Source: Armatimonadota bacterium (GTDB lineage Bacteria; Armatimonadota; Armatimonadia; Armatimonadales; Capsulimonadaceae). Taken from it: 64,000 nucleotides of DNA. The position numbers and the translations under genes were made by a program. The notes under the pieces were generated by a model. It did no database searches. It was not told the DNA's origin and saw nothing but the letters and a program-made list of their open reading frames with translations. Below are positions 1 to 64,000 of the stretch, piece by piece. How positions within the stretch are numbered: the first letter of the stretch is position 1; each line of letters opens with the position of its first letter. The stretch is from assembly GCA_025354405.1 (NCBI GenBank), contig JANXMY010000150.1, positions 85,411 to 149,410 on the forward strand, in the 5' to 3' direction.

Positions 1-1402
1 ACGCGTAATGCTCCCAGAAATGCTGGCAGTACCAAGCATTTGCGGTCTTGTTCCAGTTCCAGCCCATGCCACCTGCAATGTTGTGAGACATCCGCAGAGC
101 CCAGCCGTGTGAAGACAAAGACCCATCCGGCTTCGCCATCTCTTTCGACGCCTGAGTGGCCTCGCGCCAAGCAGGGATCTGACTTTCGACCAAAGCGAAT
201 AGCGGCAGATGGCACTCGGAAAGATTGGTCACTTCGGCAGGCCAGTAGTTCATCTGAATATTGATGTCGGTATGGTAGTCACTGGACCAGGCCGGGGTGT
301 TGCTGTCGTTCCAAAGTCCCTGAAGGTTCGCGGGCAGGCTGCCGGGCCGGGAACAGGAAATCAGCAGATACCGGCCATATTGGAACAGAAGCTGCTCCAG
401 TTCCGGGTCATTCCCCGCCGCCGCCAGCCTTTTGCGCTGATCAGTCGGCAGCATTCGCGCTTCGGGTGATGACTGGCCCAGGTCAAGATGAACACGGCTG
501 AACAGAGAGTGGTAGTCCTGCCGATGAGCCGCTTTCAGCGTCTCATAGGACTTGGTGGAGGCTGCATTAACCTGCTGGATAATATGCGGCAGCGGATCTG
601 CGCCACTCGTATAGTGCCGCGCCCGGTTCATGACGTAACTTGTGCCGGTCCCAAGCAAGAGTGTCACATTGTTACAGCCGTGAAATTCGAGTGTCGTTCC
701 TGAGACTGTCACCGTCCCTCCTTGGTGCAGAATCGTGAGACAGGCCGCATACTTCAGACCATTAGCCAGTGCGCCAACTGACGAAATCCTACTGCCGCTC
801 GCAGTGATTACGGCGGTGTGAGCATCCGTCAGGCTGAGCGCCCCAGTGTACGCACCAGGTTTATCAGCAGTCAAATGGACAATCAAAGCTTGGTCGGGAT
901 GGCTGACAAAATACTCGCGGCGATAGGTGATCCCATTCGCCTGATAACTCACATGAGCTAGCGCATTTCCAATATCGAGGTCGCGCCGGTAATGAGTCGC
1001 GTTGTCGGCCCCCGCCAGCGTCAGATGAATATCGCCAAACGCCTGGTAGCTGCCCATGGCGCCGTAATCGCCGGACAGGTTTTCGTCGCCGGTCCAGAGA
1101 CTGTCTTCGTTGAAGACAATCCGTTCGTCGGCAATACCGCCGAAAATCAACCCTCCCATCCGGCCATTGCCGATAGGAAGCGCTTCATTCATCGCATTCG
1201 TGGCTGGCTGGTTGTACCAGAGTGTCAGCGCTCCCGTTGGCGGCGCATTGGTGTGGTCTGACTGCATCGTATTTCCTTTGCTGACGTTGATGACGTTGAC
1301 AACCGGTGCGGCAGAACAAGTCAATGTGCCGCAGATCAGCAGTAACAAGCCCAGGTGATAACCGAAGTAAGATTGGGTGATATTCATATTCGTGTGGTGC
1401 AT
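1..1402 (-). CDS. GH95 family glycoside hydrolase (alpha-L-fucosidase-like), C-terminus outside window
   Basis: The reverse strand from about 1402 down to base 1 is one open frame that the ORF track misses because its stop lies outside the window. It starts with a signal-peptide-like segment (hydrophobic GLLLLICGTLTCSAAP). A GH95 N-terminal beta domain follows (WYNQPA, LPIGNGRMGGLIFG, FNEDSLWTG), then the hallmark region YGRYLLISCSRPGSLPANLQ followed by GLWN and MNYWPAE. GH95 enzymes remove alpha-1,2-L-fucose (or L-galactose) from glycans outside the cytoplasm. The catalytic residues of the C-terminal half are not visible. Start is uncertain: ATG at 1402 or the in-frame ATG at 1387; neither has a good Shine-Dalgarno. 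Family call is firm, substrate is inferred. Confidence 0.9.
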   Translation of the reverse strand, partial: MHHTNMNITQSYFGYHLGLLLLICGTLTCSAAPVVNVINVSKGNTMQSDHTNAPPTGALTLWYNQPATNAMNEALPIGNGRMGGLIFGGIADERIVFNEDSLWTGDENLSGDYGAMGSYQAFGDIHLTLAGADNATHYRRDLDIGNALAHVSYQANGITYRREYFVSHPDQALIVHLTADKPGAYTGALSLTDAHTAVITASGSRISSVGALANGLKYAACLTILHQGGTVTVSGTTLEFHGCNNVTLLLGTGTSYVMNRARHYTSGADPLPHIIQQVNAASTKSYETLKAAHRQDYHSLFSRVHLDLGQSSPEARMLPTDQRKRLAAAGNDPELEQLLFQYGRYLLISCSRPGSLPANLQGLWNDSNTPAWSSDYHTDINIQMNYWPAEVTNLSECHLPLFALVESQIPAWREATQASKEMAKPDGSLSSHGWALRMSHNIAGGMGWNWNKTANAWYCQHFWEHYA

Positions 1403-1438
1403 CCCATTTTATGTCCCACTAGAAAGTGAGTGTTTTGG

Positions 1439-1951
1439 TCAGTCGGGCGGCCTTTTTGTCAGGCCGTCCATTTTCCTTGTCTGCCATTGCTGCCGGAGCG
1501 TGGCCGGCGGCAAATACTTCGGGCTGCTATGCAGACGCTCCTTATTGTACCAGTATCGATGCGTTTCCAGCTGCACACGGGCTTCTTGAACTAAGGCGAA
1601 TACTTCGCGGTTTAGCAGTTCATCGCGCAGCTTGCCGTGAAAGCTCTCCGCAAATCCGTTCTGCCCCGGACAGCCCGGACCAGGATGAGGCTTTATTGGG
1701 ATAGTGCGGGGCCGAGCCGTTTTGTTTCAGCCACTCCCGTACTTCGGCGGCGATGAACTTCGGGCCGTTAGATGAACTTCGGGCCGTTAGATGCTAAAGA
1801 CGTCATTACTGCGTATCGCTGCGAACGAAGCAAGGGGTGCCCCAAAACAGGAACAGCCGCTCCAATGCTTCCAGCATAGCATAGCTTGGCTTGTCAGAGA
1901 CACGCTCACGCTCACCGAAAGCCACTCGCGAGTGAACTCGTCTAGATGGCT
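1439..1951 (-). pseudogene. IS3-family (orfB) transposase remnant with several frameshifts
   Basis: Joining three reverse-strand frames gives a typical IS3/IS150-type DDE integrase core. The pieces are DEFTREWLSVSVSVSLTSQ, then LERLFLFWGTPCFVRSD, then SNGPKFIAAEVREWLKQNG, then PGQNGFAESFHGKLRDELLN ending HSSPKYLPPATLRQQW and a stop. At least three frame changes and a missing N-terminal half show the gene is dead. One break coincides with a 19-bp tandem duplication. It lies between the GH95 gene and an ABC permease, so it marks an old insertion site. No terminal repeats could be assigned. Confidence 0.85.
1752..1789. repeat. 19-bp tandem duplication inside the transposase remnant
   Basis: The unit gatgaacttcgggccgtta occurs twice head to tail. 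It duplicates the SNGPKF codons of the dead transposase and shifts the frame, which is consistent with replication slippage after inactivation. Confidence 0.9.
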
Positions 1952-2069
1952 CCCTATTATACCGCGCTTGCCCCCTTCTGCCAATGGGGAGGATTCCTTC
2001 CACCTCCTGCCGTATCTTCTCCCCAAATGCCGCACCTCGGCCCGGCGGCGATGAAGGAGACCTTTCCCA

Positions 2070-3776
2070 ATGGTGAACTGGACCCTGGACAACCCGGTGG
2101 TGACGAAGGAGCTGCGCGGGCGGATGCGTGGGGCGCGGACGTACTGGCTGCTGTTTGGGTATCTGTTTCTGCTCTCTCTGCTGTTCTTCTTCTGGTACTT
2201 AGGCTGGTGGAGTTCCCATGCCAATGCGATGCAGAACGGGGCGGCTTCGGCGGGGTTTACAGCGGGGCGGATGTTCTTCAAGGTGCTCTTTTATGCCCAG
2301 GCGGTGATGATCGCGCTGATCACGCCGGCTCTGACTGCCGGGGCGATCTCGGTGGAGCGGGAGCAGCGGACATTTGAGATGCTGCGGAGCACGGTCCTGA
2401 AGCCGCGCTCGATCGTCTGGGGCAAGCTGGTGTCGTCGGTGTCGTTTGTGGTGCTGCTGCTGACCTCCTCCCTGCCGCTTGTCTCGCTGTGCTTTCTGCT
2501 GGGCGGGGTGTCGCCGGGAGAGGTGTTCTTCGCCTATCTGCTGCTGGCGGGGGATGCGTTCCTGTTCGGCGCGATCGGCCTCTGCTGGTCGGCTTATGCG
2601 GCGAATACGGCGACGGCGACGGTGTTGTCCTATGCGACTTTGATCGCGTTCTTCGTGGCGACGTTCCCCTTCGCGATTCCCGCACTCGACGACGGCGGCA
2701 ATGTGCCGTTTTACGGGCTGTGCGCTTTGAACCCGGTGGGGGCGGTGACGGGGGCGGTCATGCCGGAGCATTACTTTGGATGGACTCTGCCCGCCTGGGT
2801 CCCGGCCCTCTTGCTGAACGGCACCCTGAGCCTGCTTCTGGTGCTGGCCTGCATCAACCGTCTGGAAGACTATCCGGCCCGGCGGGCGTCTGCCCTCCGG
2901 GGCGTGACTCTGCTGTTTGGTGGTCTGCTTATGTTTTTCGGCGAAGGCATCGTGCTGGGGTCTGGGCCGATGGCCGGTGTGCCGGCCTCTACACTGGCGA
3001 TGCTGGCTCTGGCGATCCCGTGTACGCTGCTGCTGCTGTTCGTGCCGGTACTGGTGACCGGCGACCGGGAGGATTGGAAGACGGCGGCCAGCTGGCCGCT
3101 GCGGGTGTTTCGCTCCGCGACGCTGCCGTCCGGCCTGCCCCTTGCCCTGCTGCTGACGGCGCTGTTGGTCGGAATCTCTTTTCTTGCATCCCACTTCGCG
3201 TTCCAGCCGCTCTCTATGGCCATGAATCGGGTGCAGAATTTTCCTGCTCCTCTCCAATCTGCCGCGGCCGCTGCCGGGACAAATCCGAATTTGCTGGTAG
3301 ATATGTTCGAGCAGGCGGGGCTGATGCTGCTCCTTGTGGCCATCGGCATCGCTGGTGTGGGATATCTTCTGTCGGTGCTGCTGGGAAACCGATGGTCATC
3401 GCTGACTCTGCTCTACACTGGCCTGCTTCTGGCAGTCTCGCTGCCATTTTTCTCCTATGCCAATCTCAGCGGCACGGATGCTCGTGAAGCCGCGAGCAGC
3501 CCGGCGATCAACACGCTCTTCTTCTGTCCCTATGTGCCTCTGGTGCAATTGACGGAGCCGCTGACGAGCAATCTCTACAAAGACACAGCCATTCCGGGGA
3601 TGATCGGGTACGGGGTAGTTCCTCTGTGGATCGGAACCGGAGGCCTCTATCTGACGCTGGGGCTGGTGTCGTATGGGGTGGCTTTTCTGGTGGTGAGGCG
3701 AAAGAGACCGCACCCCGGCGTGACTGCCGACCCTGGCGCAACTGCACCCGGCCTCCTTCAGAAAGGCGAGGGGTAG
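2070..3776 (+). CDS. ABC-2 type transporter permease subunit
   Basis: A 568-residue polytopic membrane protein. The N-terminal MVNWTLDNPVVTKELRGRMR followed by an aromatic membrane helix is typical of ABC-2 permeases, in which the NPVxxKEL motif precedes the first helix. About ten to twelve hydrophobic segments follow. The motif SVEREQRTFEMLRSTVLKPR after helix 2 is the usual ABC-2 cytoplasmic loop (ExExGTxExL-like). A GGAG ribosome site lies 10 nt before the ATG. No ATP-binding partner is present in the window, so its ATPase must be encoded elsewhere or have been lost when the upstream IS inserted. Substrate unknown. Confidence 0.85.
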   Translation: MVNWTLDNPVVTKELRGRMRGARTYWLLFGYLFLLSLLFFFWYLGWWSSHANAMQNGAASAGFTAGRMFFKVLFYAQAVMIALITPALTAGAISVEREQRTFEMLRSTVLKPRSIVWGKLVSSVSFVVLLLTSSLPLVSLCFLLGGVSPGEVFFAYLLLAGDAFLFGAIGLCWSAYAANTATATVLSYATLIAFFVATFPFAIPALDDGGNVPFYGLCALNPVGAVTGAVMPEHYFGWTLPAWVPALLLNGTLSLLLVLACINRLEDYPARRASALRGVTLLFGGLLMFFGEGIVLGSGPMAGVPASTLAMLALAIPCTLLLLFVPVLVTGDREDWKTAASWPLRVFRSATLPSGLPLALLLTALLVGISFLASHFAFQPLSMAMNRVQNFPAPLQSAAAAAGTNPNLLVDMFEQAGLMLLLVAIGIAGVGYLLSVLLGNRWSSLTLLYTGLLLAVSLPFFSYANLSGTDAREAASSPAINTLFFCPYVPLVQLTEPLTSNLYKDTAIPGMIGYGVVPLWIGTGGLYLTLGLVSYGVAFLVVRRKRPHPGVTADPGATAPGLLQKGEG

Positions 3777-3781
3777 GAGTA

Positions 3782-4064
3782 GGGTGCGCTGCTTGCTGCG
3801 CCCTCTTGAAAGGATGCGTAAGCAAAGAGGGCGGGGGCAAGCCCCGCCCCTACGGGGTGAAAATTGTAGGGGCGGGTGAAGAGTAATTACGAGCCGCCAC
3901 GGATTGGAAATCCGAGGCTGAGAAAAGCCCAGCGTCCAGGGGACGCAATAGGAAGCCAGAAATCCGCCCGTCACGCTCTGAACGTCGCTTCGACGGTGGG
4001 CACTTTCCAGCCTCGGATTTCCAATCCGTGGCTCTTGACTGGGCGCAGCAAGCAGCGCCCCTAC
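3782..4064. repeat. Composite nested palindromic element, copy 1
   Basis: The element begins 5 nt after the permease stop. Outer arms are gcgctgcttgctgcgc (3786-3801) and gggcgcagcaagcagcgccc (4041-4060). Inside lies a second inverted repeat, cacggattggaaatccgagg (left arm, 3898-3917) and cctcggatttccaatccgtg (right arm, 4011-4030). A GC-rich hairpin around gggcaagcccc also occurs near 3834. The same nested arrangement recurs at 42517-42741, where the core is inverted. The stop codon of the convergent mannosidase gene falls at the right edge. Confidence 0.85.
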
Positions 4065-6577
4065 AGCGTCCGAACGACGAGCCGCCCACGCAGATCCTCC
4101 ACCGTCTGCAGTGTTTCGTCTTTCGCGATGGTCAGTGTCTGAGTCTCGCCCGGCTGGAGATGAAAGAAGTTGTCTTCCAGGCCTTCCAGCGGGAGGTTGT
4201 CACTCCGGCGCAGCCAGACATACGGCGCGAAGCGTTTAGCGGAGACTTGTACCGAAAACGCAGATGCGCCATTCTCCGTGACTTCCAACGAGAGGCCGGG
4301 GGCGGAGAGCTGCAGGTCCTTCGGCTCGGCCAAAAGCAGGATGTTCTTGGCAGTGATCATGCCGTCGCTTGACGTGAACTTGGCGGACACAAATACTTCA
4401 CGTGGACGACTCAGGCCAGCGGAGAGATCAGACGTCGCCACGACCGCCGCTACGTTGGCCCCCACGGAAACGTCGGTTGTCGCCGCAGCGAGCGTTTCAC
4501 CGTCGAACGTTGCCAGCAAGATTTCCACTGAGCCGCTGAGCGGCGTCTGCAGGTCGCTGACCAGGTGCGCGGTGACAGTTCCCCCATTCCATACCAGGGA
4601 CAGCAGTACCGGGGCGTAGAACTTCTTGCAGGCGAAGTATGCGGCCTTCGGCTCTCCCTCGGAATCGATCACCGCCCAGGACTGCGTGGGCCAGCAGTCA
4701 TTGATCTGCCAGAACAAAGTCCCCCAGTTGCGGCCTTTCAGACGGCGATAATGCTCGACCCCGTACTTGAGTGCTTCGGCCTGGTTGAGCTGGCTGTAGT
4801 AAACCAGATCTTCCAGATTTTGCGCTTCGGGATAGTGCAGGGCAATATAGCTGAGGTAAATCTCGTAGCCCTTGCGCGTCTTGTCGTGCCAGCGGACGGC
4901 GGCAGAATTCGGCGTCTTGTCTTCCGGCGCGAGGCATTTGTCCCAGGCCGCCATCCCGCAGGAAGACGCAAAGCCGAACTCAGAGCAGAACCGGCTGTTG
5001 TCGTCCGTGTAAAAGGTCCAGTCGCCTTTGCCATGCCAGACTTCCCAGTTGTGAACATCCCCGAAGTTCGGGTCATTCGGGAACGCCCCGCCGTAGGGGG
5101 AACCGGGCCAGTAAGGGGTTTTAGGGTCCTCCGCGGCCAGCACCGCCGGCAGGACCTCGTGGTACAGATGCTCGCCCAGCAGCCGTGCCGGTTTCATATC
5201 CTTCCAGTCATCGGCAAACATCGTGTGGTTTTCGTTGTTCCCGCACCAGAGCGCGAGGCAGGGGTGGTTGCGGATACGCCGGACCGCCGCAGTCGCTTCA
5301 ATCCGGGCCGCTTCGGCGTAGTCGCCGGTGTCGGGGTGGTAGGCACAGGCGTAGGGGAAGTCCTGCCAGACGAGAATGCCGAGTTGATCGCAAATGTCGT
5401 AAAAGTCTTCACTCTCGTAAAGGCCGCCGCCCCAGATACGGAGCATGTTAAACCCGGCATTTTTCGCCTGCGTGATGCGCGTGCGTAATTGCTCTTTGGT
5501 GATTTTACCGGGATAGGAGCCATCAGGGATCCAGTTTGCACCCTTGATATAGGTGTCAATGCCGTTCACACGGAACTTGAAGCCTTCGCCTTTGCCGTCG
5601 GCGTCGGGTTCGCGGATAAGTGCGATCGTGCGGAGGCCTATTTTTGCTTCAAGTTCGTCAACCCTCTGGGTATCAGCAATAGCTAACCATATTGAATATG
5701 TGACAGGCTTATCGATTGACCATAGCTGAGGGAGGGTGACAGTAAGCTTTGCCTGAACCTTGCTCTGCCCCGGCAGTATGCGAATACTCCTTGGCTGGCT
5801 ATATGCAATGTCATCACCGACCCTTGGTATAGCTGCCGTTAACAACCCAACACGCTCTTCCGCACCCGGTGCCCGCTCCACATCCACCGTCACCGTCACA
5901 ATCGCTTTGTTGTCCTCGACAAACTCGACATCGTACTTCCAGTCGGTGATCCGTGCGACCGGCACCGTCACCAGCTCTACTTTCTGCCACAGGCCGCAGC
6001 CGAGAAGCTCCGGCCCCCAGTCCCAGCCGTACATATACTGCGCTTTGCGGACAAACGAGCGCGGTCCCCAGTGGAACCAGTCGGGTTTGGCGGAATCGTT
6101 GCCGGCAGCATCCCAGGCGGCATGACGCTCGCGCCCGACACGGAGGGCGGCGGAGAAGGTGACGCGCAGGGTGTTCTCGCCGGGTTTCAGACGGCCCCCG
6201 ACCTGGAACTCATGGGGGATGTACATATTCTCTGTGCGGCCCAGAAACTCGCCGTTCAGGGCGATCTCGCCCACCGTATCTATGCCGTGAAAGATAAGAT
6301 AGGCATGGGACGGGGCGGGGTCTGAAACTTCAAAAGTGGTTTCGTAGACGAAGTCGGTTTCGTCCACCCAGGCGACGGCCCGCTCGTTCATCCGGAGGAA
6401 TGGATCGGGAATCGCCCCGGCTTTAAGTAGGTCCAGATGGACATGGCCGGGCACCGTCGCCGGCAGCCAGGGCAGCTTGGTCGTAGGGGAGCCGCCGGGC
6501 CGGGTGATGTCGGTGAAGCGCCAGTTGGCGGTGATCTCTTGCCGTGTGACTTGCATCGTATTTTCGGAATATGGCAT
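4061..6577 (-). CDS. Beta-mannosidase, glycoside hydrolase family 2
   Basis: An 838-residue GH2 enzyme hydrolysing terminal beta-D-mannose residues. The N-terminal jelly-roll sugar-binding domain (ITANWRFTDI..., LPATVPGHVHLDLL) is followed by an Ig-like domain and a TIM barrel (GANWIPDGSYPGKIT, NMLRIWGGGLYESEDFYD). The acid/base glutamate lies in WCGNNENH (about residue 449) and the nucleophile in FCSEFGFAS (about residue 533). Start chosen at 6577 because CAGGAG sits 8 nt upstream; the longer ORF start at 6616 lies in a palindromic repeat. No signal peptide is seen, so it is probably cytoplasmic and acts on imported manno-oligosaccharides. It converges with the ABC permease. Confidence 0.93.
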   Translation of the reverse strand: MPYSENTMQVTRQEITANWRFTDITRPGGSPTTKLPWLPATVPGHVHLDLLKAGAIPDPFLRMNERAVAWVDETDFVYETTFEVSDPAPSHAYLIFHGIDTVGEIALNGEFLGRTENMYIPHEFQVGGRLKPGENTLRVTFSAALRVGRERHAAWDAAGNDSAKPDWFHWGPRSFVRKAQYMYGWDWGPELLGCGLWQKVELVTVPVARITDWKYDVEFVEDNKAIVTVTVDVERAPGAEERVGLLTAAIPRVGDDIAYSQPRSIRILPGQSKVQAKLTVTLPQLWSIDKPVTYSIWLAIADTQRVDELEAKIGLRTIALIREPDADGKGEGFKFRVNGIDTYIKGANWIPDGSYPGKITKEQLRTRITQAKNAGFNMLRIWGGGLYESEDFYDICDQLGILVWQDFPYACAYHPDTGDYAEAARIEATAAVRRIRNHPCLALWCGNNENHTMFADDWKDMKPARLLGEHLYHEVLPAVLAAEDPKTPYWPGSPYGGAFPNDPNFGDVHNWEVWHGKGDWTFYTDDNSRFCSEFGFASSCGMAAWDKCLAPEDKTPNSAAVRWHDKTRKGYEIYLSYIALHYPEAQNLEDLVYYSQLNQAEALKYGVEHYRRLKGRNWGTLFWQINDCWPTQSWAVIDSEGEPKAAYFACKKFYAPVLLSLVWNGGTVTAHLVSDLQTPLSGSVEILLATFDGETLAAATTDVSVGANVAAVVATSDLSAGLSRPREVFVSAKFTSSDGMITAKNILLLAEPKDLQLSAPGLSLEVTENGASAFSVQVSAKRFAPYVWLRRSDNLPLEGLEDNFFHLQPGETQTLTIAKDETLQTVEDLRGRLVVRTL

Positions 6578-6598
6578 GGGCTTCTCCTGAAGAATATG

Positions 6599-6813
6599 GA
6601 ACCCACCCCGCAGCAAGCTGCGACCCTCCCGAAACGGGAGGGTGGACGGGAAGGGGACAGGGTGTTCATCTATGCAACGAGAAGCGTATTTAAGAGCCTA
6701 TCTCAAGAAGACAGGACTCAACAAATCTTTTCCCGCTCACCCTCCCGTTGTACCCGCTGTCGAGGCCCTGGGAGCAGGGGCGGGAGGGTCGCAGCTTGCT
6801 GCGGGGTGGGTTC
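6599..6813. repeat. 215-bp element with perfect 33-bp inverted terminal arms
   Basis: Left arm gaacccaccccgcagcaagc... (6599-6631) is the exact reverse complement of the right arm ...gcttgctgcggggtgggttc (6781-6813). The interior is non-coding and contains a further cgggaggg hairpin. The element fills the whole gap between the mannosidase start and the MFS stop codon. Its arms carry the GCAGCAAGC core shared with other repeats in the window. No target duplication was recognised. Confidence 0.9.
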
Positions 6814-8073
6814 TTATATCCCTTCCCCCATCTCTCGCCGCCGTGCGAGGGCAAACAAGAAGCAGACGCTCATTACCAGGCCCGCACACCAGTAGGGGGC
6901 GGTCTGGCCGACGTGGCGGTACAGATAACCCGCTGTCGCGGGGCCGGTGGCGCGGGCCAGGCTGTCGAAGGACGCCGAGAGACCGAGTGCGGCTCCCTGC
7001 GCAGTCGCTTTACGCGAGACCAGGGCGCGGAGGGAAGGGGAGTTCAGGCCGCTGCCGAGAGCGATGGGAATCATCGGCCCGATCAGCAGAATCGACAGCA
7101 GCGGCGCGAGCGGGAAAAAGAGAAAGCCCAGTGCCATCAGGCCGATCCCGACCACGATCAAATGGGCTTCGCCATACTTTTTTACCAGGGGCCGAATTAA
7201 AAAGCCCTGAACTATCACAATCAAGACGCCGATATAAGCAAAGACGCCCCCTGCTACCGCGGTATCATTGGTGAAGTGAAAATGCTGCTTCAAGTAGGCT
7301 GTGAATGTGCCTTCCAAGTTGCCGAAGGCGAAAGTGACGGCGAAAGTCAGCAGATATAGAAAGCCGATGGGGCCGCGTACGGCCTGGACCATCAAATTTA
7401 CTCTTGCGGGCAGACCTGATTTCCGCGGCTCCGCGGTTTCCGCGGGGCGTACTGGCTCGGGCAAATACCGCCAGATATAGACGGCGTTGACCAGGGCCAG
7501 AAGCGCCGAAAAATAGAGCGGCCAGGCGAGTCCAAACTGTCCCAGGAGGCCACCGAGTGCCGGGCCGAAGATGAAGCCGACGCCGAAGGCCGCGCCGAGG
7601 TAGCCCAGGCCCATCGCGCGCAGCTTAGGCGGCGTGATGTCTGCCGCATAGGCCTGTGCGACGGCAATCGACGCCGAAGAGAAGATTCCCGCCAGTATCC
7701 GTGCGGCGAACTGGCCGCTGAGCGAGTCCGTCGAAAGGCCAAACAGGGCATAGAACAGGGCATCGCCAATCAAGGAGCCGATCAAAATCGGTTTGCGACC
7801 AATTCGATCCGACAGGCTGCCCCAGAACGGGGCGAACAAGAATTGCATCAGGGCGTAGGCGGCGGTCAGCCAGCCGCCGTACTCGCCGATGCGCGAGTCC
7901 TGAGCCGCGGCGATAGTATGCGGCAGGTGCAGACCGCGCTGAACATATTCGGGGACCAGCGGAATGATCACGCTGAAGCCCACAATATTGATCATCACAG
8001 CCAGCGCCAGCAGGGCAAGCTGGACATGCATCTGCTTATCTTCAGGACTGAGGGCTTTTTTGGGGTCGGGCAT
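6814..8073 (-). CDS. MFS transporter, TetA-like (DHA1) drug/H+ antiporter family
   Basis: About 419 residues with the usual 12 transmembrane segments. Motif A (GSLSDRIGRKPILIG) follows TM2, and the TetA-type spacing (NIVGFSVIIPLVPEYV in TM1, GAAFGVGFIFGPALGGLLG in TM5) is clear. This family exports drugs or small metabolites using the proton gradient. The ORF track extends to 8340, but the start MPDPKK at 8073 is preferred: GGAGA precedes it and the longer form would run through the divergent lepB promoter. Its substrate cannot be told from sequence; tetracycline should not be assumed. Confidence 0.88.
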   Translation of the reverse strand: MPDPKKALSPEDKQMHVQLALLALAVMINIVGFSVIIPLVPEYVQRGLHLPHTIAAAQDSRIGEYGGWLTAAYALMQFLFAPFWGSLSDRIGRKPILIGSLIGDALFYALFGLSTDSLSGQFAARILAGIFSSASIAVAQAYAADITPPKLRAMGLGYLGAAFGVGFIFGPALGGLLGQFGLAWPLYFSALLALVNAVYIWRYLPEPVRPAETAEPRKSGLPARVNLMVQAVRGPIGFLYLLTFAVTFAFGNLEGTFTAYLKQHFHFTNDTAVAGGVFAYIGVLIVIVQGFLIRPLVKKYGEAHLIVVGIGLMALGFLFFPLAPLLSILLIGPMIPIALGSGLNSPSLRALVSRKATAQGAALGLSASFDSLARATGPATAGYLYRHVGQTAPYWCAGLVMSVCFLFALARRREMGEGI

Positions 8074-8172
8074 CGAGGGCAAGGTCTCCGGCAAAGTCGT
8101 TATGGGTTCAGTATACCCCAGTCGGCTGCGCCGTGTATTGACCGCGCGGCCAATTGAAAATCTGACTGCCCC

Positions 8173-8202
8173 TTGAAAAAAACGAAACGTCGGTGCTATA
8201 GT
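8173..8202 (+). promoter_or_regulatory. Sigma-70-type promoter for signal peptidase gene
   Basis: TTGAAA (8173-8178), an 18-nt spacer, then TATAGT (8197-8202). It lies about 60 nt before the lepB start and is divergent from the MFS gene, whose own candidate -10 (TATACT on the reverse strand) is at 8110-8115. Confidence 0.65.
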
Positions 8203-8264
8203 GATGGAGGATTCCCGTCTTCCACCGGTGAATGTTTCCCCCGCAGCCTCCACCCTGGAAAGAT

Positions 8265-8825
8265 ATGACCACTTTGCGAGTTTTACGCTGGAAGACATCT
8301 CTGCGCCGCCCGATGCCCCGGCGCTCCCTGGCCGTCTCACAGACGGAGCAGGTGGTACTGGGGGCTTTGCTGGCAGTCGCAGCCACGCTGTTTGTGATGC
8401 AGGGGTTCTGCGTCTCCGGCGAGTGTATGCAGCCGCATCTGTTTACGGGGCAGCGTGTGCTGGCGAACAAGCTGGCATATCACTTTGCCGCTCCGCATCG
8501 GGGCGATATCGTGATTTTCGATTATCCGAAGGACACGCGCCAGATTTTCGTTAAACGTGTTATTGGTTTGCCTGGCGAGACAGTGGAAATTCGGGATGGT
8601 CTCGTGACGATTGACGGCAAACCGCTGGCAGAGCCTTACAAGACCTTCACAGCCCATGGGGATATGGCTCCGCAGTTCGTGCCGCATGACCAGTTTTTTA
8701 TGATGGGGGACAATCGAGACGTTTCCGATGACAGCCGCTACTGGGGCAATTTGCCGCGCTATGATATTATTGGACGCGCCGTTGCCTGCTACTGGCCTTT
8801 ACAGAGTTTTCATGCGCTTCGCTGA
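8265..8825 (+). CDS. lepB: Signal peptidase I with Cys in the place of the catalytic Ser
   Basis: A 186-residue membrane-anchored leader peptidase with one N-terminal transmembrane helix (VVLGALLAVAATLFVMQGF). Box B reads VSGECMQPHL, where the family has SMxPTL, so the serine nucleophile is Cys at about residue 54. The general-base lysine is kept in FVKRVIGLPGE (about residue 97). Box E is intact (GDNRDVSDDSRYWG). The enzyme cleaves signal peptides of exported proteins at the outer face of the inner membrane. Start chosen at 8265 behind GGAAAG; the ORF-track start lies 11 codons upstream. Another signal peptidase could exist elsewhere in the genome. Confidence 0.9.
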   Translation: MTTLRVLRWKTSLRRPMPRRSLAVSQTEQVVLGALLAVAATLFVMQGFCVSGECMQPHLFTGQRVLANKLAYHFAAPHRGDIVIFDYPKDTRQIFVKRVIGLPGETVEIRDGLVTIDGKPLAEPYKTFTAHGDMAPQFVPHDQFFMMGDNRDVSDDSRYWGNLPRYDIIGRAVACYWPLQSFHALR

Positions 8826-8972
8826 GAGAAGCGCCCTGTTTTTGGAAACAACTCCCCTGCCTTGTGGCAGTGGGCAGATTGCCATAAAGTTTATGTCCGA
8901 CCACTGACAATTCACAGGGGATAGGGCAATTTGAGTTCGTGACGGAAGTATTTAAGGAATTCGGAGTTATTT

Positions 8973-9542
8973 ATGGTTAACATGCAGCTGGAGTTTGAAC
9001 AAGATATTGCACAGGTTCTTTTGACGCAGGAGCAGATCGCGGTACGTGTTGCCGAGCTGGGGGCACAAATCTCCGTAGATTATGCGGGAAAAGAGCTGAT
9101 GCTGATCTGCATTTTGAAGGGGGCGAATATCTTCCTCGCAGACCTTGCTCGTCAGATTACACTGCCTTTGTCGTATGACTTCGTTGCCGTGTCGTCTTAT
9201 GGTGCGGACACAAAATCTTCGGGCGTCGTGCGAATTCTTAAAGATCTGGATGAAAGTGTCGAGAGCAAACATGTTTTGGTCGTCGAGGATATTGTCGATA
9301 CCGGCCTAACTCTGCGCCTGTCGTACCTGCTTGAAAACCTGCGTTCGCGCCGCGCGGCATCGGTCAAAGTTTGTACCCTCCTCGACAAGCCCTCACGGCG
9401 TCGGATGGATGTTCCGGTAGATTACTATGGCTTCCAGGTCGAAGACCGTTTCGTTGTCGGTTACGGCCTCGATTACGGCGGCAAGTACCGCAATCTTCCT
9501 TACGTCGGGGTCCTGAAACCGGAAATTTATGGCGGCGGATAG
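8973..9542 (+). CDS. hpt: Hypoxanthine(-guanine) phosphoribosyltransferase
   Basis: A 189-residue type I phosphoribosyltransferase converting hypoxanthine or guanine plus PRPP to IMP or GMP in purine salvage. It shows the PRPP-binding motif HVLVVEDIVDTGLTL, the substrate-loop SSYGADTKSSG and the C-terminal VEDRFVVGYGLDYGGKYRNLPY typical of bacterial Hpt. GGAG lies about 9 nt before the ATG; a second in-frame ATG follows 9 nt later. Hpt is often next to tilS and ftsH, but here ftsH is 47 kb away and tilS is not in the window. Confidence 0.95.
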   Translation: MVNMQLEFEQDIAQVLLTQEQIAVRVAELGAQISVDYAGKELMLICILKGANIFLADLARQITLPLSYDFVAVSSYGADTKSSGVVRILKDLDESVESKHVLVVEDIVDTGLTLRLSYLLENLRSRRAASVKVCTLLDKPSRRRMDVPVDYYGFQVEDRFVVGYGLDYGGKYRNLPYVGVLKPEIYGGG

Positions 9543-9546
9543 AAGT

Positions 9547-9577
9547 TTGATTAAAAACGCGTTGTCTGTGGTATAAT
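9547..9577 (+). promoter_or_regulatory. Probable rho promoter
   Basis: A perfect TATAAT (9572-9577) follows a weak TTGATT (9547-9552) at a long 19-nt spacing. It would give a leader of roughly 165 nt before rho. Long rho leaders are known in other bacteria to serve autoregulation; no specific structure was resolved here. Confidence 0.5.
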
Positions 9578-9750
9578 GAAAACATAGCGGTTAGTTATCA
9601 GCTTGACCGGCAAAATCCCCGATATTTTATTTTCACTCTGTGGTTTTTCTCCTCACTGCCGGACCTACCAGCGTTCTTTAACCAAATTTCCATCACTCCT
9701 ACAGGCAACAAACTGATCAATTTCGATACTCAAAGGTAACCACACAGACA

Positions 9751-11157
9751 ATGGCACAAGACGATTCTCCCAATACGCCCCCGACCCTCACCAACCCGCC
9801 TCCTCCTCCGTCCCCTCGTGCGCCTCGCAACAACAAAGAGGGCAGCCGGGACAATTCTGCCCGTGAGGGCAATGGACGAGAAAGCTCCGCGCGCGACAAC
9901 AACGGACGCGATAGCTCCTCCCGCGATGGAAACGGTCGTGACGGCAATGGTCGCGAGGGCAATGGACGCGACAGCTCTGCCCGAGAAAGCTCTGCCCGTG
10001 ACAGTGCAGCCGCCTCCGGGGATGCCGAGCTCGAAGCGCCATTGATCAAGTCGGGCGTGCTGGAGATTTTGCAGGAGGGCTGGGGATTTCTGCGCCAGAA
10101 CAACTTTGATCCCGGCAGCCAGGATATTTATGTTGCACAGGCACAGATCAAGCGGTTTAATCTGAAGACCGGCGACACGGTGACCGGCCAGGTCCGCCCT
10201 CCCAAAGATACCGAAAAGTACTACGGTCTGCTCCGGGTCGAGTCCGTCAACAGCGCGTCCCCCGATCAGGCTCGCAGCCGCGTCAACTTTGACGACCTAG
10301 TTCCTATCTATCCCGAAGAGCGATTTAACCTGGAAACAGACCCCAAGAATTTGACTGCCCGGGTGATTGATTTGATCGCACCTATCGGCAAAGGGCAGCG
10401 GGCGATCATCGTCGCCCCGCCGAAAGCGGGTAAGACCACGGTTCTGAAATCGATTGCGAATTCGATTACGACCAATCACCCGGAAGTCCATTTGGTCGTG
10501 CTGCTCATCGATGAGCGTCCGGAAGAAGTTACGGATATCCGCCGCTCGGTCAACGGAGAGGTCGTTTCGTCTACATTTGACGAACTTCCCGAAAACCATA
10601 TGCGGGTGGCCGACATGGTGCTGGAAAAAGCCAAGCGGCTGGTCGAAGCGGGCAAAGATGTCGTCGTGCTCCTCGACAGTATTACCCGTCTCTCTCGTGC
10701 CTCGAACCTGACCGTTACCCCATCTGGACGCACCCTGCAGGGGGGGCTGGACCCGGCGGCGATCTACCGTCCGAAACGATTCTTTGGCGCAGCTCGTAAT
10801 ATTGAAGAGGGTGGGAGTTTGACGATCATCGCGACGGCTTTGGTCGAGACCGGCTCCCGTATGGACGACATTATTTTCGAGGAATTCAAGGGAACCGGCA
10901 ACTCGGAACTGAAGCTGGACCGCGAGCTTGCCAACCGGCGAATATTCCCGGCTATCAACGTCAAAGAGTCGGGTACCCGCAAAGAAGAGCTGCTGTATGA
11001 CGAGGAAAGCTTGAAATCCGTGTATCAGCTGCACCGCGTTCTCGCCGGCCTCGGAACTGTGGAAGCTGCGGAGCTGTTAATTGATCGACTGAACAACAGC
11101 AAAGGCAATAAAGAGTTCTTGAAGACTGTCAGCAAGACAGGACGACGGGACGATTAG
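9751..11157 (+). CDS. rho: Transcription termination factor Rho with low-complexity N-terminal extension
   Basis: A 468-residue hexameric RNA helicase that terminates transcription. Residues 1-90 are Pro-rich and then repeat short units such as NGRDSSARE and [11 protein letters not shown]. The OB-fold RNA-binding domain follows ([15 protein letters not shown]). The ATPase core has Walker [10 protein letters not shown] (about residue 225), Walker [15 protein letters not shown], the Q/R-loop region [20 protein letters not shown] and the conserved [20 protein letters not shown]. Extended N-termini of this composition occur in Rho from several GC-rich phyla and are thought to add RNA contacts or phase-separation behaviour. 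The rest is standard. Confidence 0.97.
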
Positions 11158-11210
11158 GGCCTTGACGAATTGAAAGATTCGAAGAAACGGGACTAGGAAG
11201 CGAGGAAAAG

Positions 11211-11777
11211 GTGCCTGGCGATTTCGATAAATTATTCGATGACGATTGGCGGCCCCAAGATGCCGATCCGGATGGCCTTGCTTCCCTGCGCAATTTCAGC
11301 GCGGAAGGCAGCAGCAGCCCGGACGATCTCGCCTCAGAGCCAGAAAACCGCAAACCTCATTCCCTTCACGAAAAAGAAGTGAAGGTGATGGGAGTCTATG
11401 CCCACCAGGATCAGGGGACTATCGCCAACCACTTCGTCCTGCTTCGTGATAATCGTGGCCGTCGCGTCCCGATCTTCGTAGGCCAGTTTGAAGCCTTCGC
11501 CATTTCGGTCGCCCTAGAGGGTGATGCTCCGGACCGGCCCTTTACTCACGACCTGATTCGCCAGATAATCGAGCGGCTGGACACGACTATCGAAAGGGTC
11601 GTGATTGACGATCTCTGGAATGAGACGTTTTACGCCAAAATCGGCCTGGTTCGTGCGACCGGCGAAACTTTGGAGATAGATGCCCGGCCCTCCGATGCCA
11701 TCGCACTCGCGCTGCGTGTCCATGCCCCGATTTACATGGCAGAGAACGTACTGGAAGCGACGATTCGGACAGAGTAA
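11211..11777 (+). CDS. BFN (DUF151) domain protein, bifunctional nuclease family
   Basis: A 188-residue protein. The first 55 residues are acidic and variable; the rest is a DUF151/BFN domain (VKVMGVYAHQDQGTIANHFV, GRRVPIFVGQFEAFAIS, PFTHDLIRQIIE, ARPSDAIALALRVHAPIYMAE). Members have been reported to bind or cut nucleic acid, but the cellular role in bacteria is poorly defined. It starts at GTG (11211), preceded by GAGGAAAAG, 54 nt after rho, and is probably cotranscribed with rho. A strong terminator follows. Confidence 0.88.
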   Translation: MPGDFDKLFDDDWRPQDADPDGLASLRNFSAEGSSSPDDLASEPENRKPHSLHEKEVKVMGVYAHQDQGTIANHFVLLRDNRGRRVPIFVGQFEAFAISVALEGDAPDRPFTHDLIRQIIERLDTTIERVVIDDLWNETFYAKIGLVRATGETLEIDARPSDAIALALRVHAPIYMAENVLEATIRTE

Positions 11778-11803
11778 ACTTCGAAGTGGAGAGATAAAGT
11801 ATG

Positions 11804-11836
11804 AGCGAGTGGTTTTTTAAAAAAACCACTCGTTTT
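11804..11836 (+). terminator. Rho-independent terminator after the BFN gene
   Basis: Perfect stem cgagtggtttttt / aaaaaaaccactcg followed by ttttg. The arms cgagtggtt/aaccactcg are nearly the same as a palindrome at 58269-58289. Confidence 0.85.
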
Positions 11837-11932
11837 GCTTTGCCTGCCAGGTGTAACCCCTCGCTAATATGGGAATAGTTTTGCAGAACATGATGCTCTC
11901 AGGGCATCGAGACCCAGCGAAGGAAATCAAAA

Positions 11933-12556
11933 ATGGCCCACAATAACCACGAAAATGGCAGCGGAAATTTAGGCGAATCCTACCAGACACCTGCCCAGGT
12001 CGTCCCCAATCCTATCGGTTATGACATGAAAACGGCGCAAAGTATCGTCGATGACTTCAATACCCATGTCGCTTCCTCCATCGTGCTCTATCATCAGATC
12101 AAAAAGCATCACTGGCTTGTGCGCGGTCCGCAGTGGAAGCAGATACACCTGATACTGGACGAGTATGCCGATGAGATCCTCGAGCAAGCGGACTTTTTTG
12201 CCGAGCGGATTACCTACTTCAGCGGTATCCCCATTGCCGGTCTGAATACGTTCGAAGAGGTCTCGTTTATCAAATCTGAAGCCTCTGATCTGTTTGATCT
12301 TAAAAAAATGCTCGCTAACGATATTCACGCCACCAAGGAAACTTTAGGCAAGCTTCGCGCAACCCATGAGCTGACCGACAAAGCGGGCGACTTCTTCGAT
12401 ACTTCCCAGATTGAGAACTTTATCGGTCTGCGCGAAAAGTTCTGCCATGAGCTGCACTTCCTGCTGGAACCCGACGAGCTGGCTTCCGACACCGTAGACC
12501 CGCACCGCGAAGTCCTGCTGGCAGACAAAGCGATCGCGAAGATCGTCGCGCTCTAG
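11933..12556 (+). CDS. Dps/ferritin-like DNA-protection protein
   Basis: A 207-residue ferritin-like four-helix protein of the Dps type. The ferroxidase signature is KKHHWLVRGPQWKQIHLILD followed by EYADEI, matching the inter-subunit H...D...E site of Dps. It extends about 30 residues at each end beyond E. coli Dps: a polar Asn/Gly-rich N-terminus and a C-terminal tail carrying the late EKFCHELHF helix. It is expected to oxidise and store Fe(II) and protect DNA under oxidative or starvation stress. AAGGAAAT lies upstream. It is monocistronic, with terminators on both sides. Confidence 0.88.
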   Translation: MAHNNHENGSGNLGESYQTPAQVVPNPIGYDMKTAQSIVDDFNTHVASSIVLYHQIKKHHWLVRGPQWKQIHLILDEYADEILEQADFFAERITYFSGIPIAGLNTFEEVSFIKSEASDLFDLKKMLANDIHATKETLGKLRATHELTDKAGDFFDTSQIENFIGLREKFCHELHFLLEPDELASDTVDPHREVLLADKAIAKIVAL

Positions 12557-12583
12557 TGCGTTTCTGGAAAAAGAGTTTCCCTG

Positions 12584-12616
12584 CCCCGTGCTGACAAGCA
12601 TGGGGCTTTTTTCGTC
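12584..12616 (+). terminator. Rho-independent terminator after dps
   Basis: Stem ccccgtgct / agcatgggg followed by cttttttc. The ORF-track start of the next gene (GTG 12588) lies inside this hairpin, which argues for the later start at 12633. Confidence 0.85.
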
Positions 12617-12632
12617 GGGTACAATCGGCAGT

Positions 12633-14090
12633 ATGGTTAATCGCGTTTTCTTCTGGACTGGTGTCGTTTTAGGCGCAGTTTCCGGGTTCACTTTGTCGAA
12701 TCGGCGGAGAGTTGAGACGATTTCAGATCCGCTTCTCGGCTTGATCGGTGAAGCGGTGCTGGTGTGTGATGCGGCAGGGACTACGACCTACCTGAACGCT
12801 GCTGCGACGGAATGGTTTGGCGTAAGTGGGACGGCTGCATCTCAGCTTCGCTACCCGAGTGGTCAGCCTGTTCCGCCGGGACAGGTCCCTCTGATTCGTA
12901 CCCTGCGGACTGGCAAGCCTAGTACGGGAACTGGATATTTATGCACCGGCCCGCATGGATCCACACGCACTCTGGAAATCAAAACTCGCTTGCAGGAGAC
13001 CGGTGGAGCCGTGGCGATCTTTCGCGACGTCACAGACGAAAGTGATACGCGAGATCAGGCAGCCGAAGGAGAGCGGCGCGAGGAGATCCTGCGTCGTCTC
13101 TGCCGCCGCCTTTCCTCCGCGCTGAGCCCCAGCGATCTGGCCCGCAGCATCGCGGAGAGTGCGGCGGCCTTGCTTGTGGACGTGCCCGGGGCGCAGGTTC
13201 GTCTCTACGGTTATGACCCTGCATTGAAGCAGATGACGCGGCTGGCCTCTTCGCCCGAGAGTCGCGCAAAAGTTGTACGGTCGCAGAACGCGCCGCAGGC
13301 TGCAGTTTTTCCTCTCGATGTCACTCAGCCTCTCCTGTGGAGGCTCTATGTCGAACGGGAGACCTTTACCGGGTCCGCGGTCGAAGGACTGGGCGAGGAG
13401 CCGGCAGAGGCGCATCTGGCATTGCCGCTGATCGCGGGAGGCGACGCGATCGGACACCTGTCCCTTTCCGGAGCAAGTGCTGACCTGCTCTTTGCAGCCA
13501 CCCTCCGCGAATCGCTGAGCCTTCTGGCCTCCGTAGGGTCGCTGGCGCTGGCAGGGCCATCGCAGGCGGCGCAGACGGAGCTGCTGGCGGCTCAGGTGAC
13601 GGCTCTTCGGGAGATCGTCCGCGCGGTCGCGAACCGGCTGGAAGCGGAGGGTCTGAGCGATCTTGTGAGTCTGCATACCCGGCGTGTGCTCGGGGCGGAT
13701 GTCTGCACGATCGCCGTTGGCGCGGCGGAAAACTTACGCCTTCTCGGCCGGGACTACCAAGATGCCCTGCTTTTTCCGGAGCGTCATGCGCCGGAGAGTC
13801 CGCTTTTGACCCAAGGGGAGGGAGAAAAAGCGCACCGTACCGGCAAAACCGTTCAAGTGGCCGGACGAAAAAATCCGAGCCTGGAAGAGGGTTTGTGGCG
13901 CGTTTTCGCGGGGCAGTCAGGGCGGCACTCAGTGCTGTCTGTGCCCCTGCCGACGGGGCTCGGGGTTGTGACGGTGCTTCGGGCGGGGGACGCGGCGTTC
14001 AGCGATGACCAGGTGCGTTTTATGGAGACACTAGCGGCCCTGACGGCGGCGGCGCTGCCCTCGGCCATGGTCTCAGGAGAGACCAAATAG
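12633..14090 (+). CDS. PAS and GAF domain sensory protein
   Basis: About 485 residues. A short N-terminal hydrophobic stretch (VFFWTGVVLGAVSGFTL) may anchor it. A PAS domain follows (LLGLIGEAVLVCDAAGTTTYLN... to GGAVAIFRDVTDESD), then two GAF-like regions (about residues 150-300 and 320-480; for example VLSVPLPTGLGVVTVLRAG). No kinase, cyclase or phosphatase output domain is present, so it probably acts as a partner or scaffold in signalling. The start MVNRVFF at 12633 lies 7 nt after a TACAAT -10 box, suggesting a leaderless mRNA; the longer ORF start lies in the dps terminator. Confidence 0.78.
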   Translation: MVNRVFFWTGVVLGAVSGFTLSNRRRVETISDPLLGLIGEAVLVCDAAGTTTYLNAAATEWFGVSGTAASQLRYPSGQPVPPGQVPLIRTLRTGKPSTGTGYLCTGPHGSTRTLEIKTRLQETGGAVAIFRDVTDESDTRDQAAEGERREEILRRLCRRLSSALSPSDLARSIAESAAALLVDVPGAQVRLYGYDPALKQMTRLASSPESRAKVVRSQNAPQAAVFPLDVTQPLLWRLYVERETFTGSAVEGLGEEPAEAHLALPLIAGGDAIGHLSLSGASADLLFAATLRESLSLLASVGSLALAGPSQAAQTELLAAQVTALREIVRAVANRLEAEGLSDLVSLHTRRVLGADVCTIAVGAAENLRLLGRDYQDALLFPERHAPESPLLTQGEGEKAHRTGKTVQVAGRKNPSLEEGLWRVFAGQSGRHSVLSVPLPTGLGVVTVLRAGDAAFSDDQVRFMETLAALTAAALPSAMVSGETK

Positions 14091-14092
14091 CC

Positions 14093-14761
14093 CTATTCTT
14101 GTGGTTTGCGTGCGGAGACGGCATAGAGCGGGTCGGTGCGGCCGGGGTGAGGGCTGAGATCGTGGGTTTTGATCTGCTCCCACCCGCCGCTCTCCTCAAA
14201 ACAAAGCTGTACCAGAGCAGCATGCTGGGAATCATCGGTGGAGAGCCAGAGGCGCGTGGCTTTGGTCGGGAAGCAGCGGTTGGAAAACGCGACCAGAAAG
14301 CTGCCCCCAGGGCGCAGGACGCGTCTCACTTCGGCAAAGACATCCGCAGGCCGCAGCAGGTACTGGACACTGACTGTGCAGAGCACAGTGTCGAACGTAC
14401 CCTCAGGGTAGGGAAGTACGGGATTTTCGTTCAAGCTCTGGACGACATGTTCGGTGAGCTGGGTATTTGCCGCCATTTCGGCGCCGCTCAGGCCCAGCCC
14501 AGCAACGCGATGGCACGCGGCCCGAATGTCCGGCGGAATGTGGGAGAGATAGGCCGACATCAAGTCCAGCACATCGGCATCAATCGGGATATACGGACGA
14601 AAAAACTCGCCGAGAGACGAGATTGCCGGATCGTCGATATGGGCAACCAGGCGCGGCACCCGGTAAAAGTCGCCGTCGGGAGACTCATCCTGCCTCGAAA
14701 AATATTCGCCGGGAATATCTCCCAGGGAAAATACCTCCGACGTTTGACTCTTTGATTCCAA
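14093..14761 (-). CDS. Class I SAM-dependent methyltransferase
   Basis: A 222-residue protein with a Methyltransf_11-type core. DADVLDLMSAYLSHIP takes the place of motif I, LPYPEGTFDTVLCTVSVQYL is motif III/IV, and VRRVLRPGGSFLVAFSNRCF is the post-motif. The usual GxGxG of motif I is degenerate here (DLMSAYLSH), a pattern seen in some uncharacterised family members. Substrate unknown. The gene converges with the PAS/GAF gene; the stop codons are 2 nt apart. Confidence 0.8.
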   Translation of the reverse strand: MESKSQTSEVFSLGDIPGEYFSRQDESPDGDFYRVPRLVAHIDDPAISSLGEFFRPYIPIDADVLDLMSAYLSHIPPDIRAACHRVAGLGLSGAEMAANTQLTEHVVQSLNENPVLPYPEGTFDTVLCTVSVQYLLRPADVFAEVRRVLRPGGSFLVAFSNRCFPTKATRLWLSTDDSQHAALVQLCFEESGGWEQIKTHDLSPHPGRTDPLYAVSARKPQE

Positions 14762-14777
14762 CTTTCGCCACTCGTTT

Positions 14778-15776
14778 CTACTGTGCTGGTGTTACCATCA
14801 CATCCGCGATGTCCTGTTTCGTCCCATCGGGGAAGATAAGATGCAGTGTCGGATGCGGGAGAACATTTCCATTTCCATCGGTGAGAACGACGGAAGAATC
14901 AAAAACTTTGGTGCCGGACGTCATATGAATTGTCACACCCGCATCTGTTCCGCTGAATGTCCCCGTGTAGTGCTCGGTGCCGCCAGTATCGAAAGCGATA
15001 GACGCTCCAAAATTACTACCCGTACTATCGACGGTGAGATTGCTAAGATGAACCTTCGTATTATTACCCAGATCGATCAGGAACGTACCACTGTAGTTAT
15101 CTTTGCCGGTGGCATCTGTAGCAACTGCAACTGTATACTGCGTCGAGGCTTTGTCGAGTGTCAGGGCGAGTGTCCCCGTTACTGACATATCGGTTGCGTT
15201 TGTACGGACGACTGTGGCGTCTCCGATGCCGGGGAAGTAGCCGCTTGCAAGATTGATGTGGACTGAGGTCGTGTTCGGGTAAACAGAGAATGTCGAGGGA
15301 AGTGTCGCCACGGCATTACCCGAGGGTATGGCTCCGGCCGCATCGCTGAAGAAATTATACTGAAAAATTGTGCTGCTGGTGCGGGATGTTGTGTAATAGA
15401 GATTAATTCCTGGGTTGAAATTAATCGCTGATGCCGTTGGTGCTGACACTGCCTTTGAGGTCAGCAGGCGAAGGCTGGGGACACTGAAATGACGCAGGGG
15501 CTGAATTGCTGGAACAGCAGCAGATGCGATATCCTGGCTCGGCAAGTCTAATGATAAAAAGAGGCCACCGATCAGTGCGAACAGGCCATGCGTCGTTGCC
15601 ACGGCTGCGGATTTCAACTGCGGGTTGCTGCCGGCTCCCGGAGCCGGACTCATCGCTATGTCCCCGCCTCCTCCACTTCCTCCACAGCCGGCAAGGAATA
15701 GAAAAGCAATGGGAAAAGCAACGGCAACCAAAGTACGAGAAATTCTTCTCGCAGAAAGGGACGAAGTGCGGGGCAT
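14778..15776 (-). CDS. Hypothetical secreted lipoprotein
   Basis: A 332-residue protein with a type II signal peptide: RRISRTLVAVAFPIAFLFLAGC, where the lipobox LAGC is followed by GGSGGGG. The mature part is rich in Thr/Ser/Asn and beta-prone repeats, as in surface beta-sandwich proteins; I recognise no catalytic motif. AAAGGAT lies just before the ATG, directly after a strong hairpin in the leader. It lies 16 nt upstream of the methyltransferase on the same strand, so the two may be cotranscribed. Confidence 0.7.
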   Translation of the reverse strand: MPRTSSLSARRISRTLVAVAFPIAFLFLAGCGGSGGGGDIAMSPAPGAGSNPQLKSAAVATTHGLFALIGGLFLSLDLPSQDIASAAVPAIQPLRHFSVPSLRLLTSKAVSAPTASAINFNPGINLYYTTSRTSSTIFQYNFFSDAAGAIPSGNAVATLPSTFSVYPNTTSVHINLASGYFPGIGDATVVRTNATDMSVTGTLALTLDKASTQYTVAVATDATGKDNYSGTFLIDLGNNTKVHLSNLTVDSTGSNFGASIAFDTGGTEHYTGTFSGTDAGVTIHMTSGTKVFDSSVVLTDGNGNVLPHPTLHLIFPDGTKQDIADVMVTPAQ

Positions 15777-15792
15777 GATGTGGTGATCCTTT

Positions 15793-15834
15793 GAGTTTGC
15801 AGGCTATGAAGCCAAAACGGCTTCGTGCAAACTC
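15793..15834 (-). promoter_or_regulatory. Long hairpin in the 5' leader of the lipoprotein gene
   Basis: Arms gagtttgca / tgcaaactc enclose inner arms gaagcc / ggcttc around a short loop. In the reverse-strand mRNA the hairpin ends immediately before the ribosome-binding site. It could stabilise the message, act as an operator or affect translation. It could also be the terminator of an unseen upstream transcript, but it lacks a T-run. Confidence 0.6.
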
Positions 15835-15907
15835 ACAATATCACCACTGCGTTAAAGCATCGTTAAATATCGCGCGGCGGGATCGGTATTACTGCGCTGT
15901 CGCTATC

Positions 15908-16531
15908 TTAATCGCATCGGTCAGTGCTGAGACATTCAATCACAGAGGCAGCTAGCCGTTGGTGTCCGAGATCGTTGAGGTGAGCATCGTCGGCGGAGAG
16001 CTGTGCAAAGTTGTGACTGTTGATCCCGGCGTTAGCCCCAGCATCGACGATCTTCAGGTTATATCGAGTGGCGAGGCGGCGCACCGAATCATTATAGTTT
16101 TCAAGTATGAGGCCGAGTGCGTTCGGCGTTTCAGCATCGCCCCGGTACACGAGTGTCATGAGAATAATCTGCGCATTCGGCAGGTTTTCGATTAAGCCCC
16201 GCAGTGCCGTGTCGTAGTCCCAGTAGAATGTCCCCTGCTGGAACTGTTCTGGGTCCCCCAGCGGTTTGCCCGAAGCAAAATCGTTGGCTCCATAGAGAAT
16301 TATGACCCAGGCGGGATCCGCGTGAAGAATATCGGGAACTCGTCCGATGCCACTTTCTTCATCAATCACCATGCCTTTATCGTCGCGCCCGGTCATGGAA
16401 GTCCCGCCGACGCCCAGATTGGTCTCGTCCCAACCCATAGTTCGGCAAACCAGAGTGCTGAACCGCTTCTCCGGACTGGAGGCACCGCTTCCTTCGACCG
16501 TTGAAGCACCAAAAAATACGCATTTTGTCAT
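15908..16531 (-). CDS. SGNH/GDSL-type hydrolase
   Basis: About 207 residues. Block I is atypical: CVFFGASTVEGSGASSPE, with the serine in GAST rather than GDS. Block III is YGANDF (GxND) and block V is DDAHLNDLGHQ (DxxH), giving a complete Ser-Asp-His set. Such enzymes deacylate sugars, lipids or polymers. No signal peptide is visible. The start at 16531 is chosen because GGGGAT lies 6 nt upstream; the ORF track runs 14 codons further. Confidence 0.85.
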   Translation of the reverse strand: MTKCVFFGASTVEGSGASSPEKRFSTLVCRTMGWDETNLGVGGTSMTGRDDKGMVIDEESGIGRVPDILHADPAWVIILYGANDFASGKPLGDPEQFQQGTFYWDYDTALRGLIENLPNAQIILMTLVYRGDAETPNALGLILENYNDSVRRLATRYNLKIVDAGANAGINSHNFAQLSADDAHLNDLGHQRLAASVIECLSTDRCD

Positions 16532-16630
16532 GTGTGTGTATCCCCGGAATATGTCGGCTTTAATCCGTGGCATATGCCTGCGGCATGCTCTTTCTATTTT
16601 CGCCGTGCCGGGGGCAGGCTAGTCCCGATC

Positions 16631-17053
16631 CTAGGGAGAAGTATCTCTCATCAAAACAACCGTTTCCTGCGCAGCGGGGTAGGTTAAAATCACTTTCTCC
16701 CCCGTGAGAATATAGTGATAGACGGTCTCCATTGGGCCGCCAAGCAGTACTTTTTTCTGCTGTCCGGCAATTTCAATCATGCGATTTGTCGTGTTCTGTG
16801 TCAGGATGCCGCCGCGGAGTGACCATGATCCTTCCGCGATCAGACGGCCCTGGGGAAGTGTCAGGACGATTGTATCCGCCCCGCCACGGCGAAGCTGCCA
16901 GTCGATTGGCAGCGAAACGGTGCCGGTATGCGACGTCCCGTGCCACTGCCCGACTAACTTTTCCGTATCCGTCGGGTGATGGCAGCCGCAGAAGAGAGCA
17001 GGGGCCAGAAGAACGGCGAGCGAAGACCAGCATGTGCGGCGAGAGATTTTCAA
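16631..17053 (-). CDS. Hypothetical small lipoprotein
   Basis: A 140-residue protein with a lipoprotein signal (SLAVLLAPALFCGC, Cys at about residue 23). The mature domain of about 115 residues (LVGQWHGTSHTGTVSLPIDW..., GRLIAEGSWSLRGGILT) resembles lipocalin-like DUFs that describe a small beta barrel starting with the GxW motif. Function not known. It is divergent from the DUF697 gene. Confidence 0.7.
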   Translation of the reverse strand: MKISRRTCWSSLAVLLAPALFCGCHHPTDTEKLVGQWHGTSHTGTVSLPIDWQLRRGGADTIVLTLPQGRLIAEGSWSLRGGILTQNTTNRMIEIAGQQKKVLLGGPMETVYHYILTGEKVILTYPAAQETVVLMRDTSP

Positions 17054-17149
17054 AAGCCTTGCTCCCTAATCCTGAGACTTTTCGCCGCGCCGGTGGGCTT
17101 CTCCTGCATCAAACTTTTTGGGTATAACCTGCATATTAAGGAGGTCGCT

Positions 17150-18088
17150 ATGCCCAAGTTTCCTTTTATCTCACCAAGTCTCGCGCCGATCCCCGGTCAA
17201 GTCGGAACCGCCTGGCGGTTTTGGAGCCATTTTCAGTCATTAAATGTGACCGCTATCGCAGAGGAAGCGGAGCGGCCATTTCACCTGGCTCTCATTGGGA
17301 CAAGTGACCAGACTGCTTTGCTGGCGGCACGGCTTGCGCTGGAGTCACCGACGCCGCGCGATCTGGGCGAAAACGGTCCTGCGAATATTCTCCCATACAT
17401 CGGTACTTACGGTGAAGCTGTTCAGGCTCCGCAGGACAGCCTTGTTCTCGACGCCGACCCGCTGACCGCTGATGAATCACATCTGGCGCAGACACTGGCC
17501 AAGATGGTGCTGGCTCGGCCCGAGCTGCGGCTCTCCCTGGCTCGTCACATCCCCGCGTTCCGGCCGGCGGTCTCGGCGCAGCTGATCGGCGAGGCCTCCA
17601 AAAACAATGCCCGGATCGCGCTGATCTCTGCGTTGCCGGGAATCCTGCCGATTACTGCCTTTCTGTCTCCGGCGACCGCGCTCGGCGACATGATTATCCT
17701 CACCCGTAACCAGATTATCCTGCTGCTGAAGATCGCGGCGGTCTATGGCAAAGAGGTCGATCTCCGCGCTCGGACGCGTGAGCTGCTGCCGGTGGTCGGC
17801 AGTGCCTTTGGGTGGCGTGCAGCCGCCCGTGAGCTTGTTGGTCTGGTCCCCGGGGGAATTGGTCTGGTCGTCAAAGGCTCGATTGCCTATGCCGGAACTT
17901 ACACGGTGGGGAAAGCCGCTATGATCTATTACAGCACCGGGCAGACACTCTCGGCCTCGCGGCTGCGCCAGCTCTATCTTGACTCATTGAAAGAGGCAAC
18001 GGTGCGTATTCAGCCGCTTTTACAGCGCCTTCGGCCTTCGGCTAAGTCTGAATCTGGGCTTGACAAACCCTCTTCCACCGAGGTATAA
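17150..18088 (+). CDS. DUF697-type membrane-associated protein
   Basis: About 312 residues. AAGGAGGT lies 5 nt before ATG 17150, which settles the start. The first half contains a degenerate nucleotide-binding-like fold (FHLALIGTSDQTALLAARL, DSLVLDADPLTADE). The second half is DUF697-like: ISALPGILPITAFLSPATALGDMIILTRNQIILLLKIA and LVGLVPGGIGLVVKGSIAYAGTYTVGKAA, two glycine-rich hydrophobic segments. DUF697 domains occur with dynamin-like or Era-like GTPases, but no P-loop is seen here. A TATAAC -10-like box sits upstream at 17123. Confidence 0.72.
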   Translation: MPKFPFISPSLAPIPGQVGTAWRFWSHFQSLNVTAIAEEAERPFHLALIGTSDQTALLAARLALESPTPRDLGENGPANILPYIGTYGEAVQAPQDSLVLDADPLTADESHLAQTLAKMVLARPELRLSLARHIPAFRPAVSAQLIGEASKNNARIALISALPGILPITAFLSPATALGDMIILTRNQIILLLKIAAVYGKEVDLRARTRELLPVVGSAFGWRAAARELVGLVPGGIGLVVKGSIAYAGTYTVGKAAMIYYSTGQTLSASRLRQLYLDSLKEATVRIQPLLQRLRPSAKSESGLDKPSSTEV

Positions 18089-18089
18089 T
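18060..18089 (+). promoter_or_regulatory. Consensus sigma-70 promoter for greA
   Basis: TTGACA (18060-18065), 18-nt spacer, TATAAT (18084-18089). It overlaps the end of the preceding coding sequence. The ORF track takes this -35 TTG as the start of greA, which is wrong. Confidence 0.85.
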
Positions 18090-18197
18090 GCCGCGCAAAC
18101 TTTTGCAACAAATGGGCCTGAAAGTAACGTATTCATACACGATGCGCTGTCTGTTTGGGTGCTGCAAATAATCCCTGGTGCGAGGAGACCGAGCGAT

Positions 18198-18671
18198 TTG
18201 GGTGATATTGAAGAGATCGTGCTGACACCGGTCGGCTACAAAGAATTGGTCGATGAGTTGGAGTCACTTCGAACGGTCGAGCGGCGTGATGTCGCCGAGC
18301 GTATCCGTGATGCCATCACCTATGGCGAGCTGACTGAGAACTCGGAATACGAAGATGCCAAGAACGCTCAGGCGTTTTTGGAAGGCCGTATTGAGGACTT
18401 GAAGCACATTATGCAGCTTGCGCGCCCGATGGAAATGGATGAGATACCGATTGATTTTGTGGGCCTTGGATCCATCGTCACCGTGCGTGACGACATCGAA
18501 GACTGGGAATTTACACTGGTTACGCCGGTGGAAGCGGACCCCAGCCGCGAAAAGATCAGCGATGAGTCGCCTGTCGGTGAGGCTCTCGTCGGTAAAAAAG
18601 TCGGCGAGGCCGTGACAGTCACGACTCCTGCCGGAAAGACTCGCTATGAAGTTGTCGCAATCCGCAAATAA
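18198..18671 (+). CDS. greA: Transcription elongation factor GreA
   Basis: 157 residues from TTG 18198, the normal GreA length. GAGGAG lies about 10 nt upstream. The N-terminal coiled coil (LTPVGYKELVDELESLRTVERRDV) carries the tip acidic pair in YGELTENSEYEDAKN, which places Mg2+ in the RNA polymerase secondary channel to cleave backtracked RNA. The C-terminal FKBP-like domain ends with SPVGEALVGKKVGEAVTVTTP. The leader from the promoter is about 100 nt. Confidence 0.95.
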   Translation: MGDIEEIVLTPVGYKELVDELESLRTVERRDVAERIRDAITYGELTENSEYEDAKNAQAFLEGRIEDLKHIMQLARPMEMDEIPIDFVGLGSIVTVRDDIEDWEFTLVTPVEADPSREKISDESPVGEALVGKKVGEAVTVTTPAGKTRYEVVAIRK

Positions 18672-18700
18672 CTAAACGCAAAATAACTAAACGCAAAATA
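18664..18700. repeat. Short tandem duplication after greA
   Basis: The unit ataactaaacgcaaa occurs twice right at the greA stop codon. It is a simple slippage-type duplication. Confidence 0.7.
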
Positions 18701-18719
18701 ATTGACTGCCTCCCCATTG

Positions 18720-18750
18720 CCTCGGCATTTGACGTGCCGGGGTATTTATT
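18720..18750 (+). terminator. Terminator between greA and lysS
   Basis: Stem cctcggca / tgccgggg followed by tatttatt. It overlaps a possible upstream GTG start of lysS, supporting the TTG start. Confidence 0.7.
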
Positions 18751-18763
18751 AAGGACAATCCGC

Positions 18764-20302
18764 TTGCCTGAAGACTATTCGACTTTGACGGACCTGGCTG
18801 CCGAGGGCAGTGGACTCGATCCGGTCCGTCGGCAAAAGCTTGCCGACCTGCGCGAGGCCGGCCGGGACCCATTCGCCCACGAGCGCTTCGAGGTCACACA
18901 CCATGCGGCGAAGATCGTTGCCGAGTTTGAGGCTCTCGATGGTCAAACAGTTTCTGCCGCCGGGCGAATCACTTCTGTTCGCGTCCAGGGGAAAGTGGCG
19001 TTTCTCGACATCACGGACACCACTGGGCGAATTCAGCTTTATGCTCGTCGTGATGAAGTCGGCGATGATTTGTTTGATGACATCAAACATCACACTGACC
19101 TTGGAGACATTCTCGGAGTCTCAGGCTTCGTGTTTCGGACCCAGCGCGGCGAAATCTCGATCCATGTCCGGGAATGGACTCTGCTGGCCAAGTCCCTGCG
19201 CCCTTTACCGTTCGGCAAAGAATATGAAACCGACAGCGGTGAGGAGAAGCATGCGGGGGGGCTGAAAGATCCCGAGATGCGCTATCGTCAGCGTTCGGTC
19301 GATCTGCTGGTGAACCGCGACTCACGCGAGCGTCTGCTGGGCCGCATGAAAATCGTGCGGGCGATGCGTGATTACCTGGACACACATGATTATCTGGAAG
19401 TTGAGACACCGGTCCTGCAGGCCATGGCCGGTGGGGCGGCGGCCCGTCCGTTTCTGACCCACCACAATGCGCTGGACACGGAGCTGCATCTGCGGATTTC
19501 GCTGGAGTTGTATCTCAAGCGTCTGATCATCGGCGGCCTGGACCGGGTCTATGAAATCGGGCGAGTCTTTCGCAATGAAGGCATGTCCACCCGGCATAAT
19601 CCTGAATTTACGCTGATGGAAGTGTACGCAGCTTACGCGAATCTTGATGATATGATGGCCTTGGTTGAGGGTATGTTTCGGCACATCTGCCGCGCTTTAC
19701 ATGGCCAGGAAAACTTCTCGTTTCAGGGGCAGGAGATCGATCTGGCTCCGAGCTTTACGCGTCTGCCCATTCTGGAAGGGATTCGTTTGAACGCCGGAGT
19801 TGCGCCGGAGGAGCTGACGACGCTTGAGTTGGCTCATGCCGTCCTGACGCGTCTAGGTCTGCCGACAGAGAACGAACCGACAGTGGGGGGCATCATCGAA
19901 AAGCTGCATGAAAAGTTCACCCAGCCGACATTGATTCAGCCGACATTCATCACGGAGTTCCCGGCGGAAACATCGCCGCTGGCAAAAAAGATGCCCGGCA
20001 ATCCAGCCCTGACTCGACGGTTCGAAATCTATATGGCGGGGGCAGAGCTTGGCAATGCTTTCAGCGAGATCAATGACCCGATCGATCAGCGTGAGCGGTT
20101 TGCAGCGCAGTCCGATCTGCGGGCTGGCGGCGATGCGGAAGCCCATCCGATGGATGAAGATTTCCTGCGGGCGATGGAGTATGGAATGCCGCCCACCGGT
20201 GGATTTGGGGGTGGGGTAGATCGACTGGCAATTATCCTGACCGATGCGCCTTCCATCCGTGATGTGATTCTGTTCCCGCTGCTGCGCCCGGAGCGCGGAT
20301 AG
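18764..20302 (+). CDS. lysS: Lysyl-tRNA synthetase, class II
   Basis: 512 residues from TTG 18764, with AAGGA 8 nt upstream. An N-terminal OB-fold anticodon domain (VSAAGRITSVRVQGKVAFLDITD) precedes the class II core. Motif 1 is near DYLDTHDYLEVETPVLQ, motif 2 is GRVFRNEGMSTRHNPEFTLMEVY, and motif 3 is MPPTGGFGGGVDRLAIILT. HNPEFT is typical of LysRS-II. It charges tRNA-Lys. It is a normal, complete enzyme, followed 12 nt later by a histidine kinase gene on the same strand. Confidence 0.97.
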   Translation: MPEDYSTLTDLAAEGSGLDPVRRQKLADLREAGRDPFAHERFEVTHHAAKIVAEFEALDGQTVSAAGRITSVRVQGKVAFLDITDTTGRIQLYARRDEVGDDLFDDIKHHTDLGDILGVSGFVFRTQRGEISIHVREWTLLAKSLRPLPFGKEYETDSGEEKHAGGLKDPEMRYRQRSVDLLVNRDSRERLLGRMKIVRAMRDYLDTHDYLEVETPVLQAMAGGAAARPFLTHHNALDTELHLRISLELYLKRLIIGGLDRVYEIGRVFRNEGMSTRHNPEFTLMEVYAAYANLDDMMALVEGMFRHICRALHGQENFSFQGQEIDLAPSFTRLPILEGIRLNAGVAPEELTTLELAHAVLTRLGLPTENEPTVGGIIEKLHEKFTQPTLIQPTFITEFPAETSPLAKKMPGNPALTRRFEIYMAGAELGNAFSEINDPIDQRERFAAQSDLRAGGDAEAHPMDEDFLRAMEYGMPPTGGFGGGVDRLAIILTDAPSIRDVILFPLLRPERG

Positions 20303-20314
20303 GCCAATCGACCA

Positions 20315-22069
20315 ATGGCGGAGCTTCTGGATCGGTCTGCGGAAAACGAACATCGGCTGCTGTCCGGCCTGCTGTCCGGTTTGGCATGTCTTGCTGTCGG
20401 CCTTTTGATACTGGGGATGGTTCTTGGTCGGCAGTCCGATCAGGAGCTCATGGCGGCGCGTCAGTGTGCCTTGCTGTCCTCCGATGCCCTCTGGGTCTAT
20501 GCCGTTGTTCCGCATCCGGGTGTGGCGACTGATCCCGCTCTGGAATCCTCACCACTCGTGCTGCTGCGTCCGCCGATGGTGGATACCAGCGACCTGAGTA
20601 TTCCTGCTCCGATGGTTCCCCCCCCGCCATCGATTACTCCTGAAGCCTCCCCCCTTGAAGACTGGCATCCTTTGATGCGGGGCATGGTCTGGCAGCATAA
20701 CCGTCTGCGCGCTCTGTACCCTCGTGAAATCGGCCAAGCCGATGCAGAGTGGAAGTCTTTTTCCTCTTCACTCCAGGGCTCCGGACAGCTGCGGTGGTCG
20801 GAAACTACTGAGCTCAACGGGGCGCTGCGCAGCTCCGGGGACAGCCTGCAGTCTCGGGCGAGCGCCCTGCACCAGCTTTCAGTCCAAATCGTCGTCGGCG
20901 GGCTGCTGCTGCTCGCGGGCCTCTTTGCCTGGGCGACCGGCCTGCTGGGCCAGCGGCGTCTGGAGGCGGAACGTGTGCAGGGCGAGCGGCAGCGTCTTGA
21001 GACTGTTCTGGAAGCCGCGGGGGAAGGTGTCTATCAAGTAGATGCCATGGGTGGGTGCACCTACATCAATTCGGCGGCAGCGACACTCTTGGGATACCGT
21101 GCCAAAGAGCTTCGCGGCAAGAATATGGCCCGGCTTCTGTACCAAAATCCCGATGAAGGGGCGTCTCTCGATTCCGAAAACAACCCGCTTCAGCAGACCC
21201 TGAAGACCGGGGAAACGACTCGGGAGGAAGATGACACTCTCTGGCGGCGGGACGGCTCCTCATTCCCAGCGGCGACTGTCGCTTCACCCATTATGACGCC
21301 GCGCGGCCTGAACGGTGCCGTCGTGACCTTCTCCGACATCTCCGGGCGTAAATCCACTGAGGTGCTGCGCGACGATCTGACCGAGATGATTGTACACGAC
21401 CTGCGGACACCGCTGACATCCCTTCTGACCGGACTTCAGACCTTGTCCCTGGCCGGAGAAATGAACTCAGCCCAGACGGAGATGCTGGGAATTGCGCTGG
21501 GCGGCGGTGAGACGCTTCTGGCGATGGTCAGTGATCTGCTGGATATCAGCAAGATGGAAGCAGGGCTGATCGTACTAGATAAGCGCCCGGTGATCGGCGC
21601 AGAAGTGATTGAACAGGCTCTGAGCCAGATCGCTCCGCTTGCCCGCACGAATGGCCTGCGCGTCGCCCGCCATATCGCACCCGACCTGCCGATTGTGCTG
21701 GCCGATGAAGAGAAGCTTCGCCGTGCTCTGGTCAACCTGCTCGGAAATGCAGTCAAGTTCACGCCGCGCGGCGGCATTGTGACAATTGCCGCCGCGTATG
21801 ACCCTGCCGAAGGGGGCGTCGTCTTTGCGGTCGGGGACACAGGCGAAGGCATTCCCGCTCATGCCGTCAAACGGATATTTGAGAAGTTCGGTCAGGTGGA
21901 GAGCCGGAAAGCGGGGCGAAAAATGTCTACCGGTCTCGGTCTGACTTTTTGCAAGCTGGTCGCGGAATCACACGGCGGACGTATCTGGGTAGAGAGCAAA
22001 TTGGGCAAAGGCAGCCGCTTTCTGCTCACGATCCCGGCGACCCTCGCTGGCAGTTCCACGCGTCCCTAA
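20315..22069 (+). CDS. Membrane sensor histidine kinase with PAS domain
   Basis: 584 residues. Transmembrane helices at about 15-37 and 188-210 flank a periplasmic sensor of about 150 residues that is Pro-rich in the middle. A PAS domain follows (LETVLEAAGEGVYQVDAMGG ... GAVVTFSDISGRK). The HisKA H-box is MIVHDLRTPLTSLL. HATPase boxes are present: N (RRALVNLLGNAVKF), G1 (DTGEGIP) and G2 (STGLGLTFC). No response regulator gene is adjacent. It follows lysS by 12 nt without a clear ribosome site, suggesting translational coupling or cotranscription. Confidence 0.92.
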   Translation: MAELLDRSAENEHRLLSGLLSGLACLAVGLLILGMVLGRQSDQELMAARQCALLSSDALWVYAVVPHPGVATDPALESSPLVLLRPPMVDTSDLSIPAPMVPPPPSITPEASPLEDWHPLMRGMVWQHNRLRALYPREIGQADAEWKSFSSSLQGSGQLRWSETTELNGALRSSGDSLQSRASALHQLSVQIVVGGLLLLAGLFAWATGLLGQRRLEAERVQGERQRLETVLEAAGEGVYQVDAMGGCTYINSAAATLLGYRAKELRGKNMARLLYQNPDEGASLDSENNPLQQTLKTGETTREEDDTLWRRDGSSFPAATVASPIMTPRGLNGAVVTFSDISGRKSTEVLRDDLTEMIVHDLRTPLTSLLTGLQTLSLAGEMNSAQTEMLGIALGGGETLLAMVSDLLDISKMEAGLIVLDKRPVIGAEVIEQALSQIAPLARTNGLRVARHIAPDLPIVLADEEKLRRALVNLLGNAVKFTPRGGIVTIAAAYDPAEGGVVFAVGDTGEGIPAHAVKRIFEKFGQVESRKAGRKMSTGLGLTFCKLVAESHGGRIWVESKLGKGSRFLLTIPATLAGSSTRP

Positions 22070-22168
22070 GATGCCGCCCCGAATGCCAATGTTTGAGATG
22101 TGCGTTTTTGTGTAACGCTTACAGTAACCAAGTTATGTCAGGTTGAGGCTACTCTCTCTAAACCACTT

Positions 22169-23206
22169 ATGGAACGAAAAACTTCCGCTGAACTGGGTCA
22201 GTCCGTGGGCGCGGTTTGTATCACGGTCATCCTGCTCTTTCTATGCACCTGGGGTGAGATCGGCATTCAGCACGTCGCCGGAGTCAATCGTCCCTACACG
22301 ATTTTCTATCTGATCCCGGTGGCAGTCGCTGCGGCACTGCTGGGTGTTCGCGGCGGAGTTTTGACGGCTCTCGCGGCCATCGCGCTGGCTCGCGTCTATC
22401 TATTTGCTGATGATAAGCACGGCCTTGCACTGATCTCTTTTCCCAGCACCGCCGAAGCAGTCGAATTCTTTGCTCTTCTCCTTGGGACACTCACCATTGC
22501 TCTGGTCACTGGCCGCCTGCGAGCAACTGTGGGCGACCTCAAAGAGACATACACAAATCTCCAAGCAGCGAATCAGAAGCTGACCGAGAGCGAGCTGCAG
22601 CGGCGGGTTTTTAACCGGGACGTTCTGCTTGCCGTGACGGGGGGCAAGCTGCGATTGGTGGAACTGGATGAGATCCCCCTGCCGGGACTTACGACGGGGC
22701 CTTCACTCTTTTCTTTGTCCCTCTCCGAGCCGAAAGATGCGACGAACCTACGCCACAAGCTGATACTGGTCGGGAAAAAAGCAGGGATGGATGTGGAGCG
22801 CCTCGGTGACTTGGCCACAGCAGCCACTGAAGCGGCAACCAATGCGATCAAGCACGGAAGTGGTGGTCAGGCGACCGCGTGGGCGACTGAGAGTTCTGTG
22901 ATCATACAAATCGAAGACCATGGAACGGGAATTACTCCCGACCATCTGGCGCGGGCGACCATGGAGCAGGGGTTTTCGACACGCATCTCTCTGGGCATGG
23001 GATTTCATCTGATGCTGCAGTCCACGGATACGCTTGCACTCTGTACGGGTGCAAGCGGCACGACGATCCTGCTTCAAATCTCAACAAAGCCGCGCCAGGC
23101 TTTGCAGGATACTGTCCTCGCCCGCTATGCAAATCTCTCCGAGCCACTTTCCTCCGCCGCTTTGAGTGCTTTGCTGCCCTCTTCTTCTCGTGCTGCATCC
23201 GCTTAA
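22169..23206 (+). CDS. DUF4118-like membrane protein with HATPase (RsbW-like) domain
   Basis: About 345 residues. N-terminal membrane segments resembling the DUF4118 module of KdpD-like kinases (VAGVNRPYTIFYLIPVAVAA, LLGVRGGVLTALAAIAL) are followed by a coiled coil. The C-terminal ATPase domain has DLATAATEAATNAIKHGSGG as N-box and EDHGTGI as G-box. There is no HisKA dimerisation domain or phosphorylatable His, so it resembles anti-sigma/serine-kinase HATPases such as RsbW or BtrW. It may pair with the SpoIIE-type phosphatase at 33.8 kb, which is inference only. Start uncertain: ATG 22169 or 22100. Confidence 0.75.
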   Translation: MERKTSAELGQSVGAVCITVILLFLCTWGEIGIQHVAGVNRPYTIFYLIPVAVAAALLGVRGGVLTALAAIALARVYLFADDKHGLALISFPSTAEAVEFFALLLGTLTIALVTGRLRATVGDLKETYTNLQAANQKLTESELQRRVFNRDVLLAVTGGKLRLVELDEIPLPGLTTGPSLFSLSLSEPKDATNLRHKLILVGKKAGMDVERLGDLATAATEAATNAIKHGSGGQATAWATESSVIIQIEDHGTGITPDHLARATMEQGFSTRISLGMGFHLMLQSTDTLALCTGASGTTILLQISTKPRQALQDTVLARYANLSEPLSSAALSALLPSSSRAASA

Positions 23207-23256
23207 TCAAAACTTAACTTCTTCTTAACACTTCTTTAACATGAGGCCAGTAAAAT
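23202..23256 (+). promoter_or_regulatory. Pho box: four 11-bp-spaced CTTAA repeats plus -10 element
   Basis: CTTAATC, CTTAACT, CTTAACA and TTTAACA start at 23202, 23213, 23224 and 23235, an exact 11-bp period. The repeat sequence and spacing match PhoB/PhoP-type boxes described in cyanobacteria and Firmicutes. TAAAAT follows at 23251-23256 as the -10. The site lies directly in front of an alkaline phosphatase-family gene, the usual type of target. Confidence 0.8.
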
Positions 23257-23284
23257 GACCTGCATTGAAGAAAAGGAGAATGAG

Positions 23285-26098
23285 ATGGCACGCAATTTCC
23301 ACAAACTACGTCGAGTTTCCCCCGGGGCAGTTTTTGCTGCTGGAAGCCTAGCTGCACTGCTGGTCTGCGCTCCCACAAATGCCCAGAACCCCCTCGTGAC
23401 CGGCAAAAGTATCACTTTGCCGCCACTGGGCATACAGACCTCAGTCGGCAGCTTGCCGATGAATATGATCCTGACTCCGGACAGCAAATTTGCCGTCACG
23501 ACGGACATGGGCTTCCGACAGTCGCTCCATGCCCTCAGCGTCAAGACGGGTAAGGATGTCAGTGCTCCTCTAGTCTTCGGTCCAGTGAACGCCACCGGTA
23601 CTTCCGTCCAGTCTGGAATGTATTACGGCCTGGCAGCCAGGTCGAATGGCGACGGCACCAGCACAGTCTATGTCTCTCAGGGGGCTGATAACAAGATTGC
23701 AGTGGTCACGGTCAGCGCGACAGGAGCCTTGACGCTCAAAGATTCGTTTTCCCTTGCATCGGGCGATTTCTCGGCCGGCCTGGCCCTGGATGGCCGAGGC
23801 TATCTGTATGTCGCCATCAACGAGACTTATCCTGCCAGCAGTGTGGCGAATATCACGACCCCGGCGAGCATGGTTATTTTAGATACGGCGACCGGTAAGA
23901 TTGTCAGCCGCCTCCCGTTCATCGTCCCCATCAGTCAGCTCAGCGCCCCCGGAAATCCGACGTTCTCGCCCTCCACCTTCCCCCTGGCAGTCGCCGCGCT
24001 GAACGATGGTAGCAAAGTGTTTGTGACCAGCCAGCGCGATGGTGTTGTCTATGTCATCAGCACGGCGGACCCGACGGCCCCGACGCTGGTGAAATCTCTG
24101 CTTACCGGGCTGCATCCGATCTCGCTTCTGCTCAACAAAGACCAATCAAAACTCTATGTCGCGAATGCTCACAGCGAGACCGTCTCAGTCGTCAATACTT
24201 CCACAAATCTGGTCAGAGACACTATCCTGCTGATCCCCTCGGAATCGCGCCGCCTGCACGGAGCTACTCCCACCGGCCTGGCACTCTCGCCTTCAGAAGA
24301 TAGACTGTACGTCTCGATGGGCGACATCAATGCGGTTGCTGTAATCAGCAGCGAATCCAATACTCTGCTGGGCTTCATCCCTGCCGGCTGGTATCCCACC
24401 GGGGTTGTCGTCGCTGCAGGCAACGTTCTGGTTTCCAATGCTAAAGGGACCCAAACGCGCTACCCGAACCCCGGCTACAAGCAGTATGCGTTCGACGGGC
24501 AATATGGTCTGAATCTCATTGAGGGTAATGTCCAGACCATCGCCGTGCCGAATGCGCAGCAGCTTGCCGACGACACAAGGCTGGTCGCGGCCAACAATGC
24601 TCCGGCTCCACTGATTGGGAAAAACATCCTGTCGGAGATCGGTGTTCATGCGGGCAAGATCAAACACATTATCTACATTGTCAAAGAGAATCGCACGTAT
24701 GATCAGGTGCTGGGAGATATGCCGCAGGGCAACGGCGATCCCTCACTGACACTCTTCGGACGGGATGTCACTCCCAACCAGCATGCTCTGGCGGAACGGT
24801 TTGTCCTGCTGGACAACTTCTACGACTGCGCCGAAGCCAGTGGCGATGGCTGGCCCTGGTCGACACAGGGACAGGCCAACGAGTATGTGATTAAGAACCT
24901 GCCGTACAACTATAGCGGTCGCGGCCGGAACTACGACTTCGAGGGCGCGAACAATAACTACCCGACCGGCGGCTTCCCTGCCACGGACCCGTACGGCGCC
25001 CTTTTAGTACCGTCGTCCCCCTTCCGTGACCCGCGTACGGGTATCGCCCCGGCCATTCCGGATGTCGCCGAGGCACCCGGCGGCCACATCTGGGACAACG
25101 TCAGGAAAAAGCTTGACCTCGGCGGAACCAGTCTGACCACAAAGTACCGTAACTACGGCTTCTTCGCCCTGTTCGGTAACAATTCTTCGACACCTGATAA
25201 CTATCCCGCCGACGCCGGTCTGCAGCCCGCTGGGCATGACCTGGGCGGCGTTACCGATATCGACTTCCGCCGCTACGATGCCTCCTACGCCGACAGTGAC
25301 GGCCCGCAGATCATCAGCAGCCCGTATCCGCTGGCTGCGTACGGTCACTACAATACCCCCAGCCGCTACTCGGAGTGGAACCGCGAGTTTCAGCAGTATC
25401 TGACGGCTGATCCCACCGGCAACTCCGTTCCGGTGTTCCAGACCGTGCGCCTGATGCACGATCACACACAAGGCCTGAGTGCTGGTAAGCACACCCCGCG
25501 TGCGGAAGTCGCGGACAATGACTACGGTGTCGGGCAGCTGGTCGAAGCGGTCAGCAAAAGCGCGATCTGGGGCAGTACGGCGATCTTCATCATCGAAGAC
25601 GACTCGCAGGATGGCCCGGACCATGTGGACAGTCATCGATCGACCTGCTACGTGATCAGCCCCTACATCGCTAAGAACTCGGTCGACCACACGTTCTACA
25701 ACACGGACAGCGTGCTGAAGACGATGGAAGACCTGATGGGTATCCCGCCTTTGTGTCTTTATGACGCGACGGCGACCCCGATCCAGGCATTCTCCAAGTC
25801 GTCCGAGGGCAATCTTGGTGTCTTCACCGCCACCTTGCCGTCATCGAGCATCCTCGGCGAAGTCGCTCCCTCAGCACAGAGCGCGTTCCTGCCGCTGATG
25901 AAGCTGTCGGCGAAGATGGACTTCGTTCATCCGGATAGTGCCCCCGCAGGTCTGCTGAACGAAGTAATTTGGAAGAGCATCAAAGGGATGAACTCCAATA
26001 TGCCCGCGCCGCGCCACACCCTGATCCCGACGTCTTCCCATCCTCAGGCCCCCAAATCCGCCGCCAAGGCGACCGCTGTAGCCCGTGACGCGGACTAG
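23285..26098 (+). CDS. Bifunctional YncE-like beta-propeller / alkaline phosphatase superfamily protein
   Basis: 937 residues with a signal peptide (VFAAGSLAALLVCAPTNAQ). Residues about 40-420 are YVTN/YncE-type propeller repeats (SKLYVANAHSETVSVVN, DRLYVSMGDINAVAVIS). Residues about 450-860 belong to the alkaline-phosphatase/phospholipase C-like superfamily: IKHIIYIVKENRTYDQVLGD, where E/N/R/T are metal- and nucleophile-site residues, and IFIIEDDSQDGPDHVDSHRS with metal ligands. It is expected to be an exported phosphoesterase. AAGGAG precedes ATG 23285. The upstream Pho box indicates induction by phosphate limitation. Substrate not determined. Confidence 0.9.
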   Translation: MARNFHKLRRVSPGAVFAAGSLAALLVCAPTNAQNPLVTGKSITLPPLGIQTSVGSLPMNMILTPDSKFAVTTDMGFRQSLHALSVKTGKDVSAPLVFGPVNATGTSVQSGMYYGLAARSNGDGTSTVYVSQGADNKIAVVTVSATGALTLKDSFSLASGDFSAGLALDGRGYLYVAINETYPASSVANITTPASMVILDTATGKIVSRLPFIVPISQLSAPGNPTFSPSTFPLAVAALNDGSKVFVTSQRDGVVYVISTADPTAPTLVKSLLTGLHPISLLLNKDQSKLYVANAHSETVSVVNTSTNLVRDTILLIPSESRRLHGATPTGLALSPSEDRLYVSMGDINAVAVISSESNTLLGFIPAGWYPTGVVVAAGNVLVSNAKGTQTRYPNPGYKQYAFDGQYGLNLIEGNVQTIAVPNAQQLADDTRLVAANNAPAPLIGKNILSEIGVHAGKIKHIIYIVKENRTYDQVLGDMPQGNGDPSLTLFGRDVTPNQHALAERFVLLDNFYDCAEASGDGWPWSTQGQANEYVIKNLPYNYSGRGRNYDFEGANNNYPTGGFPATDPYGALLVPSSPFRDPRTGIAPAIPDVAEAPGGHIWDNVRKKLDLGGTSLTTKYRNYGFFALFGNNSSTPDNYPADAGLQPAGHDLGGVTDIDFRRYDASYADSDGPQIISSPYPLAAYGHYNTPSRYSEWNREFQQYLTADPTGNSVPVFQTVRLMHDHTQGLSAGKHTPRAEVADNDYGVGQLVEAVSKSAIWGSTAIFIIEDDSQDGPDHVDSHRSTCYVISPYIAKNSVDHTFYNTDSVLKTMEDLMGIPPLCLYDATATPIQAFSKSSEGNLGVFTATLPSSSILGEVAPSAQSAFLPLMKLSAKMDFVHPDSAPAGLLNEVIWKSIKGMNSNMPAPRHTLIPTSSHPQAPKSAAKATAVARDAD

Positions 26099-26125
26099 CC
26101 TCCGTCACAAGCCCCTCGCACAAAG

Positions 26126-26160
26126 AAAGCCCCGCATCCAGGAGTGGATACGGGGCTTTT
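26126..26160. terminator. Bidirectional terminator between phosphatase and small secreted protein genes
   Basis: Stem aaagccccgcatcc / ggatacggggctttt with A/T runs on both sides serves the convergent genes. Confidence 0.9.
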
Positions 26161-26183
26161 CTCCTGCGCGTTGTCGGCTGACG

Positions 26184-26462
26184 CTAAATCTTTGCTCCGA
26201 GCATCGCCTTGCTTTCTTTCGCGTCTTTCGGCAGGCTTGAAAAGGGGACGATCGTCAGTGGATCCCCGCCCTTGTCGTGCATGCCATTCGCCTTCGCCCA
26301 GGCGACCGAATAGTACCGCCTGTCTTTAGCATCGTAAGCGACAAGTTTGGCGTTTTTAGTGTCGCGGCTGACCGTTTTGCCGGGTGCCGGGTGAGGCTTG
26401 GGAGCGGCGTGGGCTGCGGAGAGGGAGAGAAGGAGGATTGTGATTAACGGGGTCTTGTTCAT
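26184..26462 (-). CDS. Small secreted hypothetical protein
   Basis: 92 residues with a signal peptide (MNKTPLITILLLSLSAAHA, cleaved before APKPHPAPG). The mature part of about 73 residues is basic and contains KDRRYYSVAWAKANGMHDKG. No family recognised. The start at 26462 is chosen because AGGAAAAAG precedes it; the ORF track extends 31 codons upstream without support. Confidence 0.65.
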   Translation of the reverse strand: MNKTPLITILLLSLSAAHAAPKPHPAPGKTVSRDTKNAKLVAYDAKDRRYYSVAWAKANGMHDKGGDPLTIVPFSSLPKDAKESKAMLGAKI

Positions 26463-26575
26463 GGCTTCTTTTTCCTGTTGACGGTAGGACAGAGGGGATA
26501 AGAAGCGAGGGAATAGATTTCTCTCGCTCCTATTCCTGCGCTTTGTTAGGCTCATTTCGCCAGTCTAGCGCAGGC

Positions 26576-27349
26576 TCAGTAACTAAAACTGTCACAAATG
26601 TTGTCTGGGTTGCCGTTGGCAAGCTTCATATCGGCGACAGGATAATCGTGGACAAGCTGGCAGCCGGTCAGGTCGCGGCTGTTGATCAAAGTTGTCGGGC
26701 GGAACCACTTGGCATGACCATCAAAGAACGTACAGTTTACACCTTCGCCGTGCCGGTCTCCGACAAGGTCCATGCGGTGCGTGGTCGGATTGTAGGCAAA
26801 GTCGCCATTGAAAGGCTCGACCCAGCTGTCTGTAATGGCTACTCCCGCCGGGCTCTTGTCCCATTTCTCGGTGATGACGATCGTTTCTACCGGATCGGGG
26901 ATCTGTGCCAGAGACAGGCCCTCGGCGGGCCGCAGGGCGATGTAAGAGCGCGGAATGACGGCGATGCCCTGGGCATTCTTGCTTAGGGTCGGCCCGCTGT
27001 CACTGGGGCAGGTAAAGACCGCATTGCTGTTAATATACGGCATGAGCGCGTTCCACCAGCGAACCGGGTTGACATCCGTGACGACTGCTCCGGTGCGCGA
27101 GAGGGAAGGGGACGCGCTGTTGGCATAGAAGAACAGCTTTTCGTCGTAGTCCTGTGTATACTGCTGCACGGCTAGGCCGATCTGCTTTTCATTGGACAGG
27201 CAGGCGGTGCGCCGGGCATTTTCCCGCACCTTCTGGAAGACGGGGAACAGGATCGCCGCGAGAATCGCGATGATGGCGATCACGACTAGCAGCTCGATCA
27301 GCGTGAAGCCCCGGCGTGGAGAACGAGGCAGAAAATCGGAGAGTGTCAT
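26576..27349 (-). CDS. DUF1559 prepilin-like protein
   Basis: 257 residues. A type IV prepilin-style leader ([20 protein letters not shown], cleavage G/F) is followed by the conserved [17 protein letters not shown] typical of DUF1559/H-X9-DG-type proteins. The C-terminal [15 protein letters not shown] is the H-x-DG-like box of this family (DGHAKW). Such proteins are greatly expanded in Planctomycetota and Armatimonadota and are probably processed by PilD and assembled as pseudopilins. AAAGGAA precedes the ATG. Confidence 0.9.
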
Positions 27350-27453
27350 GGACAGTTCCTTTCGTACCAGTCGGATAACAATTAAACAATTTTACCCAGG
27401 CAATGTGAAGAGAACATTAAGAGGCCCGGACGAGCCAGAGACTTTTTTACCAA

Positions 27454-27483
27454 TTGACTTTCACGCTCTGTGTGTGCTAAAAT
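27454..27483 (+). promoter_or_regulatory. tyrS promoter giving a near-leaderless mRNA
   Basis: TTGACT (27454-27459), 18-nt spacer, TAAAAT (27478-27483). The ATG is at 27493, so transcription would begin within about 3 nt of the start codon. No ribosome-binding site is present. Confidence 0.75.
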
Positions 27484-27492
27484 CAGCGCAAT

Positions 27493-28779
27493 ATGTCTGT
27501 CTCTACGACTCAAACATCGACTTCTCTTTCTTCACTCCCACTTCCTGCGCCCTCTCAAACCATCGACCAGCAAATCGAAATGATCACACGCGGCACTTTC
27601 GACATCGTGCCGAAGGCGGACCTGAAGGCGAAGCTGCTCCAATCGGCCAAAAGTGGAAAGCCGCTTCAAGTCAAGCTTGGACTTGATCCCACAGCACCCG
27701 ATATTCACCTGGGCTTTGCCGTCGTCCTGCGGAAGCTGCGGCAGTTTCAGGATTTAGGCCACGAAGTCGTGATTATTATCGGAGACTACACGGCGCTTAT
27801 TGGTGATCCCTCTGGCCGTTCCACTACCCGGCCAATGCTCTCCTCGGAAGAGATCGCGGCGAATGGAAAGACCTATGTCACGCAGCTGGCAAAGGTTCTG
27901 GACCCCGAAAAAACCATCGTCCGTTTCAATAGTGAGTGGTTGGGGAAACTCTCATTTGCAGAGCTTGTAAATCTGGCATCAAAAATGACCGTTGCACAGG
28001 TGATGCAGCGTGAAGATTTTGCTAACCGATTTAGCCTTGGTCAGCCGATCGGTCTGCATGAGCTGCTTTACCCTCTGGCCCAGGCATATGACAGCGTGGC
28101 GATCCACGCCGATGTGGAGATGGGTGGGCAGGACCAGACATTCAATAATCTGGCAGGACGTGCCCTGCAAAAAGAGCTGGGTCAGGAGCCGCAAGTGGTT
28201 CTCTTGATGCCCCTGCTGGTAGGGCTGGACGGCATCAAAAAGATGAGCAAATCGCTCGGCAACTATGTCGGTATCAGCGAAGCTCCAATTCTCATGTTCG
28301 GCAAGCTGATGTCAATCAGTGACAGTTTGATGCCAACCTATTTCGAGCTTTGTACGGATGTACCGATGGAAGAAGTTCGAACGCTCACTGACGGAAATCT
28401 AACGCACCCCCGCGAGGCCAAGAAGCGGCTGGGACGTGAGATCATCACTCTCTACCATGGTGCGGAAGCCGCGCAGTCTGCCGACGATGAGTTTGAGCGT
28501 GTCCATAAAGAGCATCAGGTCCCCGAGGAGATGCCGGAAATCACTGTGTCATTGGATATCTGCACTGCCGATGGCCAGGTGCGTGTGACGGCCCTGCTCG
28601 TCGCAGCCGGTCTCGCTCCATCCTCGGGTGAAGCCAAGCGGCTGATTCAGCAGGGAGGCGTCAGCGTCGACGGATTAAAGCTCACCGATCCAGCCGGCAT
28701 GCTGGAGATACAGACCGGTCAGGTCATTAAAGTCGGCAAAAACCGCTTCGTGCGGCTTCTTGCCCCCACCGAAGTTTAG
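27493..28779 (+). CDS. tyrS: Tyrosyl-tRNA synthetase
   Basis: 428 residues of class I TyrRS. The HIGH-like motif is PDIHLGFAVVLRKLRQFQDL and the KMSKS motif is KKMSKSLGNYVG. A C-terminal S4 RNA-binding domain is present (APSSGEAKRLIQQGGVSVDG). The arrangement fits the TyrZ subgroup. The N-terminal 30 residues are Ser/Thr-rich and variable. No T-box leader is seen: the promoter abuts the ATG. The stop is followed 14 nt later by the ECF sigma gene. Confidence 0.96.
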   Translation: MSVSTTQTSTSLSSLPLPAPSQTIDQQIEMITRGTFDIVPKADLKAKLLQSAKSGKPLQVKLGLDPTAPDIHLGFAVVLRKLRQFQDLGHEVVIIIGDYTALIGDPSGRSTTRPMLSSEEIAANGKTYVTQLAKVLDPEKTIVRFNSEWLGKLSFAELVNLASKMTVAQVMQREDFANRFSLGQPIGLHELLYPLAQAYDSVAIHADVEMGGQDQTFNNLAGRALQKELGQEPQVVLLMPLLVGLDGIKKMSKSLGNYVGISEAPILMFGKLMSISDSLMPTYFELCTDVPMEEVRTLTDGNLTHPREAKKRLGREIITLYHGAEAAQSADDEFERVHKEHQVPEEMPEITVSLDICTADGQVRVTALLVAAGLAPSSGEAKRLIQQGGVSVDGLKLTDPAGMLEIQTGQVIKVGKNRFVRLLAPTEV

Positions 28780-28793
28780 TCTGAGGAAATCGT

Positions 28794-29492
28794 ATGGCTG
28801 AATTAGAGTTGCAACCCATATCAGGACAGTTATTTAACGGACAGCCGAACACGGGCCAGCCGCCATTCGGCATGTCAGCGATACTGGATGAAGACGGTCC
28901 AGCATCGCCGCCGCCGACCAATCCCGACCTTTTTGAGTCTGAGATGAACCCGCATCTTGACGCGCTTTACCGCAACGGTCTGCGCTTGACCGGAAATTCC
29001 AATGACGCCGAAGACCTGCTTCAGGATACGTATCTTCGGGCCTACCGCTTTTTTTATCAATATCAGCCGGGAACCAACGCTAAAGCATGGCTGTTCCGTA
29101 TCATGAACACAGTTTTTCTCAATGACTACCGACGAAAGTCGCGTCAGGGAGAAACGGTGTCTTATGATGGTTTGGAAGATTTCTTTCTCTATAACCGTTT
29201 GACGGAAGATGGAGTTACGGGTGTCGGCGGAGATCGTTCCGAGACGGAAAACCCGGAAAAAGCAGTGCTGGAGAAACTCGATATCGAGACGATCCAGCGG
29301 GCCATTGAGGCCCTGCCAATCGAGTTCCGGGATACGGTGGCTCTGGCAACTTTAGAAGAAATGTCCTATCAAGAAATAGCTGAGACTTTGGAGATACCTG
29401 TCGGCACAGTGCGGTCGCGACTTTCGCGCGGACGCAAGCTTTTACAGCGTGCTTTGTGGGAATACCTCAACGGAGAAGAGACTCGTGGATGA
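28794..29492 (+). CDS. ECF sigma factor, SigR/SigH-like (ECF12-type)
   Basis: 232 residues. A Pro-rich N-terminal tail of about 45 residues precedes sigma region 2 (LTGNSNDAEDLLQDTYLRAYRFFYQY, TNAKAWLFRIMNTVFLNDYRRK). Region 4 follows (IEFRDTVALATLEEMSYQEIA ... GTVRSRLSRGRKLL). The ALxxLPxxxR region is near IEALPIEFRD. These features and the overlapping zinc anti-sigma gene match the redox-responsive SigR/RsrA group of actinobacteria. GAGGAAA lies before the ATG. A thiol-oxidation response is likely but inferred. Confidence 0.92.
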   Translation: MAELELQPISGQLFNGQPNTGQPPFGMSAILDEDGPASPPPTNPDLFESEMNPHLDALYRNGLRLTGNSNDAEDLLQDTYLRAYRFFYQYQPGTNAKAWLFRIMNTVFLNDYRRKSRQGETVSYDGLEDFFLYNRLTEDGVTGVGGDRSETENPEKAVLEKLDIETIQRAIEALPIEFRDTVALATLEEMSYQEIAETLEIPVGTVRSRLSRGRKLLQRALWEYLNGEETRG

Positions 29493-29778
29493 GCCGGAAA
29501 AAGATGGCGGATGGGAGAAGGCGGGCGAGTGCGCCAGCGCTGATTTTTATTCGTGTGAAGCCGCTATACGGCGTTTGAATGAATATCTTGATCATGAGCT
29601 GACTGAAGCTGATCGGGTTACTGTGCTGAAGCATCTCGAATTTTGCCGCCCCTGTATGAGCCGGTTTACATTCGAGCAGACCTTGGTCATCTCGATCCGC
29701 CAGAAGATTTCGCATCTGTGCGTCCCCGCGACGCTTAAAGAAAAGCTGCATAGTCTTCTGCGAAACGACAAGCCGTGA
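29485..29778 (+). CDS. Zinc-binding anti-sigma factor (ZAS/RsrA-like)
   Basis: 97 residues from GTG 29485, which overlaps the end of the sigma gene by 8 nt and follows GGAGAAGAG, so translation is coupled. The ZAS motif H-x3-C-x2-C is seen in KHLEFCRPCMSRF. Upstream CEAAIRRLNEYLDHELTEAD is the typical first helix with an additional Cys, and another Cys follows in SHLCVPATLKEKL. Zinc release by thiol oxidation would free the sigma factor, as in RsrA. The ORF-track start inside the sigma gene is not supported. Confidence 0.9.
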   Translation: MDEPEKDGGWEKAGECASADFYSCEAAIRRLNEYLDHELTEADRVTVLKHLEFCRPCMSRFTFEQTLVISIRQKISHLCVPATLKEKLHSLLRNDKP

Positions 29779-29795
29779 CAGAGAGCATTGAGAGT

Positions 29796-29830
29796 AAAAG
29801 CCGCCCGGTAATTGCTGGGCGGCTTTTCTT
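29796..29830 (+). terminator. Terminator of the sigma/anti-sigma operon
   Basis: Stem aaaagccgccc / gggcggctttt followed by a T-rich tract. Confidence 0.9.
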
Positions 29831-29904
29831 TGTTTGTGGCTGCTGAGGTGACCGACCGTTGATACGCGGTAAGGCTGCCAAACCAACGAAACGTGGGAGT
29901 TTAC

Positions 29905-29947
29905 TCACGCTTCTTTTGGCTCACGCTTCTTTTGGCTCATGCTTCTT
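29905..29947. repeat. 16-bp tandem repeat
   Basis: The unit tcacgcttcttttggc occurs twice, followed by a partial third copy tcatgcttctt. It lies in a non-coding gap of about 350 bp that otherwise holds a terminator and a MITE-like element. Confidence 0.85.
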
Positions 29948-30001
29948 CACTGGCACTAACTTGAGAAGCCCTGCGTAACATCAGTTACTGACGGTTTTAT
30001 T

Positions 30002-30120
30002 GGGCTTTGCTGCATAGATACTCGGCTCCCTTTAAAGCCCAGGCCGAAACTTGGAGGGCAAAACTTGGAGGGGCGCAGCAAGCAGCTCCCCTCCATTGCG
30101 CCATTTATGCAGCAAAGCCC
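30002..30120. mobile_element. MITE-like element, 119 bp
   Basis: Perfect 15-bp terminal inverted repeats gggctttgctgcata / tatgcagcaaagccc. Both ends are flanked by ATT, a possible 3-bp target duplication. The interior is non-coding and carries another palindrome (ggaggggcgcagcaagcagc and cccctcc). The tips resemble ends of IS5-type elements, which would supply a transposase in trans. That affiliation is inference. Confidence 0.7.
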
Positions 30121-30131
30121 ATTGCAGCCCC

Positions 30132-30168
30132 AAAAAAACCGCCGTGCCCGGAGGGTACGGCGGTTTTT
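30132..30168 (-). terminator. Terminator after ssb
   Basis: Stem aaaaaccgccgt / acggcggttttt, ten nt after the ssb stop in the reverse direction. Confidence 0.85.
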
Positions 30169-30178
30169 GATGTTCATT

Positions 30179-30739
30179 CTAATTATCCGCAAACGGATCG
30201 TCGAGATCGTCGTCCATCGGGGGCGGCTGAGGCCGACGGGCCGGAGCCGCGGCTGCGGGGCGCGGGGCTGCGGCTGGAGGCCGTGCGGGGGCTGGGGCTG
30301 GGCTTTCGTCGGCGTATTCATCACGACCGCCGCCTCCGCTCGGGGCTGCGCTGCGGCTATAACCGCTGCTCTGGCCTCCGCCACCTCCACCTTCTTCGCC
30401 TTCCTTAGGCCGGTCCAGCGATTTCAGATTATCTACCACGACTTCGGTGTCACGACGCTTTTCGCCGGTCTGCGTCACGTACTCACGGACCTGCAATCGG
30501 CCTTCAACAGCGACGAGGCGGCCTTTGCCGAGGTAGTTTGCGGCATATTCCGCCGACTGACGCCAGGCGACGATACTGAAAAAATCAGCCTGTTTTTCCT
30601 GTCCGTTGCTGCGAGCTTCGGCAGACATCGGTCGATTGACGGCGAGTCGAAACTGGGTGACGGCGATGCCGCTAGGGGTATATTTGAGTTCGGGGTCGCT
30701 GGCCAGACGGCCAATCAAAATGACGCGGTTCAGATCCAT
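30179..30739 (-). CDS. ssb: Single-stranded DNA-binding protein
   Basis: 186 residues. The OB fold starts MDLNRVILIGRLASDPELKY, followed by FFSIVAWRQSAEYAANYLGKGRLVAVEGRLQV and DTEVVVDNLKSLDRP. The linker is Gly- then Pro/Ala-rich. The C-terminal tip DDDLDDPFADN contains the acidic-DPF element used to recruit repair and replication proteins, but has three residues after the usual terminal Phe. The start at 30739 follows AAAGGAAT. It lies downstream of rpsF, but rpsR and rplI do not follow as in the common rpsF-ssb-rpsR-rplI order. Confidence 0.95.
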   Translation of the reverse strand: MDLNRVILIGRLASDPELKYTPSGIAVTQFRLAVNRPMSAEARSNGQEKQADFFSIVAWRQSAEYAANYLGKGRLVAVEGRLQVREYVTQTGEKRRDTEVVVDNLKSLDRPKEGEEGGGGGGQSSGYSRSAAPSGGGGRDEYADESPAPAPARPPAAAPRPAAAAPARRPQPPPMDDDLDDPFADN

Positions 30740-30784
30740 TTTCGTATTCCTTTGCTGTTCTCGTAAACCAATGCAGTTGTCAAT

Positions 30785-30818
30785 TTTACCTCCCACCCCG
30801 AAAGGGTGGGGTGGGAGG
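30785..30818 (-). promoter_or_regulatory. Strong hairpin between rpsF and ssb
   Basis: Stem cctcccacccc / ggggtgggagg in the 86-nt gap. There is no clear T-run on the reverse strand, so it may act as an attenuator, an RNA stability element or a REP-like repeat rather than a full terminator. Confidence 0.55.
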
Positions 30819-30825
30819 GTCTAAC

Positions 30826-31320
30826 TTAGGCCGTCTCGGCGACGACTTCCGGGGTATCCGCTGCTGCTTCGGCGACTGGGGCCGCTTCTTCAGCCACTGG
30901 GGCCGCTTCGGCAACCGGGGCCGCTTCAGCGACTGGGGCCGCTTCGGCAACCGGGGCCGCTTCAGCGACTGGGGCTGGGGCTGGGGCTGGAGTGATCACT
31001 GGCAGGACTGGCTCGACCTCGTCCTGGCGGACGATTAAGAAGCGAATCTGATCTTCGCTGATCTGGAAGACGCGCCGCAGCTCAGCTTCGACCGCAGGCT
31101 TGCCATGAAACTGCATGATGACATAAATGCCTTCGGTGCGGCCTTTGATCTCGTAGGCCAGCTTGCGCCGTTCCCAGATATCGATCTTATCGACGGCTCC
31201 GCCGCCGGTCTCGATGAGGGTCTTGTACTTGGCGGTGATGGCGCCGATCTGCTCGTCTCCGAGCGTGGCGTCGACAATGTAAACGGCCTCATAGGGCTGT
31301 GTAATGGCGATGGACGGCAT
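30826..31320 (-). CDS. rpsF: 30S ribosomal protein S6 with long Ala/Pro/Val/Glu tail
   Basis: 164 residues compared with about 95-135 in most bacteria. The S6 fold is clear: YEAVYIVDATLGDEQIGAI, DIWERRKLAYEIKGRTEGIYV and a C-terminal beta strand. After about residue 105 the protein has a low-complexity tail built from APVAEA units encoded by an 18-bp minisatellite. GAGGAGG precedes ATG 31320. S6 binds S18 in the small-subunit platform. The tail is probably disordered and may vary in length between strains. Confidence 0.95.
   Translation of the reverse strand: MPSIAITQPYEAVYIVDATLGDEQIGAITAKYKTLIETGGGAVDKIDIWERRKLAYEIKGRTEGIYVIMQFHGKPAVEAELRRVFQISEDQIRFLIVRQDEVEPVLPVITPAPAPAPVAEAAPVAEAAPVAEAAPVAEAAPVAEEAAPVAEAAADTPEVVAETA
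30882..30985. repeat. 18-bp minisatellite in rpsF
   Basis: Alternating units ggccgcttcagcgactgg and ggccgcttcggcaaccgg are repeated in frame and encode repeated APVAEA. The pattern suggests unequal recombination or slippage. Confidence 0.9.
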
Positions 31321-31440
31321 AAAAATGCCTCCTCTCTCTGGGCTTGTATTTTTGGCCCCCGTCGGCTCGCCAAAGCCGAATGGGGCAGAGAGGAACAAAA
31401 ACCGAACGAGCCGGTCAAGTTCAACAATCGTGTTAACAAT
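31321..31440 (-). promoter_or_regulatory. rpsF leader, candidate S6:S18-binding RNA
   Basis: The predicted 115-120 nt leader contains a long-range stem ggctcg (31407-31412 on the reverse strand) / cgagcc (near 31364-31369). It is flanked by ACC on the 5' side and GACGG on the 3' side, resembling the CCG-containing element of known S6:S18 autoregulatory leaders. This is a visual match only. Confidence 0.35.
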
Positions 31441-31446
31441 CTCGTT

Positions 31447-31475
31447 ATTATAGCATGGTGCGGCTGAAAATACAA
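31447..31475 (-). promoter_or_regulatory. rpsF promoter
   Basis: On the reverse strand: TTGTAT (31470-31475), 17-nt spacer, TATAAT (31447-31452). Confidence 0.8.
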
Positions 31476-31496
31476 CCGGCTTTCGCTGCTGACAGC

Positions 31497-31535
31497 AAAA
31501 AAACACACCCGCGACTTGGAGGTCGCGGGTGTGAT
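31497..31535 (-). terminator. Terminator of the DUF1559 gene
   Basis: Stem cacacccgcgac / gtcgcgggtgtg, with a T-run on the reverse strand (aaaaaaa on the given strand). Confidence 0.9.
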
Positions 31536-31558
31536 AAAAGTCAGTGATAGTACTTAAC

Positions 31559-32404
31559 CTAATTGATGCTGAACGTGCCGGTAACATTGCCGTATCCGGT
31601 GTTCGCCGCCTTGAGTGGGCCGACAAAGTTGCCATTTGTTCCCGTATTGCAAGGCGGATTACTAGTAGAGTTCATATCTGTCGGACCTGAGGTGCCCACA
31701 TTGCCCACAACTGTGTTATTCCCACCTGCCGAGATTGCCGAACCACGCAGCCATTTCACATGCCCATCGGCAAACTCGAAATTGGATCCGTCGGTGTGTC
31801 GCCCCGTAGGCTTGTCATATGGATTAATGGCGAGGTTGGGAGTCACGTTGCTCGGCGCGCCCATTGCGTACCGGCCATTATTGTATCCTGTGCCGCAGAC
31901 GCCGTCCCCGGTCGCTGAAGCGTTCGAACTGGGAGCGAAGTCAGTGCTGGGGTCGCCCGAAGCGTTGGTGACTTCAAAGAGCTGAACCGTCTTCGCGGGG
32001 GAATCAAGCTGAGACAAAGCGATTCCGCCTGACGGCGGACCAAAGTTTGCATTCAGCCCATAGGAGATCGCGACAGCATTACCGGTTGCGGCTGTGGAGT
32101 CATCTGGACAGGTATAAACTCCTTTGGCTTTGACATACGAATAGATCGGTCCGGCCCAGGCGGTGGAATTATTGTAAGATGTTGCGTTTCCCGCCGGAAA
32201 TTTTTCGTCAGCATCCTGAGTGTACTGAATAAATCCTAGTCCCAGCTGCTTCATATTCGACTGACAGGAAGCACGGCGAGCATTCTCCCGTACTTTTTGG
32301 AACACGGGGAACAGAATAGCAGCCAAAATTGCGATGATGGCGATGACGACAAGCAGTTCGATCAAAGTAAAGCCGCGTCGCCGCGGTTGTGGATAAGATG
32401 ACAT
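31559..32404 (-). CDS. DUF1559 prepilin-like protein
   Basis: 281 residues. It has the same leader [20 protein letters not shown] and [17 protein letters not shown] block as the protein at 26.6-27.3 kb, but the bodies differ, so they are paralogues rather than a recent duplication. The H-x-DG-type box is [13 protein letters not shown]. The mature part is Gly/Ser/Asn-rich. GGAGGAAG precedes the ATG and a strong terminator follows, so it is monocistronic. Probably a pseudopilin-like extracellular protein. Confidence 0.9.
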
Positions 32405-32520
32405 TGTACTTCCTCCAAAAACTCCTCAGCAGTACGCTTAGATTTCGTACTGTTGCTATTATACATGATTTATCGCTAAATCACAAGAAGTTGAAAAAAT
32501 ATTTTTCTGCTGCCTACATC

Positions 32521-32713
32521 AGACCTCTTGCATCAGGTCTTCGTTCCCCGGATTGAAAATCCGGGTCTTTGATAGAGCGATTATCTACTGTGTAGACAGA
32601 GGAGATATTGTGGGCAGAGGAGATATTGCCTGACCCGGATCTTTGCCCGCCCTGCGGGCACTCGCACTTCTACAGACTCGGATTTCCAATCCGGGGATTT
32701 ATGTAAGAGGTCT
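32521..32713. repeat. Inverted-repeat element, variant of the CGGATTGGAAATCCG family
   Basis: Outer arms agacctcttgcat / atgtaagaggtct enclose a second pair ccccggattgaaaatccggg / ctcggatttccaatccgggg. The interior contains a short direct repeat (cagaggagatattg, two copies). It lies between a DUF1559 promoter and the LacI-type gene stop and has no coding capacity. Confidence 0.8.
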
Positions 32714-32714
32714 A

Positions 32715-33785
32715 TTATAAAAGGGGTGGGCACGCGGAGCCGCGGAGAAGGACTTCGTAGTCAAATACTTCATTTACGATATTCGGCGGCGGTATGGTGA
32801 TGAGAGGAGAGGGAGCAAGGGACAAACGGATCTGCTGCAGCAGGATTTCTACTGCTCGGCCTCCCATGCGCCGCAGTGGCTGGCGCACCGTCGTCAGTGG
32901 CGGGACCGTCATAAGAGCAAGTAGCGAGTCGTCAAAGCCTACGACGGATATCTGCTCTGGAACACGTATGCCACGCTCAGCCAGCACTGTCATACAGCCG
33001 TAGGCAATGGCATCGTTGGCACAAAAAAGGGCTGTGGGCAGAGGATCACTCCCAAGTCTATCCAGGAGCGTGGTCATGCGCAGACGCCCAGAATCAATGG
33101 TGTATTCCCCGACATGAACCAGTGAGGGATCATACACGATCCCGGCTGCTTCCAGTGCCCTCCGGTAGCCCTGCAGGCGAAGCATTCCGCCCGAACGCGC
33201 AGGATTGGCCGCAAAATGCAGAATACGCCGGTGGCCCTGACCAATCAGATACTCGACGATCGCAAACGCGCCGCTTTCATTATCAGCATCAAGGTTAGGA
33301 ATTAGTGAAAGCGCTGCATCACTATGCAGTGTGACAAATGGGGTGTGATTTTGCAGCGTCTCGGCGAAGCTTCGAGAAAACATCGGACTGATACAGAGCA
33401 TTCCGTCGATGCGTCCATCGCAAAACTGCAGCAGTTTTTTCTCGTCATGCTGCCAGTTCGTTACCGGGAAGATCGTTGTGTTCTGACCATGGACGGCACA
33501 CGCTGCCAGGATGCCGTTAAGTATCTCCAGAAAGTACAGATTGACGCTGTTCCCATCGGTCTCCGCAGCAACTCCGAGGGTATTCATACGCCGCCGAGAT
33601 AGGCCTCGTGCAACGCCGTTGGGCCGATACTGCAGACTCTCTGCTACCTTCTCAACGCGTGTTCGGGTCGTGTGTGAAACGCGCGTGGACGAATTGGTTC
33701 CGTTCAGGACGACGGAGACCGTCATCGCAGAAACACCTGCTTCGCGAGCGATATCCTGCAGCGTTGTCGCGTTTTTAAGTTTCAT
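32715..33785 (-). CDS. LacI-family transcriptional regulator
   Basis: About 356 residues. The N-terminal helix-turn-helix is TLQDIAREAGVSAMTVSVVLN, with the hinge helix YRPNGVARGLSRRR. A periplasmic-binding-protein-like ligand domain follows (GVAAETDGNSVNLYFLEILN ... ISVVGFDDSLLALMTVPPLT). It probably represses or activates sugar-use genes; no carbohydrate operon is adjacent. The start at 33785 fits the family; the ORF track extends 21 codons into the gap before the upstream gene. It lies 31 nt downstream of the SpoIIE-type phosphatase gene and may be cotranscribed. Confidence 0.92.
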   Translation of the reverse strand: MKLKNATTLQDIAREAGVSAMTVSVVLNGTNSSTRVSHTTRTRVEKVAESLQYRPNGVARGLSRRRMNTLGVAAETDGNSVNLYFLEILNGILAACAVHGQNTTIFPVTNWQHDEKKLLQFCDGRIDGMLCISPMFSRSFAETLQNHTPFVTLHSDAALSLIPNLDADNESGAFAIVEYLIGQGHRRILHFAANPARSGGMLRLQGYRRALEAAGIVYDPSLVHVGEYTIDSGRLRMTTLLDRLGSDPLPTALFCANDAIAYGCMTVLAERGIRVPEQISVVGFDDSLLALMTVPPLTTVRQPLRRMGGRAVEILLQQIRLSLAPSPLITIPPPNIVNEVFDYEVLLRGSACPPLL

Positions 33786-33816
33786 AAGCCTTGCCGATGG
33801 TGTCAGATTAGGAATC

Positions 33817-35619
33817 TCAGTGTCGTCGTGCCAGAACAAGGCAGGCATCGTCCAGCAATACCCCGCCTGCCCAGGTTTGCGCCCCCATCATAATATGCTG
33901 ACCCATGTCGCGCAGAGTTTCCTGAGACTTCGACCGAACTGCAAGCTGCCCTAGCCCTTCATATCCAAGCATCGTCTTCGGTCCCTGCGGACGAGCCTCG
34001 GTCAGGCCATCGGTAAAAAGGGCCAGCGTATCGCCGGCATAAAAAAGAAAATGGTTTTCCGTATATACTGCGCCCGGATGTACGCCCAGGAGGAGACCTC
34101 CCGAACTGAGCGGTTCGATCTCCCCGCTTTTGCGCAGAAGAAGAATCGGGTCGCCCCCAGCGGAAAGGCAAACTGCTTTTTCGGTCCCCGGGTCGATCAG
34201 GACCAGTGATAAAACCACCAGATGGTCGCTGCCCAGATCACCCTGTCTCTGCGCCTCGCAGATAAAATCATTGAGCCGCGCGATCGCTGCGGCCGGCTGC
34301 TCTACCTCGCGCAGGATCGCCCGCAGGACATATTTAATCTCCGCCGTCAGCTCGGCTGCCTGCAGGCCTTTCCCGGAAACATCGCCGACCACCAGTGCGA
34401 CTTTTCCTTGGCCGAGAGTAAACACGTCAAAAAAGTCGCCCCCAACTCGGGACTCTTCCGATGCGGCCTGATAGAAAGTTTCAACGGACAGGTTCGGGAA
34501 ATCATTCGGCGAGACAGTTCGCAGCATTAAATTCTCGAGCAGGCCTGAGACGTGCCTTTCTTTCTCCAACGCCTCCCGGAGTGCCAGCTCCGCCACTTTG
34601 CGTGCCGTGATATCCTGGGAGTAGGCCACGACACCGTTCTCCGAAGGGAAAATACGGACTTGCAGCCAGCGGCCCAGAGCCTGTGAGTATTCCTCAAACT
34701 CAGTCATCTGCCGCGTCGCGACTGCCCGCAGTCCCTCAATCTCGAAACCTGTTCCCAGTGTCGTCGGGAATACCTCCCATATGATTTGGCCGAGCAGTTT
34801 CTGTGGATCTTTGCCAATGGCCGAGCACATCGCCGCCGCACTCGAATTCAGATAGGTAAATCGCCACTCGCGATCCAGTGTGATAAACGTATCGGTAATC
34901 GTCTCTAATATTGAAATGATTTTGTGGTGGGCTGCTTCCACTTCGGCTTGTGCCGCCTCTCTGATGGCCAGCTCAACTCGCTCCTCCTCCGCTTTCTGCC
35001 TCTCAGTGACATCTTGGACCAGCCAGCGGAACGTCGGGACTTCCTGCGGGGACATCTGTGCCGCGACAATGGTAAAAGAAGCGTGGAAAGATGATGCCAC
35101 GTATTCTGGGAGTCCAGGGGAGACGCTGCGGCTGAGGCGCAAATTCCATTCCTGCGACTTAGCGCCGGCGCATCCAGACTGTAGTGCAGTGAGTTGCCGA
35201 TAGAATTCGTCCTTGTCCTCCTCGTGGACGTAGCGGCTCACTCTTTGATTTTGCAGATGGGAAAGATCGACATTCAGGAGAGAAGCTGCCGCCTGATTTG
35301 CTTCAAGAATCCGCCCTTCCAGATCAGTGACAAAATAACCGTCCTGAGCGAACTTAAACAAGTCTTGATAACGCAGCCGCTCGGTTACGAGGAGAGAGCA
35401 TGCCGCACTAAGCGCCTCATTTTTCGCCCGCAGCTCTTCCTCGGCAGCCCGCAGCTCTTCTTCAGCAGCCCGCAGCTCCTCGATGGTGACGTGCAGTTCA
35501 TTAAAGGCGTCCGGCAGGAGTCCCTGCTGATGGAGCATCGAATATCCTGACCGCTGATGCAGGCTGGCTATGCGGGCCTTGGCCTGGGTTAGCCGTTCAG
35601 AAACATTAAGGTCGGACAT
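33817..35619 (-). CDS. PAS-domain SpoIIE/RsbU-type serine phosphatase
   Basis: 600 residues. An N-terminal coiled coil with a tandem EELRAAEEELRAAEEELRA repeat precedes two PAS domains (FKFAQDGYFVTDLEGRILEA, SILETITDTFITLDREWRF). The PP2C-like SpoIIE domain has SRVGGDFFDVF as the first metal-site motif, VALVVGDVSGKGLQAAEL as the second, and LFTDGLTEAR. Such phosphatases dephosphorylate anti-anti-sigma factors in partner-switching pathways. A partner HATPase candidate is the membrane protein at 22.2 kb; no STAS protein is in the window. Confidence 0.92.
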   Translation of the reverse strand: MSDLNVSERLTQAKARIASLHQRSGYSMLHQQGLLPDAFNELHVTIEELRAAEEELRAAEEELRAKNEALSAACSLLVTERLRYQDLFKFAQDGYFVTDLEGRILEANQAAASLLNVDLSHLQNQRVSRYVHEEDKDEFYRQLTALQSGCAGAKSQEWNLRLSRSVSPGLPEYVASSFHASFTIVAAQMSPQEVPTFRWLVQDVTERQKAEEERVELAIREAAQAEVEAAHHKIISILETITDTFITLDREWRFTYLNSSAAAMCSAIGKDPQKLLGQIIWEVFPTTLGTGFEIEGLRAVATRQMTEFEEYSQALGRWLQVRIFPSENGVVAYSQDITARKVAELALREALEKERHVSGLLENLMLRTVSPNDFPNLSVETFYQAASEESRVGGDFFDVFTLGQGKVALVVGDVSGKGLQAAELTAEIKYVLRAILREVEQPAAAIARLNDFICEAQRQGDLGSDHLVVLSLVLIDPGTEKAVCLSAGGDPILLLRKSGEIEPLSSGGLLLGVHPGAVYTENHFLFYAGDTLALFTDGLTEARPQGPKTMLGYEGLGQLAVRSKSQETLRDMGQHIMMGAQTWAGGVLLDDACLVLARRH

Positions 35620-35737
35620 GGGAGTGACTACTCTCTGTTTTGCCTGTGCCTCGGCAGAACAAATTCTTGCAATATGTGGGCGGTGTGACCGAGACTAAGG
35701 CATCATCTAAATCTAAAAACTTGGCAACCACAAATCG

Positions 35738-35766
35738 ATTGTACAGGATACAGTGGGAATTGTCAA
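35738..35766 (-). promoter_or_regulatory. Consensus promoter for the SpoIIE-type phosphatase gene
   Basis: Reverse strand TTGACA (35761-35766), 17-nt spacer, TACAAT (35738-35743). It implies a leader of about 110 nt. Confidence 0.8.
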
Positions 35767-35772
35767 GAAACT

Positions 35773-37923
35773 TTAGTCTGGTTGAGCTTTTACGAATTCA
35801 GGCGGAACCTGCGCGACCTCAGCAGGCAGGGAAGTGGCATGGATTGTCTGATTGCGGCCTGCTGCTTTAGCGGCGTAAAGTGCTCGGTCCGCATGCGCAA
35901 TCAAATGCATCGAGTTGTGCATCGATGGCATCAGCGTTGATGTTCCGAAGCTCGCCGTCACCTGACGGAAGGGCCATGTGGCCGTTTCGACGATCTCCCG
36001 AAGTCTCTCTGCAACGATATTCGCCCCGACGCTGTCGGTGTGTGTCAGCAAGGCGGCAAATTCTTCGCCGCCATACCGGGCATAAAAGTCCGTCTCTCGG
36101 CCCTGCTCTTTGAGCAGGAGTGCCAGCTGCTTCAGCACCTCGTCGCCGGCCAGATGTCCGAAAGCATCATTGTACTCTTTGAAGTGATCGACATCCAGAA
36201 TGATCAGAGAGAGGGGTGTGGAGTACCGAGACGCACGTCCCATCTCTAGTTCCAAACGGTGTGTGAATGCCCGGCGGTTGCCGAGTCCGGTTAGTCCATC
36301 GCACATCGCCAGCTCTTCGAGCTGGAAATTCGCGGCTTCCATCTGATTTTTCTGTGCTTCCAGATAACCGGTGTAAGTCTTGATCTGTGCCATCTGCGCT
36401 GCAATTTTGTCCTCATTGCGCCGCCGCTCGGTGATGTCGGAGAACGTCGCCACGACGGCGTAGGGCGTATCTTCATTCGGGCGCATCAAGGGGTTAGAGT
36501 TGACCGAGACCCAGAGCAATTGACCATCGGGGCGGGGCAGCCCCATGACAACATCACGCTGCGGTTGACTACTGCGCAGCGATACGACCAGTGGATAGCT
36601 GCCCTGTGGGAACGGCGATCCATCTTCCCGGCGTGCGGTATAGTTTGGGTTGAGTGGTTTCCATTTCTGGACTTCGCCGCGTGTCATCTCGAAAATCTGT
36701 TCGGCGCTTTCATTACACACACGGATCACGCCTTCGGTATCCATAACGATCAAGCCTTCCGACAAGGATGCGATCACGGAGCGGAACTGCTCTTCGCTCT
36801 CACACACGGCTTTCTCAGCCTCGCGCCGGCCGATTTCGCCCCCGATCCATTGTGCCATCAATCGAATCATCTCGCGATCACCACTGGCGAACGGAGCCGA
36901 CTGCGAAAGGCTCCCGGCAAAGCAGAGTTTGCCCCACACTTTATCGCTCACTCGTACCGGAGCACTTAATGTCACCTTAGCCCCGGAAATCGTCAGCAAT
37001 GGACACTCATCCCCGGGCTTGATACTGTTTTTCGGAGAATACGCCTGCACGACCTCTTCTCGGGCCTCAGTTTGCCGAGTCAGCAATCCGATCTCCAGGC
37101 CGAATTGCTCTGCACCACGCTCCAGTAAGAGTGCCGTTTTGGCCTCGAATGATAGGTTCTGCTGCGAAGTCGTATTATAAAGGGCATGCAGCCGACCTTC
37201 GCTGGCCCGGAGTGCCTCCTCCGCCTGATGCTGGGCACTGATGTTCACATCCGCGCTGATTGCCCCCGTGATCTCACCTTGGGCGTCACGCAAGGGGAAA
37301 ATACTGGAATAGAGCTGCGTGGCTGTGCCGTCCGCTCGCCAGTGTGTCCACTCAACTCCTTCACGGATATCACCGCTCATCACGGCCGCGACCGCTTCGG
37401 CGATCTGCGGAGCTTCCGCACGGGCGTAAATCGTCTGCCAGATGGACTGGCCAAACAGGTTACTTCGCCCATACAGTCCCTCGAAGGCCCGGTTCCATTC
37501 CATGATTTCCCCCTGCGGGTTGTAGCAGACACAGGCCACCGGGAGTCCCTGGAACAGCTCCTGGAATCGTCCTGAAGCATCGGCCAGTAAAGTATTCATC
37601 TGGGCAAGGCTCTGGTTCATTTGAGCCAGATTTCGGGCGTTCTCCTCACGTTCGGCCTGCTGATCCTGCATAGCGGCACGCTCAGCGGCAAGCTCACTTT
37701 GCAGCTTTGCCGCCTCTTGCCTCCCGCGCAGCAGCACCGGAAACAGCAGCGTCCCGGCTGCAGTCAAACCGACAGCTGCGGAGCGCAAGGGGGAAAAGAG
37801 AAGGCACAGGAAGATCAGAAAGAAAATAGTCGTTCCGATCAGCAGGATACCGGGTGCGACGCGTTTCGGCTTAATGACCAGGCTTGATGCAAGGTCAGGA
37901 GTAGATGTTGGTTTTTTTTGCAT
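35773..37923 (-). CDS. Diguanylate cyclase with PAS, GAF and PAS domains
   Basis: 716 residues. Two N-terminal transmembrane helices (GILLIGTTIFFLIFLCLLF, SAAVGLTAAGTLLFPVLL) and a coiled coil lead to PAS (about 120-230), GAF (about 255-375), PAS (about 390-510) and GGDEF domains. The active-site motif is GGEEF (YARYGGEEFAALL, about residue 618), an active variant. RETD five residues upstream matches the RxxD product-inhibition site. LTGLGNRRAF and DVDHFKEYNDAFGHLAGDEVL are conserved. It makes cyclic-di-GMP from GTP in response to an unknown signal. Confidence 0.94.
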   Translation of the reverse strand: MQKKPTSTPDLASSLVIKPKRVAPGILLIGTTIFFLIFLCLLFSPLRSAAVGLTAAGTLLFPVLLRGRQEAAKLQSELAAERAAMQDQQAEREENARNLAQMNQSLAQMNTLLADASGRFQELFQGLPVACVCYNPQGEIMEWNRAFEGLYGRSNLFGQSIWQTIYARAEAPQIAEAVAAVMSGDIREGVEWTHWRADGTATQLYSSIFPLRDAQGEITGAISADVNISAQHQAEEALRASEGRLHALYNTTSQQNLSFEAKTALLLERGAEQFGLEIGLLTRQTEAREEVVQAYSPKNSIKPGDECPLLTISGAKVTLSAPVRVSDKVWGKLCFAGSLSQSAPFASGDREMIRLMAQWIGGEIGRREAEKAVCESEEQFRSVIASLSEGLIVMDTEGVIRVCNESAEQIFEMTRGEVQKWKPLNPNYTARREDGSPFPQGSYPLVVSLRSSQPQRDVVMGLPRPDGQLLWVSVNSNPLMRPNEDTPYAVVATFSDITERRRNEDKIAAQMAQIKTYTGYLEAQKNQMEAANFQLEELAMCDGLTGLGNRRAFTHRLELEMGRASRYSTPLSLIILDVDHFKEYNDAFGHLAGDEVLKQLALLLKEQGRETDFYARYGGEEFAALLTHTDSVGANIVAERLREIVETATWPFRQVTASFGTSTLMPSMHNSMHLIAHADRALYAAKAAGRNQTIHATSLPAEVAQVPPEFVKAQPD

Positions 37924-38086
37924 AGTAAGGTTGCCTGATAAAAATATCGGTTGCAGTCTCCTTCATCTGTAGCTGTTTCGGAGAGCGAATTTTTCTGGCG
38001 AAAGCTGATATTTAACAAACAAATGCCCGCGGGAGCGTTGCGGGGAATTAGTAGGACGTTTTCTGACAAAGAAGGAAAAATTTCTG

Positions 38087-38898
38087 ATGAAACAACTTCA
38101 CTGCTCTCTCCTAGGTGCTCTTGCCGCTCTCGCAGCCTCCGCATTGCTGTTCGTTCCTGCACAGGCACAGACTTCCGGGTCAATAGGAGTCGGCAGTGCT
38201 CGAATCGCCTACCGTGCCGCCCTCTCTCGCCGCTACACGGTTGTCACACCTGATCTGCGCGGCTTCGGCAGCAGCACGACGCCCGATACAAAAGGCGGCG
38301 TCGAGCTTTACGCAAAAGATATGTTTGCTGTGATGGACCACTTAAAAGTCCGCAAGGCGATCATCGGCGGCATGTCTATGGGCGGTCCGGTGGTTCTGGA
38401 AATGTACCGGGAAGCTCCGCAGCGCTTTCGCGGTATGATTTTGATTGACTCAACCTCATTTCCCGCCACTATCGCGGAGCAGGGCTTGTGGTCTGGATTC
38501 GGGAAACAGGCCCGTGAGAAGGGTATCGCCTCACAGATCCCAATCCTGATGCCGGATATGCTGACGACGAGAACCCGTATTACGAACCCCGCACTGGTAG
38601 GGTTTGTTAGCGGGACCATCAAGCGGGCGTCGGTAAATGACGCCGTCGCCGGTGCACAGACGCTGATAGAGCGGCCAGATTCACGCCAGACGCTGGCCCA
38701 TGTCACCGTGCCGATCCTGATCGTTGAGGGACTAGAGACGACCCGCTCTACCCCGTCGAGATGCAAATCACAATGATGCAGTCGAACTCCCGTATCCGCC
38801 TGGCGGTCACTCACGATGCCGCGCACGCTGCCATTCTCGAGAAGCCGGAAGCCTGCGATCGGGCCATACTGAACTGGGCCCGAAATCTTCGGAAATAA
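38087..38898 (+). pseudogene. Broken alpha/beta hydrolase
   Basis: A signal peptide (LAALAASALLFVPAQAQ) is followed by RIAYR joined directly to AALSRRYTVVTPDLRGFGSS. The intervening block that normally carries the oxyanion HG motif is missing. The nucleophile elbow GGMSMGGP remains. Near 38737 the frame is lost within VEGLE; a second frame continues DPLYPVEMQITMMQSNSRIR and THDAAHAAILEKPEA with the catalytic His, ending at 38898. The 229-residue ORF in the track is therefore the truncated product of a gene with a deletion and a frameshift. Confidence 0.85.
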
Positions 38899-39866
38899 AT
38901 GCACTCAGAAAGAATGAAAGCTGCTGTTTACAAAGGGGTACGAAATGGCGCCGCCGAAGAGATCGAAATGGCGCATATTGAAGAAAAAACCGATGCGCTT
39001 CTGCGGATCACATCTGCCGCTATCTGTGGCAGCGATCTGCATATGTACGATGGCCGCACAACATTCGAGGCAGGCCGCAGCCTTGGGCATGAGATCATGG
39101 GAGTTATCGAGAAGGTTGGCGATGCCGTCACTCAGATCAAAGTCGGTGATCGGGTTGTGCTGCCGTTCAATATCGGCTGCGGCGACTGCGCAAACTGCGG
39201 CCGTACAATGACCAGTGCCTGCCTCGTCGCAAACCCGGAAAACGTCGGCGCGGGCTACGGCTATGCGGGTATGGGTCCATATCAGGGTGGTCAGGCGGAA
39301 TACATCCGTGTTCCCTACGCCGATTTCAATTGCTTAAAAGGCGCCAGGGACTCCCGGCGACGAATTCGAGGATAACTTCATCCTGCTGGCAGATATCTTC
39401 CCCACCGCGTACCATTCCACCGAACAGGCACGCGTCGGTTTGGGTTCGACAGTGGCTATTTACGGTGCCGGTCCGATCGGTATGCTGGCTGCTTTGTCTT
39501 GTCAGCTTAAAGGTGCCAGTGAAATCTATGTTATAGACAGCGTCCCCGAGCGGCTGGACAAAGTCAAGTCTATCGGGGCCACACCAATTAACTTCAAATT
39601 TGGCAGCTCAGTCGAGCAGATTTTGGACCTGCGTAAGCACAACAAAAACCGTATCGGCGCTATGCGTCCCGGCGACGAAACGATGCCTGGAGTTAGGTGC
39701 GGCATCGATGCAGTCGGTTACCAGTCGCACGATGAAGGCAAACCGGACCTCGAGCGGCCCAACTAGATCACGGAAGATCTGTTTGAGATCGTGAACCCGA
39801 CGGGGGCCATTGGTGTCATCGGAGCTTTTATGCCCGTAGACCCCGGTGGCGCAGACGCAAACGCTA
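38899..39866 (+). pseudogene. Zinc-dependent alcohol dehydrogenase (formaldehyde dehydrogenase-like), frameshifted and truncated
   Basis: The N-terminal half has catalytic-zinc and structural-zinc motifs: AAICGSDLHMYDGRTTF, LGHEIMG and CGDCANCGRTMTSAC. At about 39340 a one-base shift moves the frame; GTPGDEFEDNFILLADIFPT and the Rossmann motif TVAIYGAGPIGMLAAL follow in frame 2. An in-frame TAG at 39764-39766 stops this part, yet ITEDLFEIVNPTGAIGVIGA continues beyond it until a terminator replaces the C-terminus. It resembles glutathione-independent formaldehyde dehydrogenase-like MDR enzymes. It starts 1 nt after the hydrolase pseudogene, so the two once formed an operon. Confidence 0.88.
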
Positions 39867-39904
39867 AAAAGCCCGGTGCATTTGAGATGCACCGGGCCTT
39901 TTTT
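39865..39904. terminator. Bidirectional terminator
   Basis: Stem aaaagcccggtgcat / atgcaccgggcctttt. It terminates the reverse-strand SRPBCC gene and sits where the dehydrogenase pseudogene is cut off. Confidence 0.9.
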
Positions 39905-39926
39905 CCAGTCCTAGACAGTCTCCGCT

Positions 39927-40466
39927 TTACGTATTATCGCCCATCGTCGCATCCTGTGCGATGGTCGTCTTTCCTTTGGCTGCCGCACTGTCCTCATGGA
40001 ACAGATAGTTCGACGATTCTGGGTCCAGTGCCCCGATGGGGGCCTGAGCGACCATCTGGGCGAAATTGTCGAGGTCTTGCTGAAGCTTGGTCTCGAAGTG
40101 CTTGCCTGCCCCCAGCTTTTCGCCTGCGTCGCCTAAAAACCCTGCCGGCGGCGTGTAGCTGATGACGACATTGACTTTGGTCTGGCTGTCGCCAGCCGGA
40201 GTGAATGAGACAGCCCCATGGTTCTGTAATCCATCGGTCGAGCGCCATCCAATTTGTGAGTTCGGGATCCAGCCTTCGTTGACGGCATCCCATTCGTGCG
40301 ACCCGACCACTTCTGCAACCCAGTGGCTGGTGTTCTCGTCTTTGTAAGTCACTTCCTTGATATAGCTCATAAACTTGGGGAAGTCATTAAAGTGTGAGAA
40401 CAGGCCGTAAACCTGACTGATCGGGGCGCTGATGCTCACCGATGCACTGTGCGTATATTCTGACAT
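39927..40466 (-). CDS. SRPBCC family protein (polyketide cyclase/START-like)
   Basis: 179 residues. It begins with ASVSISAPISQVYGLFSHFNDFPKFM, the classic first strand and helix of SRPBCC proteins, and has WVAEVVGSHEWDAV and VSYTPPAGFLGD-like segments of the barrel, with a C-terminal tail of about 40 residues. The family binds hydrophobic ligands; no specific role is known. It is often found with DUF4142, DUF2231 and dehydrogenase genes in stress-related clusters, all of which occur around it here, mostly as remnants. Confidence 0.85.
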   Translation of the reverse strand: MSEYTHSASVSISAPISQVYGLFSHFNDFPKFMSYIKEVTYKDENTSHWVAEVVGSHEWDAVNEGWIPNSQIGWRSTDGLQNHGAVSFTPAGDSQTKVNVVISYTPPAGFLGDAGEKLGAGKHFETKLQQDLDNFAQMVAQAPIGALDPESSNYLFHEDSAAAKGKTTIAQDATMGDNT

Positions 40467-40513
40467 GATGTTTTTCTTCTTTCTATAAGTCTTGAGTGTT
40501 TTCTGCCGCCAAG

Positions 40514-40717
40514 TCAGCCTGTGATTCCGGCGAGGCTAAACCTCAGCAAAGAGAGCAGCAATGAGAGACCGTCGGGCCGGGTCGTTTTGCATCGACGCAG
40601 GGCCCAGCTCGCGGCAAATATGCCCATGACCGCAACATTGCCGAGTCCATGCAGACGGCCTATTTCTTTTGCTCGTGTTCCTGCCGGTATCGCCAGCCAG
40701 TCACGATGGGTCCCATC
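40514..40717 (-). pseudogene. Remnant of a DUF2231 membrane protein
   Basis: One reverse-strand frame reads DWLAIPAGTRAKEIGRLHGL, then GNVAVMGIFAASWALRR and LSLLLSLLRFSLAGITG. This closely fits the middle of DUF2231 proteins. The expected GWLGGELV continuation is cut by TGA in place of the Trp codon, and the N-terminus is lost behind a TAA. The 31-codon ORF in another frame over this region is a by-product. Confidence 0.75.
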
Positions 40718-40775
40718 TTAGACTTGCCGGTAATCAGGTGCAGCGTGTCTGCCATTACTTGTTCCCCCCCTAAAG

Positions 40776-41366
40776 CTACATATTTTTTCCACTCATGCTG
40801 GAAGGCATTAATCCTGTCTTCAAAGTGGGCATCGGGACGGCATAGACACCGAGGCTGGAGCCGACCTGAAAGATCATCATCGTGTGGTCCTGAATAGTCG
40901 GAAGGTTTTTTGCGGCGAAGCCGCTCAGGTCCTTATCCTGACCCAGAGCGATCTCTTTCTGGAAAAGCTTAACCGTTGCAGCATGATCTTTTTCCTGACC
41001 GGCTATATACGCCCGGTCAAACGACGCCCCTGAGAGACGAGCAAGCTTCGCATGGGCCCTCTTGTGCATCGGGTCAGTCTGTTTCGGCAGAGCCATCGCT
41101 TTACGCTCAGCGACCGCCTTCAGCTCTTCATTGGCAGCAGTGTGCTCTTTTACCATGCGGCTGGCAACGGAACGCACCCGCGAGTTATGGCTTTTGTTCA
41201 ACGCCAGCTGACTATCCATGATTTCGGCCATGCCGCCCTGCGCCGCTTTGGTCGCAAAGGTCCGGTCCATACTGCCTTGCGCCACTGCCGCCCCGGCGAG
41301 AGAAATTATCAGGCCTGCTGCGGCGAGTGTGGCACTCATGCCGGTGGCTGTTTTATTGAGCTTCAT
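40776..41366 (-). CDS. DUF4142 family exported protein
   Basis: 196 residues with a signal peptide (LAAAGLIISLAGAAVAQ). The mature ferritin-like helical domain has the family pattern FATKAAQGGMAEIMDSQLAL, ASRMVKEHTAANEELKA and FDRAYIAGQEKDHAATVKLF. DUF4142 proteins are predicted periplasmic or outer-membrane proteins related to the DUF305/DUF892 helical bundles, with no proven activity. A TATATA -10-like box lies upstream near 41390. Confidence 0.87.
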   Translation of the reverse strand: MKLNKTATGMSATLAAAGLIISLAGAAVAQGSMDRTFATKAAQGGMAEIMDSQLALNKSHNSRVRSVASRMVKEHTAANEELKAVAERKAMALPKQTDPMHKRAHAKLARLSGASFDRAYIAGQEKDHAATVKLFQKEIALGQDKDLSGFAAKNLPTIQDHTMMIFQVGSSLGVYAVPMPTLKTGLMPSSMSGKNM

Positions 41367-41558
41367 TGATTGATCCCTTCAGCTTTCTGCGCTTATATAT
41401 CTTGAAAATTGCCCAAAGCGGGACCGTGCGAAACGTGCTAGTCAGAATAAAAACTGAAAGCAGCCCCTAAAGTTTCCGGCTACCCTGCCGATAATCTTCG
41501 ATATAAATACCATTGAACTTTAGCAATCAACAATGACTGAAATGCGGGAGGTACGGCG

Positions 41559-42515
41559 ATGCGCCTTGTGACGAGATCTGACTTTGACGGATTGATCTGT
41601 GCGGTACTGCTTAAGCAGGTGGAAGCAATTGATTCAATTCAGTTCGTTCATCCGAAAGATTTGCAGGATGGAACATTTGAAGTGACGAAAGAGGATGTTC
41701 TCACCAATGTCCCCTATGTTCCCGGATGTGGTCTGTGGTTTGATCACCATGCGACTGAGGTCGCGCGGATTGTCGGCAGTGTTGATTTCCGAGGTGACTG
41801 TCGTATCGCTCCGAGTGCGGCCCGAGTTGTCTACGACTACTATGGCGGCGCGGACTGCTTCCCTGGAATTGAAGAGATGATGCGGGAGGTAGATAAAGCC
41901 GATACGGCGCAGTTCACCCGCGATGAGATTCTGCATCCTCAGGGCTGGCCGCTGCTGTCCTTTATCATGGATGCCCGTACGGGACTGGGCCGATACAAAG
42001 ATTACCGAATCAGCAACTACCAGTTGATGTACGATCTGATCGATGCCTGCATGATTCAGAGTATCGGCGGCATCCTCCAGATGCCTGATATTCAGGAGCG
42101 CCTGACGCGCTACAATGAGCAGGATGTGCTGTTCCGCACAGCACTGAAAGATCATTCCACCACGACGGGAAATGTTATCGTGACCGATCTGCGCGGAATC
42201 AATCCGATTCCCTGCGGCAACCGCTTTCTGGTCTACGCCTTGCATCCGGAGCAGAACATTTCTATCTGGGTAGTCAACGGCTTCCAGGGCCGGAACTGCG
42301 TCCTAGCCTGTGGTCACAGCATTCTAAATCGCACTTCTAAAACTCATATCGGCTCACTAATGCGCCGCTTTGGGGGCGGAGGACACGAAGCGGCTGGTAC
42401 CTGCCAGGTTCCGCACGACCAAGCAGCCGAAGTGCTGCGGACTATTGTCGCCGCAATGAATCAGGACGAAGTGTTGAACAGTGTCGACCGGCGAGTGCTG
42501 GCACGGGCGGCGTAG
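41559..42515 (+). CDS. DHH-family phosphoesterase (exopolyphosphatase/nanoRNase-like)
   Basis: 318 residues. DHH motifs are present: VTRSDFDGLICA (motif I), GLWFDHHATE (DHH, motif III) and REVDKADTAQF (motif IV). The C-terminal DHHA1 domain ends with the glycine box FGGGGHEAAGTCQV. It is a Mn2+-dependent phosphoesterase acting on short RNA, pApA, cyclic-dinucleotide products or polyphosphate; the sequence does not decide which. GGGAGG precedes the ATG. Confidence 0.88.
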   Translation: MRLVTRSDFDGLICAVLLKQVEAIDSIQFVHPKDLQDGTFEVTKEDVLTNVPYVPGCGLWFDHHATEVARIVGSVDFRGDCRIAPSAARVVYDYYGGADCFPGIEEMMREVDKADTAQFTRDEILHPQGWPLLSFIMDARTGLGRYKDYRISNYQLMYDLIDACMIQSIGGILQMPDIQERLTRYNEQDVLFRTALKDHSTTTGNVIVTDLRGINPIPCGNRFLVYALHPEQNISIWVVNGFQGRNCVLACGHSILNRTSKTHIGSLMRRFGGGGHEAAGTCQVPHDQAAEVLRTIVAAMNQDEVLNSVDRRVLARAA

Positions 42516-42516
42516 G

Positions 42517-42741
42517 GCGCGCTGCTAGGCGCGCCCTCCTGTCCCGAGAAGAAGGCACGGATTGAAAATCCGAGGCTGGAAACCCCCCACCGTCGAAGCG
42601 ACGTTCAGACAATAGGCGGGAGGCTACGGGGCTGCTCCTTCTGTCCCCTGGACAGCGGGCACTTTGGAGCCTCGGATTTCCAATCCGTGGCTTTTGTCAG
42701 GACAAGAAGAACAAGAGGGGGCAGCAAGCAGCGCACCCTAC
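42517..42741. repeat. Composite nested palindromic element, copy 2
   Basis: The element begins right after the DHH gene stop. Outer arms are gcgctgctaggcgcgcc (approximate) and gcagcaagcagcgcaccct. Inner arms are cacggattgaaaatccgagg (42557-42576) and cctcggatttccaatccgtg (42670-42689). The core cccaccgtcgaagcgacgtt (42586-) is the reverse complement of the core in copy 1 (3978-4000), so the core is inverted relative to the first copy. Confidence 0.85.
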
Positions 42742-42743
42742 GT

Positions 42744-42792
42744 CAAAAGAGAAAACCGCCGACACATCATGCGTCGGCGGTTTTCTCTTTTG
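42744..42792. terminator. Perfect 20-bp stem terminator after the tRNA
   Basis: Stem caaaagagaaaaccgccgac / gtcggcggttttctcttttg. It serves the reverse-strand tRNA and possibly the DHH gene from the other side. Confidence 0.9.
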
Positions 42793-42795
42793 TCA

Positions 42796-42868
42796 TGGGC
42801 CCAGAGGGACTCGAACCCCCAACCAACCAGTTATGAGCCGGATGCTCTAACCATTGAGCTATAGGCCC
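42796..42868 (-). tRNA. tRNA with CAT anticodon (tRNA-Ile2 or elongator tRNA-Met)
   Basis: The reverse strand folds into a 73-nt cloverleaf. The acceptor stem is gggccta/tgggccc, the D arm gctc-aatggtta-gagc, the anticodon loop ctCATaa and the T arm ggggg-ttcgagt-ccctc. The D loop and the ttggtt variable region resemble tRNA-Ile(CAU) rather than elongator Met, which would need TilS lysidine modification. No CCA is encoded. The first anticodon-stem pair (T-T) is mismatched. Confidence 0.9.
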
Positions 42869-42918
42869 TCAACAGCTTATTATAGCATAACACTCCACGA
42901 AACCGCGCTTCAAAACAG

Positions 42919-43434
42919 TCACCACACCCGTTTTGCCCAGCTGACGATCGCATCGGCGACCGAGTGGGTCACGCCGCCCAGCACCAGGCCGATGAGGGCG
43001 CACACGGCCCAGGAGGGATGGGCGGCGGTCCAATCCGTGGTTAAGCCCCAGAAGCTCCCCAGCACCGCATCGCGGCTGACCGGGATGTGGACCTGGATCA
43101 GCACCCATAGGAGCCCACGCATCGTAACCCAGAGCATCACCAGGAAGTAGGCGACCCGGAAGATTGGCCCGAAACCGATTCCATGCGACACCCAGGACCG
43201 ATGCGGCACCATCTTCTGGTAAGGCCACCACAGCCAGCGTAAAGCTCCCCAGCGTTTGTAGGCGATGCTGTGGGTATCCAGATCGTCCGACAGCCAGAAG
43301 CCTGAGAAGAAGTACGCCGTGAGGCCGACCGCCAGCCCCGCCCAGTCCTTCGTCGCCGATTCCCACCACCAGACTGGAACCGCCGCTATCGCCGTCACTA
43401 CCGTGATTTTATCGTGTGTCTTACCGCTCGGCAC
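42919..43434 (-). CDS. DUF2227 putative metal-binding membrane protein
   Basis: 171 residues. It begins with the DUF2227 signature MPSGKTHDKIT and has several transmembrane segments. Conserved polar motifs are FWLSDDLDTHSIAYKRWG, PHRSWVSHG and a C-terminal GGVTHSVADAIVSW. His/Asp residues in these motifs are proposed metal ligands. Function unknown; the family is common in cyanobacteria. The overlapping ORF 42869-43369 is a shadow frame. Confidence 0.85.
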   Translation of the reverse strand: MPSGKTHDKITVVTAIAAVPVWWWESATKDWAGLAVGLTAYFFSGFWLSDDLDTHSIAYKRWGALRWLWWPYQKMVPHRSWVSHGIGFGPIFRVAYFLVMLWVTMRGLLWVLIQVHIPVSRDAVLGSFWGLTTDWTAAHPSWAVCALIGLVLGGVTHSVADAIVSWAKRVW

Positions 43435-43482
43435 CGGACTTGCTTCTTTCTATCTGGCTGCTTTTTTGTATAGCATCATTCG

Positions 43483-43852
43483 CTACTCCTTCGCCCCCGC
43501 TTGCTTCAGCAGCTTGACGATCTCTGTGTGCTTGCCGATCCGAGCCACTATGAGCGGGTCCATTTCCCGGCAGCCTGCGTTGGGATCGGCACCGTAAACC
43601 AGCATGAGTTTCACAACTTCGGGTGTGACCATTCTCGGAGGCGTACATCAGGGCAGTTTCGTTTATCTCGTTTGCCGCACTGGGATTTGCTCCCGCCTGG
43701 AGGAGCGTGCGAACGACCGCCGTACGACCATTTTATGCTGCTCTGCCGAGCGCATCATCGGAGGGTGCGACTCCGAGGGCCAATAACCCCTTGACCATCG
43801 AGATTTGGCCGGCACTGCTGCCATTTACGAGAGCCTGATTCAGGGCAGGCAT
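43483..43852 (-). pseudogene. Ankyrin-repeat protein pseudogene
   Basis: The reverse strand encodes ankyrin units: GQISMVKGLLALGVAPSDDA, then TAA, then NGRTAVVRTLLQAGANPSAA and NEINETALMYASENGHT. A frameshift precedes VVKLMLVYGADPNAG and EIVKLLKQAGAKE with the stop. One nonsense codon plus one frameshift make it non-functional. The ORF in the track covers only a part and then reads out of frame. Confidence 0.85.
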
Positions 43853-43907
43853 TATGCAGAGCAAGGCAAGCACTGCCGCTTAAATTGCTGATAAAGCAGA
43901 AGGCGCA

Positions 43908-43940
43908 GCAGAGCCTCGGATTTCCAATCCGTGGCTCTGC
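43908..43940. repeat. Solo hairpin copy of the CGGATTTCCAATCCG repeat
   Basis: gcagagcctcggattt / aatccgtggctctgc forms a near-perfect hairpin. It corresponds to one arm of the composite elements at 3782 and 42517. Confidence 0.85.
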
Positions 43941-44162
43941 TATCGAACACTTCGGACAAAGCAAAGCCGCAGAGAAGCGCTTCTTGTGCGCTCATTCTCT
44001 GCGGCCCCTGCGATTTCCTGCCTATTGCGACCTGGTATCACAATGCGTCGATGCGGACGAGGCCGCCCTTGCGGAACTAAACGTGCAGGTGCTGATTATC
44101 GAGAAGGGCTGTGCCCAGGAGGGGGCGGCGACCGGTTGTCAGGACACGGACGGAGCGATCAA

Positions 44163-44453
44163 TCACAAACCCAAGCATTTTTTAGCAAACCGCTCCATCG
44201 ATCCGGTGAAAGACCTGGCCGTCTCATAGCCGGTCCGCAGGGCGAACAATTTCGAGCTGAGATGACGGCTTTGCAGGCGTTGCACGGGTCCAAAGCTAGT
44301 CTCATCATCAATCTCATAATCACCGCTGTCCAAATCCAGCAGAAGCAGCTTGCCGATGTTTTCCGGAGTCTCGACAGCCGAGCGCAGACTCTAGCAAATC
44401 TCCCAGGCGCGGTCAGCGGCACGGAGCGCGGCGGGGGCTTCAAGGACGAACAT
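44163..44453 (-). pseudogene. Small gene interrupted by an amber codon
   Basis: AGGAGA precedes an ATG at 44453. The frame reads MFVLEAPAALRAADRAWEIC, TAG, SLRSAVETPENIGKLLLLDL, DSGDYEIDDE and onwards to a stop at 44163, about 97 codons in all. Codon use stays coding-like on both sides of the TAG. The LLLLDLDSGDYEIDDE motif resembles small uncharacterised proteins with a DYxIDxD element. It lies 25 nt downstream of the DAHP synthase gene. A sequencing error is possible. Confidence 0.6.
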
Positions 44454-44477
44454 GGCTGTCTCCTCTTTATAGCTGAC

Positions 44478-45509
44478 CTACAGATGCTTGCCCACGGCGG
44501 CGGCGATCGGAGCGATATCGTGCATCAGCGTGATGAAAGCTTCGGGCAGGAGGGACTGGGCGCCGTCTTTGAGTGCTTTCTCGGGGTTTGGATGGACTTC
44601 GATGATAATCCCGTCGGCTCCGGCGGCGATGGCGGCGCGGGAAACGGCATTGACCAGGCTGGCCTTGCCCGTGGCATGGGAAGGATCGGCGATGATCGGG
44701 AGGTGCGAAAGCTCTTTCACGGCGGCGATGGCGTTGATGTCGAACGTGTTACGCGTGTAGGTCTCGAACGTTCGAATGCCGCGCTCGCAGAGCATGACGT
44801 TTTTGTTGCCCCGACTGGCGATGTATTCTGCGGCCTGCAGCCATTCTTCGATGGTCGCGGACATGCCGCGCTTCAGCATGACCGGAACCTGGGTCTTCCC
44901 AATCTCGGTGAGCAGGGGGAAGTTCGCCATATTGCGGGTGCCGATTTGAAGGATGTCGGCGTACTGGCAGACCAGATCGACGTCGCGCACGTCCAGCACC
45001 TCGGTGATGATCGGCATATCCAGCTCTTCGCGTGCGGCGGCCAGCATTTTGAGAGCGGGTTCGCCGTGGCCGTGGAACGAATACGGTGATGTGCTGGGCT
45101 TGTAGGCCCCCCCCCGCAGGATATGCGCCCCGGCGGCCTTGACGGCCCGGGCGGCTTCCATGAGCTGCTCTTCGGTCTCAACGGTGCAGGGACCGGCCAT
45201 GACGACGACAAAAGTCGGGTCGCCAATCTTGATGCCGCGCACGTCAATAATGGTCGGGTCCGGGTGGAACTGCTTACTGACCACCTTGTAGGGCTTGGAG
45301 ACGCTGACGACTTTGTCCACAAAAGGAAGGGCCTGAAACTGCTCCATCACTTCGGCCTTGCCGGACGGGTCATTGGGCACACCCACCGCACCGACAATCG
45401 TGGTCTCCACGCCTTCGGAGAGATGGACTCCGTAGCCGCGCTCTTCCAGCATCTGTGTCACGTGCTTTAAATTCTCCTTCGTCGCCGATGACGAGAGTAT
45501 AATAATCAT
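44478..45509 (-). CDS. aroF: 3-deoxy-7-phosphoheptulonate synthase (DAHP synthase, type I beta)
   Basis: 343 residues. An N-terminal ferredoxin-like regulatory domain (MIIILSSSATKENLKHVTQM to about residue 70) precedes the TIM barrel with VVMAGPCTVETEEQL, LQIGTRNMANFPLL, PVMLKRGMSATIEEW and IADPSHATGK. It condenses PEP and erythrose-4-phosphate in the first step of the shikimate pathway. The motif usually reading RGGAFKPRTSPYSF is RGGAYKPSTSPYSF here, so the E4P-contacting Arg is Ser. GAGGAGC precedes the ATG. Confidence 0.95.
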   Translation of the reverse strand: MIIILSSSATKENLKHVTQMLEERGYGVHLSEGVETTIVGAVGVPNDPSGKAEVMEQFQALPFVDKVVSVSKPYKVVSKQFHPDPTIIDVRGIKIGDPTFVVVMAGPCTVETEEQLMEAARAVKAAGAHILRGGAYKPSTSPYSFHGHGEPALKMLAAAREELDMPIITEVLDVRDVDLVCQYADILQIGTRNMANFPLLTEIGKTQVPVMLKRGMSATIEEWLQAAEYIASRGNKNVMLCERGIRTFETYTRNTFDINAIAAVKELSHLPIIADPSHATGKASLVNAVSRAAIAAGADGIIIEVHPNPEKALKDGAQSLLPEAFITLMHDIAPIAAAVGKHL

Positions 45510-45576
45510 AATTGCTCCTCGAACCGCCGCGTTATTGACCGCTTTTCGATCCCCGCGCCGTAAAATTGTGTCCTTG

Positions 45577-45606
45577 AGTTTACCTGTGCGGTCGGCTGTT
45601 TGTCAA
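45577..45606 (-). promoter_or_regulatory. Promoter for aroF
   Basis: Reverse strand TTGACA (45601-45606), 18-nt spacer, TAAACT (45577-45582), about 60 nt before the ATG. Confidence 0.75.
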
Positions 45607-45740
45607 TGTAATCCAGCTTGGGGACTCCAGCTTAAAAATTTTCTGCCTGGCATGAATTCTCCAGTGATAATCAGAGGCCCGCACAGCGGCAGGTATCAGT
45701 CTGCCTCCGACCGCACCAAAGACTGCCACGAAGTCTTGGC

Positions 45741-45854
45741 GTTAACTGTGTTATGGTTAACATATTTGCCGCGTATCCCCCTACGTTTCAGCAATAGGTT
45801 TGCTGTTTTTCTGATTGCATCTTAAAACTCCCCTACTTGGCATGAATTATGCAT
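45741..45854 (+). promoter_or_regulatory. Candidate sigma-54 promoter and upstream palindromes for the PEP-CTERM gene
   Basis: ttggcatgaattatgcat (45837-45854) matches the -24/-12 form: GG and GC are exactly 10 nt apart, with TTGGCA and TGCA flanks. Two GTTAAC sites (45741-45746, 45756-45761) lie about 80-100 nt upstream, where an enhancer-binding protein could sit. The remaining gap of 45610-45740 shows nothing else I recognise. Confidence 0.5.
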
Positions 45855-45918
45855 GAAATTCTGCTAGATAAACTACACGCAATTTTTGTGCTTCTGTTCG
45901 ATGAAAGGACACCACCCT

Positions 45919-46566
45919 ATGAACTCCGTACCCTTTACCACGCGCCGCGTCGCCCCACTTGCGGCGGCGTCACTTGCTCTTGCTGTGCTGGGAGCTGCAC
46001 CCGCCCGTGCCAGCGTGGTCGCGAACTCGACTTCCTTCAATGGTGTCTTCAGTGCCGTAGCCTCACTAAGTGGATCTGTAGTCACCGGCGACGGCACCTC
46101 GTCCAATTCGCCCATCGGTTTGGTCACTGAGCACTTCGTCTACGAAGCGACGAGTTTGCCCGTCAACAATGTGGCCTCTTTTGCCGGATACAGCATCTTT
46201 TCGACACTCGATGGCACATCGACGCTGTATGCTAATGTTGCGGGTACAGTTAACATTTTGACTTATACCGGCACCGGCACAGATACGTTCAATGGAGCGT
46301 TTTCGACGGGTATCTTTGCAGGAGCGTCCGGAACGGCACAGTTCAACGCGACCGTGCCACTAACCCCAACTACTTTGGTTACCACTAATTCCCCGGTCCT
46401 TTCGACGGCTGCGGCCCCGAATATTACCCAGCAGTTTCACGATGGGACGCTGATTGGGAGTTTTGCAGCGGTCCCAGAGACCTCTTCCGTCGTTTCGCTT
46501 GGCCTGCTGCTGATGCTTGGCGGCCTCGGGGTTGTCTTGACGGCACGCAAAAAGCGTGCCGCTTAA
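45919..46566 (+). CDS. PEP-CTERM sorting domain protein
   Basis: About 215 residues. It has an N-terminal signal peptide (LAAASLALAVLGAAPARA) and a beta-rich Ser/Thr/Gly body. The C-terminal tripartite signal is VPETSSVVSLGLLLMLGGLG followed by VVLTARKKR. This is a PEP-CTERM-like tail with VPE-T, a transmembrane helix and a basic end, recognised by exosortase for cell-surface or exopolysaccharide attachment. The start at 45919 follows AAAGGA; an earlier ATG lies 18 nt upstream. No exosortase is in the window. Confidence 0.85.
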   Translation: MNSVPFTTRRVAPLAAASLALAVLGAAPARASVVANSTSFNGVFSAVASLSGSVVTGDGTSSNSPIGLVTEHFVYEATSLPVNNVASFAGYSIFSTLDGTSTLYANVAGTVNILTYTGTGTDTFNGAFSTGIFAGASGTAQFNATVPLTPTTLVTTNSPVLSTAAAPNITQQFHDGTLIGSFAAVPETSSVVSLGLLLMLGGLGVVLTARKKRAA

Positions 46567-46589
46567 GTCCTCCGCGCGGCCAGGGCGGC

Positions 46590-46619
46590 TTGACAAGGGG
46601 AAGCCGGAGGTCGTATACT
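46590..46619 (+). promoter_or_regulatory. murJ promoter giving a near-leaderless mRNA
   Basis: TTGACA (46590-46595), 18-nt spacer, TATACT (46614-46619); ATG at 46628, only 8 nt after the -10. No ribosome site. Confidence 0.85.
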
Positions 46620-46627
46620 GTACGCCT

Positions 46628-48589
46628 ATGGCAACCACCACTGTTCAGCCGCCTACCGGCCCCGCTGCACCCACTCCGCCGGGGGCGGGCGGCGGTCCGA
46701 GCAAGTCCTCCGGCATGGTCCGGGCAACGGCGCTGATGATGGTCACGGTGCTGCTTTCGCGCATCCTGGGAGTCCTGCGTGACGCGATCATCTCCCACTA
46801 TTTCGGGCGCGGGCCGCAGACTGATGCCTACAACGCCGCCTTTACCGTCCCCGACCTGCTCTTTTACTTACTCCAAAGCGGTGCGCTGTCGTCGACGATC
46901 GTCCCCATTCTGACCGAATACCGGTCGCAGGGGAAGGACAAGTCGGCGGATAAGACTGTCAGCATCGTCGCCTCCACCATCTTTGTCTTCATCGGCCTGC
47001 TAATCTGTATTATGTGGATCAACGCCCGCGCGCTGACGATCATGCTGAACCCCGGCTTTGCTGCTGATGAGGGGACGCTGCACCGGATCGCGCTGGCGGT
47101 TCCGCTGACACGGGTCTTGCTTCCCGCGCAGATGTTCTTCTTCCTCGGCGGCCTGATGATGGGCGTCCTGTACTCCCGCAAACAGTTTTTGATTCCCGCG
47201 CTTGGGCCGGTCATTTATAACTCCGGCATCATCTTCGGCGGGGTGGTGCTGCACCGGTGGCTGGGGATCCACGGACTGGTCTGGGGGGCGATCGGCGGGG
47301 CGTTTCTCGGAAACTTCCTTTTGCCCTTTATCGCGGTGAACCGCCTGGGGGTGAAGCTGCGGCCCTCGCTGGATGTGACTCACCCTGCGGCGATGAAGGT
47401 CTGGCGAATGCTGCTGCCCATTGGCCTCGGCGTGGCGCTGCCGAATATCGACCAGATGGTGAACAAAGCCTTTGCCTCGTATCTCGGGCCGGGTGACACG
47501 ACAGCAATTATGAATGCCTACCGGCTGATGCTGCTGCCGATCGGCATTTTCGCCCAGGCGATGGCCCTGGCAATCTTCCCGACCCTCTCCGGGCAGGCCG
47601 CTGAAAAGAACATTCCGGCTATGCGCCGGACGATGAACCAGTCTCTGCGTAATATTCTCTTTCTGACCGTCCCTGCGTCTGGCCTGATGTTTCTGCTCGC
47701 CGCCCCGATCATCACGTTCTTGTATGAGAGCGGTCAATTTACCCACGCCGACACGCTGGCGACCGCGCCTGCCTTGATGGCACTCAGCCTTGGCATCTTC
47801 GCCTGGTCCTGCCAGAGCCTTCTGACTCGTGGTTTCTATGCCCTGCAAAACTCCAAAGTCCCGGTGATCTCCGGGGCAATCGTCTCGGTGATCTTTGTCG
47901 CGATGAACGCCTGGGTCGTGCATCCGGTAATCGGTTTAAAGGCCCGGGTCGAGACGTTAACACTTCAAGCGAATACACTGCGGGAGAAAGCAGCTCTGGT
48001 GCAGCCGCTTCTCCAAACCGCGACTGATACGCAGCGCATTGTCGATAGCGCTCAGGGGCAGCTGGGGCAGCGCCGTCGGGAGGCGGCGACAGTCGCGACC
48101 CTCGGCGAGGCGCAGAACAGTCTCACTCAGCTCACGACAACAGTCCAGGAAGAGGTGACGAGCCTCAAGGGGCAGATAGAGGCAAAGAATGCTCAGCTAG
48201 CCGACGCTCAGAGTGAGCTGGAGCATCGGGCTAAGCGGGCGGTCTGGGAGCTGGGGCTGACCACGAGTATTGCCGCGACAATCCACATGCTGGCCCTCTA
48301 CTTCCTGCTGCGCCGCCGCTTCTCCGGTCTGCAGAGCCGCCGGCTGCTGCTGAGTATCGGCAAGATTCTGATTGCCACGCTGGCCCTTTGCGTCGTGACG
48401 AAGCTGGCTCTGGCCGGATGTGATACGGCATTCGAAGCTTATCCCCTTGCTCCCAAAATCACGGCCTTGATCACGCTGCTAGTCGCGGGTCTCCTGGGAA
48501 TCGGAACTTTTGTCGGGGTGGCAATTCTCCTGAAGATCGGCGAGCTGCAATCCGCGGTGGACTTGATACGACGCAAACGGGCTGGGTAA
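46628..48589 (+). CDS. murJ: Lipid II flippase MurJ with large coiled-coil insertion
   Basis: 653 residues compared with about 510 for typical MurJ. The MOP-fold transporter is clear: ALMMVTVLLSRILGVLRDAI, FGRGPQTDAYNAAFTVPDLL, GALSSTIVPILTEY, NIDQMVNKAFASYLGPG. It flips lipid II across the inner membrane for peptidoglycan synthesis. Between VVHPVIG and LGLTTSIAATIHML, normally a short loop near the late helices, lies a segment of about 105 residues (about 437-541). This heptad-rich coiled coil reads VETLTLQANTLREKAALVQP ... EVTSLKGQIEAKNAQLADAQ. The start at 46628 is set by the promoter; the ORF track begins 24 codons earlier. fhaA follows, as in mycobacteria where FhaA and MviN interact. 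Confidence 0.94.
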   Translation: MATTTVQPPTGPAAPTPPGAGGGPSKSSGMVRATALMMVTVLLSRILGVLRDAIISHYFGRGPQTDAYNAAFTVPDLLFYLLQSGALSSTIVPILTEYRSQGKDKSADKTVSIVASTIFVFIGLLICIMWINARALTIMLNPGFAADEGTLHRIALAVPLTRVLLPAQMFFFLGGLMMGVLYSRKQFLIPALGPVIYNSGIIFGGVVLHRWLGIHGLVWGAIGGAFLGNFLLPFIAVNRLGVKLRPSLDVTHPAAMKVWRMLLPIGLGVALPNIDQMVNKAFASYLGPGDTTAIMNAYRLMLLPIGIFAQAMALAIFPTLSGQAAEKNIPAMRRTMNQSLRNILFLTVPASGLMFLLAAPIITFLYESGQFTHADTLATAPALMALSLGIFAWSCQSLLTRGFYALQNSKVPVISGAIVSVIFVAMNAWVVHPVIGLKARVETLTLQANTLREKAALVQPLLQTATDTQRIVDSAQGQLGQRRREAATVATLGEAQNSLTQLTTTVQEEVTSLKGQIEAKNAQLADAQSELEHRAKRAVWELGLTTSIAATIHMLALYFLLRRRFSGLQSRRLLLSIGKILIATLALCVVTKLALAGCDTAFEAYPLAPKITALITLLVAGLLGIGTFVGVAILLKIGELQSAVDLIRRKRAG

Positions 48590-48592
48590 ACT
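48563..48592 (+). promoter_or_regulatory. fhaA promoter inside the end of murJ, near-leaderless
   Basis: TTGATA (48563-48568), 18-nt spacer, TAAACT (48587-48592), ATG at 48599. The murJ stop codon lies within the -10 box. Confidence 0.7.
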
Positions 48593-48598
48593 CAAATT

Positions 48599-49807
48599 AT
48601 GGACATCTTCGAGCGTTTCAACAGCAAGTTCGGCAAATGGTACGAAGGCCTCTTCGGCAGCGACGGCGGTGAGCTGCGTCCGAAAGATGTCCTCCGCAAA
48701 ATCATTGCCGCGATGGAAGACAACCGCAAAGAGGGCTTCGACAGCAAGATTTACGTTCCGAATAAATATATTTTGGAGCTGGCGGTCGCGGATCCGGAGG
48801 AGCGGGAGTATCTGCTGTCTTTTCTGGATGAAGAAGAGCTGGTCGTGGTGCTGCAAAAGTTCATGGCCCAGAATAGCTATAAAACGCGCGGTCCGCTCGA
48901 TTTCACGATTGCCGAAGTCCCGGAGGATGAGCGCGAAGCTCGGCAGGAAAAGCTGCGGGTGAAGGTGCGGTTCGAGAAGGGCGAGAAAGAGGCTGCCTCT
49001 ATTCTAAACTCTGGAGGGGTGAATTCTAGAGGGGCGGACAAAGAAGAGAGGGTGGGGGTAAGCCCCGCCTCTATGGAAGACCTGCCTACCGTCGCCGGGA
49101 TCTCGTTTCAAAGCGAAGACGATGATTCGACAGTCCCCGCCGTAGCGTGGGCATCGCTGGCTCTGACCGGTCCCGACGGGCGCAAAAGCCTGTATAGCCT
49201 GACCAAGCCCGTTGTGCAGATTGGCCGTTCGCGCAACGGGGCTAACGACCTGATATTGGATACCGATGGCATGGTCTCCAAAGGCCATGCCCGGCTGGAG
49301 CGGGAGCGCGACGGCTCCTGGACCCTGTACGATCTCGGCAGTACCAATGGGGTACGGGTCAATGGAAGCCGGATCGACGGCAACCGGATCGTGCGAGATG
49401 GCAACGAGATTGGGATTGGGGAGACGATTTTGCTCTTCCGGCAGGCGGAAGTTCTGCAGCTTGAACTTCCCTCTGCCGATAGCGCAGTCCCCCACGCCGT
49501 CGTCATGCCAGTGCGCCGTGCCAGTCTGATCGGCTCCGATGGCGAAGTGTACGTGCTGGCGTCGGAAACATTGATCGGCCGGGCGGTCACCTCCGACATC
49601 GTGCTTTCAGACCCCTCGGTCGCCTCCAAACATGCCCGTATCATTGCCCCGAGCGGCACCTCCTGCACCCTCGAAGATCTGGGCAGCGATAACGGAACCC
49701 GGGTCAATGACCGTCTTTTACCCACAGGCCGTCGCCAGCCGCTTTCCGAAGGTGATGTGCTTCTCTTCGGGTCTTATGAGATGCACTTCTCTGCTGGGAG
49801 CGTCTGA
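48599..49807 (+). CDS. fhaA: FhaA-like protein: DUF3662 plus two FHA domains
   Basis: 402 residues. Residues 1-120 are the DUF3662 domain of FhaA (FERFNSKFGKWYEGLFG, YVPNKYILELAVADPEERE). The linker at about 136-160 (NSGGVNSRGADKEERVGVSP) appears to be encoded by a genomic palindromic repeat. Two FHA phosphothreonine-binding domains follow: VQIGRSRNGANDLILDTDGM ... GSTNGVRVNG and LIGRAVTSDIVLSDPSVASK ... GSDNGTRVND. In actinobacteria FhaA binds phosphorylated MviN and PknB. Having two FHA domains instead of one is unusual for FhaA. Confidence 0.9.
   Translation: MDIFERFNSKFGKWYEGLFGSDGGELRPKDVLRKIIAAMEDNRKEGFDSKIYVPNKYILELAVADPEEREYLLSFLDEEELVVVLQKFMAQNSYKTRGPLDFTIAEVPEDEREARQEKLRVKVRFEKGEKEAASILNSGGVNSRGADKEERVGVSPASMEDLPTVAGISFQSEDDDSTVPAVAWASLALTGPDGRKSLYSLTKPVVQIGRSRNGANDLILDTDGMVSKGHARLERERDGSWTLYDLGSTNGVRVNGSRIDGNRIVRDGNEIGIGETILLFRQAEVLQLELPSADSAVPHAVVMPVRRASLIGSDGEVYVLASETLIGRAVTSDIVLSDPSVASKHARIIAPSGTSCTLEDLGSDNGTRVNDRLLPTGRRQPLSEGDVLLFGSYEMHFSAGSV
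49003..49075. repeat. Palindromic repeat embedded in fhaA coding sequence
   Basis: acaaagaagagagggtgggg followed by gtaagccccgcctctat closely matches gcaaagagggcgggggcaag followed by ccccgcccctac in the intergenic repeat at 3820-3850. It is read in frame as the linker between DUF3662 and the first FHA domain. Confidence 0.65.
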
Positions 49808-49905
49808 TGCACATTCTCCTTGGAATGCTGCATTACGCTTTTTTAGGCCTGCTGGTGCTGCTTTTGCTGTACGTACTCGCCCTGGTCAAACGGCATATGG
49901 ACTAG
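49807..49905 (+). CDS. 32-residue single-pass membrane peptide coupled to fhaA
   Basis: The ATG overlaps the fhaA stop (TGATG). It encodes MHILLGMLHYAFLGLLVLLL followed by LYVLALVKRHMD, one transmembrane helix with a basic cytoplasmic end. It is too short for the ORF track. Size and topology resemble the N-terminal anchor of FhaB, which follows FhaA in actinobacteria, so it may be the anchor without its FHA domain. It is possibly a partner that recruits FhaA to the membrane. Function inferred only. Confidence 0.6.
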   Translation: MHILLGMLHYAFLGLLVLLLLYVLALVKRHMD

Positions 49906-49988
49906 GCAGCTTTTTCCTCAGCGACCACAAACTTCCTCGCTAACTTCCCCTCGCGTTTTCGCCCCAATCTGCCGACACTAAAGTACTG

Positions 49989-51107
49989 ATGCAGATTTCC
50001 CCCTCATTCTCGGCCACATTGGCACAGCCGGCGGCGGCGGCATTATCCCTGCTGGGACGGCTGGCTCACGCGGTGCAATCGATGCCGGTAGAGGCCGCTC
50101 CCCTCTGGCCGGTCACAGGCACACTCACGTCGAGCCGGGTACGGGCGACGCTGCTGGAAATGGGGTTGGCGGCGGCCGACGAGGATGTCGCACTGGCGGA
50201 GGCGTTAGCGCAGGCAGGAGTTCCTCTGACTGCGGCCTCCCTGGCGGCGGCCCATGGAGCGCTGGCACGTGCCCCGGGAGCAGCAGCGCAGGCGTATACA
50301 CTGGCTCTGACACTGGAGCTTCCGACCTCGCCGGGAATTCTCGCGGCTCTAACCACCACACTCGAAGCGCAGGCCGGAGGCAAATCACCGCTTACGGGAG
50401 CCTTGCCGGAGCAGGTTATGGGATGGCTGGGCCTCGGGGTCGAGGCTGGAACGGCGCCGCCCGCCCTGGCACGTCACCTGCGGGAATGGATGCTGCAAAC
50501 GGGCCGCAGCACGGAGCATCGCCTGCTGGCCGCCGGAAAATGGGGCGATCTCGGATTGCCGATCACCGATGCCCGGACCGCACTGCTGCGTCTCGCGCTG
50601 GCTTCAGGCGACCCGGCGATGCGCAACGAAGCAGATGCATTAGCATCGCACCTCGAAGGCCAGCAGCTTCTGAATCAAGCGGCGGTAAATGTCCACCACT
50701 CCCGGCCGGGAACTCCGCTTTACTTTGCCGTGCCGCTGGGGTTCGGCGGGCAGCCGAGCATGGCGGAGATGCGGCTCTGGCTGCCAAATTCCGTGCCAGA
50801 CGAAGAGGCGGAGGGAGAGGCGGATGTTCTTCGCGTGACGGTGCGTGTCGCCCCGCCGCGTTTGGGCCGTGTGCAGGCAGTTTTGACGGGCCGCCTCTCG
50901 GGCAGTCTGGTCTGTCGTTTGGGTGTCGAGAAACCGTCATCCCAGCGTCTCCTCGCCCGTCACACCGGCCTGCTGGCGGAAACGCTGAGTACTGCGGGCT
51001 GGACTTCCTGCGAAGTCCTCTGCCGCAGCCAGTCCGAATGGCCCCCTCTTTGGCACGGCGGGGATGCTCTGCTGACCCCGCGTACCAGTGTGGACCATTG
51101 TGTGTAG
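49989..51107 (+). CDS. FliK-like (YlqG-type) flagellar hook-length control C-terminal domain protein
   Basis: 372 residues. The N-terminal 230 residues are Ala/Leu-rich and variable. The C-terminal about 120 residues resemble the FliK C-terminal (Flg_hook) domain: YFAVPLGFGGQPSMAEMRLW, VRVAPPRLGRVQAVLTGRLS, VEKPSSQRLLARHTGLLAET. In Bacillus subtilis an equivalent non-flagellar gene (ylqG) is paired with ylqH, as here. No flagellar genes lie nearby. The start ATG 49989 lacks a ribosome site; a TAAAGT box ends 4 nt upstream. Family assignment is moderate. Confidence 0.65.
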   Translation: MQISPSFSATLAQPAAAALSLLGRLAHAVQSMPVEAAPLWPVTGTLTSSRVRATLLEMGLAAADEDVALAEALAQAGVPLTAASLAAAHGALARAPGAAAQAYTLALTLELPTSPGILAALTTTLEAQAGGKSPLTGALPEQVMGWLGLGVEAGTAPPALARHLREWMLQTGRSTEHRLLAAGKWGDLGLPITDARTALLRLALASGDPAMRNEADALASHLEGQQLLNQAAVNVHHSRPGTPLYFAVPLGFGGQPSMAEMRLWLPNSVPDEEAEGEADVLRVTVRVAPPRLGRVQAVLTGRLSGSLVCRLGVEKPSSQRLLARHTGLLAETLSTAGWTSCEVLCRSQSEWPPLWHGGDALLTPRTSVDHCV

Positions 51108-51161
51108 CCTCTGAAGCCGATCTTTTTGAAGCCGATCTTATGGAAAGAGCAAGACCCACGG

Positions 51162-51428
51162 ATGAACCAAGAACCACAAACTGCGATTGCTTTGAAATAT
51201 ACTCCAGGGCGGGGTGAGGAAGCCCCGCGCGTCGTCGCCTCCGGGAACGGCCACATCGCTGACGAGATCCTGCGCATCGCGCGCGAAAATGATGTGCCTC
51301 TGCGTTCAGATCCTGCCCTCGCCGGTGCGTTGGCAACTTTGGATGTCGGTCAGCAGGTGCCTCAGGAGCTGTTCCGTGCCGTCGCCGAAGTGCTTGCGTT
51401 CGTCTATCAGATGAACGGCAAAGCGTAA
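51162..51428 (+). CDS. FlhB C-terminal-like protein (YlqH/FhlB type)
   Basis: 88 residues matching the cytoplasmic C-terminal domain of FlhB/YscU export-switch proteins without the membrane part: TAIALKYTPGRGEEAPRVVA, NGHIADEILRIARENDVPLR, AGALATLDVGQQVPQELFRA and VAEVLAFVYQMNGK. The NPTH autocleavage motif of true FlhB is absent because the domain starts after it. Together with the FliK-like gene it forms the ylqG-ylqH pair. The start at 51162 (ATG) is preferred over TTG 51126. Confidence 0.88.
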   Translation: MNQEPQTAIALKYTPGRGEEAPRVVASGNGHIADEILRIARENDVPLRSDPALAGALATLDVGQQVPQELFRAVAEVLAFVYQMNGKA

Positions 51429-51496
51429 CAAGCGCCTTCCACACTTAGGGTGGGGGGGCTCGGCTATCGGCTCAGCGTTTTCGGGTATACTGCCCT

Positions 51497-54115
51497 ATGA
51501 AAAAGCCTATGACCCGACGGCATTTCTTGACCCAGATGACCGCCTCGGGCGGGGCAGCCCTTCTGGGAGCAGCAGTGATCGAAGCTGCCCCCCTCACCAA
51601 ACCGCATTCACCCAAAAAATCCACTTCCCGAAAATCCTATCTTCCCACGCCTGCAGAGCAGCAGGAAAATACTCTCCGGCAGCAAGCGTATGAGGCTCTG
51701 GTCCGTCAGCCAGTCTTGAAGCTCAGCCTGGAGCCGCATTGGTTCGGCGGCAATGAGTATTTTTGGTACCGCAATGATGGAGCAGGCGGCACGCGGGAAT
51801 TTGTCCGCGTCAATGCAGCACTCGGCGTACGAACGATGGCTTTCGACCACCAAAAGCTGGCGAAGGGGCTGGCGAAAGCTTCCGGCAAAGCCTGCGAGGC
51901 AGAGAGGCTGCCGTTTGACAAAATTGCTTACACGGCAGATCTTACCGCAGTCGAGTTTGAAGCCGCTGGGAAGGCGTGGAAGTGTGACCAAGCTTCTTAT
52001 GTCTGCACGAGGGTTGGCGCCGTGGTCGCTGAGAAACCCCCCACACCAAAACCCGATAATCCTGGGGCACCTGCCGAAAGTGGCCCAAATTCTCCCGATG
52101 GCCGCTGGGCGGCGCGCATCTCAGATAATACGATCTGGGTGCGTAACGGCGGCGGCGCGGAGTCGGTATTGACGCATGCAGGGGCTGGCTCGCATCCATT
52201 TGGGGAGCAGCGCTGGTCGCCGGATTCGAAGACACTTGCAGTGTTTCAGATCGACGCTGCCGCGGTCAAAAGTGTCTACATGGTGGAGTCGTCTCCGTCA
52301 GACGGTGGGACCCGGGGTGTGCTGCATTCCCATAAATATGCTCAGCCGGGAGATAAGAACACGACCTACGCCCTCTGGCTTTGCAATCCTGCTGCGAAGT
52401 CCGTGGTTCCTGCCCAGATCGAGCCAAACGACTTCGGGGATGTGCCGGATCTCCAATGGAGTACAGATGGTCACACGGTCTTTTATGAAAAGACTGACCG
52501 AGGACATCAGCGATTTCGGGTGATTGCTGTCGATACGCGCACCGGAGAGACGCGCTCTGTGATCGACGAGCGCGCGAAAACGTTTATCAACACAAGTAAT
52601 TCGTACACCTACTACACGAAAAGTGCCGCTGAAATCATCTATCTTTCGGAGCAGGATGGCTGGCGCCATCTCTACCTTTACGACACGAAACTGGGAACGC
52701 TGAAAAACCAGATCACCCTGGGTCCATGGGTCGTTCGCGAGGTAGAGCGGGTCGATGAAGACGCCCGCCAAATCTGGTTCCAGGCCAGTGGAAGAAACCC
52801 CGAACAGGATCCATATTTTATCCACCACTGCCGAGTGAACTTCGATGGCACCGATCTGGTCGCGCTGACAGAAGGGAATGGCAGACATTCTCTGCAGTAT
52901 GCCCCGGACCGGACTTCGTTTGTCGATACGTACTCGCGGGCTGATTTGCCGCCGGTACACGAGCTGCGCCGGACGTCCGACGGCGCCCTGCTCTGCGCCC
53001 TGGAAACCGCCGACGTCTCGGCACTATCGGGGGGCGGCTGGAAAGCGCCGGAAGTCTTTTGCGCGAAAGGCCGCGACGGGGTCACGGATATCTGGGGCCT
53101 GGTCTTTCGGCCCTCAAATCTGGACCCAGCACTGTCGTATCCGATCCTTGAAAACATCTATGCGGGGCCGCAGGACTCGTTCGTCCGCAAGACCTTTGCC
53201 GTCCGCGATGAAATGCAGTCGCTGGCTAACCTGGGATTTATCGTGGTACAGTGCGACGGCATGGGGACGCGAAACCGCTCGAAGGCTTTTCATGATGTCT
53301 GCTGGCGCAATCTTAAGGATGGAGGGCTGCCGGACCGGATCGCCTGGATCTCGGCCCTGGCGCAAACTTATCCCTACTGCGATACCCGCCGAGTTGGAAT
53401 CTACGGTGTGTCGGCGGGCGGGCAAAGTGCAGCCGGTGCTTTGCTGTTTCATCCTGAGTTCTACAAAGTCGCTGTCGCAAGCTGCGGCTGCCATGATAAC
53501 CGGATCGACAAGCAGTGGTGGAACGAGCAGTGGATGGGATACCCTGTGGGACCGTGGTACGCGGATAGCTCGAATATCACCCACGCGGCTAACCTGCGAG
53601 GCAAGCTGCTGCTTTTGGTCGGTGAGCTGGATTCGAATGTCCCGCCTGAGTCCACCCTGCGGCTGGCAGATCACCTGATCAAAGTGGGCAAAGACTTTGA
53701 CCTACTGGTCCTTCCCGGTCTGGACCATACAGCGGGCGGGAGTTACGGTGAGCGCCGCCGCCGTGATTATTTTCTCCGGCATCTGCTGGGCGTCGAGCCG
53801 CCCGACCGCAACGTTCCAACGCCTTCCCTCACGGCGGTGCCTTTGGCTGCACATCCCGTGAGCGAAGAGCGCTCGCTGAGTGGGGAAGGAGGCGAAGAGA
53901 CGACGATTCGTTTCCACAACGAGTCCGGCCAGGCCATTGAATTATTCTGGCTGTCGGGCGGAAAGCGCGTTTCCTACGGCAAGGTCGCGCAGGGGGCGGC
54001 CCGCGAGATGCATACATACGCTGGCCATGCCTGGCTCGTAACCGATGCGGACGGAATTGCGCGTGAAATCTTTGTGGGTGATCCTCGGCCAGGAATCGCG
54101 GAGGTCAAGCCATAA
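51497..54115 (+). CDS. S9 family prolyl oligopeptidase/DPP-IV-like peptidase with C-terminal VHL-type beta domain
   Basis: 872 residues. The N-terminal Tat signal is TRRHFLTQMTASGGAALLGA. The DPP-IV-type propeller follows, then the alpha/beta-hydrolase domain with GIYGVSAGGQSAAGAL (Ser about 638), LVGELDSNVPPESTLRLAD (Asp) and LPGLDHTAGGSYG (His). Residues about 798-865 (IRFHNESGQAIELFWLSGGK, VSYGKVAQGAAREMHTYAGH, AWLVTDADG) match the von Hippel-Lindau beta domain pattern. It is probably an exported di- or tripeptidyl peptidase; the VHL-like domain may bind hydroxyprolyl or other peptides. A TATACT -10 lies 5 nt before the ATG. Confidence 0.88.
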   Translation: MKKPMTRRHFLTQMTASGGAALLGAAVIEAAPLTKPHSPKKSTSRKSYLPTPAEQQENTLRQQAYEALVRQPVLKLSLEPHWFGGNEYFWYRNDGAGGTREFVRVNAALGVRTMAFDHQKLAKGLAKASGKACEAERLPFDKIAYTADLTAVEFEAAGKAWKCDQASYVCTRVGAVVAEKPPTPKPDNPGAPAESGPNSPDGRWAARISDNTIWVRNGGGAESVLTHAGAGSHPFGEQRWSPDSKTLAVFQIDAAAVKSVYMVESSPSDGGTRGVLHSHKYAQPGDKNTTYALWLCNPAAKSVVPAQIEPNDFGDVPDLQWSTDGHTVFYEKTDRGHQRFRVIAVDTRTGETRSVIDERAKTFINTSNSYTYYTKSAAEIIYLSEQDGWRHLYLYDTKLGTLKNQITLGPWVVREVERVDEDARQIWFQASGRNPEQDPYFIHHCRVNFDGTDLVALTEGNGRHSLQYAPDRTSFVDTYSRADLPPVHELRRTSDGALLCALETADVSALSGGGWKAPEVFCAKGRDGVTDIWGLVFRPSNLDPALSYPILENIYAGPQDSFVRKTFAVRDEMQSLANLGFIVVQCDGMGTRNRSKAFHDVCWRNLKDGGLPDRIAWISALAQTYPYCDTRRVGIYGVSAGGQSAAGALLFHPEFYKVAVASCGCHDNRIDKQWWNEQWMGYPVGPWYADSSNITHAANLRGKLLLLVGELDSNVPPESTLRLADHLIKVGKDFDLLVLPGLDHTAGGSYGERRRRDYFLRHLLGVEPPDRNVPTPSLTAVPLAAHPVSEERSLSGEGGEETTIRFHNESGQAIELFWLSGGKRVSYGKVAQGAAREMHTYAGHAWLVTDADGIAREIFVGDPRPGIAEVKP

Positions 54116-54133
54116 GCGCCGCCTCGTATCCTC

Positions 54134-55120
54134 TCACTTTTTTTTGCGCCCTAAATGCAGCTCCGCTGCGGCTCGGTACTCCCAGAGTTCGTCTGTCAGC
54201 AGGCCACGCCATCCCTCGCGAGTTTTGGTAAAGGCTTCGACAAATGAGTCGAAGAGGGCCTCCAGCCCGGTCGGCGTTTTGGCAAGCTGCGTTCCGGCGG
54301 CGTTTTCTGTCACCTGCTCCGCCGTCTGCATGGAAGCCAGTATCCCGCTGATATTCGGCTGGCTCAGAACCCAGTGGAGATGTGCCTGACCGGCGGTGAA
54401 GCCGTAGAAATTCTTTGTTAGGTTCCGATACCGCCAGGTGTTTGGGAAGCGAACGAAGGGGACTCCCCCTTCCCAGGAAAAAGTCTGTGCCGCCAGCGTC
54501 GGAATGTTCTTCGCCTGACAGGCGGGGAATAACCGGCTCGAGGCTCCCTGGTCAAAATAGTTGAACCGGGCCAGCACGATTTCCGGGGCGAATTGCTCCT
54601 GCTCGATCGCACGGGCCAGAGCATCGAACTCCGAGTAGCAGGTGACGCCGGTATGCACTATGGTCCCCGCGGTGACTGCTTCCGCGAGTGCCTTGCATGC
54701 CCCGGCCAGTCGGGCAGGAGTGTGGATCTCAGGCCGGTAGTCGTACAGGCAGAAAATGTCCAGAACGTCAACACCGAGGAGCACACGCTTGCGCTCGATT
54801 GCGGCATGGATCGCCGTCGCCGCCCCTTGCTCCGTGTCCGGGCAGCGATCCAGAGTATCGCCGTCGGTAGTGCTGACGGTGACTTCGCCGCGCACTCCCA
54901 GCGAGATTAACGACTGACCCAGAGACTGAGCTTCCCGTTCATAGGCAGCATGGAAGAAAGAGACTCCAGCGTCAAGGGCGGCACGCACTGTCGCCGCACG
55001 CTCCTCGGGTGATGCCAGATAGATATCGCTGTCCGGGGAAGTGGTGCCTGGTTCGCACCGAGTCGGCCGTTCGCCAAAAGCCAGTCGAGTAGGCCCAAGA
55101 AGCGTGTTAAATGTGGTCAT
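54134..55120 (-). CDS. Aldo/keto reductase family protein lacking canonical catalytic residues
   Basis: 328 residues with the AKR barrel layout: AALDAGVSFFHAAYEREAQS, LLGVDVLDIFCLYDYRPE, VTAGTIVHTGVTCYSEFDAL, LARFNYFDQG. The usual catalytic tetrad is Asp, Tyr, Lys, His. Here the Asp site reads His (FFHAAYERE), the Lys site is STTDGD, and the His site is CLYDYRPE; only the Tyr seems kept. It may be a non-redox AKR. An extended -10 (TGGTACAAT) lies 8 nt before the ATG. It converges with the S9 peptidase gene. Confidence 0.8.
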   Translation of the reverse strand: MTTFNTLLGPTRLAFGERPTRCEPGTTSPDSDIYLASPEERAATVRAALDAGVSFFHAAYEREAQSLGQSLISLGVRGEVTVSTTDGDTLDRCPDTEQGAATAIHAAIERKRVLLGVDVLDIFCLYDYRPEIHTPARLAGACKALAEAVTAGTIVHTGVTCYSEFDALARAIEQEQFAPEIVLARFNYFDQGASSRLFPACQAKNIPTLAAQTFSWEGGVPFVRFPNTWRYRNLTKNFYGFTAGQAHLHWVLSQPNISGILASMQTAEQVTENAAGTQLAKTPTGLEALFDSFVEAFTKTREGWRGLLTDELWEYRAAAELHLGRKKK

Positions 55121-55188
55121 AAGACGCGATTGTACCAGATATGCTACAATCTCGGCTAAGATAACATCAAAACTACGAAATTGAAACT

Positions 55189-55671
55189 ATGAAACTGAAA
55201 CTCGACTTACATCCAATCTACAACGACAGCCGTGCCATCGACCTTGCCCTTCGCGGAATTATGGACGAGGCGATCGAAAAGCGCATTACCGAAGTCGAGA
55301 TCATTACCGGGATCGGCTCCGGTCAGCTTAAGAGAGCTGTGCTGCGCTTTCTGGACCAGCCGGAGCTGAAATCAATCTACCACCGAGTCGAAAAAGATGG
55401 GGATAACTGGGGCCGCTTATTTGTGCATTTCCGCTGGGAGCGTCTGCAGATGGCGAAAGCCGTAGCCGAGCCGGTGGAGAAGGCAGGGTACATCTGTTTC
55501 TGCTGCGGGACGGAAGTTTCCGTGGTGGTGAGTGCGGTAACCCTTCAGGAAGAGGGGCCGGAAACGAGAAATGTCGAGTGTCCTTCGTGCGGATCGCCTA
55601 ACCTTTTGACGCTTACCGCCAGCGTGCAGGGCGTAGTGAAGATTTCTGCTGTTTCGGGCTACGAATCGTGA
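55189..55671 (+). CDS. Smr-domain protein with C-terminal zinc ribbon
   Basis: 160 residues. The N-terminal Smr domain has the LDLH motif (LKLDLHPIYNDSRAIDLALR) and TGxG (VEIITGIGSGQLKRAVLRFL), both needed for Smr endonuclease activity. The C-terminal zinc ribbon is CFCCGTEVS ... ECPSCGSPN. Smr proteins cut or bind nucleic acids, including collided-ribosome mRNA in MutS2-type proteins; a stand-alone Smr-zinc ribbon is less common. The stop overlaps the start of the DUF192 gene (GTGA). Confidence 0.82.
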   Translation: MKLKLDLHPIYNDSRAIDLALRGIMDEAIEKRITEVEIITGIGSGQLKRAVLRFLDQPELKSIYHRVEKDGDNWGRLFVHFRWERLQMAKAVAEPVEKAGYICFCCGTEVSVVVSAVTLQEEGPETRNVECPSCGSPNLLTLTASVQGVVKISAVSGYES

Positions 55672-56045
55672 CTGGTCCCTACCAGCTCATCCATATGCCA
55701 TCCGGGCATGTCGCCGCGATCGTGATGCGGGCAGAAAGCTGGTGGGCGAAAGGGTGGGGGGTGCTGGGCCGTCAAAGTCTGTCGTGCGGCGAAGGGCTGT
55801 GGCTGCCTGGAGTTGCCTCTATTCACACGTTTGGGGTACGTTTTCCGCTGGATCTGTTATTTCTCAGCGGGGACTTTACTTGTCTGCGGCAGGCTGCGCA
55901 GCTGCCACCGGGGTGCTGGAATTCGCGCGCGGCAGGTGCCTTCCATACGCTGGAGCTCGGGGCGGGAACACTCGCACAACGCGCTCCAATGGCGAGTGTG
56001 GGAGATCGTTGGATGCTGGAACGTTTACCCAAAGTCACTTGTTGA
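55668..56045 (+). CDS. DUF192 family protein
   Basis: 125 residues from GTG 55668, overlapping the Smr gene by 4 nt, so translationally coupled. The DUF192 core is GWGVLGRQSLSCGEGLWLPG followed by VASIHTFGVRFPLDLLFLSG, with the conserved IHTFGMRFPIDV-type motif. Family function is unknown; members are often exported, but this one lacks a signal peptide. Confidence 0.85.
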   Translation: MTGPYQLIHMPSGHVAAIVMRAESWWAKGWGVLGRQSLSCGEGLWLPGVASIHTFGVRFPLDLLFLSGDFTCLRQAAQLPPGCWNSRAAGAFHTLELGAGTLAQRAPMASVGDRWMLERLPKVTC

Positions 56046-56102
56046 ATAGATAAGAAACAGGGAACGCCAGCAAGAGCGTTTCCGTAAAGAAAGATACCAT
56101 CG

Positions 56103-56131
56103 TTGCCGATAAGAAGACAATGTGGTATACT
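56103..56131 (+). promoter_or_regulatory. ftsH promoter
   Basis: TTGCCG (56103-56108), 17-nt spacer, TATACT (56126-56131). Confidence 0.7.
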
Positions 56132-56214
56132 ATCGTATTCGCAGCAGAGACAACTGCGGGTGAATTTTAGAGGTCTTCCCGCGTCATTAGAACGACAGGG
56201 AAGGAGGCTTTTGT

Positions 56215-58164
56215 TTGAACACTAATCGCATCGTTCGCATTCTGCTCCCAATTGTGGTACTGCTCGCAGTGGCCTACTTCTTCACGAATGGCAATTCGAA
56301 GATGATGCACATGGGGGATTCGGAAAAGACCATACCCTATTCGCAGCTTTTGGATGAGATCTCCAGTGACAATGTCCTCAATGGGGATTTTGACAAAGAC
56401 ACGTTTACCGGGCATCTGACCAAGGGCAATCAGGCCTTTAACACTTATCTGGGCGGGGACAACCCGCAGCAGAGGCAGTATCTTGCAGATCAGCTCCATA
56501 CCCACGGCGTAAAGCATTTTGGCTATGCCAAACCTGCCATCTCCGATGCGATGAGCGCGATTCTTTCGATGATCGTACTGCCATTGGGCATCCTTTTCTT
56601 TTTCTGGATGTTCTTCCTGCGCCAGGCGCAGAGTGGTGGCAATCAGGCGATGTCCTTTGGCCGGTCTCGTGCCAAGCGGCTCAACGACAACGTTCCTAAA
56701 GTGACGTTTGACGATGTTGCCGGCGTGGATGAGGCCAAACAGGAGCTGCAGGAAGTCGTCGAGTTTCTTAAGAACCCGAAGAAGTTCCAGGCCCTGGGTG
56801 CCAAGATCCCGAAAGGCGTCTTGCTGCTCGGCCCTCCCGGATGCGGCAAAACGATGCTCGCCCGGGCCATTGCTGGGGAAGCAGGCGTCCCTTTCTTCCA
56901 TATTTCTGGTTCCGACTTCGTTGAGATGTTCGTCGGTGTCGGTGCCTCGCGTGTTCGCGACTTGTTCGACACGGCGAAAGCCAACCGACCTTCGTTGATC
57001 TTTATCGACGAAATCGATGCGGTCGGCCGCCAGCGCGGTGCAGGCATGGGCGGCGGACATGACGAGCGCGAGCAGACATTGAATCAGCTCCTGGTGGAGA
57101 TGGACGGTTTCGACCCGAATGCAGGGGTCATCATGATCGCCGCGACGAACCGGCCAGACGTTCTGGACCCGGCCCTGCTGCGTCCAGGCCGCTTTGACCG
57201 GCAGGTAACGGTTGACCCGCCCGATGTCCGGGGCCGCGAAGCGATCCTGAACGTCCATTTGCGCGGCAAGCCGCTGGCAGAGGAAGTCAGTGCACAACTG
57301 CTGGCTCGCCGTACTCCTGGCTTCAGTGGTGCGGACCTGGCGAATCTGGTCAACGAAGCAGCCCTTCTGGCCGCTCGCTACGACAAGACAAAGATTGGTG
57401 TCGACGACTTCAATGAAAGCGTTGACCGCGTAGTTGCCGGACCGCAGCGCAAGTCGCGGATCATGAACGACAAGACACGTGAGCGGATTGCGTACCATGA
57501 AGTCGGTCATGCGATCGTCGGTGAGCTTCTGCCGAATGCGGATCCTGTGCACAAGGTTTCGATCCTGCCACGTGGTCAGGCTCTCGGATACACAATGCAC
57601 TACCCGACCGAGGACAAGTACCTGACGACGGCTCAGGAGTTCCTGGAGCGCATCAGCTCCCTGCTGGCCGGACGCGTGGCGGAGGAGATTATCTTCAACG
57701 AAGTCACGACCGGTGCCTCGAACGACTTCGAGCGGGCCACCGCAATCGCGCGTTCGATGGTCTGCGAGTACGGCATGAGCAAAGCACTCGGCCCGGTCGT
57801 TCTTGGAACTCGCCACGGAAATCCATTCCTGGGACGAGACTGGAACGAAGAGCGGAACTACTCTGAGAATATCGCGCAGGAGATCGACCGCGAAGTACGC
57901 TCCATCATCGACGGATGCTACGAGCATTCTCGGCAGATCCTGACCGAGAACCGTGTCAAGATGGAAGACATCGTGCGCGTCCTTCTGCAGAAAGAGATAC
58001 TGGAGCGCGAGGATTTCATCGCCCTGCTCGAAGGAGCTAAGGCTTCAGAGTTCGTCGCACCACCTGCCTCTCCAATGGCACCGCCTTCTCAGGGAGACAC
58101 ACCTATCGTCTCGACACCAGAGAAGCCGCGCCGTGTTCCGGCACTGCGCCCGGAACCAGCCTAG
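56215..58164 (+). CDS. ftsH: ATP-dependent zinc metalloprotease FtsH
   Basis: 649 residues starting at TTG 56215 with AAGGAGG upstream. Two transmembrane helices ([39 protein letters not shown]) flank a short periplasmic domain. The AAA+ domain has Walker [13 protein letters not shown] (Cys where Thr is usual, about residue 211), Walker [12 protein letters not shown] and the [23 protein letters not shown]. The protease domain has the HEVGH zinc site (about residue 427). It degrades misfolded membrane proteins and regulators. The C-terminus is a Pro/Ser-rich tail. Confidence 0.97.
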
Positions 58165-58194
58165 TCTGAATCGCGACTGAGACAAAATGTTCTC

Positions 58195-58223
58195 GAGGGC
58201 GGGGCAAGTCCCCGCCCTTTTTT
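58195..58223 (+). terminator. ftsH terminator
   Basis: Stem gagggcgggg / ccccgccct followed by seven T. Confidence 0.9.
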
Positions 58224-58239
58224 TACTGTGTAATCGATA

Positions 58240-58300
58240 TCACGCAGCGACAGTTCGAGTTACGCCGCGGCAGTTCGAGTGGTTGAAAACCACTCGCTAG
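58240..58300. repeat. Palindrome and short direct repeats after ftsH
   Basis: cgagtggttgaaaaccactcg (58269-58289) is a hairpin whose arms match the terminator at 11804. Two copies of gcagttcgagt/gacagttcgagt flank it on the left. The rest of the gap to 58433 shows no gene. Confidence 0.7.
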
Positions 58301-58433
58301 GTGAGGCGTCCTGCGGACGTCGGATTTTGATCTCTCCTTCTATACATGGCGGGTACCCTACTTAGTAAGTGACTTTCAATCGCTCGCTTCGGACACTCGC
58401 CACAAAATTCACAACATCACTGAGTAACCATTT

Positions 58434-58829
58434 ATGGACACAAATTACCGCTATCGCCTTTCCCGCCTCGTTCGCACCCAAAGCTCCGAGATATTTCTGC
58501 TCTGGGAAGAGGATCGCCGCATTGGGCAGCTGGATCTGCACTTCGCCATTGAGAGCCGTACTATCCACGCGACCCTCATACTCGAAGCGGACCTGCCTGT
58601 CAGCGTCGAAGAAGAGCTGCTGGCCCAGATCGATGATGATATCGTATCTTCCTACCTGCCATCGTTCGAGCGGGAAGACTTTTTAGTCACGGTGTTCCGG
58701 GGAGAAGAAATTTCCAACTATACAGACTCGTCCGGGGCACTCGACGATATGGATGACGAACCGTTCGGCGACGACACTGATGAGGACGATGACGAAGACG
58801 AGGATGACCGGCCTCGGCGTATTCGTTGA
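58434..58829 (+). CDS. Hypothetical protein with acidic C-terminus
   Basis: 131 residues. A 95-residue globular part (RLSRLVRTQSSEIFLLWEED, RRIGQLDLHFAIESRTIHAT, EELLAQIDDDIVSSYLPSF) is followed by a highly acidic tail (DDTDEDDDEDEDD) and a basic end RPRRIR. No family recognised. No ribosome site lies in front of the ATG. Coding appears real from the sustained codon bias and amino-acid composition. Confidence 0.65.
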   Translation: MDTNYRYRLSRLVRTQSSEIFLLWEEDRRIGQLDLHFAIESRTIHATLILEADLPVSVEEELLAQIDDDIVSSYLPSFEREDFLVTVFRGEEISNYTDSSGALDDMDDEPFGDDTDEDDDEDEDDRPRRIR

Positions 58830-58835
58830 TAGTCT

Positions 58836-59398
58836 TTAAGGCTTTGGCAACAGCTTATCTAAAACGCTCAGCTTGTCCAAAGTGTCCAGCAAATTTCCGG
58901 GCTGGCCTCCGTAAACGACGTCAAATATCATTCTGCCAGCCTGCTCCCCATCTTTCCCCGCTGGCCCTCCTTTCGCTGTCTCCATGACGAACCGCTGAGG
59001 CTTTGTGTGCTCCAGCGGTCCGAAATTCAGGCAGAAGACACTGTGGGGCGATCCTTCGAAATCAGTGGCAGAGCTGGAGCGGCGAAATCTGCTGCCGTTA
59101 AATACTCCGCCTCTAAACTCACGTTCGCTTCCCTGCGTACTTTGCTCCACTCCTGAATCGCGTTATTTGACTCAAACGCGGGCCGGGAAATAGCGGTAGT
59201 CATACGACTGAATCAAATAGTCAATTCCAGTGGTGTCTTGAAAGCCGATCCCGGTCAGTTCTGTTTCCCTCCTAAAAATTTATCCCGAGCGTGTCCCTTT
59301 CCAGCTGACGCTGCACCGAATAGTCGGGCGTCTCGCCGCCGAGGGATGGGGTGAGGAAAAGCAGCAAGAGGAATAGGCTGAAACTGGTGGCTTTCATG
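58836..59398 (-). pseudogene. Decayed gene for a secreted protein
   Basis: The reverse strand begins with a clear signal peptide (SFSLFLLLLFLTPSLGG) followed by TPDYSVQRQLERDTLGINF and a TAG. Other frames continue with TGIGFQDTTGIDYLIQSYDY and RYFPA. The last 104 codons are open and coding-like (LNFGPLEHTKPQRFVMETAK, GRMIFDVVYGGQPGNLLDTL), ending at 58836. Several frameshifts and stops separate the parts. Family not recognised. The track ORF 58836-59150 is only the C-terminal part. Confidence 0.6.
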
Positions 59399-59685
59399 GG
59401 TGCAGTGTACACGCAGGAGCGAGGGAATAAAGCGAGGGAATAAACTCCTCACGCTGGGCTGCATCCTCCGGATGAAGAATTTATATCCGACAGCTCAATT
59501 TATCTTACGTCTGGAGAACGCCATATCGCGAGAAAAGTTTACTTCCTTGCTTACTTCTTTCGCTTCTGCCATTCTTTCTCATCCTCGCAATAGGACTAAT
59601 GGAAAGCGTCTTGCCTGCCGATAATTAACGCTGTGATTATCACTAGGATTTTACCAAAGGATGCGACCAGAGGAGAAAAATAAAT

Positions 59686-61575
59686 ATGACCGTTGTTCTG
59701 CCCGCCGGCGGCAAACGCAAGGAGTTGGGACATCTATTGCTGCAGCAGGGACTGCTGACTGAGGCGCAGCTTGCTACCGCGTTGGCTTGCCAGCAGCAAA
59801 GTGGGCAAGCGCTGGGCCAGGTGCTGGTCGAGATGTCCCTGGTCGGCGAAGAAGACATCACCCGTGCCCGAGCGGCCCAGGTAGATGCCGCATATGTTGT
59901 GATGTCTGACGTTACAGTTGATAGCTCGGCACTGCCACTGATCTCTGCCGCTGTCGCTCACAAGTATTTGATTTTACCTGTTGGGAAAACCCCGGATGGC
60001 ACCCTGCGGATTATTGTCTCGGCATGGAATGCCCGGGTCATGGATATTGCGCACAAGATTGCATCGGCCCACCGCCTACGGATAGCCCCGGCGATCGCAT
60101 CCGAAGGGCCGCTTCGCGCTTCCATTGAGCAATGGTATGGTCCGCCGCCGCGTGCCGGAGCGCATGTGGAAGCCCCCCGGACGGCGGCCGCGCATAGCAG
60201 CCAGATTCCGCTGCAGGCCGCCTGCGGTCCAAGTGCTTTTCCAGTGATTATCACAACTGCACCGGTGATGCCGCCGGCCTACAGCGGCCCGGATCGGCGG
60301 GCCTCGGAAGTCTTCGCAGGGGCACTTTCCCCTGGTTTCGCCGGTTCGCATGATGGCAACATCGACGCTCTGGAAGTGATGGGGATTGACCAGCCCGTCG
60401 TCATTCAGTTCGTCAATCGTATTCTTTCCGATGCAATTGCCCGTGGGGCAAGCGATATCCATTTCGAGCCAAGACGGGAGTCACTCGAAATTCGCTTTCG
60501 CCTGGACGGCACATTGCGCCATATCGACAGTATTCGCCGGGAGTTCCAGCCTGCCTGCTGCTCTCGAATTAAGATCATGGCCGAGATGAATATCGCGGAG
60601 CGCCGCCTGCCGCAAGATGGCCGCCTCTCAGTCACCTCTGAGGGTCGTACGGTGGATATGCGTGTGTCGTCGCTGCCAACTCAGTACGGCGAGTCGCTGG
60701 TCCTGCGCATTCTGGACAAAAGCGGCGTCCGTCCGAACCTGAGTCAGCTTGGTTTTTCGCCGCCAAATCTTCGCGCCTTGCAAAGCCTGGTCCGCAAACC
60801 TCACGGCATCGTGCTGGCGACCGGGCCGACCGGCTCGGGTAAGACAACAACTCTCTACAGTGCGATTCAGGAGATACATACACCTGATGTCAACATCATC
60901 ACGGTGGAGGACCCCATCGAGTATGAGCTGGACGGTATTCGCCAGTCGAATGTCAATGAGAAGGCGGGCCTGACTTTCGCGCGCCAGCTGCGGGCGATTC
61001 TGCGCCAGGACCCGGATGTCATTTACATCGGCGAAATTCGGGACAGCGAGACCGCTGAGATTGCCTTCCGGGCCGCTCTCACCGGCCATCTCGTGTTTTC
61101 CAGTCTGCACTGCAACGACGCCGCCGGGGCGGTGACACGCCTGCTCAACATGGGGATGGATCCCTTCCTGGTCGCCTCTTCGGTCGTCGGTATTCTCGCC
61201 CAGCGGCTGGTGCGTAAAGTGTGTACGCACTGCGCCCGTCCGTTTCTCCCGACCGAGATAGAGCTTATGGCGTTCGGCATCGACACGGACTCCCCGGCTT
61301 ACCACTCCGCCCGTTTCCTGATGGGAAGCGGCTGCGATGTCTGCGGCGGAACAGGCTACAAAGGCCGCTGCAGTATTCAGGAGCTGCTGGTCATGGACGA
61401 TACGATCCGTGCGCTGACTTTGGCTCGTACTCCTTCCCATAAAATCCAGCAGTCGGCTCTGGAGCGCGGGATGATCACAATGCGCCAGGACGCCGCTATG
61501 AAGATCATGCAGGGTATCACGACGTTCGAAGAAGCCCAGAAGCGGGTCTATGTGGAGGAGCATGGGGAGGAGTGA
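59686..61575 (+). CDS. GspE/PulE/PilB-type secretion ATPase
   Basis: 629 residues. The N-terminal MshEN-type domain (KELGHLLLQQGLLTEAQLAT, about 1-160) may bind cyclic-di-GMP. A variable linker follows. The ATPase core has Walker A ATGPTGSGKTTTLYSAI (about residue 382), the Asp box VEDPIEYELDGI, Walker B DPDVIYIGEIRD and the His box TGHLVFSSLHCNDA. Two CxxC pairs (KVCTHCARPF, GCDVCGGTGYKG) form the zinc site. It powers pilus or pseudopilus assembly, which fits the DUF1559 pseudopilin-like proteins in the window. GAGGAG precedes the ATG. Confidence 0.95.
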   Translation: MTVVLPAGGKRKELGHLLLQQGLLTEAQLATALACQQQSGQALGQVLVEMSLVGEEDITRARAAQVDAAYVVMSDVTVDSSALPLISAAVAHKYLILPVGKTPDGTLRIIVSAWNARVMDIAHKIASAHRLRIAPAIASEGPLRASIEQWYGPPPRAGAHVEAPRTAAAHSSQIPLQAACGPSAFPVIITTAPVMPPAYSGPDRRASEVFAGALSPGFAGSHDGNIDALEVMGIDQPVVIQFVNRILSDAIARGASDIHFEPRRESLEIRFRLDGTLRHIDSIRREFQPACCSRIKIMAEMNIAERRLPQDGRLSVTSEGRTVDMRVSSLPTQYGESLVLRILDKSGVRPNLSQLGFSPPNLRALQSLVRKPHGIVLATGPTGSGKTTTLYSAIQEIHTPDVNIITVEDPIEYELDGIRQSNVNEKAGLTFARQLRAILRQDPDVIYIGEIRDSETAEIAFRAALTGHLVFSSLHCNDAAGAVTRLLNMGMDPFLVASSVVGILAQRLVRKVCTHCARPFLPTEIELMAFGIDTDSPAYHSARFLMGSGCDVCGGTGYKGRCSIQELLVMDDTIRALTLARTPSHKIQQSALERGMITMRQDAAMKIMQGITTFEEAQKRVYVEEHGEE

Positions 61576-61595
61576 GGCGACGATTAAAGGAAGGT

Positions 61596-61624
61596 TTGTT
61601 TCCAGCGGCAAAACGGGGTAAAAT
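61596..61624 (+). promoter_or_regulatory. Promoter of the ThiE/TenI gene, near-leaderless
   Basis: TTGTTT (61596-61601), 17-nt spacer, TAAAAT (61619-61624); ATG at 61634. No ribosome site and no room for a TPP riboswitch. Confidence 0.7.
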
Positions 61625-61633
61625 ATCTTTGTC

Positions 61634-62323
61634 ATGCCTAACCTACACCTCAATCCGCCGAGCAGTATGCCGAGGCCCAGTTTAACCCTTGTGACCGGGC
61701 GGACACTGTACCGGCCCCGTACGGAACCGAAGGCCGACCCGCTTTCGCTGGTTGAAGCGGCGATCGCCGGGGGCGTGAATATCGTTCAGCTTCGAGTTCG
61801 TTCGACCTCCGTCGATGATCTGGCGCTGTTCGCGATCGCGCTGCGGCTGCGAGAGATGACGGCCGGGCAGGCGAAGTTTATCGTGACTGGGGATCTGGAG
61901 CTGGCGGAAAAATGCCATGCTGACGGCGTCCTTCTGACAGAGAGGCCGTACAAGCCGTCCGATGCGCGGGCGTTCCTGCGGGCCTCAGGGGAGGCGCTGG
62001 TTGGCTCGTTTGCACACACGGTGCCAGGAGCGGCGCGAGCCGAGCGCGGCGGGGCGGACTATGTCCAGGTCGGTCCGGCATTCGATGCCGACGCTCCCGG
62101 CGAGGGGCTGGCACTCCTGCGGAAGATCAAAGATGCGGTTCAGGTGCCGGTGGTAGCGTTCGGGGGTATCCAGACCCCTGCCGATGTGGCGGACTGTCTG
62201 CGGGCCGGCGCGGATGGTGTCGCCGTCACGGATGCCGTGACGCAGGCTCCCGATCCCCAGGCCGCTGCTGCCAGCCTGCGGGCGGCGATGGACGCCGCCT
62301 GGCGTGCGCTTTACGGAGTGTAA
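61634..62323 (+). CDS. ThiE/TenI-family protein (thiamine phosphate synthase-like)
   Basis: 229 residues with the TIM-barrel fold of thiamine phosphate synthase: LVEAAIAGGVNIVQLRVRST, KFIVTGDLELAEKCHADGVL, GSFAHTVPGAARAERGGADY, VQVGPAFDADAPG, VPVVAFGGI, GADGVAVTDAV. Several ThiE residues are altered: QLREK is QLRVR, HLGQ is LLTE, and the GPIFPTxTK loop is GPAFDADAPGEG. It may be a TenI-like thiazole tautomerase or a diverged relative rather than a true ThiE. The absence of a TPP riboswitch agrees with this. No other thiamine gene is near. Confidence 0.75.
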   Translation: MPNLHLNPPSSMPRPSLTLVTGRTLYRPRTEPKADPLSLVEAAIAGGVNIVQLRVRSTSVDDLALFAIALRLREMTAGQAKFIVTGDLELAEKCHADGVLLTERPYKPSDARAFLRASGEALVGSFAHTVPGAARAERGGADYVQVGPAFDADAPGEGLALLRKIKDAVQVPVVAFGGIQTPADVADCLRAGADGVAVTDAVTQAPDPQAAAASLRAAMDAAWRALYGV

Positions 62324-62362
62324 AGTGACAACTCTTCGGAAACCGATTAGTTTTCCATTTTC

Positions 62363-62392
62363 TTGACGAAACCGTCTCCCCTGTGATATTAT
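62363..62392 (+). promoter_or_regulatory. Promoter of the phosphodiester glycosidase gene, near-leaderless
   Basis: TTGACG (62363-62368), 18-nt spacer, TATTAT (62387-62392); ATG at 62398, 5 nt later. Confidence 0.75.
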
Positions 62393-62397
62393 AAGTT

Positions 62398-63864
62398 ATG
62401 CGCTTCTTCCCCATCTTATTGGCATGTGTCCTAGCCTGCCCCCTCCTTCCCGTCTCGGCTGCGGCAAAAAAACATCACCACGCAAGCTCTGCTTTGCTTC
62501 AGGCGCAGGGCCAGCACCGGATCCGGCTGGCCGCAAAGCAAAAGAAAGAGTGGCGTCAGCATCTCGTCAAGCTGAAAGAGCTGCCGCACTCAGAGCGCAT
62601 TGCGGAGAAGCGTCATGAACGCAAATGGCAGCGTAAGCACGACGCCAAAGTGGATGCGATGCAGGCTGCACACGAAGCGAAGATCGCGCAAAATCGGGCT
62701 GCGGTACGGCAGGCAAAACGTGATGCATTGAGGCAGCAGCGCATTGCAAAGCTGGCGTCGCATCGGCATCATCATGCCCCTCAAGCCGTCGCTTCTCGGC
62801 CCAAGCTTCATCCTGCGTCGGCTATCCGTGTCACGGCGCACCACGCGCGGATCCAACAGGCTTCGGCGCATGCGCAGAACGTTGCGGCGGAGCGAGCTGC
62901 GCACCGGGAGAATGCTGCTGTCCATCAAAAGCAGGCACAGATACGTGTGCAAAAGCGTCTGGCAAACCGCGCCCTGCATATGGCAAATATCCGGGCGGCT
63001 TATCAGGCACATTCGGCTAATCTGTCGGCGGCGCACAATGCCCGTGTCGCTGCCGAGCGTTCCCACTGGATTGCGCTGCATGGCGACGGCAGCGGCGGCT
63101 CAAGCATCCATTTTTGGCAGACGGCTGCGGCGGGAGTTCCGGTCAAAGTTATCTCGGTCAACTTGAATGACCCGAACGTCAAAGTTTCCGCCGTCATGGC
63201 GCGGCACGGGAATGGAACTTCTGAACCGTTCCGTCAGATGATCGACCGGGCGCAGCCGAATGTGGCTGTCACGGGGACGTTTTTCTCGCTGGACGACTTG
63301 CAGCCGGTCGGAGATATCGTGATCGACGGCAGCCTGGTCCACTTCGGCGGCATGGGAACGGCTCTGTGCATCACGCCAGGAAACCATGCCGACATGGTGA
63401 CCTGTGAATGGGGACGGCACCATGATTGGAGCCCCTATGATTTCGTGGTCGCCTGCGGCCCGCGCCTGCTCAGCCGGGGCCGGGTAGTCCTGGACCCACA
63501 CTCGGAGCGGTTCCATGACAAACATATGCTGGCTCCGAACTCCCGGATCGCGGTGGGAATTACTCCTGGAAATACGCTCTTTTTCGTGATGACCCACGAG
63601 CCGATCTATTTAGGGCGACTGGCCCGCGTCATGCAGTCTCTGGGGGCGAAAGAAGCCATGAATCTGGATGCGGGAACCAGTACCGGTTTCTACTACAACG
63701 GGGCAACCCTTGCGCGCCCGGGCCGGAAGCTAACTAACATGATCGTGGTTTACGGTCGCCGGGACCGTTACGAGCGGGCTCTGGATCAGCTTGTTCCGGC
63801 AGCGTATCACCGGTCGGAGGCGCGTCAGCGCGGACAGATCTCGTCGGCTCTGGTTCGTCCGTAG
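62398..63864 (+). CDS. Phosphodiester glycosidase (NAGPA-domain) family exported protein
   Basis: 488 residues. A signal peptide ([20 protein letters not shown]) is followed by about 205 residues of Ala/Arg/His/Lys/Gln-rich predicted helix. The NAGPA/PF09992 domain (about 245-465) follows: [80 protein letters not shown]. Family members cleave sugar phosphodiesters, for example in wall polymers. The long basic helix may bind the anionic envelope. The next gene, alr, overlaps by 1 nt, suggesting cotranscription. Confidence 0.87.
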
Positions 63865-64000
63865 TGCCGCCGAGTTTGCCGCCACGGGCCTGGGCTGAGA
63901 TCGATGCGGGGGCTCTGGCGCATAACATCGCCCTGCTGCGCCGCCGCTTCGCTCCGGCCCGGATCATGGCAGTCGTTAAAGCTGATGCCTACGGGCACGG
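63864..64000 (+). CDS. alr: Alanine racemase, N-terminal fragment (runs off window)
   Basis: GTG at 63864 overlaps the preceding stop (TAGTG). It encodes [20 protein letters not shown] followed by [21 protein letters not shown]. WAEIDxxAxxHN and [10 protein letters not shown], with the PLP lysine, are diagnostic of alanine racemase, which makes D-Ala for peptidoglycan. The remaining sequence lies outside the window. Confidence 0.93.

Follow-up and report, generated by a model that had tools for sequence, protein, structure and literature searches.

A genus-restricted insertion, predicted to fold as a coiled-coil hairpin, in the TM11-TM12 loop of an Armatimonadota MurJ

The window, i.e., the whole stretch of 64,000 nucleotides that was analysed on contig JANXMY010000150.1 of an Armatimonadota bacterium, encodes a lipid II flippase, MurJ, interrupted by a long additional segment and adjoined by a gene for an FhaA protein (Table 1). 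The flippase is recognized by the equivalog profile TIGR01695 with 315.1 bits (cut-off 235.55) and by the Pfam MurJ family PF03023 with 275.1 bits (cut-off 27.4), and it is the sole protein of the 3.6-Mb draft genome above the Pfam MurJ cut-off. Family scores and overall alignment are shared with the canonical MurJ/MviN of E. coli and Thermosipho africanus, as are the charged residues R45, R51, D66, and R299, which in the alignment to solved MurJ proteins correspond to R18, R24, D39, and R270 of the E. coli enzyme, reported as essential (PMC4790310). Two differences separate it from these canonical proteins: the ~104 extra residues between TM11 and TM12, and the replacement of E. coli R52 by Phe79, a site that is Phe also in close relatives and Phe, Tyr, or similar among the relatives in an alignment of 24 MurJ sequences. 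R52 is not family-defining, since the MurJ of B. cenocepacia is still functional without a charge at this position (PMC4790310). The window protein, ordinary apart from the insert, thus varies a known theme and does not constitute a new system.

The ATG at 46,628 is likely the start of murJ; the same MATTTVQPPTGP is found at the ATG start of a second species of the genus (L005, found a second time as L034, 'Armatimonadetes bacterium isolate 341R_concoct_144'), and the longer frame, opening at a GTG, overlaps the preceding ORF. This upstream ORF (45,886–46,566) ends in a PEP-CTERM-like tail (VPETSSVVSLGLLLMLGGLGVVLTARKKRAA) and gave no match in a Pfam search; its homologue in the second species is 66% identical and also adjoins murJ. 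On the other side, a FliK-like (Flg_hook) protein is encoded just downstream of fhaA, at 49,989–51,107.

Table 1. Genes and predicted structural features at the murJ locus (positions of the window).
Feature	Coordinates	Strand	Basis
murJ, lipid II flippase, 653 aa (ATG to stop)	46628..48589	+	TIGR01695 and PF03023 above cut-off; aligns to solved MurJ; start common to second species
Insertion, ~104 residues (434-537), TM11-TM12 periplasmic loop	47927..48238	+	In L005/L034 but not in L006 or other relatives; dN/dS 0.20; exceeds neutral simulation
Predicted long helix 1, residues 413-481, TM11 into first hairpin arm	47864..48070	+	AlphaFold2 408-572; heptad periodicity
Predicted hairpin turn, residues 482-485	48071..48082	+	AlphaFold2
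Predicted long helix 2, residues 486-571, second arm into TM12	48083..48340	+	AlphaFold2; heptad periodicity
fhaA (FhaA_N and two FHA domains), adjacent gene	48599..49807	+	Pfam; presumed not to act on the insert

The limits of the insertion were drawn from a three-way alignment of the window MurJ with those of the second species of the genus and of L006, the nearest relative that falls outside it. The additional residues are bounded by VVH, which closes TM11, and by WELGLTTS, which opens TM12, while L006 reads VVHHTHWGVRGLGLATS at the same site; the L006 protein, which lacks the insert, is 547 aa long and shares ~80% identity with the window MurJ upstream of the insertion site. An earlier note, made from the letters of the window, had described an insertion of about 105 residues at one loop between late transmembrane helices, and the alignment confirms both its size and its placement, assigning it to TM11-TM12.

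The genome is a fragmented draft, and an assembly artefact or a mobile element lodged within the gene would be conceivable on this ground; the explanation can, however, practically be discarded. The insert is found at the identical site, diverged at 104 of its 312 nucleotides without indels, in the assembly of the second species, which excludes an assembly artefact; moreover, no further copy of it exists in the genome and no intein or transposon family was matched in Pfam. A derivation from elsewhere in the genome was also rejected, the searches returning only short DNA matches at chance level and no further protein match, as was an internal duplication, for which a single 24-nt repeat (79% identity, 156-nt spacing, BLAST E = 0.009) is unconvincing. 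No hidden gene is open in another frame of the insert in both species. Pfam searches with the insert yielded only generic coiled-coil matches, every one below cut-off, no significant match was found among PDB sequences, and, judging by titles and the openings of abstracts, no literature was on point for a MurJ with a coiled-coil insertion.

The MurJ of E. coli has 14 helices with both the N- and C-termini in the cytoplasm (PMC4790310), so that the loops following odd-numbered helices, including TM11-TM12, face the periplasm. The charge distribution of the window protein is consistent with this arrangement: Lys and Arg account for 27 of 130 residues in the cytoplasmic segments versus 5 of 75 in the periplasmic loops, with the insert excluded and the TM boundaries assigned manually on the basis of hydropathy and alignment. 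In particular, ALQNSKV and RRRFSGLQSRRL, which flank the TM11-TM12 pair, belong to the cytoplasmic, positively charged side. The insert itself holds no hydrophobic stretch that could alter the topology, as its highest 19-residue hydropathy mean is 0.37. Hydropathy, alignment, and charge pattern are all compatible with the plan of 14 helices with both termini cytoplasmic, which the full-length structure model is too poor to corroborate. Homology and loop charge therefore point to an insert that projects into the periplasm, on the side opposite to the cytoplasmic one considered in the earlier note.

The hydrophobicity of the insert recurs with a period of 3.5 residues, significantly more than in shuffled sequences (106 residues; p = 0.0015 in the window and p = 0.0085 in the second species). 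A hydrophobic class is retained between the two species at 25 of 27 a/d positions, a count that is descriptive only because the register was picked on the same sequences. AlphaFold2, given residues 408-572 and an alignment of two sequences, returned two helices with a mean pLDDT of 82.8 and a pTM of 0.58; the helices are antiparallel, mostly at pLDDT 85–93, and appear continuous with TM11 and TM12. The two-sequence model of the full-length protein is poor outside the hairpin, yet it reproduces the two helices and the turn. At the level of prediction, periodicity and model bear out the heptad-rich helix pair that had been proposed and speak against a disordered segment; the insert is accordingly predicted to be an antiparallel coiled-coil hairpin. 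A Foldseek search with the predicted hairpin retrieved only generic long coiled coils, none of them significant.

According to the earlier note, the insert could dock a regulator such as FhaA, encoded next to murJ, or a division component, and its projection as a coiled coil on the cytoplasmic side was to be checked. The adjacent protein has the domains of an FhaA, with FhaA_N (PF12401) at 36.2 bits against a cut-off of 25 and FHA matched in two stretches, and it has no convincing membrane span. Besides the direct adjacency of the genes, the docking idea draws on mycobacteria, in which MurJ is bound by FhaA at an intracellular pseudokinase domain located C-terminally (PMC6180346). The mycobacterial MurJ (MviN) and the window MurJ are alike in having an added segment and fhaA in the genome, adjacent in the window; the addition described here, however, lies in a periplasmic loop and is not a cytoplasmic C-terminal domain. 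No kinase domain was matched on the window MurJ by Pfam and TIGR profile searches, and just 17 residues follow TM14. Furthermore, murJ and fhaA are adjacent without this insert in three genomes (G002, G005, and G006), and in G004 they lie on different contigs. A cytoplasmic FhaA would be unable to dock on the insert because the TM11-TM12 loop is periplasmic, and the proposal, contradicted by loop, missing pseudokinase, and gene pairs lacking this insert alike, is very improbable; a cytoplasmic regulator such as FhaA does not explain the insert.

Within the family, several genomes (G001, G002, G005, and G006) have murJ next to fhaA, and FhaA_N occurs in 20 of the 31 phylum relatives searched versus 1 of 14 control genomes, that of Corynebacterium glutamicum. 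A MurJ-FhaA link outside the Actinobacteria, without the pseudokinase, is possible.

As for its distribution, the insert is present in only 2 of the 19 class genomes examined, the two members of the genus; in the other class genomes in which both flanks were matched, these are much too close in the DNA to accommodate it. It is missing from all other members of the family, order, and class with a readable site, including the ~80%-identical MurJ of the same family, so that close relatives lacking the insertion, the observation that the earlier note had named as adverse to its idea, do exist outside the genus, whereas within the genus both species carry it. The alignment of 24 MurJ is consistent with a genus-restricted insert. 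The phylum was covered by a profile search of 121 Armatimonadota genomes, which reads inserts from broken matches; as the MurJ match was fragmentary or absent in some genomes, it amounts to a survey rather than a census. Among the matches listed, the near-full-length MurJ cross the corresponding profile position unbroken with three exceptions: the two genus members, in which the match breaks off at 372-374, and G005, where a distinct loop with ~35 extra residues occupies this point. The conservation across the phylum that was to be checked is not observed, no other case appearing among the matches listed from these 121 genomes, and a phylum-wide conserved feature is ruled out by the alignment, the class genomes, and the survey together. 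A search of IMG/VR for further MurJ found none. Among sequenced relatives, the insert is confined to one Armatimonadota genus.

Between the two species, 64 of the 104 residues of the insert are identical (61%) and the nucleotide changes noted above occur without indels. Neutral simulations at equal divergence retained ~43–45 residues, with a maximum of 55 of 104 in 3,000 runs, and at least 85% of them gained a stop codon. The dN/dS ratio, estimated as the other selection measures from only two species, is 0.20 in the insert, about four times the 0.045 of the core preceding it, and 0.10 in the core following it. On the basis of these simulations and ratios, the insert is under purifying selection as a protein, much looser than that on the flippase core. 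Separately, the synonymous divergence of the two species is 1.37 in the insert versus 0.62 in the rest of the gene, and the third-position GC content of the insert is below that of the rest of the gene (0.667 versus 0.789).

An orthodox MurJ lipid II flippase would have gained its antiparallel coiled-coil hairpin on the branch that leads to this genus, and the arms would extend TM11 and TM12 by ~50 residues into the periplasm (~70 Å if fully helical). The hairpin may act as a protein-contact surface, either with itself or with another protein of the envelope or of cell-wall synthesis; the two lobes would keep their flipping mechanism. The description as a coiled-coil arm that is specific to the genus, projects into the periplasm from a normal flippase, is kept by selection, and probably contacts an envelope protein has about an even chance of being right. 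A partner among periplasmic division or cell-wall proteins is possible; the more specific proposal of a docking arm tethering the flippase to a periplasmic cell-wall synthesis domain, with handover of lipid II inside one complex, is unlikely. Little is known of how MurJ is coupled to the enzymes consuming lipid II, and a natural MurJ whose periplasmic arm is under selection would help in the search for a partner, if one exists.

The hairpin could also be a benign structured spacer, a self-folding element received by a tolerant short loop and fixed by drift without any partner, in which case selection would only keep it helical, soluble, and harmless. The looser constraint with respect to the core (0.20 versus 0.045), the very narrow distribution, and the unrelated extra sequence in periplasmic loops of other phylum members (~35 residues at TM11-TM12 in L015, ~90 at TM13-TM14 in L026 and L030) all fit such an origin; purifying selection along the whole insert and the lack of indels weigh against it, but the upkeep of foldability could explain both. 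A spacer is a serious contender, somewhat short of even probability, and nearly as likely as a protein contact. The insert mainly shows that the TM11-TM12 periplasmic loop accommodates a large insertion.

A further alternative is that the hairpin modulates flipping, for instance as a prop or brake of the C-lobe close to the periplasmic gate, in favour of which stands the predicted continuity of the arms with TM11 and TM12 of this lobe. The central cavity of MurJ, however, is enclosed by TM1, 2, 7, and 8 and not by TM11 or TM12 (PMC6465408), and the core is nearly unchanged with respect to relatives without the insert; such a role is improbable.

Other Armatimonadota MurJ resemble the window protein in having lineage-specific enlarged periplasmic loops among the last four helices, with no evident sequence similarity to the window hairpin; these are the TM11-TM12 loop of L015 (genome G005) and the TM13-TM14 loops of L026 (G050) and L030 (G037). 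A different kind of elongation is seen in L024 (G024), whose MurJ open frame of 727 aa includes a C-terminal extension reaching well over 100 residues past the last helix.
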